A stretch of 64,000 bases of DNA, from contig NZ_FNBH01000004.1 of NCBI RefSeq assembly GCF_900102265.1, forward strand, positions 62,001-126,000. Reading direction: 5' to 3'. Of this stretch, positions 1 to 64,000 are shown in pieces. This stretch comes from Epilithonimonas hungarica (GTDB lineage Bacteria > Bacteroidota > Bacteroidia > Flavobacteriales > Weeksellaceae). The first letter of the stretch is position 1; every line of letters starts with the position of its first letter. The notes below the pieces were generated by a model, which did not search any database, was not told where the DNA came from, and saw only the letters and a program-made list of their open reading frames with translations. Both the position numbers and the translations under genes were made by a program.

Positions 1-3000
1 ATTGTCAGACAATGCGATCGGCTTGCTCAGCATTAAATTTAAAGTTCCATCAGCAGACGCAATATAACCGCTCGTGGCAACAGAAGGATCGTTTGCTTTT
101 GCAGATCTTGGTGTAGTATTGACAAAATCCTCAAAGGAGTCATATCGGTCCAGGTTTCTGTTGTCACTATCCACGGCCGGAGATATGGATGTATTGTAAG
201 TTACTTCAGGATTCCAGTTGACCTGGTCCAATGCCCCGTTATATTTTGATGATATTCTGAAGTAAAGCTTTTCTCCCTTGTTGATATTGATAACCTGGTC
301 TGTGAAAGAATATATATTATAGTCCCCCGCATTGATATTCTGTACTAGAGGCATATCGGTCTTATACTGAAATGATACTGCCACACCATCTGCCAGACTG
401 CAATCTTCATCAGCGCCACATTGAACATTTTGAAGGTTGAAACTGTTTTTTACCGTAACAGTTCCTGTTCTTGGTGCCACCCACACCCGTACAACATCGT
501 GCAACGGGTTCTGTTCAAGCATCGTTTTCTTTTCAGCTTTGTCGTTGTCATCGAATAAGGATGTCGACGGCTGGGCTCCCGAGGATGTGATATTGATAGG
601 ATATGGTGTCACCCCACTATCTGGATTGAATGTTGGTATACCTCCTACAATACTGTTGAAGTATACTTTGCCATCTTTCACGAAATCTATTAGCTGATCG
701 TTGTTGAAGTCCATAAAATAGGATTTCGTCGAGCTGGTGCTGTTGGAATAGTCAAAACCCACATCTGCACTTCCGAAGGTTGCGCTAAGCCCAACGTTCC
801 AGGTATCGGATGAACTTTTCCCAATATTGGAAAGTGAATTCAGTTTTATCTTTGCTCCGAAACTTTGGGCGCCATTCTCTGCCTTGGACATATTTTTAGA
901 ATAATAGATACCGTCATCCTGCATATAGACCCTGTCCGGAAGGTTGTCTCCATCAATGTCTATCGCCATGATCTGGGTCTTGGAGTTACCTCTTGAATAA
1001 CCTCCCAATGCCCCAAAAGTCCCTTTATTGAAACTTAATATAGCTTTATCATCGGGAACGATCGCAGTTACATCTCCTATACCGACACCGATCCTGAAGT
1101 TCCCTCCCAGATTGCTTGAATAGTTACCGCTCAGTAACGAATATCCTCCCTGAAGGGACTGTGCCAATCCCGAAAAATTTGCAATGTCAGGTGCTGTCCA
1201 GGTCTGAGGTGTCCCGAAGATCTGGGAAGGTACCTGATTGTATTCTATCTTATTGGTGTAAAACTCCTGATCAGCGGCATCCAGCTCTTTGATATCCGAA
1301 AGCAGCTGCTTTTTGAACGCTCCCGTAACATAGGAGAACTGATAGGAACGTACTTTTTCTGTACCGTATGAAACATTGATACCTGTAAGCCTTTTTGAGA
1401 CCACTTTCAAAAATCCTAGCCTTCCATCGATCTGTACATCTTCTCTGTCAGAATCCGTAGAGAATGTAACAGAATAATGCTTCGGAGGATTATCTGTTTC
1501 ATGCAATGTATAGTCAATCCGGCTTGGATAGATCTGTTGCCCTCCGTTTGCTGTACTTCCCGAATAAGGCGTTCTGTCATAAAAATATTCAAGGTAGTTC
1601 TTATTGGTGTCTACCGTTTTATATAAAGCCCAATGTCCAATATTGCCATCCGCATCCTTAAGCACATAATCCTGTTTTATCCCTGCTTCATCTCCACCGA
1701 AATAAGATCTTGTGCCATCTTTGGAGATCACGATCCAGACATAGTCCTTAGGATTGGTACCTTTTCGGATGATCTTATTGTATGCTCCTTCTATTCTTGG
1801 ATGAAACTGGCGGTCGGAAGTTCTGTTCTTTTCAAAACCCTCATTCCTGTTAGGCATTGCATACACGCCGGAACTGGCCTCAAATGCCAATTGTTCTCCT
1901 CCCAAAGTGTAGAGTTCGGTCTCGACCGTTTGATCATAGGTAGGTACTCCCCAACGGGTATCAATAGTAACCGCAGGAACAGAAAGATCCCAGCCCATTC
2001 CCATCCATCCGTTTCCTCCGTCACTGTTGTAATTGACAGATAGCGAGGGCTGCATCCCTTGTCTTCCTGCAGGAAGCTTTATCGGAAAACTGGTATTTAC
2101 ACTTCCCTGATTGTTGGGGGCAGGTGCAGATAAACTCACGATTCCGGAAACGGGGTCGGCCGCTTTGATGTCCTTGATACTGTTCGGGGCGTAGCTTCCT
2201 GTTTCAGGAGATTCCGGGACTTTGATGATCCCGTTGATCATATCTGTAAAATGTGTCGTTTTGGAAACGAGTATTTTTTTATCAGATACCAGTGAGTCTT
2301 TCTCCAATGCTATCCATTTCTTTAAGACCCTGTCAAAGAAATAGGTTTTGATATCCCTTTCAGTATAACCTGCAGGTATCTTGTTCTTGTCATATCCCAA
2401 TGTTACTTTTGCTGGCACTTTGAAATGCTCACCGTGAGGAAGGAAACGATAGCCTGCATTTTCAGAAGTTACATTGACCATTTCCGGGGATAAGGCCGGA
2501 ATATCCAGAACTTCCAGTGGAGTGATGCTGAAAACTGTATTTTCAGAAATACTGCCGGCAATTGTTTCCAGTCCGGCATTTCCTATGGAGAAATTTTGTT
2601 TTTGTCCTTTGAAGAATTCTTTGGTTATAGTTCCGCTTAATGATCTGTTTACATTATTATCATAAGTAATTGAATTTTTAGAAGATGCTATCTTGAAACG
2701 CACATTTTTTACTCGATAAGTATAATTTGCATCCGGAGATATAGTAAACAGTATTGTATTGAGCCCTTTTACCAAAGTTCCCGGCTTTACCGGCTCGGAC
2801 TGATGGGCCCAACTTTGATTGTGCTGCGTACTCGATCCTCCGGAAAACCTTTCATCGTTCACCACTTTGCTGATACCTGAGTAATCAGAAACTCCGAAAA
2901 GGTCGTATTCCAAAGTGACGGTTCCGCCCTTGGGCAGCTCATCGACCGTAATGTTGAAAATATTATCAAATACCTGGTCTATAGGATGGTCTTTATCTTT

Positions 3001-3363
3001 TCCGATGATCCCTTCCTTGATATCAGAATTATAATAGACCGAAGAAAAAGGTTCAGACGAAACATTAGTATTTGATATGGTTTTAGCAGGAACACTGAAA
3101 GAAGCGTTTCCGTTTGGCTGTTCAATTTTCCCGGAGAGTGGATTATTTCTGGTTTCAGAAACAGCTGGTCCGCTATCATTTGAACCTCCTTTTGTCTTAG
3201 GTGAATAATTATAACCATTATAAGAATTCTTCGAACCTGACTCCGGGCTTCCTAAATAGCTTGCGTAACTGTAACCGTACACCTGTGTCCAGGAAATAAA
3301 AAATATCACAAAACGAACCAATTTTTTCTGGTTGCGGATGTAGCTGAATATATTAGGTTTCAT
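1..3363 (-). CDS. SpvB/TcaC N-terminal domain, Rhs/Tc-toxin-like secreted protein (partial)
   Basis: The reading frame is open from an ATG at 3363 to the window edge, giving 1121 codons; the C-terminus lies outside. The N-terminus has a basic stretch and a hydrophobic segment (about residues 15-30) suited to export. Around residues 428-464 is the SpvB-type motif LPAGRQGMQPSLSVNYNSDG, followed by GWMGMGWDLSVP. FG-GAP/integrin-like calcium loops follow near residue 800 (DIDGDNLPDRVY) and 881 (DFNNDQLIDFV). In the family this scaffold is the front half of Tc-toxin B subunits, SpvB and long Rhs-type shells whose variable C-terminus carries a toxin. Here the toxic tip cannot be seen. The gene is followed upstream on the same strand by T9SS cargo genes. 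The family call is firm; toxin function is inference. Confidence 0.85.
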   Translation of the reverse strand, partial: MKPNIFSYIRNQKKLVRFVIFFISWTQVYGYSYASYLGSPESGSKNSYNGYNYSPKTKGGSNDSGPAVSETRNNPLSGKIEQPNGNASFSVPAKTISNTNVSSEPFSSVYYNSDIKEGIIGKDKDHPIDQVFDNIFNITVDELPKGGTVTLEYDLFGVSDYSGISKVVNDERFSGGSSTQHNQSWAHQSEPVKPGTLVKGLNTILFTISPDANYTYRVKNVRFKIASSKNSITYDNNVNRSLSGTITKEFFKGQKQNFSIGNAGLETIAGSISENTVFSITPLEVLDIPALSPEMVNVTSENAGYRFLPHGEHFKVPAKVTLGYDKNKIPAGYTERDIKTYFFDRVLKKWIALEKDSLVSDKKILVSKTTHFTDMINGIIKVPESPETGSYAPNSIKDIKAADPVSGIVSLSAPAPNNQGSVNTSFPIKLPAGRQGMQPSLSVNYNSDGGNGWMGMGWDLSVPAVTIDTRWGVPTYDQTVETELYTLGGEQLAFEASSGVYAMPNRNEGFEKNRTSDRQFHPRIEGAYNKIIRKGTNPKDYVWIVISKDGTRSYFGGDEAGIKQDYVLKDADGNIGHWALYKTVDTNKNYLEYFYDRTPYSGSTANGGQQIYPSRIDYTLHETDNPPKHYSVTFSTDSDREDVQIDGRLGFLKVVSKRLTGINVSYGTEKVRSYQFSYVTGAFKKQLLSDIKELDAADQEFYTNKIEYNQVPSQIFGTPQTWTAPDIANFSGLAQSLQGGYSLLSGNYSSNLGGNFRIGVGIGDVTAIVPDDKAILSFNKGTFGALGGYSRGNSKTQIMAIDIDGDNLPDRVYMQDDGIYYSKNMSKAENGAQSFGAKIKLNSLSNIGKSSSDTWNVGLSATFGSADVGFDYSNSTSSTKSYFMDFNNDQLIDFVKDGKVYFNSIVGGIPTFNPDSGVTPYPINITSSGAQPSTSLFDDNDKAEKKTMLEQNPLHDVVRVWVAPRTGTVTVKNSFNLQNVQCGADEDCSLADGVAVSFQYKTDMPLVQNINAGDYNIYSFTDQVININKGEKLYFRISSKYNGALDQVNWNPEVTYNTSISPAVDSDNRNLDRYDSFEDFVNTTPRSAKANDPSVATSGYIASADGTLNLMLSKPIALSDN

Positions 3364-3375
3364 AGTTTCAGGTTA

Positions 3376-5343
3376 TTAGTTGATGATGAGTTTGAATGTC
3401 TTTTGCTGGGTCACGGTAACGACCTTAACGATATAGGCACCTTGAGAAAGAAGGTGGTCTTTGATATCATAAGAAGACTGCCCGTTGAATTTTCTGGAAG
3501 AGATCAGCTTACCGGACATGTCGAATATTTTTATATCTGCATCTTCCGGCTGGTCCAACCGTATCCTGATGGTGAAATCCTCACCCACCAGTGTAGGATT
3601 CGGATATAGCACGATACCGTTTTCAATGCCTTTCGTCACTTTCAGGCTTTCCGTTTTGTTACAGCCATCAGTCGTTGTTACCGTAACGGTATATGTTCCC
3701 GCCTCATAAAGCTTCACTTTCGGAAGGGAGCTGTTGAATCCGTTTTCAGAGATCCATTGATAGGTCGCACCTGGATCTGTGATATTCTGTGATGCATCCA
3801 CTTCCACATAACCCTGACTCCCTATCTCGTGTTCATCTCCTAAATTGAGATTGATATCGCTGAATGAGTTGATGTCAAATTCATAGGTTTGCTCATAGGA
3901 AAATGCATCCTTTATTTTTAAGGTATAATGTCCGATTTTAAGCTGATCATAGGTGATCTCGGAACTTTGAATGGTCATATTTGCCGAGTAATTATTGTCT
4001 CCGCTCAAATCAAGCTGATAAGGTGCCTTCCCTCCCTTAATGTTAAGAGAAAGCTTCCCGCCAGAGATTTTACAGGAAGGCTGTATCAAGTCATACAACG
4101 CAAACATTTTACCCGCCAGGGCAAAGCTGAAAACATCCGTACCCGAAAGGTCCTTATCGAAATAAACATCCGGGAACAATGCTTCTCCTTTGCTGTTGAT
4201 CTGATCTGCAGGAATGGCATCGGACTGGGCGGAGAAATTTCCGTTTCCACCTCTGTCAATGATCAACCATACATTTTTGTCTGCAGGTATATCTGTAAAA
4301 ATATCTTTGACATTGAATGACACCGATGTTTTGATGCTCTGACCCTGCTCTAGGGTCAACCTCGCTTTCCATTGGCGTCTTATGGGCTGGAATCCAAAAT
4401 TTTCTTCCCCGGGTTTCAGCTCTTTACCATTATCTCCCCAAAGCAGAAAACTCTGGTCACCGAAAACGGCACTGTTCTTTTTATTGCTGATCGCTAGATT
4501 TCCGGCTGCAATGACCAGGCGTTTATTCTCCGAACTGTTAGTGGATTGCTTCTGATATAGAGCAGAAAAGTCGTCTCTTCCAATTCCGGTGATCCTGTTC
4601 GGAAAATCATCATGATCTTCCTGCTTCCATACTTTTTTACTTTTTGAGCTTAGATATTCTGTATAAGGCAGGCTGATTCCATATTTTATGGAGAGATAGG
4701 AATTGATGCGATTACGTTCGTTCATCGTGAGGATCTTCTCATATATGAACAATTCAGGGAGGTTTCCTTTAAAGAGCTTCCATGAACTGTTGCCCCGAAT
4801 ATCTTTTCCGATGTACATGGTACTCTTCCCGGTATTGCCACTTGCGAAACCCACTTTTTTTGAGGGAACATCGAATTTGGAGTACATACTGAATGAGGCA
4901 ATGCTGTCCAATTGGTTGGGATCGGCATATTCCAATGCATCACCATTGTAGCGGAAAACATTCGCAGTACTGTAATAAAGCTCTTTCTCGCCGGAATTGT
5001 CCGTAGTGTAGACAGCGCTTTCCTTATTGAGGTCTTTATTCTGGAACACCGTGAAAATACTTACCCTGTTGAGAAGTTCCATCAGGTATTTTAGTTTCAA
5101 TGACGACCTTTGTCCGTCAAATGAAAAGCTGTCGTTGTAATTGAGCAGAGTATAGGTAGGCCTACTCTGTGTATCAGGAGCCTGTACCTGATGATGGCCA
5201 TAGCCGAGATCCTGATAATAAGGCAGGTTGGTGTTATCCGAATCTGCCTTCAGCCATAGGCTGACACCACTGACGCCTCCCGGGGACTGCGCTCCGACTG
5301 AGATGGAATAAAGAAACAGGATAAAAGGTATAGATTTTCTCAT
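3376..5343 (-). CDS. T9SS type A sorting-domain secreted protein, LamG/ConA-like
   Basis: This 655-residue secreted protein has a signal peptide (about 1-18, ending near VGA). A concanavalin/LamG-like N-terminal half begins SGVSLWLKADSD and ends near residue 225 with RNRINSYLSIKYGISLP, a segment typical of Bacteroidetes cell-surface LamG proteins. A middle beta-rich region follows, then a PKD/Ig-like module around 500-575 (TYQWISENGF, GTYTVTVTTTDGC). The C-terminal T9SS type A sorting domain starts at VLYPNPTLVGEDF and ends in KTFKLIIN. It should be exported by Sec, then moved across the outer membrane by T9SS. It lies 12 bp before the SpvB-like gene and 11 bp after the S8 protease gene on the same strand, so the three are probably one operon. 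The substrate is unknown. Confidence 0.85.
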   Translation of the reverse strand: MRKSIPFILFLYSISVGAQSPGGVSGVSLWLKADSDNTNLPYYQDLGYGHHQVQAPDTQSRPTYTLLNYNDSFSFDGQRSSLKLKYLMELLNRVSIFTVFQNKDLNKESAVYTTDNSGEKELYYSTANVFRYNGDALEYADPNQLDSIASFSMYSKFDVPSKKVGFASGNTGKSTMYIGKDIRGNSSWKLFKGNLPELFIYEKILTMNERNRINSYLSIKYGISLPYTEYLSSKSKKVWKQEDHDDFPNRITGIGRDDFSALYQKQSTNSSENKRLVIAAGNLAISNKKNSAVFGDQSFLLWGDNGKELKPGEENFGFQPIRRQWKARLTLEQGQSIKTSVSFNVKDIFTDIPADKNVWLIIDRGGNGNFSAQSDAIPADQINSKGEALFPDVYFDKDLSGTDVFSFALAGKMFALYDLIQPSCKISGGKLSLNIKGGKAPYQLDLSGDNNYSANMTIQSSEITYDQLKIGHYTLKIKDAFSYEQTYEFDINSFSDINLNLGDEHEIGSQGYVEVDASQNITDPGATYQWISENGFNSSLPKVKLYEAGTYTVTVTTTDGCNKTESLKVTKGIENGIVLYPNPTLVGEDFTIRIRLDQPEDADIKIFDMSGKLISSRKFNGQSSYDIKDHLLSQGAYIVKVVTVTQQKTFKLIIN

Positions 5344-5354
5344 CTTCTTGATTT

Positions 5355-7613
5355 TTATTGGATGATCAGTTTTTTGGTCTCTCTGTAGTTGGCAGTCTCA
5401 ATGGTGACCAGATATGTACCTGATACCATTTGATCTGTAGATATTCGATTCATGTAGACCCCGGAAGGGAAATTCTCAGAACTTTTATTTCGGTAGACCA
5501 CTTTTCCGGTCATATCCGTAATCGTTACACTTACCACTGAAGCAGTACCTATTTTATAGGATATGTTGACCTCTGTCTTGGCAGGATTTGGATACAGCAC
5601 GACATTATCAAGCTGTTTCTTTCCAATATCATTTCCTGAAGGGGAAGAAGTGCCCGGATCTTCCGATGTTGATGACCCCACAGGCCGGTCCGCCTGCGAA
5701 TGATATACGAGAATAGGGTCTGACATATCACAATCAGGGTCTATGTAAGCAGTAAAACCTGAGCCCTGTTCAGCGGTGAAGCCTACGGTCGCAGAACCGC
5801 CCGATGCATCGGGAAGTAATGTCACGGATTGCGAGGCTTTATAGACAATGCCCTGTGCCGCACTCTTGATCACATTGGAGGCTTTGATCTGTTTTGCCGT
5901 TCCGACAAAATTGGATGTCTCTATATTATCCTTTTCCCTGGTCAGCACATACAGGTCATCGGTGTAGCAGAAAGATATCCCTGAAATAATGAGGGAATAG
6001 TTCTGGGAACCGGAAGATAAATTTCCTTTATGCTTGATGATAATCTGGTAAAGCCCATCAGGGTTGTCGATCTCCACTTTTTCGATATTGTCAACCTTAT
6101 TATCGGAATTCCGGGTGGCTGGGGCGGTCAGATCCTGCATTCCTCCCAGCTTCCACGGATAAAAGGTCTGGGTATTGCCATTATTATCTTTTTTCAGAAT
6201 GGTAATATCAAGGTCATTGACCAATGCCGGGGTCGGATCATCGATAGTGTTATCTCCGATGCTTCCTTCAGGGTCTGTCCAGGCCAAAGTTGCAACTAGT
6301 GGTTGATTCTCAAATTCAGATGCCACGACATATAGACGATATTCCCCGCCTTGCTGAAGGTCACTTTCTTTTATGAGTGCACTTTTACCATTGTTGTAGA
6401 TAAGCCTGGCAGCACGTTCGGTATCCATCAGCCCCCAGCCATAGATATAATCCGGTCCGGGTGTTCCCTTGTCATTAGCTGTGTGTGCAACCAGCCCACG
6501 TATGGATGAAGACCGGAGCGGGGCAAATAATTGTTGCTGGATACTCATATAATATTGCTGAAGCAATAGTATTGCAGCGGATACAGAGGCTGTTGCAGAG
6601 GAAGTACCGTTATATGTGCCGTAGGCTGAGTTGTAGGTTTCGATTGCAGAGAATACACCTTGTCCCTGAGCGGCAATATCCGGTTTGATCCTTCCGTCAT
6701 CCGTACATCCGTAGCTGCTGAAAGAGGAAATATTGAAATCAGAATCTCCCGAAGGATTATCATTTTTATCCGCCGAAGTGACCACCAGGACATTTTTTGC
6801 GATTCCGGCCCCTTCCAACAGGTCATATCCGTTCTTTGCCGTTACCTGCGGAACGATTGTCGGATTCAATCCCCTGGCATTTCCAACGGCCTTTACGATC
6901 TGGAAATAGGGAGCATTGTACATCACTTTGTCCCAGTCCCTCGATGTTTCATTGTACTTCCCGAACTGGTAGGTCTGGTAATACATCGGGTCGAAACCAT
7001 AGCTGTTGTTGGCCACCATAAGGCCTAAAATGGACTCTTCTGCCATTTCCTTTACATCGTCCACCCAATCGAACGCCTTTGCCGTCGCATCATATGCCAC
7101 TCCGGTCGCTGGCGTGTTGCTGTAATTATTTCCGATCATCGTACCCATGATATGGGTACTGTGACGCGATATCGTCTGATTCTGGGAGGCATCATAGGTT
7201 GCTTTCCCTGCGATTAGCTGATGGTTCAGTCTCGGTTTGGAATAATCCCATTGTCCGATGCGCATTCCCTGACCGGAAATGTTCAACCCTAATGCGCCAC
7301 CGCCATAAAAGCTATTTGCCTTGATCCTTTTTGATGCGGCTGCGTTAAGGGTGGTGTAATATTGGGGATTGCCCTGTTCGTCTGCTCCGATGAGCTGCTT
7401 GTTGTTATCACCATCCGTGATAAATTCTTTATAACCTTTCGCCTTGAGATTCTCGATCTGCGAACTTTTTAGCGATCTTGCCTGTCTTTGCTGTACAATG
7501 ATCTTCTCTAAAGCGTCCCTGTTGACTGTGATCTTCGATCCGGTATCTTGGGAAAATACAGAGCAATAGAAGGACACAGCAACGAGAATGCTGTACTTGG
7601 TATTGATTTCCAT
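5355..7613 (-). CDS. Subtilisin-like S8 serine protease with T9SS sorting domain
   Basis: This 752-residue secreted protease carries the S8 catalytic triad: Asp123 (IGQWDYSKP), His151 (SRHSTHIMGT) and Ser338 (YNGTSSATASV). The oxyanion Asn is at 245 (AVGNARG). Residues 1-21 form a signal peptide. After the catalytic domain comes a beta-sandwich P/CUB-like region (VATLAWTDPEG, NDLDITI, around residues 425-540). The C-terminus is a type A sorting domain (VVLYPNPAKTEVNISYKIG to KKLIIQ). Expected location is the cell surface or medium through T9SS. It sits between two other secreted proteins and upstream of the SpvB-like gene on the same strand. A role in processing its neighbours is possible but unproven. 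Confidence 0.93.
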   Translation of the reverse strand: MEINTKYSILVAVSFYCSVFSQDTGSKITVNRDALEKIIVQQRQARSLKSSQIENLKAKGYKEFITDGDNNKQLIGADEQGNPQYYTTLNAAASKRIKANSFYGGGALGLNISGQGMRIGQWDYSKPRLNHQLIAGKATYDASQNQTISRHSTHIMGTMIGNNYSNTPATGVAYDATAKAFDWVDDVKEMAEESILGLMVANNSYGFDPMYYQTYQFGKYNETSRDWDKVMYNAPYFQIVKAVGNARGLNPTIVPQVTAKNGYDLLEGAGIAKNVLVVTSADKNDNPSGDSDFNISSFSSYGCTDDGRIKPDIAAQGQGVFSAIETYNSAYGTYNGTSSATASVSAAILLLQQYYMSIQQQLFAPLRSSSIRGLVAHTANDKGTPGPDYIYGWGLMDTERAARLIYNNGKSALIKESDLQQGGEYRLYVVASEFENQPLVATLAWTDPEGSIGDNTIDDPTPALVNDLDITILKKDNNGNTQTFYPWKLGGMQDLTAPATRNSDNKVDNIEKVEIDNPDGLYQIIIKHKGNLSSGSQNYSLIISGISFCYTDDLYVLTREKDNIETSNFVGTAKQIKASNVIKSAAQGIVYKASQSVTLLPDASGGSATVGFTAEQGSGFTAYIDPDCDMSDPILVYHSQADRPVGSSTSEDPGTSSPSGNDIGKKQLDNVVLYPNPAKTEVNISYKIGTASVVSVTITDMTGKVVYRNKSSENFPSGVYMNRISTDQMVSGTYLVTIETANYRETKKLIIQ

Positions 7614-7649
7614 AAGAAAAATGTTTTTTTGATGTAAAAAATATATTCC

Positions 7650-8993
7650 CTATTTGGAATTTTTTTCAAGTTGTTCCACTTTTTGTAGCAATTGGTCGAT
7701 CATTTTCTGCTGTTGCCCAAACTGTTCGATAAGAATCTTGTTCTTCTTATTAAGGTCAATACTGTAAAGCGTAAGCTCTTCAACTTTCTCCAATAGCTTT
7801 GCATCCATCTCGCCAAGGTTGAGCCCGTTGGTCACCACTTCTTCTGCGGAAGGAACGTTCGGAAGATGTCCTTTTTCGTTGATATGTTTTTCAACTTCCT
7901 CCAGAGTTGCCAGTCTGTAATCTTTCTTGAATACATGGTCTGCCCAACCATTAGCAGAAGCGATGTCCACTTTAACTTTTTCAGTTCTAACACCATTTCT
8001 TACAAATAGTCTGTAATCATTACAATCCGGACAGGAAAGATTGGTGGATGTCCCCAGGAATAGTTTTCCGTTGGCCTTGAGAGAGAAAAATAATTCATAG
8101 ACAGATGGCGATGTTACACCGGAAACATCCAAAACTCCTGGATTGTTAGGTTGATATTGTCCATAACGAAGAAAAACAAGTGAAGCACCACTATCTACAT
8201 TATTTGAATCATTTCCTACAAAAAATGCATCACTATTAATGTTTGAAATTATTTGTGTTCTTCCATATGCTTTCAATGCAATGTCTGGATGCGGCAGACC
8301 TCCAATACCTATCTTACCGGCAGAATTGACCCTCAATCTTTCTTCATTATTAGTTTTGACAACAAGATCCTGATTGTCAGAAGTTCCCAAATAGTTGATG
8401 GATGGATGTGTTCCCGAATTTCCGGTCGTATTCCACGCACTCTGGTCTGTAGTGCTTCCCTGCAACTGTACGTTATTGAAACGCATTGTGCCGGTGGTAA
8501 GGGTGGCACTCCATCCGTAGATTCTGAAACGGACGGTGTAGCCTGCTGATACAGAGACATCGGGAAAATCCCAGTTTATCGTCTGCATACCCGTTGGTGG
8601 GGTGAAATCATAGAACTGTGAGAAAGTTCCTGTTCCGGTATCCATTGCTATTCTTCCTGATAGTGGTCCATTGTCACTTCTCCTTGTATCAAAGGAAAAC
8701 GAAGAAAGGTGCATCTGATGACCTCCCGATGCAAAAACCGTAACTTCTACATATTTGTTTTCGTCTATTGTGGCATTCGTAGACCAGTTGCTACTGTTAA
8801 AAGCAGCCAACGCCACTGTACAATTTGTTCCAATTCTGTTTAACGGTGAAACAATCGTATTGGGATTTTGCACTGTAGGGGTATTTCCGGGCGTGGGACA
8901 AACCTCTCCGCCTGTAAACTCAAATTTAAATATCTGTGCCGAAAAATAGAACGGCAAGAGTAATAGTAATGTAATGAGTACAGATTTTTTCAT
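7650..8993 (-). CDS. Secreted protein with fibre/S74-like C-terminal region
   Basis: I place the start at the internal ATG at 8993, because it gives a clean signal peptide (MKKSVLITLLLLLPFYFSAQ); an upstream in-frame ATG at 9041 would add 16 residues in front of it. The N-terminal part (about residues 20-190) is beta-rich and lectin-like. The middle has short repeats like those of fibre proteins (LRVNSAGKIGIGGLP). The C-terminus (WADHVFKKDYRLATLEEVE, GHLPNVPSAEEV, LNLGEMDAKLLEKVEELT) followed by a coiled coil is the tail found in many Bacteroidetes secreted proteins; it resembles the S74 intramolecular-chaperone region of phage tail fibres but seems shortened. No T9SS sorting domain is seen. 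It is the first gene of the minus-strand secreted cluster. Confidence 0.78.
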   Translation of the reverse strand: MKKSVLITLLLLLPFYFSAQIFKFEFTGGEVCPTPGNTPTVQNPNTIVSPLNRIGTNCTVALAAFNSSNWSTNATIDENKYVEVTVFASGGHQMHLSSFSFDTRRSDNGPLSGRIAMDTGTGTFSQFYDFTPPTGMQTINWDFPDVSVSAGYTVRFRIYGWSATLTTGTMRFNNVQLQGSTTDQSAWNTTGNSGTHPSINYLGTSDNQDLVVKTNNEERLRVNSAGKIGIGGLPHPDIALKAYGRTQIISNINSDAFFVGNDSNNVDSGASLVFLRYGQYQPNNPGVLDVSGVTSPSVYELFFSLKANGKLFLGTSTNLSCPDCNDYRLFVRNGVRTEKVKVDIASANGWADHVFKKDYRLATLEEVEKHINEKGHLPNVPSAEEVVTNGLNLGEMDAKLLEKVEELTLYSIDLNKKNKILIEQFGQQQKMIDQLLQKVEQLEKNSK

Positions 8994-9309
8994 ATCAGTA
9001 TTGTTTAATTGTGAGATTGGTATGTTTTTTAAGAATTTCATTAGCTAGGCATAACTAATGTAAGCTGCTTTTCGTTCTATCAACCCTAATATGAAACTGC
9101 TATTTTAGCAATGGATTCGATTAGGTTAAAACGTTACTATTTTTATGTCCATCAAAATCAATATATTTTACACACGGGAAGAAATCCCCATAAAAAAAGA
9201 GTTTGTTTTTTTTACTTTGCCATTCTTTCTGCTAATTCAGAACAGCTTTTTCCAAATATGTGATTAAAATACTATTAGAAAAATTTGAATATAGTAATCT
9301 GGTAAGAAG

Positions 9310-9567
9310 CTATTTAGAATTTTTCCAATGTCCACCATGTTTAACTGGAGGATCCTCCTCCTCTTCAAGATACTTCGTAGAGGTACTGTCAGATGGGACT
9401 TCAAAGTTGCTTTCAGAAACGGTGTCCTTATCCGCAACCGAGGACTGTTTTGCCGATTTTGCAAATTCGCTGGCATTGTTTTTTTCTTTTTCCATAGCTT
9501 CTTCAGTATCTCTACAGGAAGTGAATACAATGAAAAGTGACAACAAAAGGATAAACTTTTTATTCAT
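9310..9567 (-). CDS. Small acidic lipoprotein
   Basis: This 85-residue protein has a lipoprotein signal peptide with the lipobox FTSC and lipidated Cys18. The mature part is short, charged and rich in Glu, Lys and Ser (EEAMEKEKNNASEF, YLEEEEDPPVKHGGHW) with no recognisable fold. It is separated by about 315 bp from the fibre-like secreted gene on the same strand and lies opposite the TPR-AraC regulator. Overlapping open frames on both strands are shadows; this frame is preferred because of the lipobox and signal peptide. Function unknown. Confidence 0.65.
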   Translation of the reverse strand: MNKKFILLLSLFIVFTSCRDTEEAMEKEKNNASEFAKSAKQSSVADKDTVSESNFEVPSDSTSTKYLEEEEDPPVKHGGHWKNSK

Positions 9568-9782
9568 ATCTACTTGATTTAAATATTAAATGGTTTACCC
9601 GGTACCGGATTTTTTGTAAGCTTATGATACGAATTTAAAGATTAAAGGCATACACCAACAGAGAATCTTTGGCACGATTTATAAATGGCATGGCACGATT
9701 TACAAATTGTACCAAAATTATATTATTGATTATCAATGTGTTTAAATCAAAATATATTAATAAATCTTTAATTTATGATTCG

Positions 9783-9813
9783 TTGTATTCTTAGATGATT
9801 TTTGATAAATTTG
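9783..9813 (+). promoter_or_regulatory. Promoter of the TPR-AraC regulator
   Basis: TTG at 9783-9785, a 20-bp spacer, then TAAATTTG at 9806-9813. This is a full match to the Bacteroidetes TTG-N19/20-TAnnTTTG promoter, ending 17 bp before the start codon at 9831. Confidence 0.75.
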
Positions 9814-9830
9814 ATAACTAAAAAACACCA

Positions 9831-11549
9831 ATGATGCTCTTATTATACCGTGCTTTAACGGTAATTCCCTTATTTCTGATAATACTTTTGAAAGGGCAGG
9901 GGGATCCTGTTTTTAAAAGCAATTCGTATGCTGAATTAAGAAAATACTATGAAGAAATGCCCGAAAATGACAGGAGGGCAATGCCATTTATCAAAATATA
10001 TTTGAAAAAGGCAAAAAAGGAAAATGATTTCAAGAAAATTTATCAGGGTTATCAGGATGCTGTATTTTATTCGAGAGACAAATCCCTGAAGCTTAAATAT
10101 GCCGATAGCTGCGTCAATTATGTTTTAAGGTCCCACAACAATGAACTGATCAGTAATGCTTATTTGGAAAAAGGAGTTATCTACTATTTTTTCTATAAAC
10201 AATATCAACCTGCTTTAAACGAATATCTGAAAGCATACGAGTATTCCAGAAATATTAAAGATGAATTCTTAAAATATAGAATTATTTATCTTTTGGGGGT
10301 CGTTAAAAGTTACCTCGGATATTATGATGATGCGTTGAAGCTTTTTAATGAGAGTTCGGAGCACTTTCAGTCACTCATTAATGCCGATATCCATCCTAAT
10401 CTTATATATAACAACCGAAAAGGTTACTATAACAGTTTGCATCAGCAAATTATTTGTTATCGTCAATTAAAGGATTATTCTAAAAGCGACTCACTTATTC
10501 AACTCGGCTTGGCCTCTATCCCTAGTTCCGGTGAATACAATTTGGAGACAGCATATTTTCATAAATGTCTTGGCATTTCCGATTTTAGGAAAAAGAGGTA
10601 TCAAGAAGCGATTGACAACTTAATGTTGGCTTTACCGGAAATAAAAAAAATTGAGGATTTTACCTGGACCTCGGTGATATACTTTTATATAGGACAATCC
10701 TATGAAAAAATGGATAAAGAGGCTCTGGCCGTTCCTTACTTTATAAAAGTAGATTCCATTTTTCAAAAGGAAAAGTTTATTATTCCCGAGCTAAGGAGCA
10801 ATTATGAAAGTCTGATCAACTATTACAACAAAATAAAACATCCTGAAAAGGAATTATATTATACTAAACAATTGCTTGATGCAGATAATATAATCAATAA
10901 AGATTTTCAATATATATCAAACAAAATCCATAAAGAATATGACACGAATGCTTTATTGGAGAAACAAAAGCAATTGGAAAGCAAAAATTCTGTTGGTCAA
11001 ATATCACTCATAATTGCTATTGCATTAATTCTTGGTCTGTTGGTAACTATCGTTTACCGAAATAGGAAAGAAAGGACGGTCCAACGCAAATATGAGGGCT
11101 TAGAGAAAAAGATAGTTGAAAATGAAAAATTGTTAGCTACTTCTTACTCTGTTAAGGAAAATAAGATCGAAGTTCCGGAGATAATAATAAACGATATTTT
11201 GCAAAAGCTCGATGATTTTGAGAAAAGAAGGGAATTTAGGAAAAAAGGACTTACCCAACAAGAACTTGCCAAAAAATTCAACACGAATACTACTTATCTT
11301 TCCCAGGTTATCAATGAATATAAAGGCAAAAAATTCAATAGCTATATTAATGAATTACGTATTCAATATATCACTCATCAGCTATATCACGACCATAAAC
11401 TTCTTGATTATACCATTGAAGCTTTGGCAAAAAAATGTGGAATTACGTCACGTCAGAATTTTTCAGAGCTTTTTCAGGAAATAAATGGTATTCGCCCTGC
11501 AGATTTTATCAGGAAGAGAAAAATTGAAATGAAAAGATCATCTAAATGA
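9831..11549 (+). CDS. Membrane-anchored TPR-AraC family regulator
   Basis: This 572-residue protein starts with a hydrophobic export or anchor segment (about 1-22). A long helical TPR region follows (for example LMLALPEIKKIEDF and FYIGQSYEKMDKEALAV). A second transmembrane helix lies at about residues 386-408 (ISLIIAIALILGLLVTIVYR), then a short coiled coil and a C-terminal AraC-type DNA-binding domain (about 462-572, with LTQQELAKKFNTNTTYLSQV). This layout (periplasmic TPR sensor, one TM helix, cytoplasmic HTH_18) is common in flavobacteria and thought to pass an envelope signal to DNA. It is the nearest regulator to the secreted cluster at 1-9.6 kb, which makes that cluster a plausible but untested target. 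Confidence 0.88.
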   Translation: MMLLLYRALTVIPLFLIILLKGQGDPVFKSNSYAELRKYYEEMPENDRRAMPFIKIYLKKAKKENDFKKIYQGYQDAVFYSRDKSLKLKYADSCVNYVLRSHNNELISNAYLEKGVIYYFFYKQYQPALNEYLKAYEYSRNIKDEFLKYRIIYLLGVVKSYLGYYDDALKLFNESSEHFQSLINADIHPNLIYNNRKGYYNSLHQQIICYRQLKDYSKSDSLIQLGLASIPSSGEYNLETAYFHKCLGISDFRKKRYQEAIDNLMLALPEIKKIEDFTWTSVIYFYIGQSYEKMDKEALAVPYFIKVDSIFQKEKFIIPELRSNYESLINYYNKIKHPEKELYYTKQLLDADNIINKDFQYISNKIHKEYDTNALLEKQKQLESKNSVGQISLIIAIALILGLLVTIVYRNRKERTVQRKYEGLEKKIVENEKLLATSYSVKENKIEVPEIIINDILQKLDDFEKRREFRKKGLTQQELAKKFNTNTTYLSQVINEYKGKKFNSYINELRIQYITHQLYHDHKLLDYTIEALAKKCGITSRQNFSELFQEINGIRPADFIRKRKIEMKRSSK

Positions 11550-12016
11550 ATTTTTTTATATTACAAATATCACTACTTAAAGAAAGAAACATTTTCTGAA
11601 TGTCTGATTGATTGGAACCCCATATACCTATATCTTCTCCATAGATGCTGCATTCATATTTCTAATCCTGAAAAATTGAAGGAGGATCTGCCAAGTGATC
11701 AGAGGTTTCGTATTTATTCTCAATATATTCAGAGCAGAGTTGGTAATGAGACCTTTACTCCTCATATCGGATATCCTTCGATCAGCTCATATATATTACT
11801 TAATAACAATGTTGATGATATTTAATTTGCGTCATCGGCCCAGCCGTAATAATTACCTCATTTTATCTTCTTGTAATTATTCCAGTTCGCCTTATTGGAA
11901 ACATAGACTTGGGTATCCTTGGGAAGGGTAGTGACACTATTTTCGTTATAACTTTCCACAGCACGAGGCCGAGTGCAAATAACCCTGAAGACGGAAAAGG
12001 GGGATCGATAGATATC
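11550..12016. other. Intergenic stretch, possible gene remnant
   Basis: No complete gene seen. A plus-strand frame without any start codon is open from about 11571 to a TAA near 11823 (it includes DWNPIYLYLL and FTPHIGYPSISSY). Its composition looks protein-like, but I do not recognise it and it may be the end of a decayed gene. The rest shows no strong terminator or promoter. Confidence 0.35.
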
Positions 12017-13531
12017 TTATTTTATTAGTTCCAAGACTTTTTCAAGATCACGGTCTCTTTGGGTTACAATATCCTGCGGATCATATTCAACGATATGGTC
12101 CGGTATGATTCCTCGTCCATGATTTGGATTTAAGGCTACAGATTCAACACGCATCCAGGGAAAATCGATCATTACCTTTGAATTTGGTAATGTCAGTTCC
12201 TGCATCACCATACCGTTGCACCCTTCTTCACCTCCGGCGGTTTCTCTTCCAATGAATTTTACATTCTTACGCTGTGATTTTAATGCAGCAGTAAACAGCG
12301 CACCCGAAGAAAATGTGGCACCATCGATTAAAACGTATAGATTGTTCTTAAAACGATGGTCTTTTGCCAATTCAAGAGGACCATACACGGTACCCATTGC
12401 CGAGGTGGTCTCCACATGATACCATGACCCCTCTTTATTAGCTATTTTATATCCTCTTAGAAAGCTCTTCATTCTTTGCTTGTCAAAATAGTTCACGGAT
12501 TTACTTAAAGTGGGGTTTGGAAGACGTGACTTAACATCTTTAATGATATTAAAAGGAGTATCTGCTAGATAGGATAACAATTGTATCGCAACACGAATGT
12601 CTCCGCCAGTATTGTGGCGCATATCCAGTATCAGGTTTTTTATTTTTTTATTTTCTATCTCTTTAAATGCTTGTTTATAGACAATAGTATCCTCGTACGA
12701 AAAAGGTTTGGTTTCAAATAATGCTATCGATGAATTATTAAAAAAACGAAGCTTAAGATTTCCAGTGTTTTCAGCAGTGGTCCAGTTTGCATAATTGTCA
12801 AAACTGGAAGATACAGGCTCGTTCGCACTTTTTGTATTTGTATCTATGGTCAGATCCTTAAGCAACCCCTGGACAGTTCGTACTTGCAATTTATAGTCGC
12901 CCTGCCAATGGTAATATTTATTACAGGCATCTTCAAAACCATCATACTCGCTTAGGAACAGTTCTTTAAAGGTTTTATTATATCCGTCAGTAGAATACAG
13001 GTCAGAACCATGGCTAATAATTTCTTCAACAGCTACATTATTGATACTAATGATTTCGTCACCGGTATTGACAGCTTCTGTTTGATGATTAGTTACAAAA
13101 ACCTTCCCATTCTTAACTAGCACTTTAAACGGTAAATGTGCCGGATAAAGACCAGAAGGATATTTGTATCCTCTTGAGTGCTTGATCTGTGTATGTCCAC
13201 ACCTCAATTTACAAATGAAAGGGTAGATCTGGGAAATGAATTCACCCTCATAAAGCGGTTTGGTAAGGGAGGAGAATGTCTGGGCATAGACTTTCCGCAG
13301 ACTATCTACAGGTGTAAAATAACCATATCCCGGATGCATCTCTTTTATAGTTGACCATAGGATCTCCAGGTCTGTCCGCATGTTTTTCACAGATAGTTTT
13401 ACTGGAACAATATCTTTATTAATAGACTTTTGAATTTTCTGTTGACCTTTAGCATATTGGGTAGACCCTAAGAACAAAGTAATAATGATAAACAATATTA
13501 TTGGGGGTTTTCCGTATGCACCAGTTCTCAT
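12017..13531 (-). CDS. S41 family peptidase (C-terminal-processing protease type), secreted
   Basis: I take the ATG at 13531 as start (504 residues): it gives an N-terminal signal peptide (IILFIIITLFLG, cleavage near YAKG). A perfect -7 promoter box at 13563-13570 lies inside the longer alternative that begins at 13576. The S41 core is near the C-terminus: NLILDMRHNTGGD, then the nucleophile region GATFSSGALFTAALK and IGRETAGGEEGCNG. A PDZ-like part precedes it (VNTGDEIISINNVAVEEII). This layout fits the tail-specific/IRBP-like proteases of Bacteroidetes, which act in the periplasm or at the surface. The gene stands alone, with remnant sequence upstream. Substrate unknown. Confidence 0.85.
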   Translation of the reverse strand: MRTGAYGKPPIILFIIITLFLGSTQYAKGQQKIQKSINKDIVPVKLSVKNMRTDLEILWSTIKEMHPGYGYFTPVDSLRKVYAQTFSSLTKPLYEGEFISQIYPFICKLRCGHTQIKHSRGYKYPSGLYPAHLPFKVLVKNGKVFVTNHQTEAVNTGDEIISINNVAVEEIISHGSDLYSTDGYNKTFKELFLSEYDGFEDACNKYYHWQGDYKLQVRTVQGLLKDLTIDTNTKSANEPVSSSFDNYANWTTAENTGNLKLRFFNNSSIALFETKPFSYEDTIVYKQAFKEIENKKIKNLILDMRHNTGGDIRVAIQLLSYLADTPFNIIKDVKSRLPNPTLSKSVNYFDKQRMKSFLRGYKIANKEGSWYHVETTSAMGTVYGPLELAKDHRFKNNLYVLIDGATFSSGALFTAALKSQRKNVKFIGRETAGGEEGCNGMVMQELTLPNSKVMIDFPWMRVESVALNPNHGRGIIPDHIVEYDPQDIVTQRDRDLEKVLELIK

Positions 13532-13562
13532 TTGGACAGTATTAATAATTGTTATTTGTTGA

Positions 13563-13570
13563 CAAATATA
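13563..13570 (-). promoter_or_regulatory. -7 promoter box of the S41 peptidase gene
   Basis: On the minus strand this reads TATATTTG, a perfect TAnnTTTG. No TTG is found at the right distance, so this is a half-promoter call. It lies 32 bp before the ATG at 13531 and supports that start. Confidence 0.5.
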
Positions 13571-13639
13571 GCTCAATCCAAATTCATAACGTATGGATGT
13601 TTTTAATTGTTTAAAACGTTACTGTTATGATAATATTTT

Positions 13640-13780
13640 TCACAATACCTTACACACCCTTCTGTATTCCTCAAAAGCATTCCCAAACTCCTCCGCAGCT
13701 TCATAATGGCTGATCTGATATTCTTTATTCACACCTGTGGAGTTGGAGGGTCTAAGTCGTCCGTACTGAACCACTGGGAT
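13640..13780 (-). pseudogene. Truncated copy (A) of an unknown small gene, C-terminal 46 codons
   Basis: The minus-strand frame (IPVVQYGRLRPSNSTGVNKE ending VCKVL and a stop) is a close relative of the C-terminus of the sequence at 18115-18364. Upstream of IPVV the similarity stops and the frame runs into a TGA with no start codon, so this copy lacks its N-terminus. I do not recognise the family. Two partial copies 4.5 kb apart around a scarred operon suggest duplication or insertion followed by decay. Confidence 0.6.
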
Positions 13781-13947
13781 GATGTGTGATGATCTCTTTC
13801 ATAAAACTTGATTATTAGATTTCACTATTCCGTAAAGCTGCAAAAATGTTGGTTGATAGCAAAGGGCATGATCTCTTCTAGGAATAGAGACTATTCCCGC
13901 CATTAAGGTTAATGCTCACATTTTCTTGTACAATGAGCATAAGTTTT

Positions 13948-14385
13948 TTATTTTGGCAGATGTGCTATTAATTCTATTTCTAATTTTGCTTTGGGCATGT
14001 ACAATCTTTGTATTTGGATCCAGGTAGCGGCAGGAAAATCATTCTGATAATATTTTTTTCTCACATAATTCAATTTTTTCATTTTCTCGATATCAGTGGT
14101 GTAGAGATTTTCTTTCACCACATTTTCAAAGGTGGCTCCAAAACTGGCCAAAGAAACTTTCAGGTCATTGTACACGGATGCGATGCCTTCCGGGGTAATG
14201 TCATTGGTTACAGCACCTGAGATATAAAGAACATTATCCACTTTTAAAACTTGACAGTAACCTGCAATTGTATCTTGTTTTAACTTGTTGTTGTTCCAAT
14301 GCCACTTTTCTTTTTTCAAATGCCTTTCTTGTGAAAAAGTATGGTTGAAAAGTAGTAGAAGTGGAAGTAAGATAATGTATTTCAT
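13948..14385 (-). CDS. Exported RidA (YjgF/YER057c/UK114) family protein
   Basis: This 145-residue protein has a signal peptide (about 1-18, LLPLLLLFNHTFSQ) followed by one RidA-type domain: VLYISGAVTNDITPEG, then SLASFGATFENVVKENLYTTD, and the C-terminal PAATWIQIQRLYMPKAKLEI. Classical RidA deaminates reactive enamines and imines and has an Arg in a C-terminal strand; here the matching stretch is IQIQRLYMPKAKLEIEL, so an Arg is present. Export to the periplasm is unusual for RidA and suggests a different substrate. It stands alone. Confidence 0.8.
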   Translation of the reverse strand: MKYIILLPLLLLFNHTFSQERHLKKEKWHWNNNKLKQDTIAGYCQVLKVDNVLYISGAVTNDITPEGIASVYNDLKVSLASFGATFENVVKENLYTTDIEKMKKLNYVRKKYYQNDFPAATWIQIQRLYMPKAKLEIELIAHLPK

Positions 14386-14454
14386 ATAATAGGATTTAGA
14401 TATACGAAATTAATGAAATATTAAACGGCATTATATCTTTTGATAGGATGTCAC

Positions 14455-14481
14455 AAAAAATCCCGACACTAGTCAGGATTT
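14455..14481 (-). terminator. Rho-independent terminator
   Basis: The 10-nt arms at 14458-14467 and 14472-14481 differ at one position and enclose the loop ACTA. On the minus strand the stem is followed by a T6 run. It probably ends the transcript of the peroxidase remnant at 14650. Confidence 0.65.
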
Positions 14482-14649
14482 CAATTACATTCCAGATGTA
14501 TCCGGAAGTTGTAAGATAAATACGATGTCAAAGGTTATTTGAAGTTTGCGATTGTAAAGTCAAGTAATAGGGATTCTTGAAAATATAGTATAACCAGATT
14601 GAAAAACAATGACTCATGGATCATTTTTGGGTATTTTTACTGCATAGGA

Positions 14650-15618
14650 TTATTTGACAGGAAACTCTGGTCTCCTCATTTTGTATTTGGTTCCGTTCAA
14701 TGATTCCAAAAAAGAGATCAGCGCAGACTTCTCATCTTTTGTCAGTTTTAATGGTTGCATCAGAGAGTCGGTGACAGGGTAAAACGGGTCTTTCAGTTTC
14801 TGTTCAGGTTTTGCATCGATCATGTGCATGCCGCTGTTGTAGACATTTACAATACCTTCCAGCTGGTCAAATAAGCCATTATGCATCCACGGCCGGCTTA
14901 GGTTGAGGTCGCGCAATTGGGGTGTTCTGAATTTACCGACATCTTCGGCCTTCTTTGTCACGTTATAAAGTCCCAGATCTTCATATTCTCTCTTGTAATA
15001 GGTCAATCCGATGTTGTGGAAGGATTCATCGGTCAGATTTTTCCCATTATGACAATTCATACAACGTGCCTTTGTACGGAATATGTGCATGCCGTAGATT
15101 TCCTGGTCTGTCAAAGCATTATATTTGCCATCAATGAATTGGTCAAATCTGCTGGGTTGACTTTTGATGGTCTTTTGAAATTCGGCAAGTGCTTTTACGA
15201 TTCTGTCATAGGTCACTTTCTCATCACCATAAGCGTTTTGAAAAAGAACTTTATAGTCTTTGATCTTCTGGATTTTTTTAGGAAGAACTTTTACATCCAT
15301 CGCCATCTCGTGATGTGCGCCAAGCGGTCCGGAAGCTTGTTCTTCCAAAGATCTGGCTCGTCCGTCCCAGAAAAAAGCTTTTCGATCAGCAATATTGTAA
15401 AGAGATAAGGTATTTCTGTTTCCCATTAGATGGTCATTTCCCAATGCGATGCGCCTTCTATCTGTCCATCCCATTTCTGGATCATGACAAGAGCTGCACG
15501 AGATCTGATTGGAATTGGAAAGTTTTGGGTCAAAAAATAACATTTTTCCGAGAATGACTTCCGGGCGTTCCTGTTCTTTGAAATATAAGGAATCCCGTTT
15601 GATGGAAAGTAAAGTAAA
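14650..15618 (-). pseudogene. Di-heme cytochrome-c peroxidase (MauG/CCP type), 5'-truncated
   Basis: The frame shows two c-type heme sites: SCSSCH (residues 15-20 counted from the internal ATG at 15543) and ARCMNCH about 140 residues later. LGKMLFFDPKLS precedes the first, and FRTPQLRDLNLSRPWMHNG is the family motif near the distal heme. The conserved frame continues upstream of the ATG (PEVILGKM) to a TGA at 15619-15621 with no start codon, so signal peptide and N-terminal part are missing. Without export the protein could not receive heme, so I call it a broken gene. On the same strand the TonB receptor at 16640 has lost its 3' part; the two look like the outer ends of one deleted operon. 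Confidence 0.8.
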
Positions 15619-15762
15619 TCAAAATAATATTTATTTTCCACCTTTATTATCCTTAATTTTTACCTTTATTTAGACTTGATTAAAATAATGTGATTTTTAT
15701 CATTTATATTAATTTCTTTCATATCCTAATTTAATTGTATTGTTGTAGAAAATTATGTACAC

Positions 15763-16383
15763 ATGAGAAATTACGTTTATTTATTTATTTTCCTAAGCGC
15801 TTTTTTAGTTAATAGCTGCATTGATTCTAGTCAAGTTATTGCATTAGAGGAAGAAAATGTGAAAAATGTTGACTTTAAATCAAAATCTCGAGAAGAAAAG
15901 GCTTCATTTATGATTAAATGTTTAAGAAATCCAATAAGTATGGGTATGATTAAATTTGATCGTACTAACATTAAAAAATATAAAATTACTAACAAATCAT
16001 TGGAAAAATTGTTAATTGAAAGTAGTTATACTAAGGATGCTTATTTTTATGGGGAATTTTTTACTATCAAATCTAGAGAAATAATTACAGATGATGTTTC
16101 TAAGAAACGATGGGAAACTTATTATTCAGCTGATAGTCAATTAAGTATGTTTACAGGGGCAATTTGCAGTAATTTGACTAACTGTTGGATTAATGATGCA
16201 AATTATTCTCCAAACCTATTACTTGATCATAACGCGGTACATCATTTGGTAGGTTATGGTGGTCCTTTCGGAGATAGTGGCACTTCATTTTACAGTTGGG
16301 ATTTCGATATATACGGAGAATCCAATTATGCAGTTGAATCAGCTCCAACTGGTGAAGTTTTTCATCACTGGCAACCTTGGTAA
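15763..16383 (+). CDS. Orphan lipoprotein, unknown function
   Basis: This 206-residue protein has a lipoprotein signal peptide with lipobox LVNSC (lipidated Cys19). The mature region is rich in Lys, Tyr and Asn and ends in an aromatic, His-rich segment (DHNAVHHLVGYGGPFGDSG, FYSWDFDIYG, VFHHWQPW). No known family is recognised. The gene is visibly more AT-rich than its neighbours, lies on the opposite strand, and sits exactly where the TonB receptor and the peroxidase are both cut off. It is followed by a strong terminator. These facts suggest it arrived with a replacement of the original operon middle. Confidence 0.7.
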   Translation: MRNYVYLFIFLSAFLVNSCIDSSQVIALEEENVKNVDFKSKSREEKASFMIKCLRNPISMGMIKFDRTNIKKYKITNKSLEKLLIESSYTKDAYFYGEFFTIKSREIITDDVSKKRWETYYSADSQLSMFTGAICSNLTNCWINDANYSPNLLLDHNAVHHLVGYGGPFGDSGTSFYSWDFDIYGESNYAVESAPTGEVFHHWQPW

Positions 16384-16492
16384 TGTATTCAAGATAGTTT
16401 TTGTTTTTGATAAAAATTACACATTGATTAGAAGATGACTTTGGCTCTCTAGTAACCAATTAGCAATACAATCAATGCTGTAAATAATAGTT

Positions 16493-16522
16493 AAAAGGAT
16501 GGTTTTGCCATCCTTTTTTATT
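16493..16522 (+). terminator. Terminator of the orphan lipoprotein gene
   Basis: Perfect 10-bp arms (AAAAGGATGG and CCATCCTTTT) with the loop TTTTG, followed by a T-rich run. It lies 110 bp after the stop codon at 16383. Confidence 0.85.
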
Positions 16523-16639
16523 ATTACTGGAACGCCTTATGGCTAAAAACTATTTTGTAAAAAAGGTTCAGCCGGATGTCCTTTCCGAAATTTTTACAAT
16601 ATCTCTAATCCAATCCTGATTATTAAATTTCTCAAATTT

Positions 16640-17989
16640 TCAGGCGCCTGATGCTTGAGCAAAAATTGATAGATCTAAAGGTTTTCCGTCCGTAGAAGAT
16701 TCTGCAACGTAACGTGTACTCGGATAGATTCCAATATTTTCTCCAGCAGTTGTAGCTAGAGAGAGAGCTCTTGGGCCGGAAAGTTGTACCAATTTGACCT
16801 GTTCTATGCGTTCAAATCCTTGTCGGATGGCCGTATTCAAAACCAATTTGTCAAAGATGGCTTGAGGGTCAAGTTTGTAAATGAAGTTATTGGTAAAGCT
16901 AACACGCTGGTTGGAGTTCTTATAAGAATCTGTCAGCGCATAACCCGTGTCAGGGTCATATTTCTTTTTATCGATGTTGTTCGAGAGGTCGATTGTCGAA
17001 CGCCATTCCAGTGGTCTTTGCCAAAGATTTGTTTTTAATTTGGAGCGTAATGATGCGGTGATCCGCTGATAATTTTCAAATTCGTCAGTGGGATTTTGCT
17101 TGGAATCCAAATAGTCCATATTGGCATTGATGCTCCAATTTTTATTGATGAGAAAACCTTTCCCAACATAATACTGTTTGCTAAAACCATCAGCCTTGAA
17201 TCTCGCTTCCAAAGGTGAATTTCCTATCTTTCTCTCGATTTTGATGACACCCGACGTTAGATCTCCATAGGCAGCAGAAGGGATTCCACGGATGACTTCC
17301 ACTTTTTCAATATCATTGGTCGATATCGTTCTCATATCTACACCAATGGCTGGCGTAGATCTGTTTTGAACAGCATAACCCATTTGTGCATCGTCAACCG
17401 AAGTTTGTAAGTTGGCATTGGTATTCCAAACGTTGTCATCTATCATGAACTGAGTACCCAATGATGTTGTATTGTAAGACGACGGACCACCTGGATTTTC
17501 TCTTAATAAAACTCTATTGGCTGTGCTGAGGTTGGGATCTCGGGACAATCCACCGGGAAGCAATTCCATCAGGTCTGCAAAACTGGAAGGCTGCAAATGT
17601 TCCATCGCTTGTCTGTTGATGACAGATTTGCTGGTCAGGCCTTTGCCTTCTTTTGCGGTAATGACAACTTCTGCAATTTTGGTTTCCTTTTTTAGCTCGG
17701 CAATATAGGTCTGCGCTCCCTCCACATGGATGTGAAGTTCCTTTTCATCGTAACCATCCAGCGTAATGGATAGGGTATGCTTTCCTCTTGAAAGATAGAG
17801 AACGGCAATGCCATCCGCATTTGTAATTGTATTTTTCTCTTGGTCTTGTTTTACGGTTGCATTCACCACAGGACTTTTCAGGTCATCCAAAACCTGAATG
17901 GTGATAGGGAAATTTTCGGATTGTGCTTGGACATTAATAAAAGCAAGACTGAAAAGAAATAAAAAGAAATATTTAAACACACCGGTCAT
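16640..17989 (-). pseudogene. TonB-dependent receptor, 3'-truncated
   Basis: The 449 residues start with a signal peptide (about 1-22, LFLFSLAFINVQAQ). A carboxypeptidase-regulatory-like domain (about 27-100, TITNADGIAVLYLSRGKHTL) and a plug domain (about 105-255, VITAKEGKGLTSKSVINRQA to AAYGDLTSGVIKIE) follow. Only the first beta-barrel strands remain before the frame ends at LSIFAQASGA and a stop. Full receptors have about 22 strands and end in an aromatic residue, so at least half of the barrel is missing and the protein should not insert. In other Bacteroidetes similar receptors head operons with a di-heme peroxidase; the peroxidase remnant downstream fits that order. Confidence 0.8.
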
Positions 17990-18114
17990 TTAAAGATAGG
18001 GTGCAAAAATATTCATTTGATCAATTTAATCAAAGTTTATTTAGACTTATTTAAAATAAGAAACATGATTTTTGTCTTGTTTTGAGATCATGGGGTCTAT
18101 TTTGAATATTTTTT

Positions 18115-18364
18115 TCACAATACCTTGCAAACCTTCCTATATTCCTGAAAAGCATTCCCGAATTCTTCCGCAGCTTCAAAATGACTGATTTGATATTCTT
18201 CATTTAAGCCTCTGGAATTAGAGGATTTAAGTCTGCCGTATTGAACCACTGGAATCTGAAAGTTATTTTTGATGCGCTTATCAGGCGTTCCGTTCTTATT
18301 CACTTTTGCCCGGGTTCTTTACCGCTGATTTAATCGGTAATTGAGACAGATCGTATTTTGGCAT
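18115..18364 (-). pseudogene. Small unknown gene (copy B), probably frameshifted
   Basis: An ATG at 18362-18364 opens a short frame (MPKYDLSQLPIKSAVKNPGK) that ends at 18296. The conserved continuation (IPVVQYGRLKSSNSRGLNEE to VCKVL, stop at 18115) is in the next frame and can start only at a GTG at 18303. Joined by a one-base shift they would make one protein of about 83 residues. The C-terminal 46 codons match the remnant at 13640-13780. Conservation of both C-termini, including the stop, implies a real family, but I do not recognise it. Confidence 0.5.
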
Positions 18365-18624
18365 AAAGGGGCTATTGGAAGGACTAAGATAAAAATATTT
18401 GGTGGGATTTGAAAGATGATTGGCAATTGACGAAAATGGAAACAATATCAATCTCTTTAGGCAAAGGCAATGCAGAGATAAAAAGGTAAAATAACTTCTG
18501 TAATTTTATTCTCACAAAGTCATTTCAAATTTTATTTTTAGAAGTAAGCAAGTCGTTACAAAGTCAATCTGGCAGGGACTTGCAGAGAAAGTTTGAGCAT
18601 ATATTTGAGCTGTCCTCATTTCCC

Positions 18625-18653
18625 AAATAAAAAGCCCCTATTTAAGGGGCTTT
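18625..18653 (-). terminator. Terminator of the tRNA transcript
   Basis: Perfect 9-bp stem (AAAGCCCCT at 18631-18639, AGGGGCTTT at 18645-18653) with a 5-nt loop. On the minus strand it is followed by TTATTT. It starts 15 bp after the tRNA. Confidence 0.85.
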
Positions 18654-18667
18654 CAGAGTGTTTATTG

Positions 18668-18741
18668 TGGTCCCACCTGGGCTCGAACCAGGGACCACCT
18701 GATTATGAGTCAGGTGCTCTAACCAACTGAGCTATAGGACC
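18668..18741 (-). tRNA. tRNA with CAU anticodon (Ile2 or elongator Met)
   Basis: The 74-nt minus-strand sequence folds as a cloverleaf: acceptor GGTCCTA/TGGGACC with discriminator A, D arm with AGCTCAGTTGGTTAGAGC, anticodon arm CCTGACTCATAATCAGG with anticodon CAT, and T arm with GGTTCGAGCC. CCA is not encoded. Positions 4 and 5 are C-G pairs and the anticodon stem reads GACTCATAATC; both are features recalled for TilS-modified tRNA-Ile2 rather than elongator Met, so I lean to Ile2, but the sequence alone does not settle this. Confidence 0.93.
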
Positions 18742-18768
18742 TCAAAATTTGGTTGAATTTTGTGTGTG

Positions 18769-18797
18769 CAAAAATAACAAAATTTATCTATCTACAA
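18769..18797 (-). promoter_or_regulatory. Promoter of the tRNA gene
   Basis: On the minus strand, TTG (18795-18797), an 18-bp spacer, then TATTTTTG (18769-18776). This is a full Bacteroidetes promoter 27 bp upstream of the tRNA. Confidence 0.75.
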
Positions 18798-18803
18798 AAC
18801 TTT

Positions 18804-19202
18804 TCAAGGTTTTTCTTGGCACAATTCTACCAATACCCCATTGGTTGATTTAGGATGGAGAAAGACAACTAATTTATTATCAGCGCCTTCTTTCGGTTCT
18901 TCAGAGATGAAAACAAAGCCTTCTTTTTTTAATCTTTCGATCTCATTCTGTATGTTTTCAACCCCAAATGCAATATGGTGGATTCCTTCTCCCTTTTTGT
19001 CGAGGAATTTAGCGATTGGACTTTCTGGTTTTGCGGCTTCCAAAAGTTCGATTTTGCTTTCCCCTATTTTGTAAAAAGAAGTTGTTACACCCTCTCTTTC
19101 TACAGACTCTCTTTTGTAATTTGATGTACCTAAAAGTCTGGCAAACAGGTCGTCAGAATTTTCCAAAGAATTTACCGCAATTCCCAAGTGTTCGATTTTC
19201 AT
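18804..19202 (-). CDS. mce: Methylmalonyl-CoA epimerase
   Basis: This 132-residue VOC/glyoxalase-fold enzyme interconverts (2R)- and (2S)-methylmalonyl-CoA, linking propionyl-CoA and succinyl-CoA. The paired beta-alpha-beta-beta-beta units are visible: MKIEHLGIAVNSLENS with the first metal His at residue 5, then ESKIELLEAAKPESPIAKFL, GIHHIAFGVENI with the second His, and NGVLVELCQ with the Glu ligand. Length is normal for the family. It is a single gene with its own promoter directly upstream and the tRNA directly downstream. Cytoplasmic. Confidence 0.95.
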   Translation of the reverse strand: MKIEHLGIAVNSLENSDDLFARLLGTSNYKRESVEREGVTTSFYKIGESKIELLEAAKPESPIAKFLDKKGEGIHHIAFGVENIQNEIERLKKEGFVFISEEPKEGADNKLVVFLHPKSTNGVLVELCQEKP

Positions 19203-19231
19203 TTTGAATTATTGGATTTTAAAAACTTTAC

Positions 19232-19261
19232 CAAAGTTATTATTATTAATATTACTTCCAA
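19232..19261 (-). promoter_or_regulatory. Promoter of mce
   Basis: On the minus strand, TTG (19259-19261), a 19-bp spacer, then TAACTTTG (19232-19239), a perfect Bacteroidetes promoter. It ends 29 bp before the ATG at 19202. Confidence 0.8.
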
Positions 19262-19997
19262 ATATTCCTCGAATTGAATTTTAATACTTATCTACAGATT
19301 ATACAGTAGTTGCAAAATGGATGATTTAATAGAAATTGTTGGCAAATTTTATAAAGATTTGCTGAGCTACACGGTTGCGGGGATTTTAGATGGTGACGGG
19401 GTTTTAAAAAATCTTGATGAAGGTCAGGATTTGATAATAAAATGTTATTACTGATTTTTGTATTGTAGATTTTCTATAAGTGATTTGGGTGTGGAAACGC
19501 TAAAATATAATATTTAATATTTAACATAAAATAACTTTTTTTAAGTAAATTTTAATTTTTTGTGGCCTACTTATTGTTTGTTGATGAAACGATTCTCATG
19601 TTTAATTTGAGTTTTCATGGTTATTAGTTTTTACCCAGCTTCTGCTGGGTTTTTTTGTTGTGTTCCAGAATCTAATGATATTCGATTTTAGAACTGTATT
19701 CAGTTGATTTTCAATATCAATTGAATTTAATTTATAAAAACAAGGGTAGCTAAAAAACTTCTCTCGTTTATTTTTGAAGAAAAACATATTGCAAATGATT
19801 GAGAATTATAACAAGTGTTCCGGAGATTGGTGATGTACTAAATTAAGAAATTAATAAAAAGACAATTTCAACTTTCACCCAAAATATTGGGTAGGTACTA
19901 GATCTGAAAGAAAAAGGTAAAGATGATATCAAAAACTGCCGTACTATGTTTTAAAGTTTAAAATTAAATAGTTGTAACTTTACATTATACATAAAAA
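19262..19997. other. Intergenic stretch with a 45-codon frame and an orphan terminator
   Basis: A plus-strand ATG at 19317 opens 45 codons (MDDLIEIVGKFYKDLLSYTV, ending IIKCYY) to a TGA at 19452-19454. The composition is protein-like, but no family is recognised and no ribosome-binding signal decides it. Beyond that the DNA is very AT-rich. A strong plus-strand terminator at 19633 has no annotated gene before it. No other feature seen. Confidence 0.35.
19633..19657 (+). terminator. Orphan terminator
   Basis: Perfect 7-bp stem ACCCAGC/GCTGGGT with the loop TTCT, followed by T6. No protein gene ends just before it, so it may close the small frame at 19317-19454 or an unannotated small RNA. Confidence 0.7.
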
Positions 19998-20822
19998 ATG
20001 ACAGAAAACGAAAAGCCATATGACAACTTCCAGATAGCTGTTCCAAAAGACTATGAGGAAATGTTTTCTCATTTTTATTTTGCTGAAAATACAACCGATA
20101 GAATTATTACCAAAACTTTACTTCCTTCTTACCAAACCATTTTGATCTTCAGTTTTGGGACACCGGCTTTTCTTTGTTCTAATGAAAATACAGAAATAGA
20201 GGTTGATAGATGCATGGTTTTAGGACCTATAAAACAGGCTTTTAATTATTCATTACCGCCAGGTTCCGGCATTCTGGTTGTGAATTTTAAAGACGATTCA
20301 TTTTACAATTTCTTTGGCAATGCTGAAGTCGCAGAACATCTGCCTGTCGACCCGGATGATCTATTAGAAGAAAATTGTTTTACTTCTTTATGGACACAAC
20401 TCAACAAAATAAAGGAAATTAACAATAGGGTAGAATATATTTTAGAATTCTGCAAACCATACCTGAAAAAGAGAAATATAATTGTAGAACAGTTGGCAAA
20501 CTTCAATGACAGAAATTTAGATCCTATCAAGTCTATAGCAAACTTACAAAACCAGACTGAGAGAAACATCCAGCTCAACCATAGGAAATATTTAGGATAT
20601 ACCGCTAAAGAAATTAACCGATACCAAAGGTTCTTAAAAGCTGTAGAACTAATACAACGTGCTGCATCCAGTTCCACTAAAACAGATTGGTTTGAAGTCA
20701 TCGACAAATGTGGCTATTACGACCAAAGCCAGCTTATTCACGATTTTAAACATTACCTTGATCTCAGTCCTACAAAATATCTCAAATTTCAACAGGATAT
20801 TTGCGATCCAAAAGCTAAATAA
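19998..20822 (+). CDS. AraC family transcriptional regulator
   Basis: This 274-residue protein has an N-terminal ligand or cupin-like domain (about 1-165, including LLPSYQTILIFSFGTPAFLC and LPPGSGILVVNFK) and a C-terminal AraC HTH domain (about 190-270: LGYTAKEINRYQRFLKAVEL, then WFEVIDKCGYYDQSQLIHDF). The second helix-turn-helix and its GYYDQSQLIHDFK signature are clear. No transmembrane part. It lies just upstream of and on the same strand as the flavodoxin-fold oxidoreductase, which has its own -7 box; it probably controls that gene. Confidence 0.9.
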   Translation: MTENEKPYDNFQIAVPKDYEEMFSHFYFAENTTDRIITKTLLPSYQTILIFSFGTPAFLCSNENTEIEVDRCMVLGPIKQAFNYSLPPGSGILVVNFKDDSFYNFFGNAEVAEHLPVDPDDLLEENCFTSLWTQLNKIKEINNRVEYILEFCKPYLKKRNIIVEQLANFNDRNLDPIKSIANLQNQTERNIQLNHRKYLGYTAKEINRYQRFLKAVELIQRAASSSTKTDWFEVIDKCGYYDQSQLIHDFKHYLDLSPTKYLKFQQDICDPKAK

Positions 20823-20864
20823 GCATATTTCGTTTTCTTACAATTTTAGCAGATATTGCTGATC

Positions 20865-20872
20865 TACTTTTG
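20865..20872 (+). promoter_or_regulatory. -7 promoter box of the oxidoreductase operon
   Basis: TACTTTTG is a perfect TAnnTTTG, 27 bp before the ATG at 20900. No TTG at the usual distance, as expected for an activator-dependent promoter. Confidence 0.5.
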
Positions 20873-20899
20873 TTCTATCAAAATTAAAATAATAGAACA

Positions 20900-21490
20900 A
20901 TGAAACATTTAATTATTTATGCTCATCCAGGTCCGGAGAGTTTGAACAGCCATTTAAAGCAAACACTCATCGAACATTTATGGGACAGCGGACACGAAGT
21001 GGTGGTCAGGGATTTATATCAACTCAATTTCAGCCCGGTTCTTTCATTAGAAGATATGCAAGGACAGCGAATGGGAATAGTTGCAAACGATGTACGACAA
21101 GAACAGGAATTTATTGCCTGGGCAGACCACATTACTTTTATTTATCCTATCTGGTGGACGGGAATGCCTGCCATTATGAAAGGATTTATTGACCGCGTCT
21201 TTAGTTACGGCTTTGCCTATCGTTACGACCAAGGTGTACAAAAAGGCTTGCTTACAGGCAAACAAATAACCGTGATCAATACGCACGGAAAATCAAAAGC
21301 AGAATATGAGGAAATTGGAATGGATAAAGCGTTGTCGCTAACATCAGATAAAGGTATTTTTACTTACTGCGGTCTGGAGATCAACAACCATTTTTTCTTT
21401 GACAAGGCGGATAGACCATTACCGGAAAGCATAGAAAATTGGTCAGGCCAAATTATATCAACTTATAAGTGTAACCATTATGAAAAATAG
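20900..21490 (+). CDS. NAD(P)H-dependent flavodoxin-fold oxidoreductase (NQO/MdaB/YwrO type)
   Basis: This 196-residue enzyme has the Flavodoxin_2 fold: MKHLIIYAHPGPESLNSHLK at the N-terminus (FMN/FAD phosphate loop), then ADHITFIYPIWWTGMPAIMK and GFIDRVFSYGFAY, the family signature for flavin and substrate binding. Members reduce quinones and related electrophiles by two electrons. It overlaps the following SRPBCC gene by 11 bp, so the two are translationally coupled, and follows an AraC regulator. Cytoplasmic. Specific substrate unknown. Confidence 0.92.
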   Translation: MKHLIIYAHPGPESLNSHLKQTLIEHLWDSGHEVVVRDLYQLNFSPVLSLEDMQGQRMGIVANDVRQEQEFIAWADHITFIYPIWWTGMPAIMKGFIDRVFSYGFAYRYDQGVQKGLLTGKQITVINTHGKSKAEYEEIGMDKALSLTSDKGIFTYCGLEINNHFFFDKADRPLPESIENWSGQIISTYKCNHYEK

Positions 21491-22019
21491 AAGACTTAAA
21501 AGTATAGTACTTTGGTTTACTTTTTTACTTCTTGCAATTTCTGCGACTGTTTTTTCGCTTGAATATTTCAGTAATTATAAATCATCAGAAACTACCCATA
21601 TTGATGCACCTGTCATCACAAGAAAGAGTATTGTAATTAATGCACCTGTTGAAAAAGTTTGGAAAGTTTTTAGCGATGTCAACAATTGGGATGCCTGGCA
21701 AAAATAGATTGTGACACCAAAAATTAACGGTGCATTTAAACCTGGTTCATCCTTTAATTGGAAAAGTAACGGACTGACCATAACTTCTACATTACAAACT
21801 GTAGAAATTAATAAAATGGTTGGCTGGTCAGGCCCCGCGTTTGGAGCATTTGCCATACACACCTGGTATTTTACAGAACATAACGGGCAGACAACGATCC
21901 GTGTAGAAGAAAGTATGGAAGGCTGGCTGGTCACATTACTGAAAAGTACCTTTCAATCCAGCCTTGATACCTCAATAGAATATTGGCTTGATGCACTAAA
22001 AACTGAAGCAGAAAAATAA
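21480..22019 (+). pseudogene. SRPBCC (START-like) family gene interrupted by an in-frame TAG
   Basis: The frame encodes 179 codons with one internal amber stop at 21705-21707. Before it: an N-terminal TM segment (LWFTFLLLAISATVFSLEYF) and the START-like opening SIVINAPVEKVWKVFSDVNN, ending WDAWQK. Directly after it in the same frame: VTPKINGAFKPGSSFNWKSN, VGWSGPAFGAFAIHTWYFTE and the closing helix FQSSLDTSIEYWLDALK. Together they form one complete polyketide-cyclase/SRPBCC domain, so this is a single gene with a nonsense mutation, a read-through stop, or a base-call error. It overlaps the oxidoreductase by 11 bp. Confidence 0.82.
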
Positions 22020-22039
22020 TTTATTTAATAACAATTAAA

Positions 22040-22198
22040 ATGAAAAAAATGGAACAGACATCAAAAACACCTTTCGACAAATCGGCTTACGATCCACTAT
22101 TATTTAAAAGCTACAAAATGACAAAAAAAATTATAAAATATGGCTTTTATACTGTTTTGATATACTTTGCATATGAAGGATTTATGTTATGGGAATAG
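22040..22198 (+). CDS. Small membrane protein (52 aa)
   Basis: A 52-codon frame starts 20 bp after the SRPBCC gene. It has a hydrophilic N-terminus (EQTSKTPFDKSAYDPLLFKS) and one TM helix (IIKYGFYTVLIYFAYEGFML). It is directly followed by a strong terminator, which supports it as the last gene of the oxidoreductase operon. No family recognised. Confidence 0.55.
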   Translation: MKKMEQTSKTPFDKSAYDPLLFKSYKMTKKIIKYGFYTVLIYFAYEGFMLWE

Positions 22199-22226
22199 AT
22201 CTTATAAAAAGTTATTGAACAAGAAT

Positions 22227-22252
22227 GCTGAAGTTTATACTTCAGCTTTTTC
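22227..22252 (+). terminator. Terminator of the oxidoreductase operon
   Basis: Perfect 8-bp stem GCTGAAGT/ACTTCAGC with the loop TTAT, followed by TTTTT. It starts 29 bp after the 52-codon gene. Confidence 0.85.
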
Positions 22253-22395
22253 GTTAAGGTGGCTGTAAACTTTAATGTGACAAATAATTATATACCTTAA
22301 ATTTTTCCTCTAATTAAGAAGGATGACAATTTTTCTGAAAAATAATGAAGGATTTTCTGTTGGTACATTAAAGTATACAGTTACCGCTTATGATC

Positions 22396-23217
22396 TTAAC
22401 CAGTTTTTACCAAACCCTCGGTCGGAGTCCTCCCAAATTTCTTCTTGAAAGCATAAGAGAAATGCGACAGGCTTTCAAAACCTAGGTCGAGATAGATGGA
22501 AGACGGTTTTTTATTTTTACTTTCAAGGAGGTGCCGGGCCTCATTCAGTCTTTTATCCTGCAGCCATTTTCGTGGTGGCATTCCGAATATCTTCTGAAAA
22601 TCCCTTTTATAACCTGAAAGACTTCTCCCGGTAAGCTGTGCCAGCTTTTCAACCGGCACATTGAAATGATAATTGCTCAACATAAATCTTTCCAGATCGA
22701 TCTTGTAAGGCTCTGAAAAGTCGAATAGAAAATTATGGAGTTCAGGAACGGCAATCAGCATTAACTTGATGCCTTCCTTCACCTTTAACAGTCCCAATTC
22801 ATCGGTCATTTCAGAACCAGAACTTCTGGCATAGGGAACGATCGACTGGAAATATCCGGTGAGAAACGCATTATTGGGGAGGCATAGATTCGGAGGTCCG
22901 GTGTATTTACCGTGAACTTCCATTTTATCCTCCAGCGCGATCTGGCGCATCAGATCCTCTTGCAGGGAGATGACGATCGTTTCATAATGACCATTTGGTC
23001 CAGGCGTTTTAGTCAATGTTCCAAGCTGATTTTTATGGATCAGCAATACATCTCCGGCGGAGATGCTGATATTCTGATCCGAGGTTTCCAGAACCATCTG
23101 TCCGGAGACCTGCAATACCAGGGTATGGTGATTCCAAACACAGGCCTTTTCCTTCCGTTCTGAGGAAAGGTAGGAGTAGAATATAACACCGGGAAGAATT
23201 TCTGCTGGACTTTCCAT
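22396..23217 (-). CDS. AraC family transcriptional regulator
   Basis: This 273-residue protein has an N-terminal cupin-like sensor (about 1-150: VWNHHTLVLQVSGQMVLETS, ISISAGDVLLIHKNQLGTL) and a C-terminal AraC domain (about 190-273: VPVEKLAQLTGRSLSGYKRD, DLGFESLSHFSYAFKKKFGR). Its ATG directly abuts the stop codon of the aldo/keto reductase gene, so the two are cotranscribed. An 18-bp direct repeat upstream of that operon (24240-24279) has the layout of an AraC binding site and may be its own target. Confidence 0.92.
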   Translation of the reverse strand: MESPAEILPGVIFYSYLSSERKEKACVWNHHTLVLQVSGQMVLETSDQNISISAGDVLLIHKNQLGTLTKTPGPNGHYETIVISLQEDLMRQIALEDKMEVHGKYTGPPNLCLPNNAFLTGYFQSIVPYARSSGSEMTDELGLLKVKEGIKLMLIAVPELHNFLFDFSEPYKIDLERFMLSNYHFNVPVEKLAQLTGRSLSGYKRDFQKIFGMPPRKWLQDKRLNEARHLLESKNKKPSSIYLDLGFESLSHFSYAFKKKFGRTPTEGLVKTG

Positions 23218-24189
23218 TTATCTTTGTAGGTAAGTACCACCTTTGATGGCACCTATTGCAAATGTAGTGTTTAAAATGTTCATCTCATCCGGGGTAAACA
23301 CAATTTCCATCGCAGCGATATTTTCAGGCAGTCTTGACCTGCGGCTCATGCTCACCAATGGCATGATATGGTCGCCCTGTTCTTTTACCCAGGCAATCGC
23401 AAGCTGTGTCGGGGTAACATTTTTAACGTGAGCCATTTCTTTTAATACGGCCACTTTTTCAAGATTATGGATCAGGTTGTCACCCTGAAAACGGGAGAAG
23501 TGATTCCGATAATCGTCAACTGGCAACAGTGCCTGTAGGTCACCGGTTAAAAGGCCTTCTGCCGTATTGGCAAATGCTACGACGCTGATCCCTAATTCCT
23601 TAGCCGTCGGCAAGAGATCATTTTCGATCTGACGATCTGCCAGGGAGTAACCGATCTCCAGTGCACTGATAGGATAAACGCTGTTAGCTTTCCGAAGCTG
23701 ATCAGCAGTGATTTCAGATACCCCGATATGACGTACCTTGCCTTCCTCCACCAGGCCGGCGATCGTTCCGATAATGTCTTCGACGGGCACGCTGTCGTCC
23801 ATCCTGCAGGGCTGATACAGATCAATGGTCTCAATATCCAGACGGGTCAGCGAATAATTGACAAAGTTCTTGATTGCTACAGGACGCAGATCCAGCCCGA
23901 TCCATTGACCATTATGGAAGATCGCTCCGAATTTTACACTGATGAAGGCCTCATCCCGTCTTCCTTTTAAGGCTTTTCCGATGAGTATCTCATTGTGGCC
24001 TGCACCGTAAAAATCTCCGGTATTCAGGAAATTGATGTCGCTGTCCAAAGCCTGATGAATGGTTGCAATACTTTCCGTTTCATCCGGTGTCGGCCCGCCC
24101 CAGACCGAAGACATTCGCATACACCCAAGACCCAGCTTGGATACCATAGGTCCATTCTGACCCAATTGAATTTTTGTAATTTCTGACAT
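23218..24189 (-). CDS. Aldo/keto reductase
   Basis: This 323-residue TIM-barrel oxidoreductase shows the family blocks: GPMVSKLGLGCMRMS, SDINFLNTGDFYGAGHNEIL (catalytic Asp and Tyr in NTGDFYG), VKFGAIFHNGQW (catalytic Lys), IDLYQPCRMDDSVPVEDIIG, KVRHIGVSEI and ALEIGYSLADRQ. In most relatives YQ-H contains the catalytic His; here the stretch reads YQPCRMDD, so that His appears replaced, which may change activity or specificity. It is the first gene of a two-gene operon with the AraC regulator. NADPH-dependent carbonyl reduction in the cytoplasm is expected. Confidence 0.92.
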   Translation of the reverse strand: MSEITKIQLGQNGPMVSKLGLGCMRMSSVWGGPTPDETESIATIHQALDSDINFLNTGDFYGAGHNEILIGKALKGRRDEAFISVKFGAIFHNGQWIGLDLRPVAIKNFVNYSLTRLDIETIDLYQPCRMDDSVPVEDIIGTIAGLVEEGKVRHIGVSEITADQLRKANSVYPISALEIGYSLADRQIENDLLPTAKELGISVVAFANTAEGLLTGDLQALLPVDDYRNHFSRFQGDNLIHNLEKVAVLKEMAHVKNVTPTQLAIAWVKEQGDHIMPLVSMSRRSRLPENIAAMEIVFTPDEMNILNTTFAIGAIKGGTYLQR

Positions 24190-24239
24190 GTGATTGATTT
24201 AATGTAACAGGACAAAGGTCTCCATTTATCAACCAACTG

Positions 24240-24279
24240 ACTTTCCTGTATGGTTCAATTTACTTTCCTGTATGGTTCA
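24240..24279. promoter_or_regulatory. 18-bp direct repeat, candidate AraC operator
   Basis: ACTTTCCTGTATGGTTCA occurs twice, at 24240-24257 and 24262-24279. The two copies are identical and in the same orientation with a 22-bp period, two helical turns. They end 50 bp upstream of the aldo/keto reductase start at 24189. AraC-type regulators bind direct repeats about two turns apart next to the promoter, so this is a likely site for the AraC protein encoded in the same operon. Confidence 0.6.
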
Positions 24280-24341
24280 CTATTATATCAATAAAGCAAG
24301 GTCATTGAAGATGTTCTCCTTACAATTTAACCTAAAAATTA

Positions 24342-24698
24342 TCATTTTTCACAGGAGATCACTTCCTTCGCCAATTGCCTATTGCCCCAATGATGCAGAT
24401 GTTTGATGAAGGGGATCAGTTCCATCCCGGTTTCGCTTAAAGCATATTCTACTTTTGGCGGTACCTCGTGGTACACTTTTCTGGTGATCAACCGGTCGTC
24501 CTCAAGTTCCCTTAAAGTCTGTGTCAGCATTTTGGTGGTAATATCTGGCAATGTCCTTCTCAGTTCTCCGTAACGTAATACTTCCTTGGAATTAAGGTGC
24601 CACAATATCCTTCCCTTATATTTTCCTCCGATCCGTTTGAAGGCATAATCCACACCACATTGCTGATCGATCTCAGCAGGTGCTATTTTATTTTTCAT
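24342..24698 (-). CDS. HxlR family transcriptional regulator
   Basis: This 118-residue winged-helix protein has the HxlR pattern: a Cys near the N-terminus (QQCGVDYAFKRIGGKYKGRI, Cys14), LRYGELRRTLPDITTKMLTQ as recognition helix, LEDDRLITRKVYHEVPPKVE as wing and a C-terminal dimer helix. The N-terminal Cys is the redox or electrophile sensor in relatives such as YodB and HypR. It is divergent from the MDR dehydrogenase at 24829, the usual regulator-target arrangement. A small dyad over the shared promoter may be its operator. Confidence 0.93.
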   Translation of the reverse strand: MKNKIAPAEIDQQCGVDYAFKRIGGKYKGRILWHLNSKEVLRYGELRRTLPDITTKMLTQTLRELEDDRLITRKVYHEVPPKVEYALSETGMELIPFIKHLHHWGNRQLAKEVISCEK

Positions 24699-24762
24699 CT
24701 TTTTATAAATTTAATATATTGATTTTCAGTAATACATACCTTTTAGTTCATAGATTACCAAA

Positions 24763-24803
24763 AAGTACATACTTGTGGTAAAGATACCATTAAATTAATT
24801 TTG
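24763..24803 (+). promoter_or_regulatory. Promoter and candidate HxlR operator for the MDR dehydrogenase
   Basis: TTG at 24773-24775, a 20-bp spacer, then TAATTTTG at 24796-24803: a full promoter 25 bp before the ATG at 24829. A dyad, AAGTACATACTT (24763-24774), overlaps the TTG. It is a plausible operator for the divergent HxlR protein. Confidence 0.65.
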
Positions 24804-24828
24804 TATCATCATTTTAAAAAAATTAAAG

Positions 24829-25878
24829 ATGCAACAATCAGATAAAAACAAAAGCCATTTTGGAAAAGATAAAATAATGAAAGCCGTGCGTCAGCATGAG
24901 TTCGGAGGTCCTGAAGTACTGATATATGAAGATGCTCCTGTTCCAGAATTAAACAAAGGAGTGGTATGCGTAAAAGTTAAGGCAATAGGCCTCAATCCCC
25001 CTGACTGGTACCTGCGTGACGGATACAAAATGTTACCTCCCGAATGGCAGCCGAAAGTTCCTTTTCCCATCATTCTAGGTACAGATATTTCGGGAGTCAT
25101 TGAATCGGTTGCCGATGATATGAAGGAATTCTCAGTAGGTGATGAAGTATATTCGATGGTGAGATTTCCAAGCTATGGCCCAAGTCAGGCCTACGCAGAA
25201 TACGTTAATGTGCCTGTGTCAGAACTTGCCCTAAAACCAGCCGGCATTGACCATATCCATGCAGCCGGAGCTCCGATGTCACTTCTTACCGCTTGGCAGT
25301 TTATGATTGAGGTCGGTCACGATGAGCAGAATCCACTTCAGCCGAATAAACACATACCGGTTCCTCTCGAAGGTAAAACCGTACTGATCAATGGAGCAGG
25401 AGGTGGAGTAGGTCATTTTGCAGTACAGATCGCCAAATGGAAAGGCGCCAGGGTGATTGCCGTAGCTTCCGGCCGGCAGGAAGAATTAGTAAGAGAACTT
25501 GGCGCCGATGAATTTATTGATTATACCAAAACAAATGCTGACGAAATCTTAAAAGATATCGATCTTGTTATTGATGCGGTAGGAGGGCCCAAGACAGGAA
25601 GATTTTTAAAGACATTGAAACCTGGCGGATCATTATTTCCGATCTTCCCTTTAGGGTTTTCAGATCGTGATGAAGCAGAGAGATTAGGGGTCAGTGTATC
25701 GGCGACCCAGGTACGTTCCAATGGCAAGCAGCTTGCAGAACTTGCAACGTTGCTTGATCAGGGAATCATCCGTGTTGTGATCGACAGCACGTTTCCCCTT
25801 GCTGAAGCCCGTCAGTCTCATGAAAGAGCGGCCAGAGGGCATATACAGGGAAAGATCGTCTTAACTGTAGATCAGTAA
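24829..25878 (+). CDS. MDR family NADP-dependent dehydrogenase / quinone reductase-like
   Basis: This 349-residue medium-chain dehydrogenase has the N-terminal GroES-like domain (AVRQHEFGGPEVLIYEDAPV, ILGTDISGVIESV) and a Rossmann NADP domain (KTVLINGAGGGVGHFAVQIA, then VIAVASGRQEELVRELGADE). Zinc-ligand Cys clusters are absent, placing it with zinc-free quinone reductases. The start at 24829 is chosen for its position after AAATTAAAG; an internal ATG at 24877 (MKAVRQ) is also possible and would match the usual family N-terminus. Regulated probably by the divergent HxlR protein. Cytoplasmic; substrate unknown. Confidence 0.9.
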   Translation: MQQSDKNKSHFGKDKIMKAVRQHEFGGPEVLIYEDAPVPELNKGVVCVKVKAIGLNPPDWYLRDGYKMLPPEWQPKVPFPIILGTDISGVIESVADDMKEFSVGDEVYSMVRFPSYGPSQAYAEYVNVPVSELALKPAGIDHIHAAGAPMSLLTAWQFMIEVGHDEQNPLQPNKHIPVPLEGKTVLINGAGGGVGHFAVQIAKWKGARVIAVASGRQEELVRELGADEFIDYTKTNADEILKDIDLVIDAVGGPKTGRFLKTLKPGGSLFPIFPLGFSDRDEAERLGVSVSATQVRSNGKQLAELATLLDQGIIRVVIDSTFPLAEARQSHERAARGHIQGKIVLTVDQ

Positions 25879-25905
25879 TTATTGATCTAAACATTAAAAA
25901 TAAGA

Positions 25906-25933
25906 AAGGCTTTCTTTGAATTCAGAAAGCCTT
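25906..25933 (+). terminator. Terminator after the MDR dehydrogenase
   Basis: Perfect 10-bp arms AAGGCTTTCT/AGAAAGCCTT around the loop TTGAATTC. Only a few T follow, so termination may be partial, allowing read-through to the NTF2-like gene 20 bp further on. Confidence 0.55.
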
Positions 25934-25952
25934 GCCTTATAGTAGTAATTCG

Positions 25953-26402
25953 ATGAAAAAGACATTAACAGAAGAAAAAATACAGCTCAAAGAGCTTATA
26001 GACCAAGTATCCATTTTGGGAGACCAAAAAGATTTCAATAACCAGGTACAGCTTTTTACAGAGAATGCCCTATCAGAAACCAGAGCAGAGGGTAAAGTTA
26101 TTATGGAATTAAAAGGACGCGGTGTTATGGCTAAGGCTTTCGCAGAATTTCTTAAAGATGTGGAGACCGTTTACCATTTTAACGGACAATCCGTATTTAC
26201 CATCAAAGGAGATGAGGCCACCGGCATCTGTTATTGCCTGATCACATTGATCAGCAATCAAAAAGACAATAAGATCAGGACTACCATAGGAGCTGTTTAC
26301 AATGATCACTGTGTCCTTCACGATCATCAATGGCTTATTGACAAGCGCATAGGAGATTTTTTGTGGCAAGAAAAATGCGAAATTCACTCTTCAGAACTAT
26401 AG
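25953..26402 (+). CDS. NTF2-like/SnoaL-type protein
   Basis: I take the ATG at 25953 (149 residues, MKKTLTEEKIQLKELIDQVS) rather than the TTG at 25932, which lies inside the terminator hairpin. The sequence has the SnoaL/NTF2-like cone fold pattern: an N-terminal helix with DQKDFNNQVQLFTENALSET, then FNGQSVFTIKGDEATGICYC, TIGAVYNDHCVLHDHQWLID and a final strand GDFLWQEK. Such proteins are small isomerases, hydrolases or binding proteins. Downstream of the MDR dehydrogenase on the same strand, so a joint role in one pathway is possible. No catalytic residue can be assigned. Confidence 0.75.
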   Translation: MKKTLTEEKIQLKELIDQVSILGDQKDFNNQVQLFTENALSETRAEGKVIMELKGRGVMAKAFAEFLKDVETVYHFNGQSVFTIKGDEATGICYCLITLISNQKDNKIRTTIGAVYNDHCVLHDHQWLIDKRIGDFLWQEKCEIHSSEL

Positions 26403-26543
26403 CGGCCATTCGAGATTAGATTCAGATGGGGTACTAGACAAATATTCGATACCATTACTGACTCTTGACTGTTAGAATAAAATTCATTTCTAAAATAATT
26501 TTAATTCTGACTTTGAAAGGGAGCTGATGGCTTTCATTGGCAG

Positions 26544-26945
26544 CTACACTATCTGCTGGGATTTTAAATACTTTGTTTCAGCCCAAATGATAAATCCAGC
26601 CATAGCTATCATAAGAAGGTTAAATGTAATATCGCCCGTTTCATGTCTAAGTATATGAAAAACAATTGCTGACAGCATCAAAAAAATGATTCCAATGGAG
26701 GAGAGGACCGTAATTTTACTTTTTAAACCAAAAATGGGAGATAGAACAATTCCAATACTTCCCAGAATGTCAAAAACTCCGGTAATAAGAACTAATTGGG
26801 GATCATCTTTGATCCAAGGAAAAGGAAGATCATCCGAATTAAAAAATTTCATCATTCCTGCCCATCCCAATATAAAAAAAAGGAGAACTTGAAATATCAC
26901 CTTTAGGATGTTGACGGTTTTTTTTGATTTTGACGGCTTGTTCAT
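26544..26945 (-). CDS. DoxX family membrane protein
   Basis: I choose the ATG at 26945 (133 residues, MNKPSKSKKTVNILKVIFQV). Four TM helices are visible: VLLFFILGWAGMMKFF, LVLITGVFDILGSIGIVLSP, ITVLSSIGIIFLMLSAIVFH and TFNLLMIAMAGFIIWAETKY. The first-helix GWAGMMKF and second-helix DILGSIG motifs are those of DoxX/DoxX-like proteins, often linked to redox or quinone stress. It is divergent from the HxlR gene at 27060, with a 10-bp inverted repeat between them that covers its -33 region. Confidence 0.88.
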   Translation of the reverse strand: MNKPSKSKKTVNILKVIFQVLLFFILGWAGMMKFFNSDDLPFPWIKDDPQLVLITGVFDILGSIGIVLSPIFGLKSKITVLSSIGIIFLMLSAIVFHILRHETGDITFNLLMIAMAGFIIWAETKYLKSQQIV

Positions 26946-26969
26946 AATTCTGTAGTTAAATATTAAAAA

Positions 26970-27020
26970 CAAAATTATATATCTTTACTATCCAAAATAT
27001 ATTACTATGCTTTTGGATAG
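26970..27020. promoter_or_regulatory. doxX promoter box and HxlR-type operator
   Basis: On the minus strand TAATTTTG (26970-26977) is a perfect -7 box for doxX, 24 bp before its ATG. Just upstream lies a perfect inverted repeat: CTATCCAAAA (26988-26997) and TTTTGGATAG (27011-27020) with a 13-nt centre. Its position over the doxX -33 region and in front of the divergent hxlR gene makes it a probable operator for that regulator. Confidence 0.65.
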
Positions 27021-27059
27021 CGATTTCCAATAAGATAGTAATGACAAAATCAGACATAT

Positions 27060-27401
27060 ATGCTATCAAATGGTGGTTGCCCAAAAACAATGTTATCTAT
27101 ACAGGATGCATTAGAAGCTGTAGAAGGCCGATGGAAATTGCTCATATTATTTTCATTATCGGAGAAACCAAAACGTTTTAAAGAAATTTCCCGCGAGGTC
27201 AGAGGAATTACCGATAAAACCTTATCGAAAGAGTTAAAAAGCCTTGAAGCAAACAAGCTTCTGAGACGTGAGGTTTTCAGTACATTTCCGCCCAGAGTAG
27301 AATATTCAATCACAGAGCATGGATTGTCTTTAGGTAAAGTTCTGGATGAATTGCATTTCTGGGGATTGCTTCATAGAAGTATTGTGCTTAATGACAATTG
27401 A
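27060..27401 (+). CDS. HxlR family transcriptional regulator
   Basis: This 113-residue winged-helix protein has the HxlR signature: CPKTMLSIQDALEAVEGRWK with Cys7, then LLILFSLSEKPKRFKEISRE, GITDKTLSKELKSLEANKLL (recognition helix) and RREVFSTFPPRVEYSITEHG (wing). The N-terminal Cys suggests redox or electrophile sensing. It is divergent from doxX and probably controls it through the inverted repeat at 26988-27020. Confidence 0.93.
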   Translation: MLSNGGCPKTMLSIQDALEAVEGRWKLLILFSLSEKPKRFKEISREVRGITDKTLSKELKSLEANKLLRREVFSTFPPRVEYSITEHGLSLGKVLDELHFWGLLHRSIVLNDN

Positions 27402-27826
27402 AAAGTAAATGATTACGTCTTACTATTAGACTATAATTACATTAAAGAAGTAGTATTTCAAATGATGGTCATTTCTGATTCAGATGAGATGCTGGAGTAT
27501 ATTGCAAATAGAAAATATGTAGAAGATAGGAGGATAACGGGAAAATTCTGATTTAATAATGCGAAGCACAGCAGGGATTGCTACATGTTAAAAATATCTG
27601 CGGAAATATTTTTGGTAACCACACTTCTGTCCCTTTATTTGTATTTCGTATTGGTCATCACTATGTCTTTGTTTTAATGGTAAAAATATAAGCTTATGCA
27701 TGTATCTGTCAATACTGAATTATAACCGTTTGTATCTTGTGGAAATAGAAATATGATTTGTCTGTTCGTATTGTCATGAACAAAAGAGTTTGATTCACAT
27801 TTTGTTTTAGAAAGATAATAACATTA
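27402..27826. other. Intergenic stretch
   Basis: No full gene seen. A 29-codon plus-strand frame (27461-27550, MMVISDSDEMLEYIANRKYV) looks like a protein end but is too short to call; it may be a remnant. No clear promoter or terminator found. Confidence 0.4.
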
Positions 27827-29026
27827 CTAATAGTTTTTATACTTTTGAATCGTCCTGATTTTGGAGGAGACCACGGTATTTCTACTGATCACTTTTCTAA
27901 GCACTGCGATCCATATTGTCGAAAAAAGTAGGGTAAGACACGTAATTCCCAGACCGGATTTGTACAGGTCATAGTGAATTATGCCTGTTTTATAGGCTAT
28001 GGTCAGTGCCAGAATTCCAAATTCTCCCGTTTGAGACAGTAAAGCACCACCGTACAAGCTATTTTTCCAATCATATTTTAAAAGACGGAAGATGATTGCT
28101 GACATCAGACTGTTACTGATCAAAACAAAAAGAGTTCCTATGAGGACGATGTCTTTATGGTCCAAAAAGTACTTGAGGTCCAGCCTCAAGCCGATAGATA
28201 CGAAGAACAGCGCAACAAAGAAAACTTTGAAAGAGGTAAGCGAATGCTCAAGCCAGTTGAAAACCTTTAGTTTTCCTACCAGCACACCTGCTATGAAACT
28301 TCCCAATGCACTGCTTAACCCCACAAGATCTGCCAGCAGTCCGAATCCCATACATATCAGCAAACCAATAAAAAGCTGAAGGTCATGGTCATATAGTATT
28401 TTGTTGAAAAAATCCGGTAATTTTATTTCCCGCACATTTCTGATCTTTTTGAACAGAAAGAATATGGCAATACAAAACGACAAAGGTAGGATAGAGTTCA
28501 ACAATGTCACCTCTTCGCCGCCCCAGGCGTTAAGTAACGTTAGGACCGGTGCCAAGAGTATGTCCTGTAAGAGCAGTATGTTGAAGATGGTACTACCAAA
28601 ACCTGTATTTAAAAGATTGAATTTTTTTAGATACTCGGTGACAACTGCCGTGCTGTTGAAAAAGAAAAGTATCGCTATCAGCGTGATACTTTTAAGATCA
28701 AGTTCAAGAAAGTATCCGATAAGTGTGGCGAAACCAAAGCCCAGAAGCACCTTCATACCTTGAGCGATAAAAGGTTTGATGATCAGATGCCGTTTATTGG
28801 GAATGTTGATCTCTAAACCCAGAAAAAACATCAGCAACAAAATTCCCAACTCGCCTATCACTTCTATTTCTTCCACTTTAGAAAATACACCGGTAATGTG
28901 TGGACCCAATAAGATTCCGGCAATGATGTAGGCAATCAGGTAAGGCTGATCAAAGCGTTTCAGTATAAAGCTTAAGATAAGCAGTGTAAGGCATAATATA
29001 CAGATAGACCACAATAATGCATTCAT
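27827..29026 (-). CDS. Kef-type cation:proton antiporter (CPA2)
   Basis: This 399-residue polytopic membrane protein has about 12 TM helices. The CPA2 family blocks are clear: LIAYIIAGILLGPHITG near the N-terminus, ELGILLLMFFLGLEINIP, FFFNSTAVVTEYLKKFNLL (discontinuous helix region), ADLVGLSSALGSFIAGVLVG and GALLSQTGEFGILALTIAYK. It lacks the C-terminal TrkA-N/RCK domain of KefB/KefC, so it is a short transport-only form. It exchanges K+ or Na+ for protons in the inner membrane. It follows hsp20 on the same strand, separated by a terminator, so it is probably its own unit. Confidence 0.92.
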   Translation of the reverse strand: MNALLWSICILCLTLLILSFILKRFDQPYLIAYIIAGILLGPHITGVFSKVEEIEVIGELGILLLMFFLGLEINIPNKRHLIIKPFIAQGMKVLLGFGFATLIGYFLELDLKSITLIAILFFFNSTAVVTEYLKKFNLLNTGFGSTIFNILLLQDILLAPVLTLLNAWGGEEVTLLNSILPLSFCIAIFFLFKKIRNVREIKLPDFFNKILYDHDLQLFIGLLICMGFGLLADLVGLSSALGSFIAGVLVGKLKVFNWLEHSLTSFKVFFVALFFVSIGLRLDLKYFLDHKDIVLIGTLFVLISNSLMSAIIFRLLKYDWKNSLYGGALLSQTGEFGILALTIAYKTGIIHYDLYKSGLGITCLTLLFSTIWIAVLRKVISRNTVVSSKIRTIQKYKNY

Positions 29027-29060
29027 AATCTCTCAACTACAAAAAATAATTATTGAAATA

Positions 29061-29090
29061 AAAGGTTTTCCGGACATCCGGAAAACCTTT
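29061..29090 (-). terminator. Terminator of hsp20
   Basis: Perfect 14-bp arms (29061-29074 and 29077-29090, AAAGGTTTTCCGGA and its complement) with a 2-nt centre, followed on the minus strand by TTTATTT. It starts 6 bp after the hsp20 stop codon. Confidence 0.88.
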
Positions 29091-29095
29091 AAATA

Positions 29096-29551
29096 TTATT
29101 TGATCTCGATTAGTCGCGAAGACTGTGCCAGGGCACTCTCTTTTTTTGGGATGGTAAGCCTTAGGACACCATTCTCATATTTGGCCTCAATGTTGTCGTC
29201 ATCAACATCTTTTGAAAGTTCGAAGCTGCGCTGGAAAGATTGATAGCTGAATTCTTTGCGGGTATAGTTGCCGCTGTTCTCTTCCTTCTTGTCTTCTTTG
29301 GAAGAAGCAATGGTAAGCAGATTGCCATCAAGTGTGACCTTGAAATCTTCTTTCTGCATTCCCGGTGCTGCAACTTCCACTTCAAAAGCTTTCTCAAGCT
29401 CTTTGATATTAACGGATGGAAGTGTTGTGCGAGAAGCAGAAAAGTTATTATTACCCCAATTAAAAAGTTCGCGATTGAAAAAATCGTCAAACATTGAACG
29501 TGCATCGGCAGGGAGTAAACTGCCGTTTGTTCTTTTCACGATTGTTGTCAT
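29096..29551 (-). CDS. Small heat shock protein, Hsp20/alpha-crystallin family
   Basis: The ATG at 29551 gives 151 residues (MTTIVKRTNGSLLPADARSM); a TTG at 29560 would add three. The N-terminal region (MFDDFFNRELF) precedes an alpha-crystallin domain from about residue 40: PSVNIKELEKAFEVEVAAPG, then QKEDFKVTLDGNLLTIASSK, FQRSFELSKDVDDDNIEAKY and the closing ENGVLRLTIPKKE (consensus GVL-IPK). It ends with a C-terminal SRLIEIK, an IXI-type anchor. It holds unfolding proteins in the cytoplasm as an oligomer. Single gene with its own terminator. Confidence 0.96.
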   Translation of the reverse strand: MTTIVKRTNGSLLPADARSMFDDFFNRELFNWGNNNFSASRTTLPSVNIKELEKAFEVEVAAPGMQKEDFKVTLDGNLLTIASSKEDKKEENSGNYTRKEFSYQSFQRSFELSKDVDDDNIEAKYENGVLRLTIPKKESALAQSSRLIEIK

Positions 29552-29896
29552 AACAAACAAATTTTAAAAGTTAAACAATAATTTTAAATGATCTCAATTT
29601 TACAAACACAAATAATATACCGTCTGAAAATTGCTAAAAAAATTGTCACCAATGGACCATAATTATATATCAAATTGTCATATTTATATCATTGAACATG
29701 AAAAAATGTCATCCGACTCGCAAAGGTCTCGCTTATAATTAATTACTGTTTTATTTGCAGAAAATATTGTCATTGCTACAGCATAATTTCAATCAATACC
29801 TTGAGGATTTAGATTTATGATTTTGTTTCTGAGAAAACTACCGAAAAACAGGATAATTTATTATATATTGATATTTACTTAAAGATCCTATAAACT
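29552..29896. other. Intergenic stretch upstream of hsp20
   Basis: About 345 bp of AT-rich DNA with no gene. It should hold the hsp20 promoter; I see only a 7-of-8 match for the -7 box (minus strand around 29605-29612), and no CIRCE repeat. The far end runs into the SusD terminator. Confidence 0.4.
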
Positions 29897-29946
29897 TAAA
29901 AGAAGCAAAAAAGCGGAGAGATTTTTCTCCGCTTTTTTGCTTCTTT
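29897..29946 (-). terminator. Strong terminator of the SusC/SusD operon
   Basis: Perfect 22-bp arms (29897-29918 and 29925-29946) around the loop GATTTT. It lies 20 bp after the SusD stop codon. The arms include A6/T6 runs, so it can work in both directions. Confidence 0.9.
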
Positions 29947-29966
29947 TAACTAGAACAATAAGAAAT

Positions 29967-31727
29967 TTAGTATCCTGGGTTTTGTTTAAATTCTTTCGAT
30001 GCATCAAGCGTTGCCTGAGGAATCGGGAAAATCCTTCTATAAGGTTGAGAAGCAGGTTTCGCCGTTCCTGCAAGATCAAACTTACCGAATCTGATCATCG
30101 CTTTTCTTCTGTACATTTCCCAATACAATTCGTAGCCTGATTCTTTCAGTAAAGTATTGGCATCCACAGTGGTGATTGCAACACCCGGAGCATTATTAAA
30201 CAGAGCCTCACGCTTTCTGGAAGTTCTCAGCATATTGATGTCTGCCAAAGCGCCCATTATATTTCCATTTCTGAAGTAGGCTTCTGCTCTCATCGTATAA
30301 ATTGTTCCCAATCTATACAAAGGAACATCCATTCCGCTTGTCCCGTTGTTACCATAACCGGGATCGAATTCAAACTTGAAGTTTCTTACGCCTCTGTTGA
30401 TCTGGGCCTGTGTAAATACAGCTTCTGATGGTTTATCAAAATTAAGTTCCGGTGTGAAATCTACAGCAAGTGTCGTGTTTTTCTCAGTGAATAATTTGGT
30501 AACTTTTATTCTGTTATCTGCTGTCATTTCAAAGTTTCCTGTGGCAAGGAGTTTTGGCCCATATTGCTGTCCAACTTGCAAACCCCTGTTGAAATGGAAC
30601 CAGGGTTTACCTGTTCCTTCCACCTTGCTGGTCGACGGTACACTTACGTCTGTTCCGTCATTTTTGAACCAGGTTCCATCTTCATACTGATAATATCTGT
30701 GGAAACGCGGATCATCAAAATTGCCATTCCAGGAATTATAGAATTCCGGCGTGATGCAGGAGGCGTTTGTCCCTCTGTTATCAGGTGAAGGTTTCTGGAT
30801 TCTTTCCATTGACATATAAGCCAGATCATTGTCAGCATTTCTGTTGGAGTTTTTCTTTTGAACGATGGAGAAGATCATCTCCTTGCTGTTGTCGTTATTG
30901 ATGTCAAAATTGTGAAAATAATTGGATTCTAAACTGAAAAATCCAGAGTTGATGATCAGGTTGGAATACTCGATCACTTTATCCATGTCATTTCCTGTTC
31001 CTCCAACAGCTGGTTCTGTGAAATCAAAAGAAGCTGCATCTCTTTTTTTCAGAACTGCTCTGTTGAGATACATATCTGCAAGAAAAGCGTAGGCTGCCTG
31101 CTTTGTAAATCTTCCAGCGTGCGTATTCTGCGCTTTGAAGTCTGCCAAATTTGGGATTAAACTTTCAACTTCGGTGATTAAAGTATCAATATAAGTATCT
31201 GCCTTTCTAATTTCTATCGGTGCATAAATATTATGAGGATTCCTGTAAGGTGCCTGGCCATACATCTCTAACGTATTATAAGTGTAGAAAGCTAATAATA
31301 CCTTCGCTTCAGCAAGGAAAAGAGCCTTATCTGAAACGGTACTTTTCTCGATGCTGCCAATTGCAGTTAAAGATTTTGTGATCCCGAGGGTCAGTTGATT
31401 CCAGGTTGTTTTCACAACATCGTTGTTGGAGTCCCAAGTGAATTCGTGCATTGCTCTCCATTTTCCACCGTCTCCCCAATCGCTTCCTCTTGTTGGCAAA
31501 AGTGCTTCGTCTGTAGAATATTCCTGTAAAGCGAAAACGCTTCCGTGATCTACAAATGTACCATCTCCCAATTGTCCGTAAGCTGCTGCCAAAGCGCTTT
31601 CAGGAGCGCCACCTTCTGTACCGAGATTTTCATCTATTACCTGTTCATCGAGATTTGTACAGCCTATTAATCCTATAGTTAAAAATGCCAATACAGCTTT
31701 ATTTATATTTAAAAATTTAGATTTCAT
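29967..31727 (-). CDS. SusD/RagB family outer-membrane lipoprotein
   Basis: This 586-residue lipoprotein has lipobox LIGC (lipidated Cys23). SusD-type helical TPR scaffold motifs follow: SALAAAYGQLGDGT, KVLLAFYTYNTLEMYGQAPY, GRFTKQAAYAFLADMYLNRA, then LYRLGTIYTMRAEAYFRNGN and the family end GYELYWEMYRRKAMIRFGKF to PIPQATLDASKEFKQNPGY. SusD caps its SusC partner and binds the substrate at the surface. It is 11 bp after the SusC gene in the same operon. The substrate is not shown by the sequence; neighbouring phosphodiesterase genes suggest a phosphorylated compound. Confidence 0.95.
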   Translation of the reverse strand: MKSKFLNINKAVLAFLTIGLIGCTNLDEQVIDENLGTEGGAPESALAAAYGQLGDGTFVDHGSVFALQEYSTDEALLPTRGSDWGDGGKWRAMHEFTWDSNNDVVKTTWNQLTLGITKSLTAIGSIEKSTVSDKALFLAEAKVLLAFYTYNTLEMYGQAPYRNPHNIYAPIEIRKADTYIDTLITEVESLIPNLADFKAQNTHAGRFTKQAAYAFLADMYLNRAVLKKRDAASFDFTEPAVGGTGNDMDKVIEYSNLIINSGFFSLESNYFHNFDINNDNSKEMIFSIVQKKNSNRNADNDLAYMSMERIQKPSPDNRGTNASCITPEFYNSWNGNFDDPRFHRYYQYEDGTWFKNDGTDVSVPSTSKVEGTGKPWFHFNRGLQVGQQYGPKLLATGNFEMTADNRIKVTKLFTEKNTTLAVDFTPELNFDKPSEAVFTQAQINRGVRNFKFEFDPGYGNNGTSGMDVPLYRLGTIYTMRAEAYFRNGNIMGALADINMLRTSRKREALFNNAPGVAITTVDANTLLKESGYELYWEMYRRKAMIRFGKFDLAGTAKPASQPYRRIFPIPQATLDASKEFKQNPGY

Positions 31728-31738
31728 AATTAATTCAA

Positions 31739-34700
31739 TTAAAATTTAACAGTTGCTCCAAATAATACCGTTTTTGCAGAAGGATAAGTGGTGTAATCAA
31801 TACCCAAAGATTGGTTTCCTCCACTTGGTTTGCTGGTGTCAATCAGCGGATCATAACCTGTATAATTCGTTATCGTCCATAGATTCTGTGCACTTATATA
31901 AAGATTCAGGCTTTTCATCCATTTCAGCTGATTGATATCAAAAGTATATCCCAGTCTTACATTATTCAATCGGATAAAATCTGATTTCTCAAGATATAAA
32001 GAAGATAACTGCGGCTGATTGGTTGGACTTGCACCAGAATCGGCGAAGTTTTTCAAAACATTTCTGTCTGACGCCAAGTTGTTGATGTTCAAATTCAGAG
32101 CAGTGTTGTTGATAAGATAACCACCAGTCTGCCCGATGAAAGAGAATCCAAAATCAATCTTCTTGTACTTCATATACGAATTAATCCCAAAAGTTAAATT
32201 AGGAATAGGACCTTCAAAAATCTTTTTATCTTTCTGCCCGATAAGTCCGTCACCATCTACATCTTCATAGATATATTTTCCATCCGCATCGATACCAATA
32301 TAATTCAGCATATAGAAAGAACCTGCTTCATAACCATTTTTATAAATATTGGCAGTCACGCCAGAAAGTCCAGGCCCTGAAACTTCTCCAGAAGTAATGT
32401 CTGTAACACTTAGATCTTTCACAAGGTTTTTTACAGTCGCAGCATTTATGTCAAGGTTCCATGTGAAATTCTCAGTTTTGATAATATCTGAACCTAAAGA
32501 CAATTCAAAACCTTTATTTACAATCTGTCCATCAGAATTTCTAAACCAATGAGTTGTCGGACTCAATGCAGGTGTTGGGATATACAATATGGCATTTTTT
32601 GTCGCCTTGTTGTAGTATTCTAATGATCCATATAATTTGTTATTCCACAAGCTAAAATCTACACCGATATTGGACTGTTCTACTGTTTCCCATTTCAAAT
32701 CAGGAAATGCGGTTCTGAGCACACCTACGCCATTGATCAGATTCAAATTATCATATAAATAGTATCCTGCTGACTGTGAGAGTGAATAACTTGCCTTAGT
32801 AATTTTGTTCGGTAGTTCCTGATTTCCGGTTTGTCCCCAGCTACCTCTTAATTTTAACTCATTTACGATTTGAGAATCTCTCAGAAAATTTTCATTTGAA
32901 ATCGTCCAGCCCACAGCAACAGAAGGGAAATAACCATATTTGTTGTTATCTCCAAAACGTGTGGAACCATCAGCTCTAATGGAAGCAGTTAACAAATATT
33001 TTTGATCAAAATTATAATTGACTCTCCCGAAATAAGACTGCAATTCGTTTTCCTGCGCATATCCGGCACCTGGGATGAAGGCTTCACCAGAATATCCCGG
33101 GTTGATCTCTGGCGGAATTGCGTCTCCCTGGGCAGCAAAATTTCTCACTCCAAAATAAGTTCCTGCAGATTTGAATTTCTGATAAGAGAAACCGCCTAAT
33201 ATGCTGAAATTGTTTTTGTCAAGCTTAAAGTCATATGTTAAATAATGTTCCAAAAGCACATTATAAGAATCTAGGTTTGCCTGTATATACGAGCCTTTTG
33301 GTGTCCTGTCCGTAATATTTGGAAACATTGTTGTATTTCTTTCGGACGTTGTTTTATCAATCCCAAGATTTAATTTATAATTAAGTCCCGATAATAATCT
33401 CAACGTTGCTTCCGTATTTCCTAATACTCTGAAAGTGTTGGTTTTATCATTATAAACACTTAACAGATACAAAGGATTATAATGTGCATTCATGTTGAAA
33501 TTGGTGTAATTTCCGGTTGCATCATAAACAGAACGTGTCGGATTTGCCATCAAAGCGTGAATGATCACTTGGCCGTCTGATCCTGCGTTTGCACCATTCG
33601 GGATTCCGGTTTCCTTGATATCACTTGCTGTAAGATTTACTTTCACTTTCAAACGTTTATTATCAAAAAAAGATTCTTCGGCATTTACACGTACTGTAGT
33701 CCTTTTGAAACTGCTGTTTTGAACAATCCCTTCCTGATCCATATGCGACATTGAAGCAAAATAACTACCTGTATCTGTAGATTTTGAAAATGAAACCGAA
33801 TGATTTTGAGAGGCTGCCACTCTGTATATTTCGTCCTGCCAATCTGTATTTCCACCGTGATCGTAAGATTTGTCCAGAAGGGCATTCCTGTATTCACCTG
33901 CTGAAAACAGGTCTAATTTTTTGATCACTGATGAATAGCCTAAATAGGTATCATAAGTAAACATTGGTTCACCTTTTTTACCTCTTTTGGTTGTTACCAA
34001 AACAACACCATTGGAGCCTCTTGCACCATAGATCGCAGCAGCAGAAGCATCTTTTAAAACCGTTATGGATTCGATGTCAGAAGTATTCAAAAAGTTCAAA
34101 GGATTTTTTGCCTGAGTATTTCCAAGACCTACATTAGGGCTGGCGGCACTCACAGCATCGTTACTCAAAGGAACGCCATCTACTACGAAAAGTGGCGTAC
34201 TTCCACTTCTCACAGAGCCAATTCCGCGGATGGAAACATTCACGCCGGCACCAGGCTCACCACTAGACTGAACAACCCGCACACCGGCAATTTTCCCCTG
34301 CATCAGATTATCAACAGAGATATTCATCCCTTCTTTGAACTGTTCAGCTTTTAACTGACTTATGGCTCCTGTCAAATCGGCTTTTTTCTGTGAACCGTAG
34401 CCTACAATCATAACTTCAGCGATAGTGGTGTCTTTGGACTGTAGCTTGACAGAAACAGTACTGCCTGCAATTTTGACCAGTTGTTCATTCCCGTCATATG
34501 AAACGGAAATTGTCTGTCCGATATTGGCAGAAATTGTAAAATTACCAGATGCATCAGTTGTTGCGGTAACTCCGGTTTCTAAAACGGTAACAGTTGCGCC
34601 TTCTACGGCAGAGCCATTCTGATTGACTACTTTTCCGATAATTGTCTCGTTCACCTGCAAAAAAACAGGATACTTTGCATTAAGCTCTTCTGCACTTGCC

Positions 34701-34774
34701 TGGTTTGCCACCAAAAAAAGTATTGCTACAGGAATTAGCTTTTTAAATTTAAATAAATTAATTTTGTGGTACAT
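31739..34774 (-). CDS. SusC/RagA family TonB-linked outer-membrane transporter
   Basis: This 1011-residue protein starts with a signal peptide (about 1-28, LIPVAILFLVANQASAEE). A carboxypeptidase-regulatory domain (about 43-105, VVNQNGSAVEGATVTVLETG) follows, then the TonB box/plug region (VMIVGYGSQKKADLTGAISQ, VRVVQSSGEPGAGVNVSIRG, DASAAAIYGARGSNGVVLVT) and a 22-strand barrel ending in the aromatic ATVKF. RIFVV is absent, but plug SIRGIGSVRSGSTPLFVVDG is complete. It imports the ligand handed over by SusD with energy from TonB/ExbBD. First gene of a two-gene operon. Divergent from the PI-PLC-like gene. Confidence 0.96.
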   Translation of the reverse strand: MYHKINLFKFKKLIPVAILFLVANQASAEELNAKYPVFLQVNETIIGKVVNQNGSAVEGATVTVLETGVTATTDASGNFTISANIGQTISVSYDGNEQLVKIAGSTVSVKLQSKDTTIAEVMIVGYGSQKKADLTGAISQLKAEQFKEGMNISVDNLMQGKIAGVRVVQSSGEPGAGVNVSIRGIGSVRSGSTPLFVVDGVPLSNDAVSAASPNVGLGNTQAKNPLNFLNTSDIESITVLKDASAAAIYGARGSNGVVLVTTKRGKKGEPMFTYDTYLGYSSVIKKLDLFSAGEYRNALLDKSYDHGGNTDWQDEIYRVAASQNHSVSFSKSTDTGSYFASMSHMDQEGIVQNSSFKRTTVRVNAEESFFDNKRLKVKVNLTASDIKETGIPNGANAGSDGQVIIHALMANPTRSVYDATGNYTNFNMNAHYNPLYLLSVYNDKTNTFRVLGNTEATLRLLSGLNYKLNLGIDKTTSERNTTMFPNITDRTPKGSYIQANLDSYNVLLEHYLTYDFKLDKNNFSILGGFSYQKFKSAGTYFGVRNFAAQGDAIPPEINPGYSGEAFIPGAGYAQENELQSYFGRVNYNFDQKYLLTASIRADGSTRFGDNNKYGYFPSVAVGWTISNENFLRDSQIVNELKLRGSWGQTGNQELPNKITKASYSLSQSAGYYLYDNLNLINGVGVLRTAFPDLKWETVEQSNIGVDFSLWNNKLYGSLEYYNKATKNAILYIPTPALSPTTHWFRNSDGQIVNKGFELSLGSDIIKTENFTWNLDINAATVKNLVKDLSVTDITSGEVSGPGLSGVTANIYKNGYEAGSFYMLNYIGIDADGKYIYEDVDGDGLIGQKDKKIFEGPIPNLTFGINSYMKYKKIDFGFSFIGQTGGYLINNTALNLNINNLASDRNVLKNFADSGASPTNQPQLSSLYLEKSDFIRLNNVRLGYTFDINQLKWMKSLNLYISAQNLWTITNYTGYDPLIDTSKPSGGNQSLGIDYTTYPSAKTVLFGATVKF

Positions 34775-35109
34775 GTCATTAAGTAAAGTAATTGTTAAAG
34801 ATTACATTGCTTAGTAAAAAGCCGCTGTTGTTCCCGCAACAGTGGTTTTTATTTTTAAAGCAAACGTTTAATTTTATATTTCAGAATACAAAGTAAATCT
34901 GTTTAGAGGAAAGTCAGTTTAACAGAATATTATGTTAAAATAAATAATTTATAACAGTTTATATTTATAAAAAAATGAATAATATTCACTTTTAATCATT
35001 TATACGCATGAGTTTTTCGTTATTCACAATATCTTAAAAAACACTTAATACAACTGATAAGCTTCAGGAAATGCGGAGTTCCTAATTTCGCTTTCATAAA
35101 CTTTGACAA
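34775..35109. other. Intergenic region between divergent SusC and PI-PLC genes, with hairpin at 34816-34850
   Basis: This spacer must hold both divergent promoters, but no perfect TAnnTTTG box with TTG was found. The nearest is TTACTTTG on the minus strand, around 34889-34896. A hairpin with arms at 34817-34830 and 34837-34850 (loop TTCCCG) lies in the expected 5' leader of SusC. It pairs better as plus-strand RNA (two G-U pairs) and is followed there by TTTTTATTTTT; on the minus strand it ends in TTTTT. It may be an attenuator of the SusC operon or a terminator of a small transcript. Confidence 0.5.
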
Positions 35110-36186
35110 ATGAAAAGGTTAGTTTTCCTTGCGTTATATTTATCATCAACCAGTATTTTCTGGTCACAGGCTAAAGGTCTTGATGATCTGAAGATCAACG
35201 AGATACAGGTGATAGGTTCTCACAATTCATATAAAAAGGCAATTCTCCCGGAGGTTTACGCATATTTATCCCAAAAAGATTCTATGAATTTTTTGCCGAG
35301 AATACAATATGAACATATTCCAATTCCTAAACAGCTGGACCTTGGGCTTCGGAATCTTGAAATCGATGTGTACGCAGACAGTAAAGGAGGAAAATATGCG
35401 CATCCGAAAATTCTGGACCTTGTGAAAACGACACAGGCCTTTGATCCTGAAGGCAAAATGAAAAAGCCAGGCTACAAGATGATCCACATCACAGATATCG
35501 ATTATCAGACCTGGTATTATACGCTTGAAGACTGTCTTAAAGATTTGAAGAAATGGTCAGATTCACATCCCGGCCACAATCCTGTTTTTATTACTTTGGA
35601 GCCAAAGGATGGAAAGGTCAACAAATTTGGTACTGAGCCTGAACATTATACGTCAAAGCTTTTCGATGACCTGGACAATGAACTGAAAAACTATTTGGGA
35701 AAAGATAAGATCATTACCCCAGATGACATCACAGGGTCTTACAAAACGCTGAATGAGGCTGTCCTGCATAAGAATTGGCCGAAAGTGAAAGATGCCAAAG
35801 GAAAGTTTGTTTTTGTCTTGGACAACAACGGTGAGAACAGGGATCTATACGCAAAGGATCATCCATCATTGAAAGGCAGAATGATCTTTACTAATTCGAC
35901 AACAGGAACCCCGGAATCAGCGATTTTGTTTATAAATGAACCTCAAAAGGACAGTTCTAAAATAAAAGATCTAGTAAAACAAGGCTATATTGTACGCACG
36001 AGAGCCGATGCAGATACGATGGAGGCCAGAAGTGAGGATTATTCCAGATTCGAAAAGGCAAAGGAAAGCGGTGCTCAGATCATTACGACCGATTACTATT
36101 TGCCGAGTAAGCTTTTCGAGTCAAAATATAAAATTAGTTTTGACAACAATTCCTACGAAAGAAAAAATCATATCATCCTAAAATAA
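35110..36186 (+). CDS. Secreted Ca2+-dependent PI-PLC-like phosphodiesterase
   Basis: This 358-residue protein has a signal peptide (about 1-20, YLSSTSIFWSQ). Catalytic-site motifs of the PI-PLC TIM barrel are present: VIGSHNSYKKA with His38, LRNLEIDVYAD with metal-type Glu84 and Asp86, and YKMIHITDIDYQ with His126. Further barrel strands are NPVFITLEPKDG, GKFVFVLDNNGENR and AQIITTDYYLPS at the end. The Glu/Asp pair fits the calcium-dependent C1 subgroup, which cleaves phosphoinositide or similar phosphodiester head groups outside the cell. It faces the SusC/SusD operon and is convergent with a secreted phosphatase, suggesting a shared substrate. Confidence 0.88.
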   Translation: MKRLVFLALYLSSTSIFWSQAKGLDDLKINEIQVIGSHNSYKKAILPEVYAYLSQKDSMNFLPRIQYEHIPIPKQLDLGLRNLEIDVYADSKGGKYAHPKILDLVKTTQAFDPEGKMKKPGYKMIHITDIDYQTWYYTLEDCLKDLKKWSDSHPGHNPVFITLEPKDGKVNKFGTEPEHYTSKLFDDLDNELKNYLGKDKIITPDDITGSYKTLNEAVLHKNWPKVKDAKGKFVFVLDNNGENRDLYAKDHPSLKGRMIFTNSTTGTPESAILFINEPQKDSSKIKDLVKQGYIVRTRADADTMEARSEDYSRFEKAKESGAQIITTDYYLPSKLFESKYKISFDNNSYERKNHIILK

Positions 36187-36213
36187 CTTTTTCAATTAGA
36201 TTTATACTGAGAG

Positions 36214-36239
36214 GGCCGTTAAATTTTGACGGTCTTTTG
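36214..36239. terminator. Bidirectional terminator between PI-PLC and metallophosphoesterase genes
   Basis: Stem GGCCGTT (36214-36220) with GACGGTC (36228-36234), two wobble pairs, loop AAATTTT, then TTTT. It sits midway between two convergent stop codons. Confidence 0.6.
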
Positions 36240-36249
36240 TGATTTTGAA

Positions 36250-38061
36250 TTAATCTTCAATTCTGTTTAAAGTTTGTTTTTCCAGATCAATTTCGAAGTG
36301 ATCGGTAGGATCTCCGTTTGATAAGAGGTTCAATATTTTGAATACAGATCTTAATTGAATGATAAAAGGATTCTGAGATTTATTAACTTCAAAAAGTTTT
36401 TCTAATATCTGGTATTGCTGTGATCTCATTTTTGGAATGTCTTTTCTAGCCAATTCATCGGCAGATTGAAACTTGTATAGATCCAAAATCAGGTCTTCAA
36501 ACATCCAATTTTTGAATTTCTTCGGTTTAATATCTTTTTGTTTCAAATATTTTTTTGCATCTTTGCCACTTAGATCAAGTGATAAAAACAATAGTTCTTC
36601 GCCATTTAGTTTTGCCGCTTTTTCTATAAGATCTTTTGGCCAATCGTTTGGAATCATTCTTAGGCGGACGAGTTCTTTCAGATGAAAAAGCATAAAATCA
36701 TGATAGGATTTAGTCTTTAGGATATCTTTATTCCAAAGCTTTTTTATGTTACTTTTTTCTAGCGCCTTATGTTCTTTTTCATACAATGGGAAAAGATCAT
36801 CAAAATGTGGAACATCGTTCAGAACTTCAGTCTGCACTTCCATTTTACCTGACGATTCAATGGTCAGAATTTTATAGGCAGGAAGATATGCAGCCAAAGA
36901 AGGGACCTGGATATTCACCAATATATTGTCCCCATACTTCCTGGTTCCTACATCATTAATATGCATATGCCCTGCAAAGTGAATTTGTAAACCTGCATCA
37001 GCAAAGGCCTTTGCAACATCTTCCTGAGGCAAACGTTCCAATTGCCATTTTTTTTCACCCAACAAATTTTTGATTTCTCCTGTTGCATTATCGTTGAAAT
37101 CAATCATTGGATAATGTGTAAATGCAATCAGGGTTTTGTGATTTTTATTGGCTTCTCCGGCGATTTTTTTTACCCATTTTATCAAATGCTGCTTGTGTGT
37201 CAGAACGTTGTTATACCCAATACTTGCTCCTTTGTAATTTGAAGCATCATCCGGTTTTCCGCTTGTGTTTTTTGGAATGTAGGTATTCCCGTCAATGGCA
37301 ATCATCCAAACATCTTTTACAGGTTCTACAACGTAACTCAGATCCGGGACAGAAAATCCATCAGATACTTCATATATTCTTTTTGAATAATCGGCAGATT
37401 GCATAGCTTTGTTATAAGAATAATCTTGAAATGCAACTTGATCAAAAGGTGTACTCCAATATAGGTCATCTTTTTTAGGATAAAACCCGAAATCCTTCAA
37501 CTCGCCCAGAATCTCCAGGTATCCGGATTCTGCAATGTCTTTGCTGATGATTTTATGGGAGCTTTTTCCGATGTTCTCTTTGCTGTAAATACCAAGTGGG
37601 TTTCCATCTTCCCCTAAAAAATCATCTTTCCCTGCATCTTGACAAAATGGCCCAACTGGATCGTGATTTCCCGTTGTAAGGTAAAATTTCATTCCAAATC
37701 TCTGATGGTACTGTTCAAGTATCTTGTGTAGTCCACGAAGATTGTATGCCTGCCCGTCATCTGAAAAATCACCAGGCATCGCAACGATTTTAATTCCCTT
37801 TGCAGCAATGTCATCTAAAGCTTTTAGAAAGGCAAAATAGTTTTCGTTAAAGATCCTTGTGGAATGCAGTTGAGAGTCCATAGTTCTCAAAATGGTTGGT
37901 TTTCCTGTTTTTTGATTAATGATTCCCCTAAAATTGTTATCTGAAAATAGTCCGTACAGATCCTGAAAATGAACATCTGAAAGAAATGCTATCTGCGTAG
38001 ATTTTTGAGCAGATAGAAGTGTGTTCGCAAGAAGTAAAAATGACAATATCGTTCTTTTCAT
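36250..38061 (-). CDS. Secreted metallophosphoesterase
   Basis: This 603-residue protein has a signal peptide (about 1-19, ILSFLLLANTLLSAQ). The calcineurin-like metal-binding blocks are all visible: AFLSDVHFQD (Asp29, His31), AMPGDFSDDG, LTTGNHDPVGP, IAFTHYPMIDF and HFAGHMHINDVG. The C-terminal 200 residues are helical and not assigned. Such enzymes hydrolyse phosphomono- or diesters in the periplasm. It is convergent with the PI-PLC-like gene, so the pair could release a phosphorylated head group and then free phosphate. The substrate is inferred from context only. Confidence 0.93.
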   Translation of the reverse strand: MKRTILSFLLLANTLLSAQKSTQIAFLSDVHFQDLYGLFSDNNFRGIINQKTGKPTILRTMDSQLHSTRIFNENYFAFLKALDDIAAKGIKIVAMPGDFSDDGQAYNLRGLHKILEQYHQRFGMKFYLTTGNHDPVGPFCQDAGKDDFLGEDGNPLGIYSKENIGKSSHKIISKDIAESGYLEILGELKDFGFYPKKDDLYWSTPFDQVAFQDYSYNKAMQSADYSKRIYEVSDGFSVPDLSYVVEPVKDVWMIAIDGNTYIPKNTSGKPDDASNYKGASIGYNNVLTHKQHLIKWVKKIAGEANKNHKTLIAFTHYPMIDFNDNATGEIKNLLGEKKWQLERLPQEDVAKAFADAGLQIHFAGHMHINDVGTRKYGDNILVNIQVPSLAAYLPAYKILTIESSGKMEVQTEVLNDVPHFDDLFPLYEKEHKALEKSNIKKLWNKDILKTKSYHDFMLFHLKELVRLRMIPNDWPKDLIEKAAKLNGEELLFLSLDLSGKDAKKYLKQKDIKPKKFKNWMFEDLILDLYKFQSADELARKDIPKMRSQQYQILEKLFEVNKSQNPFIIQLRSVFKILNLLSNGDPTDHFEIDLEKQTLNRIED

Positions 38062-38249
38062 CTTAAATCTCCTAAAATAAAGGTTTCCTGCACCAATAGT
38101 TTTACGTCAACTTTAAATAAATGTGAAGAAAATCATTCTTCCTTTTCTATGATGGTATATATACCAAATGAAATTGTATGGGTTCCAGATCGGAACGGTG
38201 TTTGTAATCATGAAAGCCCAAACCAATTTATTAATATAAAATAAAAGTT

Positions 38250-38708
38250 ATGAATCACGATGCATGTATTGAGGCATTGAATGACCTCATCAAAATCAAC
38301 AATGACAGAATTGAAGGCTACAAAAAGGCAATTGACGAATTACAGGATGATGAACATTTTGATCTGAAAACGGTTTTCAGCAGTATGGTCACGGAAAGCC
38401 AGGAATACAAAAATGCGCTGCAGCAGAAGGTGCACGAATATGGAGGTTCTACAGAAGAAGGTACAACTACTGCCGGAAAGATCTACAGAGTTTGGATGGA
38501 TGTTAGATCCGCACTGGCAGTGAATGATAGGGCTTCTGTACTAAGTAATTGTGAAGCAGGTGAAGATGCGGCACAAAAAGCTTACAAGACCGCCATCGAG
38601 GATGAAGACGTTATGGAAGAAACCAAGGTTTTGCTTCGCGGACAAAAACAAGGTTTAAAAACTTCTCACGATAAAATTAAAGCTTTACGAGATAAGGCAA
38701 AAGCTTAA
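38250..38708 (+). CDS. PA2169 family four-helix-bundle protein (DUF2383)
   Basis: This 152-residue protein is a ferritin-like four-helix bundle: helix 1 CIEALNDLIKINNDRIEGYK, helix 2 TVFSSMVTESQEYKNALQQK, then WMDVRSALAVNDRASVLSNC and EDAAQKAYKTAIEDEDVMEE. The length and the HDACIEALNDLI start match the PA2169/DUF2383 family, often stress-induced in flavobacteria with unclear role. No signal peptide. It stands alone with its own terminator. Confidence 0.9.
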   Translation: MNHDACIEALNDLIKINNDRIEGYKKAIDELQDDEHFDLKTVFSSMVTESQEYKNALQQKVHEYGGSTEEGTTTAGKIYRVWMDVRSALAVNDRASVLSNCEAGEDAAQKAYKTAIEDEDVMEETKVLLRGQKQGLKTSHDKIKALRDKAKA

Positions 38709-38730
38709 TTACATTTATTTGACCAAAGAA

Positions 38731-38759
38731 AAACCTTCTTGCAAAAGAAGGTTTTTTTA
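38731..38759 (+). terminator. Terminator after the PA2169 gene
   Basis: Perfect 10-bp arms AAACCTTCTT/AAGAAGGTTT with the loop GCAA, followed by a T7 run. It also lies 50 bp downstream of the convergent hxlR gene. Confidence 0.88.
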
Positions 38760-38809
38760 TCAGCAATAAATTTTACAATATGTATTAATCAAACAACATA
38801 ATTTTGTAA

Positions 38810-39136
38810 CTAATTGATATGTTCTAACCCCCATTTATAAAGTTCATTGATAATAGGTTCCAATTTCCTTCCTTTAGGTGTCAAATTGTATTCAACGGTT
38901 GGCGGAACAGTCGCAAAAGCTGTACGGGTTACAATGCCGTTTTCTTCCATATTCTTCAATTCCTTCACCAGCATTCTTGTGCTTATTCCCGGAATCATTC
39001 TTTCCAGCTCTTTAAAGCGTTTTTTATCAGAAATAAGAGCATAAATAATTGACATGGACCATTTTCCCCCAATAATATCAAGGATTTTCTGAAGTTCACA
39101 TTTATTTTCCGATTTTTCAATATTTTCTTTGTCCAT
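38810..39136 (-). CDS. HxlR family transcriptional regulator
   Basis: I take the ATG at 39136 (108 residues, MDKENIEKSENKCELQKILD); a longer frame to 39202 would cross the SDR promoter. The HxlR pattern is clear: Cys13 followed by ILDIIGGKWSMSIIYALISD, RFKELERMIPGISTRMLVKE and the wing RTAFATVPPTVEYNLTPKGR. It is divergent from the SDR gene at 39255 and likely controls it. The Cys suggests an electrophile or redox signal. Confidence 0.92.
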   Translation of the reverse strand: MDKENIEKSENKCELQKILDIIGGKWSMSIIYALISDKKRFKELERMIPGISTRMLVKELKNMEENGIVTRTAFATVPPTVEYNLTPKGRKLEPIINELYKWGLEHIN

Positions 39137-39196
39137 AACTATTTGATTGTCAATAAAAGTTACAAAAATGTTGATAGTATACAATCGTGTAACTAC

Positions 39197-39227
39197 TTGC
39201 AAAAGTAAAGTAATGGAGATAGATTTG
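39197..39227 (+). promoter_or_regulatory. Promoter of the SDR gene
   Basis: TTG at 39197-39199, a 20-bp spacer, TAGATTTG at 39220-39227; full match. It ends 27 bp before the ATG at 39255. The neighbouring divergent HxlR regulator probably binds over it. Confidence 0.78.
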
Positions 39228-39254
39228 CAACTTAATTTTTAAATATTATCAATT

Positions 39255-40028
39255 ATGTATGATTCTTTAAATGGAAAGATAGCTTTAGTGACAGGAGGTA
39301 CGAAAGGAATAGGCAGATCTATTGCTGATAAATTGAGTGCAAACGGAGTGACCGTTGTGATCACAGCACGTAGCAAATCAGAGGATGATTATAACAACTA
39401 TCATTTTATAGCTGCAGATCTAACTCGGGCAGACAGTGCAGGGAGAATTGCAAAAGAGGTATTGGAAAAGTACGGTAAGATAGATATTGTCGTTAATAAT
39501 GCCGGAGCTAATTTAAGTCCGGGCGGAGGATTTAATACATTGGAAGATGAGGACTGGTTCAAAGACTGGGAACTCAATTTCATGTCAGTAGTTCGTATGA
39601 ACAAAGCACTATTACCTGCTATGCTAGAACAGAAAGAGGGCATTATCATCAATATATCCACAGGAGCGGCCAAACAACCCATCTGGGAAATGACCATGTC
39701 ATATTCATCGGCTAAGGCTGCATTGAATGCTTATAGCAAAGCATTGGCGAATGAAGTTGGGTCTAAAGGCATCAGAGTGAACACGGTTTCTCCGGGTGTC
39801 GTGAGAACGCCGCTAATGAATGATTTCATTGAAAATATTGCTCAGCAGTCAGGAACTACTTTTGAGGAATCCTTCCAAAGTATAGTCGATAAAGTTGGCG
39901 TGCCTATAGGGAGAATGGCAGAGCCCGAAGAGATTGCCAATATGGTGGCTTTTCTTGCTTCATCAGAAGGCCAATATATCACAGGGGCTAATATCTCTGT
40001 AGATGGTGGGGCATCACCAACTGTTTGA
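39255..40028 (+). CDS. Short-chain dehydrogenase/reductase
   Basis: This 257-residue classical SDR has the cofactor loop TGGTKGIGRSIA (near residue 14), NNAGAN (near 85), the catalytic Ser in NISTGAAKQ, and YSSAK (Tyr near 150, Lys four residues on). It ends with the typical GQYITGANISVDGGA. Such enzymes reduce carbonyls with NAD(P)H in the cytoplasm. It is divergent from hxlR and is followed by a good terminator, so it is a one-gene unit. Substrate unknown. Confidence 0.95.
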   Translation: MYDSLNGKIALVTGGTKGIGRSIADKLSANGVTVVITARSKSEDDYNNYHFIAADLTRADSAGRIAKEVLEKYGKIDIVVNNAGANLSPGGGFNTLEDEDWFKDWELNFMSVVRMNKALLPAMLEQKEGIIINISTGAAKQPIWEMTMSYSSAKAALNAYSKALANEVGSKGIRVNTVSPGVVRTPLMNDFIENIAQQSGTTFEESFQSIVDKVGVPIGRMAEPEEIANMVAFLASSEGQYITGANISVDGGASPTV

Positions 40029-40080
40029 TCACTAAAGGTATTTAGCGATAAAGCATAGCATTTATAATTTCAACCTATCG

Positions 40081-40120
40081 AAGCATTGATTTGACGATCC
40101 GGTTAAATCGATGCTTTTTT
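40081..40120 (+). terminator. Terminator of the SDR gene
   Basis: 12-nt arms AAGCATTGATTT (40081-40092) and AAATCGATGCTT (40105-40116) with one T-G pair, followed by T6. It lies 53 bp after the stop codon. Confidence 0.8.
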
Positions 40121-40315
40121 GCGAAAAAACAACATCGGATGAAGGTTGGAACCATAAATATTTAGCTTTAAAAAAGAGATATTTGAACTCCTTCAAGATA
40201 TCCTATATCGTTGTACTTACGATTAAGCTGTTTCATTGGGAAAATTATAATAGAAAAAATTTAGAAAACGAAGATACCTGTATCATTTTTTGCTGCATGT
40301 TGTAAGCAGACACTA

Positions 40316-40345
40316 TTGCATGTAATAAAAGACAGCTTAGGATTG
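40316..40345 (+). promoter_or_regulatory. Probable promoter of the outer-membrane receptor gene
   Basis: TTG at 40316-40318, a 19-bp spacer, then TAGGATTG (40338-40345), a 7-of-8 match to TAnnTTTG. It ends 22 bp before the ATG at 40368. The 340-bp spacer between the SDR and receptor genes holds otherwise only the SDR terminator. Confidence 0.55.
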
Positions 40346-40367
40346 TCATTATAGAACAACCACTAAA

Positions 40368-42719
40368 ATGACAACCATGCTTAAAACAACGTCGTCAGTT
40401 TTACTGCTGATGCCCTTATTCGCTCTATCACAGAGTATCAACGGAACGGTCAAAAGATCAAAAAATACGATCTCTTACGTAGAGATTGTTGCCAGAAAGA
40501 ATCAATACAAACAGTCAACGATCTCAGATGAAAAGGGTTATTTTAACTTGAGACTGGCTGAAAACGGAATCTATACCATCGAATGCATATATGAAGGAAA
40601 GACGCTCTATCAGGCAGAAATAAAGGTTGATGGTAATATAGATCATGACCTTTTGATCACAAATGGAAACGAAAGGCAAATTGAAGGTGTAACGGTGACG
40701 GCCAGGAAAAAGCTGATCGAGAGAAAGGCGGACCGGTTGATCTTCAATCTGTCCAATTCTGTGGCCTCTCAGGGGATGGACGGTATACAAGCATTGGACG
40801 CCACACCACAAATCAAGGTAGATGAGAATGCAGGGATAACGATGGTCGGAAAAAGCGGTGTTTCAGTGATGGTCAATGAGCGGATGTTGAACCTTTCCGG
40901 ATTTGAATTGATCAATTATCTAAAAAGCCTTCGCTCAGAAAATATTGAAAAAATAGAGGTCATCACAGCGCCGCCGGCCAAATATGAAGCGCAGGGAAAC
41001 AGCGGTCTCATCAACATTGTTCTGAAGAAAAATCAAAACCTGGGCTGGAACGGCAGTCTGACCACCAGTCTGTTTCAGACCACTTATACGGGGAACTCGA
41101 ATTCTGCCACAGTGAACTACCAGAATGAAAAGCTCAGGTCTTCATTAAAGCTGAGGCAATATGACAGCCAGAAACATTCCTATGAAAATTACAGGATCAT
41201 CGGTTCGGACGGCCTGCATAGTTCTGATGACAGGAGGGATTTCTGGAAAGGCACAGGCCTTAACTTCAGTTCAGATTATGAGATGAATAGCAATTCCAGT
41301 GTTGGATTTGTATTTGACTACGGATCCGGAAGATCAGGAATGGATATCACCAACACTTCGGATTATTTCCAGGGTCAAAACTACACGAATACCTTGTTGA
41401 CCTATGCGGAACACCGCAATGACAATAAGCAGACCACGGCAAGTGCCTATTATGATGTCAAGTTCGGAAAGCGGAGCAATAAGCTTAGCGTAACTGGTAA
41501 CTATTTCTCCAACACACCGGGCAGCAATATCGATTTTACCACCAAAGATAATTCTGCTAATTCCTATGTCGTGAGAACTCCGTCTGAATTGGATTACAAG
41601 ATCTATTCCGGTCAGGCCGACCTCACATTGCCGTTTGAATTTGCCAAGACAGAAGCAGGGGTCAAAATCACTAATTTCGATAACAATTCAGATCTGCAAT
41701 ACAAAAACCTTATCGGTCAGGATTATGTGACCGATCCCCTAAAAAGTGATCTTTTCAATTACAATGAAAAGAATTATGCCGCATATGTAGGAATGGAAAG
41801 ACAGCTTGGCGAAAAATGGACCGTAAAAGCCGGACTTAGGTATGAATATTCCACCATCAGAGGAAACTCTGTTTCATCCGGACAAAGCTCAGAGAATTCC
41901 TATGGCAAGTTTTTTCCAACGGCCTACCTTACCTACAAGGCCAATGACAACAATACGTTCAACCTCAATTATTCCAAACGGATCAACAGGCCGGGCTTCC
42001 GTGCGCTCAATCCATTCCGCTGGTACACGAACATCAATTCGTACTACTCTGGAAATCCTGCCCTCAATCCATCCGTTAATCATAATTTTGAATTGTCATA
42101 CCTGTATAAAGGTAAATTTTCTGTTTCCACCTACTTCCAGAGGGAACTGAATGCCTTTGCGCAGCTGGTTATCCTGGAAGGTGAGAACAAGACCAGTAAT
42201 TTTTATAACTTCTTCAACAAAAACAGTACAGGCATCTCTTTGAATTATTCCGATACCTTCTTTAACTTTTGGGAAGCTAACTATTCCGCAGATCTCTCTT
42301 ATATGAAAACACAGGTATTTGCCACTGATGCCGCCTCCAGAAAAGGAAACAGTACCAGTTTTGAAGTCAGGAACAATTTCTCTCTGACCAAAGATAAAAG
42401 CGTTCAACTCCTAATGAACTACTGGCTTCGCCTGCCTTCAAGTATAGGCAACACCTATTCCTACTTTGTCGGTAACTTTACGACAGGGTTAAAATTAAGT
42501 CTAATGAACAAGAACCTCCTGATGAATGTCTATGTCTCTGATGTTTTCAGGCAGGCCAGAAGCCATGGTGAAATCTACTATGTGGATTCTACCCATTATT
42601 TTGATAACTATTATGATGGCAGAAACCTGTCTGTTTCGTTGACTTATAACTTTGGAAACCGCAAAGTAAAAACAGGAGGACGGCAGGTGACGTTTGATGA
42701 AAAGTCTAGGGCAAATTAA
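40368..42719 (+). CDS. TonB-dependent-receptor-like outer-membrane beta-barrel protein
   Basis: This 783-residue protein has a signal peptide (about 1-22, SSVLLLMPLFALSQ). A short carboxypeptidase-regulatory domain (about 23-95, TISDEKGYFNLRLAENGIYT) and a plug-like domain (VTVTARKKLIERKADRLIFN, GKSGVSVMVNERMLNLSG, IEVITAPPAKYEAQGNSGLI) precede the barrel. The barrel belongs to the outer-membrane beta-barrel family 3 (NYSKRINRPGFRALNPFRWY, SYYSGNPALNPSVNHNFELS), ending in SLTYNFGNRKVKTGG and a short tail. These receptors are widespread in flavobacteria and the ligand is usually unknown. No operon partner is close. Confidence 0.92.
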   Translation: MTTMLKTTSSVLLLMPLFALSQSINGTVKRSKNTISYVEIVARKNQYKQSTISDEKGYFNLRLAENGIYTIECIYEGKTLYQAEIKVDGNIDHDLLITNGNERQIEGVTVTARKKLIERKADRLIFNLSNSVASQGMDGIQALDATPQIKVDENAGITMVGKSGVSVMVNERMLNLSGFELINYLKSLRSENIEKIEVITAPPAKYEAQGNSGLINIVLKKNQNLGWNGSLTTSLFQTTYTGNSNSATVNYQNEKLRSSLKLRQYDSQKHSYENYRIIGSDGLHSSDDRRDFWKGTGLNFSSDYEMNSNSSVGFVFDYGSGRSGMDITNTSDYFQGQNYTNTLLTYAEHRNDNKQTTASAYYDVKFGKRSNKLSVTGNYFSNTPGSNIDFTTKDNSANSYVVRTPSELDYKIYSGQADLTLPFEFAKTEAGVKITNFDNNSDLQYKNLIGQDYVTDPLKSDLFNYNEKNYAAYVGMERQLGEKWTVKAGLRYEYSTIRGNSVSSGQSSENSYGKFFPTAYLTYKANDNNTFNLNYSKRINRPGFRALNPFRWYTNINSYYSGNPALNPSVNHNFELSYLYKGKFSVSTYFQRELNAFAQLVILEGENKTSNFYNFFNKNSTGISLNYSDTFFNFWEANYSADLSYMKTQVFATDAASRKGNSTSFEVRNNFSLTKDKSVQLLMNYWLRLPSSIGNTYSYFVGNFTTGLKLSLMNKNLLMNVYVSDVFRQARSHGEIYYVDSTHYFDNYYDGRNLSVSLTYNFGNRKVKTGGRQVTFDEKSRAN

Positions 42720-42891
42720 ATTGTAATTTTTTTTGGATAAACGTTTTGGATGAGGTAAGAAAGGGCATTGATTCTGTTATCGTTCTTATTTCATCTTCAA
42801 TTGATTAAGTAGCATCTAGGAGAATTTGTTTGTTTCAGAAGTAATAAAAATAGCTTTTAAGTTGTCAGTATAATATATTAATAACTACTAT

Positions 42892-43875
42892 ATGAGAAAA
42901 ATCGGTTATACAATACTATTATTTCTTTCAACTTATTCCTGTTTACTAGCACAAATTAAGAATTTCAACCAAATTTCTAAAAGATACATTGATGTTTCAA
43001 GAGGGAATCGTTTGCTCCTAACAGAGATCTGGTACCCAGGGAATCTTGTTGATGAAAATAGTAAAGAAATATTTGATATTTCTAAAACTGTAGTCCGAAA
43101 ACACCCGTTGGTTCTATTGTCCCACGGCACTGGAGGTAACAGGTTTAGCTTAAACTGGCTGGCAAACATACTTGCAGGAGAAGGATTTATAGTAGCATCG
43201 GTCGATCATTTTGGAAATACGACAGATAACAAAATCCCTGAATATTTTGTGAGATATTGGGAGCGGCCATTGGATATTTCGTTTGTGATGGATCAGCTCT
43301 TGGAAGATCCTAATTTCTCGGATATAATAGATCACAACAGATTGGCAGTGGTGGGCTTTTCACTTGGTGGATATACATCATTGGCCTTGGCAGGGGCCAG
43401 ATTAGACTGCTCTCTGTTCAAAAAAGCAGCTAAAAACAAACAGGGAAAACAGGAACTGAATGTCCCAGAAATGGGAGACCTAACTCAGCTCATTGATAAG
43501 ATCGACTGTAAACAGATACCAAAGGTTCTAAAAGATGATAGGGTCAAGGCGTTTGTTGCACTTTCGCCGGCCTTAGGATTAGGTTTTTCTACCGAAGACC
43601 AGTTTAACGTAGAAGCACCGGTCCTTATCATTGGAACTGAAGGTGATACAATTACTCCAATAAAAAGTAATGCCATTAAGTATCATCGCTTTATTCCTAC
43701 ATCACAGATAAAAGTGCTTAAAAGGAATCTTGGTCATTATATTTTTCTACCAAAATTAAAAGAATATAGCCCAGATGAAGCGATCTTTTTTAAAGACCCA
43801 CAAGGTGTTGACAGGACAGAAGTTCATCAGGAAGTTGGCAGAATAATAGTAGATTTTCTGGACAAGAGCTTATAA
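42892..43875 (+). CDS. Secreted alpha/beta hydrolase (dienelactone/PAF-acetylhydrolase-like)
   Basis: This 327-residue protein has a signal peptide (about 1-20, ILLFLSTYSCLLAQ). The fold marks are HPLVLLSHGTGGNRFSLNWL (oxyanion hole), the nucleophile elbow VVGFSLGGYTSLALAG with Ser157, the strand APVLIIGTEGDTITP with the likely acid Asp, and NLGHYIFLPK with the likely His. Expected to hydrolyse esters in the periplasm. The C-terminal DPQGVDRTEVHQEVGRII segment also occurs in related proteins. It stands alone. Confidence 0.88.
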   Translation: MRKIGYTILLFLSTYSCLLAQIKNFNQISKRYIDVSRGNRLLLTEIWYPGNLVDENSKEIFDISKTVVRKHPLVLLSHGTGGNRFSLNWLANILAGEGFIVASVDHFGNTTDNKIPEYFVRYWERPLDISFVMDQLLEDPNFSDIIDHNRLAVVGFSLGGYTSLALAGARLDCSLFKKAAKNKQGKQELNVPEMGDLTQLIDKIDCKQIPKVLKDDRVKAFVALSPALGLGFSTEDQFNVEAPVLIIGTEGDTITPIKSNAIKYHRFIPTSQIKVLKRNLGHYIFLPKLKEYSPDEAIFFKDPQGVDRTEVHQEVGRIIVDFLDKSL

Positions 43876-44596
43876 GATTTACTATTTATTTTATGTAGAT
43901 TGGCTACCCAAAGAAAAAGTCTTACAGCAGAAGAGGCAATTGAAGTATCATTTGCGAGTTGGCGCAGTATAAAAAAATTAGTAGTGTTTGCCAGACATTC
44001 GCTTAACAAATCTTAAAAATAGATTTATATTTACATGATCAGTTTTCCAACTTTTAGAGCGTCAGTTTTCGATCGAAGATGTGGGGCAGCGGATACACTT
44101 TCGCTCACCGTCAGAATTTTCCACTCAGTTCTCGGTCCATGTCAATCATCTTAACAGAGCCGTGAAAGAGGTTAAAAAAAAACAACTTCGGAAATTATTG
44201 CCGGGCGCTTATTACACGAGTCGAAAATTTTACTCAGGCATACCGAATGGAATGTTTCGGAAATCGCCTATTCACTAGGTTTCAAAGAAGCTACACACTT
44301 TAATGATTTCTTCAAGAAAAATATGCAAATTACCCCGATCCGGTTTCGGGAAATGAAGTAGATCTTTGAATATCGACTTATAGGAACTGATGTAAAAGTA
44401 TTTTCAGAATAATTTATCCTTTTGATCTTTTTGCTTCCGGTAATACTGTGGATTTTTGCTATAAATGAACCAATGGAAAAAGCAGGTTTGGTTTGACGTA
44501 AAACTTACAAATAAAGTACTGGGAAAATGATGGAATATTTATTGCACAAGTGAATTGTGTGTTTGCCTTACTTCTATTAAATTAAAAATCATCGAT
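43876..44596. other. Decayed region between hydrolase and ku
   Basis: This stretch holds an AraC-type remnant (44039-44361, listed separately). Before it, a plus-strand frame without a start (about 43899-44015, RKSLTAEEAIEVSFASWRSI, ending in a stop) reads like the end of another gene that I do not recognise. The last 230 bp before ku show no clear promoter. The region looks like a graveyard of broken genes next to the NHEJ operon. Confidence 0.5.
44039..44361 (+). pseudogene. AraC family regulator remnant, truncated and frameshifted
   Basis: The first part (FQLLERQFSIEDVGQRIHFR, then FSVHVNHLNRAVKEV) is followed, after an A9 tract at 44174-44182, by the rest of the HTH in the -1 frame: SEIIAGRLLHESKILLRHTE, SEIAYSLGFKEATHFNDFFK and PIRFREMK with a TAG. 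Together they form one AraC C-terminal domain. The N-terminal sensor is missing; a TGA at 44036-44038 closes the frame on the left. It cannot make a working regulator as read. Confidence 0.75.
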
Positions 44597-45376
44597 ATGA
44601 GAGCAATTTGGAACGGAGCAATAGGATTTGGACTAGTCAATATTCCTATCAAACTATATTCGGCAACGGATTCAAGCACTCTTGATCTTGATATGCTGGA
44701 CAGTAAGGATCTGAGCAATATCAGATTCAAGCGTGTCAATGAAAAAACAGGTAAAGAGGTGGTTTGGGAAAACATCGTAAAAGGTTACAAAATCGAAGAT
44801 AAATACATCGTTCTGAATGATGAGGATTTTGAAGCCGCAAGTCCTGAGAAATCTAAAGTTTTAAGTATTTCTCAATTTGTAAAAGAAACTGAAATTGATC
44901 CGGCATTTTTTGAAACGCCTTATTTTTTGGAACCTCAGAAGAATGGAGAAAGTGCTTACAAATTATTATTAAAGGCCTTGACCAAAACTAAAATGGCTGG
45001 CATTGGTTCATTTGTTTTGAGGGAACGAGAGGTTCTCTGCCTTATTCGTCCTTATGAAGATAAGATATTAATGGTCAACAGAATGCGTTATCCTGAGGAA
45101 ATGCGGGATTTTGAGGATTTGAAGATCCCATCAGGCAGTGCGCCAAAACCTGCTGAATTGAAAATGGCAGAGCAGCTGATCAAATCTTTGGCAACAACTT
45201 TTGAACCTACGAAATATAAAGATACTTACAATGCAGACCTTTTGAAAATTATCAAACAAAAAGCAAAAGGTAAAAAAATAAAACTGGCGGAGGTTAAAGA
45301 ACCGGAAGGTAAAGCTACCGACCTGATGGCAATGTTGAAGGCCAGTCTGGAAAAAGGTAAGAAGAAAGCAGGATAG
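44597..45376 (+). CDS. ku: Ku protein, non-homologous end joining
   Basis: The ATG at 44597 gives 259 residues and the family start MRAIWNGAIGFGLVNIPIKL; a longer frame from 44555 is rejected. Bacterial Ku core motifs follow: NIRFKRVNEKTGKEVVWENI, VKGYKIEDKYIVLNDEDFEA, FETPYFLEPQKNGESAYKLL, GIGSFVLREREVLCLIRPYE and RYPEEMRDFEDLKIP. The C-terminus is Lys-rich (KGKKIKLAEVKE, LEKGKKKAG). Ku homodimers ring broken DNA ends and recruit LigD. It lies 20 bp upstream of the LigD 3'-phosphoesterase part on the same strand, so they are one operon. Confidence 0.96.
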   Translation: MRAIWNGAIGFGLVNIPIKLYSATDSSTLDLDMLDSKDLSNIRFKRVNEKTGKEVVWENIVKGYKIEDKYIVLNDEDFEAASPEKSKVLSISQFVKETEIDPAFFETPYFLEPQKNGESAYKLLLKALTKTKMAGIGSFVLREREVLCLIRPYEDKILMVNRMRYPEEMRDFEDLKIPSGSAPKPAELKMAEQLIKSLATTFEPTKYKDTYNADLLKIIKQKAKGKKIKLAEVKEPEGKATDLMAMLKASLEKGKKKAG

Positions 45377-45395
45377 TACTTAAAAAAAATAAGAA

Positions 45396-46007
45396 ATGGC
45401 TTTAGAAGATTATAATAAAAAACGGAATTTCAAAGAGACATCTGAACCGGAAGGCAAAGAAAAAGCGAGTGGAAAGAAACTGAGATTCGTGATTCAGAGA
45501 CATGCTGCTTCGAGGCTCCATTATGATTTTCGTCTCGAGATGGAGGGGGTTCTGAAAAGCTGGGCAGTTCCAAAAGGCCCTTCGCTAAATCCTTCTGACA
45601 AACGTTTGGCAATGATGGTGGAAGACCATCCGTATTCTTACAGAACATTTGAAGGTTCGATTCCAAAAGGTAATTATGGTGCTGGTGAAGTCGAGATATG
45701 GGATGAGGGAACTTATGAGCCAATCGAAAAAATAGAAGGAAAAAGCGACGATCTTGTAATGCGTGCGGAACTTCATAAGCAGTCACTGAAATTCACTCTT
45801 CACGGAAAAAAACTGAAAGGCGAATTTGCATTGGTGAAAATCAAAAATTCTAAAGATGAAAATGCGTGGCTGCTTATCAAACATAAGGATATATTTGCCG
45901 TTGATCAAGATTATAATGCTGAGGACCATACTTTAAAAACTTCCAAAGTAACCGCTTATCTCGAAGAGAAAGAAGGTAAAAAAAAAATACTTCCGCCGAA
46001 AGCCTGA
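45396..46007 (+). CDS. ligD: LigD N-terminal part: 3'-phosphoesterase domain
   Basis: This 203-residue frame holds the LigD phosphoesterase (PE) domain: RFVIQRHAASRLHYDFRLEM (metal His and Asp), GVLKSWAVPKGPSLNPSDKR, AMMVEDHPYSYRTFEGSIPK and NYGAGEVEIWDEGTYEP. PE trims 3'-phosphate and ribonucleotide ends. In family members of this layout it is fused to the ligase-polymerase part. Here the frame stops at 46005-46007, about 20 bp after an A10 tract (45978-45987). The -1 frame past the tract reads SAESLKHYKNYAPALSGEKK and runs into the ligase domain. So this is the first half of one LigD gene, broken or joined by slippage. Confidence 0.9.
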   Translation: MALEDYNKKRNFKETSEPEGKEKASGKKLRFVIQRHAASRLHYDFRLEMEGVLKSWAVPKGPSLNPSDKRLAMMVEDHPYSYRTFEGSIPKGNYGAGEVEIWDEGTYEPIEKIEGKSDDLVMRAELHKQSLKFTLHGKKLKGEFALVKIKNSKDENAWLLIKHKDIFAVDQDYNAEDHTLKTSKVTAYLEEKEGKKKILPPKA

Positions 46008-46072
46008 AGCATTATAAAAACTATGCACCGGCACTTTCCGGCGAAAAAAAGCTATCAGAATTTATCAAGCCA

Positions 46073-47935
46073 ATGCTTTGTAAAGTCTCTGATAAAGCAT
46101 TTGATGACAAGGATTGGGCATTTGAGATCAAATGGGATGGCTACCGCGCGATTGCTGACTTAAGCAAAGATGAGATCCGATTATACTCCAGAAATGGTAT
46201 CGATTTTTCTCAGAAATTCAAAAAAATAACGAACTCATTTAAGTTGCAGGAACATCCGATGGTTCTTGATGGTGAGATTGTCGCTTATGATGATAAAGGA
46301 AAACCTAACTTCCAATGGCTCCAAAGAATTGGTGATAACCCGGATCTTGCATTGATCTTTCAAGTTTTTGATCTGTTGTGGCTGAATGGACATTCAACGG
46401 AGGATCTGTCTTATCTGCAACGAAAAGAATTATTGAAAGAGGCTTTAGTAGAAAATGAGATCATCAAATATAGTGACCACGTTCTAGAACATGGCAAAGA
46501 ATTTTTCCAGGCTGCTAAAGATATGGGATTGGAAGGGATTGTTGCCAAGAAGACAGACAGTACTTACAAAGAGAATCTCAGAAGTTCAGAGTGGCTGAAG
46601 ATCAAGATCCATAAAAGCGATGAAGCGATCATTTGTGGATTTACTGCACCAAAAGGCTCGAGGAAAAAGTTCGGAGCATTGATCCTGGGGAAATATCTTA
46701 ATGGTGAAATGGTATTTTGCGGCCACACGGGCGGTGGTTTTAATGATCGATCACTTTCCGAGATTTATGATAAGATGCAACCCCTGATCACAGAAAAACC
46801 GGTATTTAAAATCACGCCTAAAACCAATACCAAAGCTACCTGGATAAAACCGCAACTGGTTGCTGAGATCAAGTTCACGGAACTGACAAAGGATTTTATT
46901 TACAGGCATCCGATATTCCTCAGGCTAAGGGATGACATCAAACCTCAGAATGTAGAATTTAATTCTGAGAATCTAGAAAAAGAAGAGATTATGAAAAAAG
47001 CGGAACCCCAAAAAAGAACCGGAAAAGATGATCTGATAAAGAAAATAGGAAAGCAGGAACTGAAACTGACCAACCAGAACAAGATCTATTTTCCGGAAGA
47101 TGATATTACAAAAGGTGATGTGATAGACTTCTATCAAAGCATTTCAAAATATATTTTGCCACATCTGAGAGACCGTCCGCAATCTATGAACCGTTATCCT
47201 AACGGTATCAAAGGTTTAAGTTTTTTCCAAAAAGATGCCGCAGAAGAAACGCCGGACTGGATAGAAACGCAAAAGGTCTTTTCGGAAAGTTCTGACAAAT
47301 ATATCAATTACATTATTTGCAACGATAAAGAAACGTTGGCTTATCTTAATAATCTTGGTTGCATCGAATTGAATATCTGGACCAGCAGGGTCAAAAAAGC
47401 AGACAATCCGGATTATCTCGTTCTTGACCTTGACCCATCTGAAAAAAACTCTTTTGAAGATGTAATAGAAACCGCTCAGGCTGTGAAAGAAGTTCTGGAC
47501 CTGGCAGGAGTTGATGGTTATCCTAAAACGTCGGGCAGTTCAGGGATTCATATTTATATTCCGATGAATGCAAAATACTCATACGAGCAGGTTAAAGATT
47601 TTGGACATCTTTTGATGCAGATGGTTCAGCAAAGATTACCAGATTTGACGACCTTGGAAAGAAGCCTTCAAAAAAGAGATAAGAATAAGATTTATCTGGA
47701 TTATCTTCAAAATAGAAGAGGGCAGACTCTGGCAAGTGTTTACAGCCTCCGTCCGAAAAATGGTGCGCCGGTTTCAATGCCTTTAGAATGGGAAGAAGTT
47801 AAAAATGGACTCATACCCACGGATTTCAATATTCATAATTCATTAGACCGACTGAAAGAAAAAGGCGATATCTTTAAACCCATTTTGGGAAAGGGAATTG
47901 ATATGTTGAAAGCAATCAGAAAGTTAGAAGAATAA
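46073..47935 (+). CDS. ligD: LigD C-terminal part: ATP-dependent DNA ligase and polymerase domains
   Basis: The frame codes the LIG domain (about 1-300): DKDWAFEIKWDGYRAIADLS with adenylated Lys20, MVLDGEIVAYDDKGKPNFQW, LEGIVAKKTDSTYKENLRSS and SEWLKIKIHKSDEAIICGFT. The POL/primase domain (about 325-620) follows: KIYFPEDDITKGDVIDFYQS, RPQSMNRYPNGIKGLSFFQK, YLVLDLDPSEKNS (catalytic Asps) and KTSGSSGIHIYIP. The ATG at 46073 falls inside the conserved FIKPMLCK block, and the same frame is open back to at least 45983, past the A10 tract. The natural protein is therefore probably PE-LIG-POL of about 850 residues. Acts with Ku in end joining. Confidence 0.92.
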   Translation: MLCKVSDKAFDDKDWAFEIKWDGYRAIADLSKDEIRLYSRNGIDFSQKFKKITNSFKLQEHPMVLDGEIVAYDDKGKPNFQWLQRIGDNPDLALIFQVFDLLWLNGHSTEDLSYLQRKELLKEALVENEIIKYSDHVLEHGKEFFQAAKDMGLEGIVAKKTDSTYKENLRSSEWLKIKIHKSDEAIICGFTAPKGSRKKFGALILGKYLNGEMVFCGHTGGGFNDRSLSEIYDKMQPLITEKPVFKITPKTNTKATWIKPQLVAEIKFTELTKDFIYRHPIFLRLRDDIKPQNVEFNSENLEKEEIMKKAEPQKRTGKDDLIKKIGKQELKLTNQNKIYFPEDDITKGDVIDFYQSISKYILPHLRDRPQSMNRYPNGIKGLSFFQKDAAEETPDWIETQKVFSESSDKYINYIICNDKETLAYLNNLGCIELNIWTSRVKKADNPDYLVLDLDPSEKNSFEDVIETAQAVKEVLDLAGVDGYPKTSGSSGIHIYIPMNAKYSYEQVKDFGHLLMQMVQQRLPDLTTLERSLQKRDKNKIYLDYLQNRRGQTLASVYSLRPKNGAPVSMPLEWEEVKNGLIPTDFNIHNSLDRLKEKGDIFKPILGKGIDMLKAIRKLEE

Positions 47936-47978
47936 TTATTTCAAATTACGATCTTAATTGTACTGTTTATTCCAACTC

Positions 47979-48031
47979 CAGCCGTTGATTGGTTGGAAGT
48001 TGATGGTGTTTTTTTAATAACGGCTGTTTTT
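47979..48031 (+). terminator. Probable terminator of the ku-ligD operon
   Basis: CAGCCGTT (47979-47986) pairs with AACGGCTG (48019-48026), followed by TTTTT. The loop is long (32 nt), so the call is weak. It lies 44 bp after the ligD stop codon. Confidence 0.4.
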
Positions 48032-48222
48032 GTTGTGGTGAAGTTAGTATATGTTTTTTTATTTACCTGAATTTTATTTTTTTTAGTAATTGAGGGTTTT
48101 TACCTTCATCTATTGGACTGTAAATATATTTTTTGGTGGTATCTTATGTCAAAGAAGAGTATCATTCCCTTAAATATTTTCCTTATTTTAGATGGATCAA
48201 AATATTGAAAAATTATTTTCAT

Positions 48223-48894
48223 ATGACTAAAAGGCTGTTATTGATTTTAGTGGTAAGCTTAGTATTTGGTTTGCAGCTAAAAGCACAAAACAAGACAATC
48301 GTTCCATCTGATGTCATTCCGTTTCAGGTAGCTGTCGAAAAATCTAACTTTAAAGGTAAAAATGCTTTAGCCTTGGAAATACAGGGGCAGGCTAATGGGG
48401 ACAAAACACTTGCAATCCTAAAGGATATTGATTTTCATAATGGTATTATTGAAGCAACGATTTCCGGGCAGACACTTGCTAATGCCGGAGAAACAGCGCG
48501 TGGGTTTGTAGGAATTGCATTCAGGGCGGCTTTGGACGCTTCCAAGATGGAGGTTTTCTATTTGCGCCCTACCAATGGCCGGGCGAACGACCAGGTACGA
48601 AGAAACCATTCCAGTCAGTATATTTCTATTCCGGGATACCCTTGGGAAAAATTACGAAAGGAAACACCGGAACAGTATGAAGCCTATGTCGACATTGTGC
48701 CTGCGGAATGGATCAAAATAAAGATCGTAGTAAAGGATGAAACGGCCAAACTGTATGTTAACGGCGCTTCTCAACCTACTTTGATTGTGAATGACTTGAA
48801 GCAGGGTAAAGATATCCGGGGAAGTATCGGGTTATGGATAGGCCCTGGAACATTAGGCCACTTTACAGATGTTAAAGTAATCAAAGAGGATTGA
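48223..48894 (+). CDS. Secreted ConA-like/DUF1080-type protein
   Basis: I take the ATG at 48223 (223 residues), since it starts a signal peptide (MTKRLLLILVVSLVFGLQLK, cleavage after KAQ); the longer frame from 48133 puts 30 extra residues in front. The mature part is a beta-sandwich of the concanavalin-like type: NALALEIQGQANGDKTLAIL, FHNGIIEATISGQTLANAGE, RGFVGIAFRAA, MEVFYLRPTNGR, WIKIKIVVKDETAKLYVNG and GSIGLWIGPGTLGHFTDVKV. Such domains bind or cleave glycans, but no catalytic residues can be named. It stands alone. Confidence 0.82.
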   Translation: MTKRLLLILVVSLVFGLQLKAQNKTIVPSDVIPFQVAVEKSNFKGKNALALEIQGQANGDKTLAILKDIDFHNGIIEATISGQTLANAGETARGFVGIAFRAALDASKMEVFYLRPTNGRANDQVRRNHSSQYISIPGYPWEKLRKETPEQYEAYVDIVPAEWIKIKIVVKDETAKLYVNGASQPTLIVNDLKQGKDIRGSIGLWIGPGTLGHFTDVKVIKED

Positions 48895-49087
48895 TGAACA
48901 TTACATACCTGTTGGCAGTTTGTTTGTTATTTTATTTTTGTAAAGATTCGAAACTAGTTTTCCTTCTCATGACAAAATCAAGCTTTTCATATAATTTAAA
49001 CTTGATTTGATAAATAATTTAGTTAAATACCTTTATTTTTTATATACTTAAACTTTGGTATATTTGAATATATAATTATCAATCTCG

Positions 49088-50311
49088 TTATCCTGCTAGC
49101 CGTTCAAAGTGTTCGCCAAGTAATATTACCTGTTGTTGATGATTGATATAATTGAGAAACATCTGCTCTGTCGAGTGGCCAGTAGCCCGGATTAGCAATG
49201 GAGTGGGGATTTTCCCATAAAAATTAGTAGCGAAACTTCTTCTGCCAACATGGCTGGTCATGACCTCCCATTTCTCCACATTTTCTATTCGACTTCTGAA
49301 GCCTCGCTTTTTTCTTGTCCTCAGTATCTCGGTCAGGCCAGACAGTTTTGCAATTTCTTTTATTTGCCTGTTATAGATTTGTGGCGACAGATGTTTTGGG
49401 AAATCATCCTCACTTTGTTCCATGATCTTTTTAATGTTCGGATGAAGGGGAAGCAATATATGCTTCTTTGTTTTCTTTTGGAAAAATGATAAGCACGGTT
49501 TTCCATCGATGAATTGCAGTTGTTCTTTGGAAAAATTCATGAAATCTGAAATCCTTTGTCCTGTATAGCAACTGATAATTAGCCATTTTTTTGCATCCTG
49601 CAAAGCTTTTGGAACTTTCAGTTCTTCTATTTTGTTAAGTTCCTGTTCGGAAAGAGTTATGATATTTTTTAGATGTGCGGTCTTTTTTACTACCAATTCT
49701 TCACTATATGTCCGTATGCCTTTTCTTGCTGCGAAATTGAGGATAGTTCTGACAAAATATATGGTCCTATGTATAGTGCTCTCGCAATATTCCTCTTTTT
49801 TTCCAAATAGTAGAAAATTCTTTACAAAATCAGAATTTACACTTTCAATAGATATCCTTTTGGAGATATATCCTTCAAAGCGTTCCAGAAGACGTAAAAA
49901 GACCTTATATCGCTTCATCGTGGAATTACTTATCAATCCATTCTTTTTTTCGATATATTCTTTCACATAAAATAAAAGGTCGTCTTTCTGATGCTCGATT
50001 TCTTTTTGAAAAAAGTATTTTTTGATATGAGATATCAGAATCTTTTGTGAGATGATCTTCTTTTTCATTATTCTTTCCTTGATATTCTCCGTTAGAAAGA
50101 TCTTTAGCCTGTCTAATTTGGCATTCAGTACCTTATGTTTTTTCAGATAGATGTTTTTTGGACGTTGCCTTTCTATATCCCATTCCTCACTAGTGATGCG
50201 CAAAGGCAGCGGAAAGAGAAGCTCGATCTTTAAGTTTTCATCTGTTAAGTTTAGGTTTATACTGCAAGTGCGGGATCTATTGCAGGGAGAAATAAAATAA
50301 TAAAAATTCAT
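49088..50311 (-). CDS. Tyrosine recombinase / site-specific integrase
   Basis: The ATG at 50311 gives 407 residues (MNFYYFISPCNRSRTCSINL), starting with an arm-binding-like domain (LRITSEEWDIERQRPKNIYL). A SAM-like core-binding domain follows (GLISNSTMKRYKVFLRLLER). The catalytic domain holds the family residues: Arg in CYTGQRISDFMNF, Lys in SFFQKKTKKHILLPL, His/Arg in SHVGRRSFATNFYGKI and His/Tyr in ATGHSTEQMFLNYI. Relatives act as integrases of conjugative elements or as DNA invertases. No element ends or phage genes are near. Instead its start faces a segment bounded by perfect 21-bp inverted repeats, which supports an invertase role. Confidence 0.93.
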   Translation of the reverse strand: MNFYYFISPCNRSRTCSINLNLTDENLKIELLFPLPLRITSEEWDIERQRPKNIYLKKHKVLNAKLDRLKIFLTENIKERIMKKKIISQKILISHIKKYFFQKEIEHQKDDLLFYVKEYIEKKNGLISNSTMKRYKVFLRLLERFEGYISKRISIESVNSDFVKNFLLFGKKEEYCESTIHRTIYFVRTILNFAARKGIRTYSEELVVKKTAHLKNIITLSEQELNKIEELKVPKALQDAKKWLIISCYTGQRISDFMNFSKEQLQFIDGKPCLSFFQKKTKKHILLPLHPNIKKIMEQSEDDFPKHLSPQIYNRQIKEIAKLSGLTEILRTRKKRGFRSRIENVEKWEVMTSHVGRRSFATNFYGKIPTPLLIRATGHSTEQMFLNYINHQQQVILLGEHFERLAG

Positions 50312-50358
50312 CGTTGAAAATATTTTAATATTAATATTCAACGAAATTACAATAAAAG

Positions 50359-50379
50359 GGAGTCTAATCTAGACTACTT
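50359..50379 (+). repeat. Inverted repeat, left (IRL)
   Basis: 21 bp starting GGAGTCTAATCTAGACTACT, perfectly complementary to the copy at 50735-50755. Inside it AGTCTA-ATC-TAGACT is itself a dyad, as expected for a recombinase or dimeric repressor site. It lies 48 bp upstream of the recombinase start. Confidence 0.9.
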
Positions 50380-50734
50380 ATTTTCAATATGATCATGTGT
50401 CAATGAAACATATTTTAACCTTGCGAAATTACACACGTATTTAATTAAATATTTGAGTTTGTTGTAAGAAATTCGGAAATAAACTTCGATTTATTCATTA
50501 TTCTTTTAGTTTAAAAAAAATATTTAACTTTCTGGACATCATTCATTTGCATGAGATTAATTCCGAATTCATAACATCATTTATCAGATTTTTATCAAAT
50601 TGAAGCTTTTCATATGTCTGATCTTATTTATAGAATTGTTTTAAATAATTTAAAATGTTAAGACAGTCCTCTATGTAGCCGTTTTATTAGTCTTTTTTTA
50701 TAAGATATCTTGTGTTAAAACAAGTTAGCAACAA
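50380..50734. other. Candidate invertible promoter segment
   Basis: 355 bp of AT-rich DNA without a gene between the perfect inverted repeats. It separates the recombinase gene (leftward) from the secreted-protein gene (rightward). In a DNA switch the promoter would lie here. I find only 7-of-8 -7 boxes inside it (for example AATATTTG at 50448-50455); a perfect TACTTTTG on the minus strand (50732-50739) straddles the right edge, but without a TTG. So the promoter cannot be placed from sequence alone. Confidence 0.55.
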
Positions 50735-50755
50735 AAGTAGTCTAGATTAGACTCC
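50735..50755 (-). repeat. Inverted repeat, right (IRR)
   Basis: The exact reverse complement of IRL, 21 of 21 positions. It ends 16 bp before the ATG of the secreted-protein gene at 50772, so it would lie in that gene's 5' leader. Confidence 0.9.
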
Positions 50756-50771
50756 TTTTGTACTAAGCCAA

Positions 50772-51374
50772 ATGATGAAAATAACACAAATAAAATGGGA
50801 TGTATACCAGAAATCTCATATGGGCAGTAAATTGTTTACATTTTTGCTGTTTTTATCGTTGTGTTGCAATAATGCTTTTGGGCAAGTTTATATTAATGAG
50901 GGAACGGTAGTTATTGTAGAAAACGAGGCTTTTATTTGTGGAAGCGAAGTGGTCAAGATTCCTGGAAACTTTTCAGATACACATATTACCAATGATACTT
51001 TAGATTTTACAGTAAATGAGGAAATATCTATGGCTCACAGTATCAAAGAGGTTAAAAAGCAGATGCCTAGACCAGAGCCGGAAATTGAAAAAATTGTAAT
51101 GACCGAAGAAGTTGCCACTTATAATTTTTCTTCTGGGACAGACCAATATTTTACCTTTTTCAAAAAGAACGGAAATATTACTACAGTTCTCATTCAGAAT
51201 CCTACCTTATTGACTCCTTTCCAACCTGTAGTTGAGCAGGATAAAGATTTTACTTTTTTTTCTATATTATCACCTGAAAAATTATCAGAGCTATACAAGA
51301 ACAGCTCATTATATTCCTCTTCAGCAATACGTCCGCCTCCACCAGAAGATGTCCCGGCAATGCAGAATTCCTAA
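50772..51374 (+). CDS. Secreted protein of unknown function
   Basis: This 200-residue protein has a hydrophobic signal region around residues 18-38 (KLFTFLLFLSLCCNNAFGQ). Alternative starts are the second ATG at 50775 and the ATG at 50820 (MGSKLF), which gives the shortest signal peptide. The mature part is beta-rich in its first half (VYINEGTVVIVENEAFICGS) with a Pro-rich linker (KKQMPRPEPEIEKIV) and a C-terminal proline run (IRPPPPEDVP). No family recognised. It is the first gene after the inverted-repeat segment and so the most direct candidate for switched expression. Confidence 0.7.
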   Translation: MMKITQIKWDVYQKSHMGSKLFTFLLFLSLCCNNAFGQVYINEGTVVIVENEAFICGSEVVKIPGNFSDTHITNDTLDFTVNEEISMAHSIKEVKKQMPRPEPEIEKIVMTEEVATYNFSSGTDQYFTFFKKNGNITTVLIQNPTLLTPFQPVVEQDKDFTFFSILSPEKLSELYKNSSLYSSSAIRPPPPEDVPAMQNS

Positions 51375-52084
51375 AATAGGATTTTTTGTTTTCATCATGT
51401 CTCCCAAAAAAAACCATAGGAATACTGTCATGGTCCTATGTCCTTTTAACTGATATATCAGCTACTTTCAAAATTAGTTATAGGTTGTCTCAAAAGGGAT
51501 AAATGACCCATGATAATCACATAAAGTTTCCTGTCTAAGAAAAGATCATAAGATTTTATGAGCTGTATCTTTTCAGCCTTCCACTTGATTGGGCTAATTG
51601 AGAATTGCTTGAGATCAATATTTTTCATGATTGTACAATCATCAAGTTTATTATCAATGATTCGTCCTGCGTATGGAGGCATATTTCCACATGTGAAAAA
51701 ATTGAATATAGGCATAATAATAAAATGCCACTTTTTCCCCACTCATGTAATCGCTAATGATTTTTTGGGATCAGAGGGCTCAAACTTTAATTTCATAATA
51801 TATGGCAATCCACTTGGGAAATGGATCTAATAATTTGAAGTACCACTTAATAATATTTGTAAGATCTGTGGTGTCAATAACAAGACAGCAGGTGTTTCAA
51901 GATGATATAATATGTTTCAGCGAAGCTGGATAATACAATTATAGTTCATAACAATTAAAAACACACTAAAAAAATGAAAAAAATGGAAACTTAGTTGAGC
52001 AACTTACAATGCTGAGAGTTATAAATTTTAGCTCTTTATTAAAAGCTATCTAAGCTTTAAAATACTATTTAATAACACAAATTT
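51375..52084. other. 710-bp non-coding stretch, possible insertion-element remnant
   Basis: Two overlapping open frames on opposite strands (51458-51742 and 51558-51830) have no recognisable content and I do not call them. A weak hairpin (CATAGGA at 51415-51421 with TCCTATG at 51434-51440, then TCCTTTT) may end the 50772 gene. GGTTGTCTCAAAAGGG at about 51484-51499 resembles the terminal repeat of some insertion sequences, but no matching partner end was found. The last 80 bp before 52085 must hold the leader of the giant gene; TAAATTTT near 52023 is a 7-of-8 -7 box. Confidence 0.4.
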
Positions 52085-55000
52085 ATGAAACCAAAAATCA
52101 ATTTTTTCCAGAGGCATAACTTCAGGTTAGCATGGTTTGTTTTGATGACATTTAGTGGAATTACCACTATAAAGTCACAAAATCTGCTGACCGAGAGTTT
52201 CAATTATGCTTCCGGGACAACACTGACGACAGCCAATTGGACGGTGCTGGCAGCGGGAACACCTGCTGTCAATGTATCTTCCGGAAATTTGGCCTATCCG
52301 GGTACCCTTGCTAATAATTTGGGGAATAAGGTATCCTTAACAGCAACAGGACAGGATGTCTTGCGTAGCTTTACAGCGGTCACACTTAATGCAACTACAC
52401 CGGCAGTATATGCCAGTGCTATTGTAAATGTGTCGACAGCACAGGCTACAGGAGATTACTTTATGTCTCTGAATAATAACCAGGTATATATCAGATCAAA
52501 TGGCGCTGGATTTAGTTTTGGAGTACTGAGAGCAACAGGTACTGTTAGCTACGAATCTACCGTAAGATCTTTTAACACCAATATCAGGATTGTTCTGAAA
52601 TACGAACAGGTGACAGGAGCTGCTAACAATATTGTCAAACTGTATGTAAATCCTCCATTGGAATCTGAGCCTGCGGTGGCTGATGCTTCCCACACAGGAA
52701 CAGCAGCAGATATTACCTCAGTTTCATATGTAGCATTAATACAGGGTGCAGCAGCCAATGCGCCTACTCTGGATGTTGATGGTATTACAGTGGGAACTAC
52801 CTGGGCAAGTATTGCCTCGGCTATTTATGACTATGGAGATGTTCCTACCACTTATGACAATACAAAAGACGGAGTTTATGCTCCTGCCACACATTCTTTG
52901 CTTACAGGTTTAAGTCTGGGAACTATTCTTCCTGATTTGGAACTGGCTCCTAACAGCGTAGCTGCAGGTGCCGATAACAATGGAACAAACGGAGATGGTA
53001 CCGATGAGGATGCCATAAACGTTTCTGCAAACCAGATTAGAAAAGGTGTACCTTATACTTTAAGCATACCTGTAACTAACACACCGGTTGCAGCGACAAG
53101 ATACTTATATGGTTGGATCGATTTTAATAGCGATGGCAAGTTTCAGTTAGAAGAAGCGGCAACTGTTGTTTCGTTTAGTACAGCAGGAAGCAGTACTCAG
53201 ACTCTTAGCTGGACAGGGGCACAAACCGGTACACTTGCTACGGGAGCCACTAAGCTTTTTATGAGAGTTAGACTATCTGATAGGTCTTTTATAAATACGA
53301 TGGACGCTACTATTGATGAAAGAAGCATTGGAAACGGAGCATTAAGTACTGGGAGTGCAGTTGATTATCCTACTGTAGCCAATGGCGAAGTAGAAGATTA
53401 TCAAATTGAAGTGGTCAATACCTTTGATTATGGAGATGTACCTGCTACCTTTGAAAATAGTAAAGATGGTGTTGCATTGCCAGCATTGCATGCACCGGTT
53501 TCAGGCTTTAACATAGGAACACTTTTAGACTTAGAGAGTGCGCCAAGCAATGTTGTTGTAGGGGCAGATAATAATGGTACAAACGGAGACGGCGCAGATG
53601 AAGATGGCATTACAGCCCTTACAAGTGTAACGCCTGGTGTTATATACAGCACTATCGTTCCTGTAAATATACCAAGTACACTTACAGGAACCAAATATCT
53701 GTATGGATGGTTGGATTTGAATGGTGATGGGCGTTTTCAGTTAGCAGAGGTTGCATCAGCAACCACTACAGCGGTAACCGCAACAAATGTAACTCTTAGC
53801 TGGACTGCTGCCCAAACCGCAACCATTGCAGCTGGAACAACGAAGATCTATCTAAGATTGAGACTTTCCAATTTAAGCTTATTTGATTTTACTACCGTTG
53901 CAAGCGGAGGTGCTACGATAGATGAAAGAAGCGTAGGAAATGGCGCTGTATCAGCTGCTGATGCCACTAATGCTCTTACTACTGCTTTTGGAGAGGTTGA
54001 AGATTATCAACTTTCGGTAGGGCTGTTTGATATGGGAGATACACCAATATCTTATGATACCTCAAAAGATGGTGTAGTTTTACCAGCTGTGCATATGGCA
54101 CTTACAGGATTTATGTTAGGGAGTGTTGCTCCAGACGTAGAGCAAGTACCAGCTAGTGTTGCGACAGGAACCGACAACAACGGAAGCAACGGAGACGGTG
54201 CAGACGAAGATGCCATCAATGTTGTTGCACATAAAATTAAAAGCAGTGTACCATATATTCTAAGTGTACCAATAAACAACCCGACTGCTGTAACCAAATA
54301 TCTGTATGGTTGGATTGATTTTAACAACAATGGTAAGTTTGAAAGTACAGAGTTTGCAACGGCTATGACAAGCGCTGTAATGGGAAGCAGTACTCCTACC
54401 CTTACTTGGACTGCTGCTCAGACAGCTACAATTACTGCCGACAAGCTTTATATGAGGCTGAGGCTTTCCAACAGAGCGTTGCTGGATTTTACGAGTGGAA
54501 CCGGTGCCGCAGATATGGATGAGAGAAGTATTGGGAATGGTGCAGCAGCAGCCGGTAATCCGGCGAATCACGCCACTCCAGTTAATGGTGAGGTAGAAGA
54601 TTATCAGATAGAGCTAGACAATACCTTCGATTATGGAGATGTACCTGCTACATTTGAAAATAATAAAGACGGTGTTGTTTTGCCTGCATTGCATGCTTCT
54701 ATTTTAGGATTTAGCATAGGAAAACTTTTGGACACAGAACTTGCTCCAACAAGTGTTGCCTCGGGTGCGGACAATAATGGAACAAACGGAGATGGTGCAG
54801 ACGAAGATGGTATTACAACTGTAACAAGTGTAAGCCCTAATGTTGCATACAGCATTAATGTTCCTGTAAATGTTCCAAACGCACTATCAGGAACCAAATA
54901 TCTGTACGGATGGTTGGATTTTAATGGTGATGGACGTTTTCAGTTAGGAGAAGTTGCAATAGGAAATGTAACGGGAGTTGGCGAACAGCTTTCAACCCTT

Positions 55001-58000
55001 ACATGGACAGTTGCCCAAACGGCAACCATTGCATCGGGAACTACAAAGATCTATCTAAGATTGAGACTTTCTAATTTAAGTCTATTTGATTTTACTACCG
55101 CTGCAAGCGGAGGCGCTACGATAGATGAAAGAAGTGTAGGGAATGGTGCTACATCTGGTGCCGTTGCTACTAATGCGCTTACTTCTCCTTTTGGAGAGGT
55201 GGAAGATTATCAATTGCCGGTTGGTCTGTATGATTTTGGAGATGCTCCAGTAGGTTATGATACGAACAGTGCTAGTACTTTTGTTCCTGCAAGACATATG
55301 GCGAATCAGTTATACACTATCGGAGCAATTGTAGACGCAGAACAAGCTGCACAAAATGTAGCTACTGGTGCTGATAACAACGGAACAAATGGTGACGGTG
55401 CAGATGAAGACGGAACAGATGTCGCTACCATTACCAGAGGAGCGCCTTTCAACTTTTTTACAAATATCAATGCGCCAGTGGCATCTAGTGCCATTGCATG
55501 GATCGATTTTAATAACGATGGTAAGTTTCAGGCTACTGAAGCAGCTTATGCTACTTCTACAGATACAACTAGTGGATACCAGACCACAACTACGGGAGCA
55601 AGCACAGTGAATTTCTGGTTTAGAGGTGCGCAAACCAGCCAAATTCCTGCGGGAGTAACCAATCTGTATGCTAGAGTAAGACTTACCGCAACTGCAGGAG
55701 CTGATGCTACTGCAACCACAGGTATTGATGAACGTTCTATAGGAGACGGAGCAGCAGGAACTACTGTTGCTACATATGGGACATATACTTTGCCTAGCTT
55801 TGGTGAAGTAGAAGATTACCGCTTTACAGTAGGAACTAACGTTTATGATTTTGGAGATGCTCCGGTAAGTTATGATATGGACAAAGATGGAACAGCTCCA
55901 TCCAACTTCAAACCGGCTAGAAATGCGGCTTCCTACAATTTGTATCTGGGAACAACTTGGGACCACGAATCTGGTCCGGCTTCTGTAACCAATCCGAATG
56001 ATGATAATAATCCTAACGGAGATGGTTCTGATGAAGATGGTATTACAGATCCTTTATATGTTAATCCGAGTGCTATTAATACCTTTACTTTAGGGGTTAA
56101 GAATTACACAGGTGCTAATGCCACATTAATGGTTTGGATTGATTTTAATAATAACGGAAGATTTGAAGTAGGCGAAAAGCAAACTGTATCTGCTCCAGTA
56201 GGAGGATATGCCCAACCAATATCTTTTACGGCAGCGCAAACTGGTGCTATTGCTACCTCAACAAACAAAGTGTATATGAGGGCAAGGTTGATACAGGCAG
56301 AAGGCGGAGTAACTCTTGGAGATAATGCTAATGCCGTAGTAGACGAATTTGCTATCGGTGATGGATTGTCTACAGGATTGTACGGATATGTCGCTCTTGG
56401 CGAGGTTGAAGACTATCAGTTGCAGGTGGTTCGTGATTTTGGAGATGTACCTGCTTCTTATGAAAATAGTAATCCTGCGTTCCAGTCTAATGGCGGAACA
56501 CCTGATGTCTATATGGGAACTGGTGTTGATTTTGAATTTGCTCCTCAAAGTGTAGCTGCCGGAGTGGATAATAATGGGACTAATGGTGACGGAACAGATG
56601 AAGATGCGTTCTCTGCACCACTGACTATTACCAGCGGAAGCCAGTTTACCATCAGGATTCCTGTAACCACAACAGGCACAACGTCCAATTTATATGGATG
56701 GATTGATTTTAATGGTGACGGAGTATTTAATGGTAATGAAGCTGCTGTGTCTACAGCTGTTACAGCCGGTCAGATGACATTAACATGGCCAGCTACCGCT
56801 GCTTCTCCAGCTGTTATTGCAGCAGGAAAAGCTTACGTAAGATTGAGACTTTCTTCTGCGGCTCTTACCAATAGTAATGCTGCAGCTCTTATAGACACCC
56901 GCAGTTATGGCGGAAGCAGTGCTTTAGGAGAGATAGAAGATTATCGATTCAATATCGTAAGCAATGTTTATGATTATGGAGATGCTCCGGCAATTTACTC
57001 CAGAAATCAGGCAGGCGTAAATGTAGAACCAAGACAGTCATTATCTGATGTATTGAGACTTGGGGCAACAATAGATATAGAATCTGCCGCAAACACAGTA
57101 GCAGATAATAACGGGACTAATGGAGACGGAACAGATGAAGACGGTATTACCACAGTAATGGCAGTGTATGAAGGAACCGCCTACTATACTGACGTAGAAG
57201 TATTCAATAATTCAGGAGCTAATAAAACGCTTTACGGATGGATTGACTTTGATAACGATGGTTATTTTGAAACTTCTGAAGTGGAAACGGTAAGTGTGCC
57301 TAGCTCTCCTACACAACAGAAGGTTCAACTAACTTGGACAAATACTTTATCAGGAACAATTCCTGTAGGAGCAACCAACGTGTATATGCGTCTTCGTATT
57401 TCAGAAGGTGCTTTAGCCGACAATGCTAATGTTTTACTGGATGAACGTTCTATAGGTGATGGCTTAACTACAGGTATATATGGAGCTGTCTTTGGCGGTG
57501 AAGTAGAAGATTATAGATTACCAGTAGCGACCACTTATGATTATGGCGATGCTCCGGTTACCTATGACGACAGCAGAAATAATGTTAATGCACCTGCAAG
57601 ACAAGCTGTCAGTAGTGCATTGTATATTGGGAATGCTGCTCCGGATTCCGAGGCAACTAAACAAACCTCAGCAACAGCAATCGGGGATGATAATAATGGG
57701 ACAGATGATGAAGATGGGGTAAAAATCTCCCCAATGTATGCAGGCGGAGGTTACGCTTATTCTGTACGTGTAAAAACATACAATAATACAGCAGGAGCTA
57801 GAACTCTTTACGGATGGGTCGATTTCAATAACGATGGCCGTTTCCAAGTTGGAGAAGCGACAACCGTATCCGTGCCTATTGCTGCAGCCCAAGGTTATGT
57901 AACTCTTAACTGGACGGCTTTGCAGAATACAATTACAGGAAGCCCAAGTAATCTAAAGTTGCGTTTGCGTTTATCTGAAGGAACTCTTACAGATTTTACG

Positions 58001-61000
58001 ACTGGAGCCCCTGGACTTTTAGTAGACGAAAGAGCCTTAGCTGACGGATTAGCTACTGGTGAATATCATGCTACAACACCTGTTATCTATAATGGTGAAG
58101 TAGAAGATCATATCATCCCTATGACGACTCAGCTTGATTATGGTGATGTTCCTGTAGATTTTGAAGAGAACTTTATAGGAGCTTCTATTCCTGCACGCCA
58201 TCGACAGGTTGAAGATCTTATGATAGGAAGCACAATTGATATTGAGAATGGTCCACAAAGTGTAACAGGCGGTTCGAATAATACCGGGACCAATGGTGAC
58301 GGTTTGGATGAAGATGGTATTGATAATACCGTTCCATTGCCTACGCTTTATTCAGGAGCAGAATATGCGACACTGATCAACGTTAAAAATAATCTTGCCA
58401 CTGCAGCAACATTGCATGCATGGATAGATTTGGATGGTAACGGAAGATTCACAAAAAGTGAATATACTTCTACTACAGTTCCGGCAAATGCGGGAGATTA
58501 TGTTAGCAAATTAAGTTGGGCTATGCCTACTTATACAAGTACAGCAAACTATACTTACATGAGGGTGCGTCTTACCAATGCTACCAGCGCCACATTTACA
58601 GATAATGACAGTACAGATAATGTGGATGAACGTTCCATAGGGGACGGGCTTGCTACAGGAGCGTATGGTACGATACCACAAAACGGCGAAGTAGAAGATT
58701 ACTACCTGCCAGCAGTGCCAAATGTAAATACTACAATAGATTGTAATAATGATGATGACCGCTTAGGCGTAGCAGATCCTTTGCAAGCCCTATTCCATGG
58801 TACTATCGTAAAACTGCGTAATTCCGAGTTTCTTGTTTTTGGAAATAGTGCAGCTGCAAATGGTACCGACCAGATGACTCCGGTAAAAGTAACCCCTGCC
58901 AACGGGTATAATTATCCCGGAGTGCCTTTGTTGCTTACGGGTGCATCTTATGTATGGAATCATCAATATATGCTGCTTTCATCTGCAGGATTATATGTAT
59001 GGGGACTAGGTAATGCTAGTGCTACTAATGCCCCTGCAGTATTTTCTGGAGGTAATAGTTTCCACCAGGTTGCATTACCTGCCGGAGTTGGCCCTGCAAG
59101 CATTCAGTTTATGGATGCAGGTATTTCTAACTCTTCTGTAGGCTCGTTGACGCTCTTGACCAAAGCAGGAGAGATTTGGGTATATTCCAATACAGTAGGA
59201 AGTAATGTACAGGGAGATGGAAATATGATCGCTACTGGATGGCATCAGGTAATGACAGATGCCGGAACACCGCTTGCCGGGATGAAAGATGTCCGTAATG
59301 TGGGAGCGTCTGCCATAGCAACAAACGGAAGCGAGTTTTATACTTGGGGTAATAATGTGTTTTTGGGAGACGGGCAAACCGCGTCCGACAAAAATTATGC
59401 AACCAAGATGACAACTCCTACCGGAATCAGCCTTCCGGTAAAACAACAGGATATTTCTCATAGTCTTTCTTCTACTTCATATTTCTTAAGAGACAGTGCC
59501 GGAAAGGTTTTTGTGTTAGGAAACAATGCTAATGGACAGTTAGGACTAGGAAATACCGTTGATTCCAAGATTTGGCGTACCATCAATTTTATGAATGAAG
59601 AGCCAAACGCTTCAGGGAATCAAACAGATGTTACGAAGCCTATCCGACCTGTTAAATGGATCGCTGCAAATAATCATGATAATAGTTATGGAACATTGCT
59701 CAATGTGATTACCGATGAAAAAAGAATCTACAGTACAGGTGAAAATGGAGGTTCTAGAAGTGGGGTAGTAAATCCAACAAGTACACAGATACTGACAGCG
59801 GTAACTATTGGGAATGGTACAGCAATGCTTCCGGGAGAGATGACCTATGTAGAAGCAGGTGGACATATATCCATAGCTGTACAAGCAGGTAGTGACCGTT
59901 TTGGTTATGTAGGGCATACCATAGATGGAAGTGATGGATGTGGAGGTTGTACAGGAACACCTACAGAATATAACTTTACCAAAACCCCAGCAATTGGGCA
60001 GGTATGTGGTAACAAGCTGCTTGATTATGGAGATCTGGATGATAGATATAATCTGGGTGATAAAGCCAGCCATGAAATTTCATACATACCGGAAGACAAC
60101 AAACTATTTTTAGGAATAGTGCCTCCGGATGCTGAAAATGGACCGCAATTTACGGTTACAGCAAGTGGCAACGATGCTTTCGGAGATGATACTACTGGAT
60201 TCCCTGATGATGAAGATGCATTAAATGCGACACATTATATACCAGCTCAACCAGCTCAACCAGCTATACCTGATAATCCTGCTACGCCTGATATAGATGA
60301 AAGTAGACCTGAAATACCTGCGCAGCCAGAAAGGCTTGAAGCATTCTTACCTGTAAAAATAGCCGGTTCAACCTATACATTAAGTATACCACTTACCAAT
60401 AATACGGGAAGCACGGCGTATCTGTATGGCTTCATCGATTGGAACTATAACGGCATCTTTGAAACAGGGGAGGCGATAGAGGTACCGGTACCTTCTTCTG
60501 TAACACAACAGACGATAGACCTTACATGGCCGGATAATCATGCCGTATGCGGAACTGAAGTTGTAAGAAGTTTTGTACGTTTACGTTTAACGACAGAGCA
60601 GTTTGTAGATGATGCCACCACGGCTGCTGACGAGCGTAGTTTCTTAGCTGCACCGGATGGAGAAGTAGAAGACTATTATGTAGATTGGACTCCGGCTGCA
60701 TGTCAGAATTTCTGCTACAAACCGGGAGCAACAACAGGAGGAGATACTCTGGATACCAAAGTAGGAATCACTTCTCTTAGCAGAGCAGGAACAGATGATC
60801 CAGATAACTGGCCAATGGTTCGTAAAGGAGGATGGATAGCTTTAGAATCCAAGACCAAAGGTTTTGTGGTGAATAGAGTCGCTTTCTCAGATGCGGACAA
60901 TGATGCTGCAACTATGGATGTACCAACAGGAATTTCTTCTGACAATTTTGTTGAGGGAATGATGGTATATGACACTACGAACAAGTGCCTTAAAATGTAT

Positions 61001-61066
61001 ACTTCCACTGATGATGGATTAACATTCGCGTGGTATTGTATCAGTACTCAGGCTTGCCCTGATTAA
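52085..61066 (+). CDS. Giant GEVED-repeat surface protein with RCC1-like region
   Basis: 2993 residues. A signal peptide (about 1-32, ending near IKSQ) is followed by a beta-sandwich ConA-like domain (about 33-245). Ten tandem modules of about 200 residues follow (about 248-2208). Each opens with DYGD, carries NNGTNGDGADEDGI, YLYGWIDFNNDGKF and DERSIGNG, and closes with GEVEDY. The DxDxDG-like loops suggest calcium binding. Residues about 2215-2610 are RCC1-like (LLTKAGEIWVYSN, FYTWGNNVFLGDGQT, FVLGNNANGQLGLGNTVDSK). An eleventh GEVED module with a Pro-rich insert follows (PAQPAQPAIPDNPATPDI), then a tail with GMMVYDTTNKCLKMYTS ending WYCISTQACPD. No type A sorting domain is seen. Likely surface adhesin or fibre. 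Confidence 0.93.
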   Translation: MKPKINFFQRHNFRLAWFVLMTFSGITTIKSQNLLTESFNYASGTTLTTANWTVLAAGTPAVNVSSGNLAYPGTLANNLGNKVSLTATGQDVLRSFTAVTLNATTPAVYASAIVNVSTAQATGDYFMSLNNNQVYIRSNGAGFSFGVLRATGTVSYESTVRSFNTNIRIVLKYEQVTGAANNIVKLYVNPPLESEPAVADASHTGTAADITSVSYVALIQGAAANAPTLDVDGITVGTTWASIASAIYDYGDVPTTYDNTKDGVYAPATHSLLTGLSLGTILPDLELAPNSVAAGADNNGTNGDGTDEDAINVSANQIRKGVPYTLSIPVTNTPVAATRYLYGWIDFNSDGKFQLEEAATVVSFSTAGSSTQTLSWTGAQTGTLATGATKLFMRVRLSDRSFINTMDATIDERSIGNGALSTGSAVDYPTVANGEVEDYQIEVVNTFDYGDVPATFENSKDGVALPALHAPVSGFNIGTLLDLESAPSNVVVGADNNGTNGDGADEDGITALTSVTPGVIYSTIVPVNIPSTLTGTKYLYGWLDLNGDGRFQLAEVASATTTAVTATNVTLSWTAAQTATIAAGTTKIYLRLRLSNLSLFDFTTVASGGATIDERSVGNGAVSAADATNALTTAFGEVEDYQLSVGLFDMGDTPISYDTSKDGVVLPAVHMALTGFMLGSVAPDVEQVPASVATGTDNNGSNGDGADEDAINVVAHKIKSSVPYILSVPINNPTAVTKYLYGWIDFNNNGKFESTEFATAMTSAVMGSSTPTLTWTAAQTATITADKLYMRLRLSNRALLDFTSGTGAADMDERSIGNGAAAAGNPANHATPVNGEVEDYQIELDNTFDYGDVPATFENNKDGVVLPALHASILGFSIGKLLDTELAPTSVASGADNNGTNGDGADEDGITTVTSVSPNVAYSINVPVNVPNALSGTKYLYGWLDFNGDGRFQLGEVAIGNVTGVGEQLSTLTWTVAQTATIASGTTKIYLRLRLSNLSLFDFTTAASGGATIDERSVGNGATSGAVATNALTSPFGEVEDYQLPVGLYDFGDAPVGYDTNSASTFVPARHMANQLYTIGAIVDAEQAAQNVATGADNNGTNGDGADEDGTDVATITRGAPFNFFTNINAPVASSAIAWIDFNNDGKFQATEAAYATSTDTTSGYQTTTTGASTVNFWFRGAQTSQIPAGVTNLYARVRLTATAGADATATTGIDERSIGDGAAGTTVATYGTYTLPSFGEVEDYRFTVGTNVYDFGDAPVSYDMDKDGTAPSNFKPARNAASYNLYLGTTWDHESGPASVTNPNDDNNPNGDGSDEDGITDPLYVNPSAINTFTLGVKNYTGANATLMVWIDFNNNGRFEVGEKQTVSAPVGGYAQPISFTAAQTGAIATSTNKVYMRARLIQAEGGVTLGDNANAVVDEFAIGDGLSTGLYGYVALGEVEDYQLQVVRDFGDVPASYENSNPAFQSNGGTPDVYMGTGVDFEFAPQSVAAGVDNNGTNGDGTDEDAFSAPLTITSGSQFTIRIPVTTTGTTSNLYGWIDFNGDGVFNGNEAAVSTAVTAGQMTLTWPATAASPAVIAAGKAYVRLRLSSAALTNSNAAALIDTRSYGGSSALGEIEDYRFNIVSNVYDYGDAPAIYSRNQAGVNVEPRQSLSDVLRLGATIDIESAANTVADNNGTNGDGTDEDGITTVMAVYEGTAYYTDVEVFNNSGANKTLYGWIDFDNDGYFETSEVETVSVPSSPTQQKVQLTWTNTLSGTIPVGATNVYMRLRISEGALADNANVLLDERSIGDGLTTGIYGAVFGGEVEDYRLPVATTYDYGDAPVTYDDSRNNVNAPARQAVSSALYIGNAAPDSEATKQTSATAIGDDNNGTDDEDGVKISPMYAGGGYAYSVRVKTYNNTAGARTLYGWVDFNNDGRFQVGEATTVSVPIAAAQGYVTLNWTALQNTITGSPSNLKLRLRLSEGTLTDFTTGAPGLLVDERALADGLATGEYHATTPVIYNGEVEDHIIPMTTQLDYGDVPVDFEENFIGASIPARHRQVEDLMIGSTIDIENGPQSVTGGSNNTGTNGDGLDEDGIDNTVPLPTLYSGAEYATLINVKNNLATAATLHAWIDLDGNGRFTKSEYTSTTVPANAGDYVSKLSWAMPTYTSTANYTYMRVRLTNATSATFTDNDSTDNVDERSIGDGLATGAYGTIPQNGEVEDYYLPAVPNVNTTIDCNNDDDRLGVADPLQALFHGTIVKLRNSEFLVFGNSAAANGTDQMTPVKVTPANGYNYPGVPLLLTGASYVWNHQYMLLSSAGLYVWGLGNASATNAPAVFSGGNSFHQVALPAGVGPASIQFMDAGISNSSVGSLTLLTKAGEIWVYSNTVGSNVQGDGNMIATGWHQVMTDAGTPLAGMKDVRNVGASAIATNGSEFYTWGNNVFLGDGQTASDKNYATKMTTPTGISLPVKQQDISHSLSSTSYFLRDSAGKVFVLGNNANGQLGLGNTVDSKIWRTINFMNEEPNASGNQTDVTKPIRPVKWIAANNHDNSYGTLLNVITDEKRIYSTGENGGSRSGVVNPTSTQILTAVTIGNGTAMLPGEMTYVEAGGHISIAVQAGSDRFGYVGHTIDGSDGCGGCTGTPTEYNFTKTPAIGQVCGNKLLDYGDLDDRYNLGDKASHEISYIPEDNKLFLGIVPPDAENGPQFTVTASGNDAFGDDTTGFPDDEDALNATHYIPAQPAQPAIPDNPATPDIDESRPEIPAQPERLEAFLPVKIAGSTYTLSIPLTNNTGSTAYLYGFIDWNYNGIFETGEAIEVPVPSSVTQQTIDLTWPDNHAVCGTEVVRSFVRLRLTTEQFVDDATTAADERSFLAAPDGEVEDYYVDWTPAACQNFCYKPGATTGGDTLDTKVGITSLSRAGTDDPDNWPMVRKGGWIALESKTKGFVVNRVAFSDADNDAATMDVPTGISSDNFVEGMMVYDTTNKCLKMYTSTDDGLTFAWYCISTQACPD
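52829..55226 (+). repeat. Tandem two-module duplication inside the giant gene
   Basis: The first four GEVED modules (boundaries at about 52829, 53422, 54027, 54622 and 55226) alternate A-B-A-B. Modules 1 and 3 share VPYxLSxPxxN and SIGNGA with NGEVEDYQIE, while modules 2 and 4 share FDYGDVPATFEN, KIYLRLRLSNLSLFDFTT and ASGGATIDERSVGNGA. The DNA of modules 2 and 4 is alike over long runs (for example around 53425 and 54625). A two-module unit of about 1.2 kb was therefore copied recently; unequal crossing-over could still change its number. Confidence 0.75.
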
Positions 61067-61092
61067 ATTAATAATAATTTGAGCTGTAAGCA

Positions 61093-61120
61093 AAAAGCAA
61101 CAGATTTTTCTGTTGCTTTT
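61093..61120 (+). terminator. Terminator after the giant gene
   Basis: Perfect 12-bp arms AAAAGCAACAGA/TCTGTTGCTTTT with the loop TTTT. It starts 26 bp after the stop codon. The T run is short, so downstream genes may get some read-through. Confidence 0.7.
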
Positions 61121-61150
61121 GCCCAAAGCTTTTAATTTAAAATTCATACA

Positions 61151-61678
61151 ATGAAAAAAATAATGATACACACAAAAAAATTGGGTCTGTTTTTTCTGGT
61201 AATGCTTTCCGGTCTGGTTTATTCTCAGGCAACTGAAGGGGCGATAGATAAAAACCCAGTATATTCTATTGAAGGTACAGGTTATCAAGAATCGGGATCG
61301 AAAAGACAGATCATCTTTTCAAATCTAAATATCGAGGGCGACAATAAAAATGAAATTACCCTGAATAACAATGAAATTACCGTAAAAAAAGATGGTATAT
61401 ACAGAATAGGCCTATCCTCAGAAATTAACAAAGGAGTGGAAAAAGAACAACAATTGAAATATTCCATTCATCTGAATAATAAGGAAGCTTTTCAGTCTGA
61501 AAAGGGAGCTCTATCTCTGGAAGGAAAATATTATTTCCAGATACAGCTGAAGAGCGGAGATACATTGAGCTTTGATGTTCTAAGTGATAAAGTGCTTAGT
61601 ACCACATCGAAAAACAATCTGTCTATAAGATTTACAGATCCTAAGCTCATCACGTTTTTTGATAATGGTCATCATTAA
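61151..61678 (+). CDS. Secreted C1q/TNF-like beta-sandwich protein
   Basis: This 175-residue protein has a signal peptide (about 1-26, LGLFFLVMLSGLVYSQ). The mature part follows the jelly-roll pattern of C1q/TNF-like domains: NNEITVKKDGIYRIGLSSEI, KYSIHLNNKEAF, LEGKYYFQIQLKSGDTLSFD and LSIRFTDPKLITFF. The fold call is by pattern only. It lies 85 bp after the giant gene and 23 bp before the next secreted gene on the same strand, so all three may belong to one surface structure. Function unknown. Confidence 0.7.
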   Translation: MKKIMIHTKKLGLFFLVMLSGLVYSQATEGAIDKNPVYSIEGTGYQESGSKRQIIFSNLNIEGDNKNEITLNNNEITVKKDGIYRIGLSSEINKGVEKEQQLKYSIHLNNKEAFQSEKGALSLEGKYYFQIQLKSGDTLSFDVLSDKVLSTTSKNNLSIRFTDPKLITFFDNGHH

Positions 61679-61701
61679 AAGTTAATTAAATAGTAACAAC
61701 A

Positions 61702-62217
61702 ATGAAAAAAATAATAACAACACTCATCTTTTTTTCTGCTATTGTCGTAAAATCTCAGGTGGCGATTGGCAAACAGAGTGTCTCCAACGCTTCTGTATCT
61801 CTGGAATTTGCAGATACAGAGAACAAGGGTTTAATCCTTCCGTATATTGAGGATAAGAATGATATTTTAGAAGACGGTACGATTTTCTATGATACGGCTG
61901 ATAAAAAAGTAAAATATAAGAAAGACGGCGGTTGGTTCGACCTTAGTTTAGATACTACAGGTGTGGTAGATCTTTCTATTCAAACATCAAAAGATGAAAA
62001 AATGACTGCTAAAACAGCCATTGGGATCAATGGAGCTACAGATACTGTAAATGGGATTCTAGTCTTGACAGATACGGACAAGGCGATGATCTTGCCTAAG
62101 GTCGCAAGCCCACATTTAAATATCATCAATCCTAGTACGGGGATGATGGTGTATGATACGACAAAAAGACAACTGGCGGTTTATAACGGTACAATGTGGA
62201 GTTTTTGGAAACCTTAA
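61702..62217 (+). CDS. Secreted protein with GMMVYDTT tail
   Basis: This 171-residue protein has a signal peptide (about 1-18, TTLIFFSAIVVKSQ). Two short beta motifs repeat: GLILPYIEDKNDILEDGTIF and later AMILPKVASPHLNIINPSTG, each followed by a YDT motif (FYDTADKKVKYKKDGGWFDL and MVYDTTKRQLAVYNGTMWSF). The same G-MMVYDTT-x-Y-x-W tail ends the giant GEVED protein. Such tails are common in Bacteroidetes secreted proteins. It is 23 bp after the C1q-like gene in the same run. Confidence 0.78.
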   Translation: MKKIITTLIFFSAIVVKSQVAIGKQSVSNASVSLEFADTENKGLILPYIEDKNDILEDGTIFYDTADKKVKYKKDGGWFDLSLDTTGVVDLSIQTSKDEKMTAKTAIGINGATDTVNGILVLTDTDKAMILPKVASPHLNIINPSTGMMVYDTTKRQLAVYNGTMWSFWKP

Positions 62218-62241
62218 TTATTAGATCTATAAACACCTCTC

Positions 62242-62290
62242 TCCGATCGGGCAATCTTTTTCATAAGCTTTGTCCCCGATCGGGGATTTT
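62242..62290 (+). terminator. Terminator of the surface-protein run
   Basis: CCGATCGGG (62243-62251) pairs with CCCGATCGG (62275-62283), followed by GGATTTT. Each arm holds the palindrome CCGATCGG. The loop is 23 nt. Confidence 0.6.
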
Positions 62291-62309
62291 AACCTAACAG
62301 AATATTCAT

Positions 62310-62543
62310 ATGATAAGGAAAAACACAGATAGTCGGTCTCCTCTTGGTATGACCAAGAAAGAAGTAGTGGAAGAATTTGGAAAAGGTCTGAATTCCTATA
62401 CTGATGATATCTGGCATTATAAGCTAAGCAAAACTTGGTGGGGACTAAAAACCATTATGTTCCTTGAATTTGAAAATAATATGGTAAGTGCCAAATATAT
62501 CAAACATGTATTTAAGGAGAACAAAAGATTACAGGAAAAATGA
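62310..62543 (+). CDS. Small BamE/SmpA-like protein
   Basis: This 77-residue protein has the SmpA/OmlA-type pattern: LGMTKKEVVEEFGKGLNSYT (helix that sets up the repeat), WHYKLSKTWWGL and TIMFLEFENNMVSAKYI. No signal peptide, unlike classical BamE lipoproteins. Its stop codon overlaps the ATG of the next gene by 4 bp (ATGA), so the two are coupled. The gene at 62995 has a similar pattern; the pair flanks the HTH gene. Function unknown. Confidence 0.6.
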   Translation: MIRKNTDSRSPLGMTKKEVVEEFGKGLNSYTDDIWHYKLSKTWWGLKTIMFLEFENNMVSAKYIKHVFKENKRLQEK

Positions 62544-62980
62544 ATGGTCATTTTAAGAACATACATATAGGCACCTTGGTAAAGCAAAGAGTAGTGGAGC
62601 TTGAGATGGATATACAGCGTATCTGTAATTTTTTCAAGTGCAGTAATGCAGAGATAGAAGAAATGTTCTTACAGGAAGAATTGAACACCGGTATTTTATT
62701 GAAATGGAGCAAATTATTGGAATACGATTTCTTCCGTTTATATACCCAGCACTTGATATTATATGCCCCGCAAGGGAATACGAATTATAATGACATATCA
62801 AGGCAAAAAAGATCCAAACTTCCACAGTTCAGGAAAAATATATATACCAAGGAAGTGATAGATTTCATTCTTGAAATGATAGAGAATGGCGAGAAGACCA
62901 AAAATCAAATATTGGAAGAATATAAGATCCCTAAAACGACTTTGTATAAATGGATAAGCAAATACAATTCAAAGAAATAA
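62540..62980 (+). CDS. Small two-HTH protein (often labelled transposase-like)
   Basis: This 146-residue protein has two helix-turn-helix parts. The N-terminal one (VVELEMDIQRICNFFKCSNA, EIEEMFLQEELNTGILLKWS, LLEYDFFRLYTQHLILY) resembles an XRE-like domain. The C-terminal one (TKNQILEEYKIPKTTLYKWI) resembles the HTH of IS-family transposase OrfA. No DDE catalytic domain exists, so a regulator is more likely than a transposase. Overlaps the preceding gene by 4 bp. The family seems frequent in Chryseobacterium (from memory). Possible regulator of the neighbouring surface-protein genes. Confidence 0.72.
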   Translation: MNGHFKNIHIGTLVKQRVVELEMDIQRICNFFKCSNAEIEEMFLQEELNTGILLKWSKLLEYDFFRLYTQHLILYAPQGNTNYNDISRQKRSKLPQFRKNIYTKEVIDFILEMIENGEKTKNQILEEYKIPKTTLYKWISKYNSKK

Positions 62981-62994
62981 TAATAGAAGAAGAT

Positions 62995-63168
62995 ATGCTG
63001 ATTGGAAGCTCTATGGAAATAATTGGATCCCTACTTGGCGAGCCAGACCGTAAAGGTCATGATGAATGGGTCTATGTCATTGATAAATATTGCTTCGGAC
63101 TTATAAAAAAAAGACTTCATCTATTCTTTTTTCAGGAAAAAGTAAGGGATTATTATCTTGGAATGTAA
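62995..63168 (+). CDS. Small BamE/SmpA-like protein
   Basis: From the ATG at 62995 it has 57 residues (MLIGSSMEIIGSLLGEPDRK, EWVYVIDKYCFGLIKKRLHL, FFFQEKVRDYYLGM). An alternative ATG at 62950 would give 72 residues but overlaps the HTH gene by 31 bp. The MLIG-EIIG-LLG-P pattern and the following strand pair resemble the SmpA-type gene at 62310. No signal peptide. Function unknown. Confidence 0.55.
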   Translation: MLIGSSMEIIGSLLGEPDRKGHDEWVYVIDKYCFGLIKKRLHLFFFQEKVRDYYLGM

Positions 63169-63334
63169 AATGAAGAATAAAGATTAGAATCGATTAAAAA
63201 AGGATAAAAATCGGAAGAGATAATACGTTTATTTTCTATCCATCAAAATCCAATTGGTTCGGTAGAAAAACCATATTACTTGCATTTCTCCATACACTAA
63301 AGTAAAATAGAATCAATTTCAAAAAATATTATGA

Positions 63335-63691
63335 ATGGGATCAAATCCGGATTATCATCGTATCTATAACGATATCATAGATAAAAAATATCCTGATAGA
63401 AAAAAAGAATGTAAAACCTTGTTAGCTAAACAAAACCTATCTATACTGGATATCATAGAACTTAACCGTAGGATCTTTGGTCTGTCCAATCGCTCCACGG
63501 AAGCATTCAATCAAAAGCATCGTTCTTATGACATATCTGCCATTCTGAAAATACTGGATTACCAGAAAGCCCACAAGTTGAATAATATACAGCTTGCACG
63601 GCATTTCAAATTGAGCAGGAATACTGTTACAAAATGGAAAAGGTTATTCTTGTCCACATCCGGGCAAGACTCTGGAAAGGAACAGATATAA
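63335..63691 (+). CDS. Small helix-turn-helix protein (often labelled transposase-like)
   Basis: This 118-residue protein has an all-helical N-terminal half (PDYHRIYNDIIDKKYPDRKK, LSILDIIELNRRIFGL) with the block QKHRSYDISAILKILDYQKA, and a clear C-terminal HTH (NIQLARHFKLSRNTVTKWKR). As in the gene at 62540 there is no DDE domain. It begins after a 166-bp spacer, so it may be its own unit. I regard it as a probable DNA-binding regulator. The family seems frequent in Chryseobacterium (from memory). Confidence 0.72.
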   Translation: MGSNPDYHRIYNDIIDKKYPDRKKECKTLLAKQNLSILDIIELNRRIFGLSNRSTEAFNQKHRSYDISAILKILDYQKAHKLNNIQLARHFKLSRNTVTKWKRLFLSTSGQDSGKEQI

Positions 63692-63759
63692 TACAAGATC
63701 GAGGCTCAATTCAATCATAAAATAGAGAGCATAAATTTTAATCACATAAAATTTTGAAT

Positions 63760-63802
63760 AAAAAACTAATTGTTGTATTTTAAATACAACAATTAGTTTT
63801 TT
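63760..63802. promoter_or_regulatory. 43-bp perfect palindrome upstream of the flavohemoglobin gene
   Basis: Two perfectly complementary 21-bp arms (63760-63780 and 63782-63802) around a single T. The centre TTGTATTTTAAATACAA fits the NsrR-type core YATTTNAAATR that I recall from other bacteria. It ends 4 bp before the -7 box, so a bound repressor would block RNA polymerase. Its A6/T6 ends mean it could also act as a two-way terminator. Confidence 0.75.
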
Positions 63803-63806
63803 ATTA

Positions 63807-63814
63807 TATCTTTG
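63807..63814 (+). promoter_or_regulatory. -7 promoter box of the flavohemoglobin gene
   Basis: TATCTTTG, a perfect TAnnTTTG, 21 bp before the ATG at 63836. The place for a -33 TTG lies inside the palindrome and shows none. Confidence 0.6.
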
Positions 63815-63835
63815 TACAGAATTAAACACAAAAAA

Positions 63836-64000
63836 ATGACTTCCAAACAAAAAAGATCTATCAAGGATACTATTCCGACACTGAAAACAAATGGTATTGA
63901 CCTTACAAAACATTTTTACAAAAGAATGTTTTTTCATAACCCAGAGCTCAAGAATGTTTTTAATATGGGAAATCAAGCAAATGGAAAACAGCAGAATGCA
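63836..64000 (+). CDS. hmp: Flavohemoprotein (nitric oxide dioxygenase), 5' part
   Basis: 55 codons to the window edge. The start [20 protein letters not shown], then [20 protein letters not shown] and [14 protein letters not shown], is the N-terminal globin helix A-B-C region of flavohemoglobins (consensus F-H-PEL-FNM-NQ-G-Q). The heme His and the FAD/NAD reductase part lie outside the window, so a single-domain globin cannot be excluded. Hmp oxidises nitric oxide to nitrate in the cytoplasm. The NsrR-like palindrome upstream fits NO-induced expression. Confidence 0.85.

Follow-up and report, generated by a model that had tools for sequence, protein, structure and literature searches.

The locus described here is very probably a site-specific DNA-inversion switch in which a tyrosine recombinase flips an adjoining segment of 355 bp. 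It lies in the window, the 64,000-nucleotide stretch of Epilithonimonas hungarica DNA that was analyzed. Inversion at this recombinase-linked switch is strongly supported by sequence comparison, because the arms of the crossover sites are conserved, the spacers match within a locus, the sites co-occur with one recombinase clade, and both orientations are found among relatives. The features of the locus are as follows.

49088..50341 (-): tyrosine recombinase, presumed invertase; 417 aa from TTG 50341, or 407 aa from the first in-frame ATG (50311)
50312..50344 (-): inverted repeat immediately preceding the recombinase ATG; may form an RNA hairpin
50342..50349 (-): TAATTTCG, outside the segment; candidate for a fixed -7 box of the recombinase
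50358..50378 (.): proximal crossover site, GGGAGTC-TAATCTA-GACTACT, supported by the family site logo; overlaps IRL; spacer TAATCTA at 50365-50371
50359-50379: IRL, GGAGTCTAATCTAGACTACTT, exact reverse complement of IRR
50380..50734 (.): segment presumed to invert; 355 bp, bounded by the 21-bp repeats
50706..50713 (+): TATCTTGT, weak candidate promoter box (TAnnTTGY type), 30 bp short of the distal site and directed toward the secreted-protein gene
50735-50755: IRR, exact reverse complement of IRL
50736..50756 (.): distal crossover site, AGTAGTC-TAGATTA-GACTCCT, supported by the family site logo; overlaps IRR; spacer at 50743-50749
50772..51374 (+): secreted-type protein of 200 aa with RPPP near its C-terminus; presumed first gene under the switch
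52085..61066 (+): GEVED-repeat surface-type protein of 2993 aa with an RCC1-like region; possible downstream target

The layout given in the preliminary description was confirmed from the sequence. IRL and IRR are exact reverse complements 355 bp apart, no open reading frame of at least 90 aa lies between them, and the secreted-protein gene (50772-51374) starts 16 bp to the right of IRR. The match between the repeats extends to 30-nt arms at 90% identity. A 19-mer core of the repeat, with up to three mismatches, was found in the 64 kb only at IRL and IRR (shuffle mean 0.03). For a 15-mer core with up to two mismatches, the 3.96-Mb genome likewise contains IRL and IRR alone, each a perfect match, against 2 and 4 matches on the two strands for the reversed control pattern. 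In each repeat, a 7-nt spacer is enclosed by the arms AGTAGTC/GACTACT, which deviate from this form at one or two positions, and by this arrangement each repeat reads as a tyrosine-recombinase site. The distal spacer is the reverse complement of the proximal spacer. The arm pattern, with up to two mismatches, appears at four places in the 3.96-Mb genome: the window pair, one site beside a second recombinase, and one weak match. A shufflon, with several segments and coding ends, was considered and rejected; the locus has two sites only, and the genome search adds just the site of the paralogous locus and the weak match.

The gene to the left of IRL encodes a complete tyrosine recombinase, as had been proposed. 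Pfam matches above the cut-offs were obtained for Phage_int_SAM_5 (9e-12) and Phage_integrase (4e-7), and the first in-frame ATG lies 47 bp from IRL. Residues R253, H354, R357, H379, and Y388 are invariant in five aligned recombinase sequences, that of the window included, and we take them to be the catalytic residues (R, H-x-x-R, H, Y). The Pfam match and the five invariant residues place the protein among the tyrosine recombinases (Phage_integrase). A dN/dS of 0.105 was obtained against the recombinase of Epilithonimonas caeni at a synonymous distance of 0.23; as judged from this ratio, the gene is under purifying selection. A search of solved structures gave no match at E 1e-4.

Two elements were noted just upstream of the recombinase ATG. 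The TAATTTCG box lies outside the segment, and a similar TAnnTTnG box is present at about the same place in many relatives; the -33 element of this candidate fixed promoter is poor (TAG). The leader hairpin has a z of -3.0 in the window (40 shuffles), and the mean and median z are -1.7 and -1.4 over 72 leaders, a set that includes one (L052) cut at the wrong ATG. The fixed box and the hairpin are offered as leads only.

Related loci were collected using a family profile built from five recombinases. The profile was used to search 320 genomes of the family at E 1e-70, and a recombinase match was obtained in 55 of them; five candidates were scored per genome, so the recombinase counts are lower bounds, and five genomes were rescored in full. 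Loci were taken from genome contigs for the best 80 of 147 named relatives. The resulting site listing contains 114 rows, including L171 twice, partial rows, and near-copies. An inverted site pair upstream of a related recombinase was found at 75 loci, the window and E. caeni included; these are distinct identifiers after merging, and some are near-identical (L022/L023, L037/L038). For the control count, 106 of the 114 rows have at least 400 bp upstream, and 78 of the 106 have 1 kb downstream. The site pair appears in 76 of the 106 rows (75 distinct identifiers); none was seen in 530 dinucleotide shuffles or in 78 downstream control regions. In the window, as in the family, inverted crossover sites flank a short segment that adjoins the recombinase.

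The two spacers of a locus are identical in 74 of the 75 loci, and those of different loci agree in 113 of 5550 comparisons (2%), with 45 distinct spacers in all. The sites are 122-208 bp apart in the 73 loci other than the window and E. caeni; the window segment, at 355 bp, is roughly double the usual size. In a tree built from 103 rows, site pairs are confined to one recombinase clade of 77 rows (SH-aLRT 100), within which the window locus branches deep, and none were found in the sister clade of 26 rows. Six of the 77 clade rows are without a detected pair: in L160, L084, and L098 the upstream sequence is short, and L018, L099, and L142 have one recognizable site each. L026, which stands outside the 75, carries a pair whose spacers differ at two positions; this pair was recognized by eye and located by script. 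A pair at L107, which scored 11, was dropped as chance.

A TAnnTTTG box appears 12-19 nt inside one site in 65 of the 75 loci, and by motif and position a flipping promoter is indicated in these 65. The box faces the recombinase in 62 loci (OFF) and the divergent gene in three. In the remaining ten segments, no standard box stands at the usual position. In base-shuffled segments, which keep base composition only, the corresponding number within 40 nt was 5 on average and 15 at most. A TTG starts exactly 22 nt upstream of the box in 37 of the 65. According to the portions of PMC4747536 and PMC9723704 available to us, the -7 consensus is TAnnTTTG both in Bacteroides and for the main sigma factor of Flavobacterium psychrophilum, and the B. 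fragilis IVp-I promoter lost its effect when this box was mutated.

Both orientations are represented across the relatives, by the box (62 against 3) and by the alignment of L043 with L041 and L046. The three loci whose TAnnTTTG box points at the divergent gene are L027, L062, and L043, with the box 18 nt short of the distal site in each. Along its whole length, the segment of L043 matches those of L041 and L046 in inverted form; the sequence on the recombinase side remains colinear, and the alignment of the distal flanks is poor. Using whole-segment alignment to the OFF set, all 62 OFF loci were forward on average, and L027, L062, L043, and L026 were inverted. The orientation signal was weaker when 45 bp were trimmed off both segment ends: 53 of the 62 OFF loci stayed positive, L043 was still inverted relative to L041 and L046, and L027 compared with L028 and L145, as well as the OFF pair L041/L046, turned ambiguous. 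Near-identical species pairs have one orientation in every pair.

The window locus also occurs in E. caeni DSM 17710, where its DNA is 92% identical and its orientation the same. This species shows no change in the 21-bp repeats or in the terminal 36 and 39 bp of the segment. The segment as a whole is 92% identical and is more conserved than synonymous sites (distance 0.23). The preliminary description had proposed that relatives be searched for the same locus in the flipped form; E. caeni was the sole close relative found, and the opposite orientation of the window segment was not encountered. Alignment of the window segment to the more distant relatives gave no orientation signal.

A second recombinase, 52% identical to that of the window, is encoded on contig 5 of the same genome. 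It is divergent from a gene for a secreted protein ending in RPPP, which is followed by a surface-type gene. One perfect site with the spacer CTGCTTA is present at this paralogous locus, and a second site was not found there. The contig 5 locus looks locked because only one site is left.

The window segment presumably carries a promoter of a less standard type. The standard arrangement, TTG-N18-20-TAnnTTTG, is absent from the segments of the window and E. caeni, where the best matches are at background level, and sigma-70 matches in 50300-52150 number 11 against a shuffle mean of 10.9. Two TAnnTTGY boxes were found in the window segment against 0.46 expected, which makes the TATCTTGT box a weak candidate. 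TAnnTTGY is the SM5 type of F. psychrophilum according to section 15 of PMC9723704. The earlier proposal that the 355-bp segment flips a promoter stands in part: the inversion switch is strongly supported by comparison, and the standard promoter is absent at either segment end.

The protein encoded to the right of IRR gave no Pfam or NCBIfam match at E 0.01, and its gene has a dN/dS of 0.41 between the window and E. caeni. Of the 75 divergent genes, 18 encode RPPP near the C-terminus (19 rows when both entries of L171 are counted). These RPPP proteins form a secreted family, fast-changing and unclassified, whose members mark many of the targets. The other divergent genes encode different secreted, membrane, or response-regulator-like proteins, named by eye. 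The RPPP gene is the presumed target of the switch, and the GEVED gene a possible further one. The 2993-aa protein contains 11 GEVED stretches. An effect of the switch on this protein, raised as a possibility in the preliminary description, is plausible: an RPPP leader gene followed by a larger surface-type gene is seen again in the paralogous copy and at three of the five Chryseobacterium taichungense loci inspected (the other two meet a contig end first), but a gap of 710 bp intervenes in the window. This gap contains no exact TTG-N18-20-TAnnTTTG and one single-mismatch match at 51619. The gap was also considered as a repeated sequence and proved to be single-copy in the genome.

The 320 genomes were also scanned using the site motif alone, with two sites 178-205 nt apart and free spacers. 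The scan returned 66 site pairs in 36 genomes, and the reversed pattern returned none. All 36 pair-bearing genomes are among the 55 with a recombinase match at E 1e-70, a few of whose matches are fragments or lie outside the clade. The nominal chance of this overlap is 10^-33, which overstates independence because the genomes are related. Both spacers agree in all 41 of the motif-scan pairs that were read. The window locus, with a longer segment and one altered arm, falls outside this pattern.

The genome of C. taichungense, a draft of about 30 contigs, contains 12 switches and one recombinase of the clade, which corresponds in sequence and contig position to the named locus L067; the next recombinase is 34% identical. 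For 11 of the 12 switches, no recombinase was found within flanks of 940-1498 bp, and for five of these 11 none was found in longer stretches either. Each of the 12 switches stands 12-18 nt from an RPPP gene, one of which is a short frame of 73 aa, and all 12 promoters face away from the RPPP gene. Nine spacers are found among the 12 loci, identical within each locus; three spacers are common to two loci each, so the spacers are not strictly private. Unlinked switches also appear in three further genomes: G243 (two certain and two at contig ends, where the recombinase may sit on another contig), G254 (one), and G060 (one, without the standard box). The C. taichungense pattern suggests that one recombinase acts in trans on sites whose crossover spacers are mostly private.

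The evidence for the inversion mechanism covers the sites, their conservation, the matching of spacers, the promoter motif in two orientations among relatives, and selection on the recombinase. The tyrosine recombinase (49088-50341) would bind the inverted half-site arms of both sites and presumably acts on the two sites of the window. Strand exchange in the matching 7-nt spacers would then flip the 355-bp segment. The segment in the family would usually carry an outward promoter close to one end. With the switch OFF, this promoter would read through the proximal site into the recombinase gene, and the surface gene would be off. With the switch ON, it would read through the distal site into the divergent gene, which encodes a secreted RPPP protein in a quarter of the loci.

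The Epilithonimonas lineage may instead have lost the promoter from a once-working switch, with the sites and recombinase persisting and flipping controlling no gene. This is unlikely, though the lack of the standard promoter in both species agrees with it, as do the loss of one site at the paralogous locus of the same genome and the segment of about twice the usual length. Against such decay stand the low dN/dS of the recombinase, the unchanged repeats and segment ends, and a segment that has stayed 92% identical despite the synonymous distance; the TAnnTTGY boxes near the distal end also offer a possible, weak alternative-sigma promoter. It is highly improbable that the repeats are operators through which the recombinase-like protein or another repressor regulates the divergent genes with no recombination. 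Each repeat is an imperfect palindrome and the proximal site lies just before the recombinase leader, as this explanation would have it, but operators predict neither the inverted agreement of spacers within a locus against 2% between loci nor promoters in both orientations.

An origin of the repeats as remnants of attachment sites, with the recombinase as the integrase of a mobile element, is a most improbable explanation. The protein does belong to the integrase family, the paralogous locus with its one site resembles an empty site, and a phage search returned 11 records of distant tyrosine recombinases (26-29% identity). The sites are inverted, however, and apart from the two Epilithonimonas loci their separation of 122-208 bp leaves too little room for an element. 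In 65 of 75 loci a promoter box stands between the sites, no plasmid match was obtained at E 1e-30, and no phage match covered 80% of the recombinase. Direct-repeat attachment sites bounding an element, which would mark a mobile-element integrase, were not seen; the window has inverted sites, no open reading frame of at least 90 aa inside, and no plasmid match.

Promoter inversion is well studied in gut Bacteroidales. The Tsr19/BF2766 promoter inversion of B. fragilis is reportedly the subject of Weinacht 2004 and Roche-Hakansson 2007. The type 1 fimbrial switch of Escherichia coli (fimS/FimB-FimE) resembles the present family in that a promoter-containing element (314 bp in one abstract) is flipped by tyrosine recombinases; it differs in having gammaproteobacterial enzymes and a fimbrial target. 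The flipping fimS promoter is not known to drive the recombinase genes. Tsr19/BF2766, as described in the available portions of PMC4747536, is like the present family in having a tyrosine recombinase close by, promoters that invert and carry a TAnnTTTG -7 box ahead of surface-related genes, and a single recombinase that serves both a local and a distant promoter; this likeness is one of description. The loci collected here differ in their occurrence in Weeksellaceae, Sphingobacteriaceae, and a few others, in RPPP-led targets, and in having up to 12 switches with differing spacers. Mpi of B. fragilis serves many promoters (13 regions) with one recombinase, as inferred for C. taichungense, but is a serine and not a tyrosine recombinase (PMC4747536, PMC12632263); the available portions of these two sources contain no mention of locus-specific spacers for Mpi.

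No report of such a switch in Chryseobacterium, Elizabethkingia, Epilithonimonas, Sphingobacterium, or Empedobacter was found among the matches listed. Inversion signatures were described in one of five Flavobacteriia samples in the portion of PMC5903667 available; the main text of that paper makes no mention of Chryseobacterium, Elizabethkingia, or Sphingobacterium. For Ornithobacterium hominis, the available part of PMC13183296 refers to a "putative phase variation mechanism" at adhesin genes, with no description of the mechanism there; this may be a related case.

The same kind of switch, usually with a recognizable promoter, recurs in dozens of related bacteria, and its site code is simple enough for switches to be found in a genome by pattern. 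Since the RPPP protein family marks many of the targets, its function becomes a concrete question. A wider interpretation is proposed tentatively, at somewhat less than even confidence: an addressable genome-wide system in which one recombinase recognizes shared arms and the 7-nt spacer is the address of the locus. With spacers that differ between most loci, mainly the two sites of one locus would recombine, and a dozen RPPP-led surface operons could flip largely independently without chromosome-scale rearrangement. At loci that adjoin the recombinase gene, the shared promoter would drive the recombinase when OFF, and turning ON may lower the recombinase supply. The window would be a deep-branching, single-locus form of this system, perhaps with an alternative-sigma promoter. 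Shared arms and mostly private spacers would explain how one recombinase can safely serve many loci.

The gene next to the right-hand site, presumably under the control of the switch, encodes a secreted-type protein with the motif RPPP near its C-terminus. The relevant features in this part are as follows.

50772-51374 (+), RPPP secreted-type protein; others occur at loci L004, L022, L027, L208 and L213-L223
50312-50344, inverted repeat directly 5' of the recombinase start codon, present also in leaders of relatives
G000:C5:1060813-1062095, second recombinase in the window's own genome (L004, L167), of the same clade as the window's

The RPPP proteins diverge rapidly, are mostly about 180-250 aa in length, and have little in common beyond a signal-like start and the RPPP motif; no Pfam or NCBIfam family was found for the window protein. 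An RPPP gene is the first gene in 18 of the 75 switches and in all of those of Chryseobacterium taichungense (12/12).

The L004/L167 locus retains one intact site (spacer CTGCTTA) with no segment beside it, and an RPPP gene and a surface-type gene lie beyond this site. From this arrangement, the locus is apparently a locked switch.

The stem sequences of the leader inverted repeats vary from locus to locus, with a mean z of -1.7 across 72 leaders. The repeat is possibly an RNA hairpin that would restrict translation of the recombinase. The Flavobacteriaceae-type recombinase L131 is located on a contig of a MAG labelled Bifidobacterium breve, and this contig was probably mis-binned.

Just upstream of the switch locus, 44555-47935 contains what we take, by eye from motifs, to be Ku-like and LigD-like genes (end joining). 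A helix-turn-helix protein of roughly 145 aa, with a start resembling KDIHIG, is encoded at 62540-62980; similar proteins, the likeness being judged by eye, recur near surface loci as the first ORFs of L046, L139, L149, L150 and L164.

Tandem switch-surface-gene units are found in Empedobacter brevis (G243) at G243:C1:612144 and 613762 and at G243:C9:122313 and 124102. Two loci on different contigs of this genome have the same spacer, CTTCATA, and might recombine with each other.
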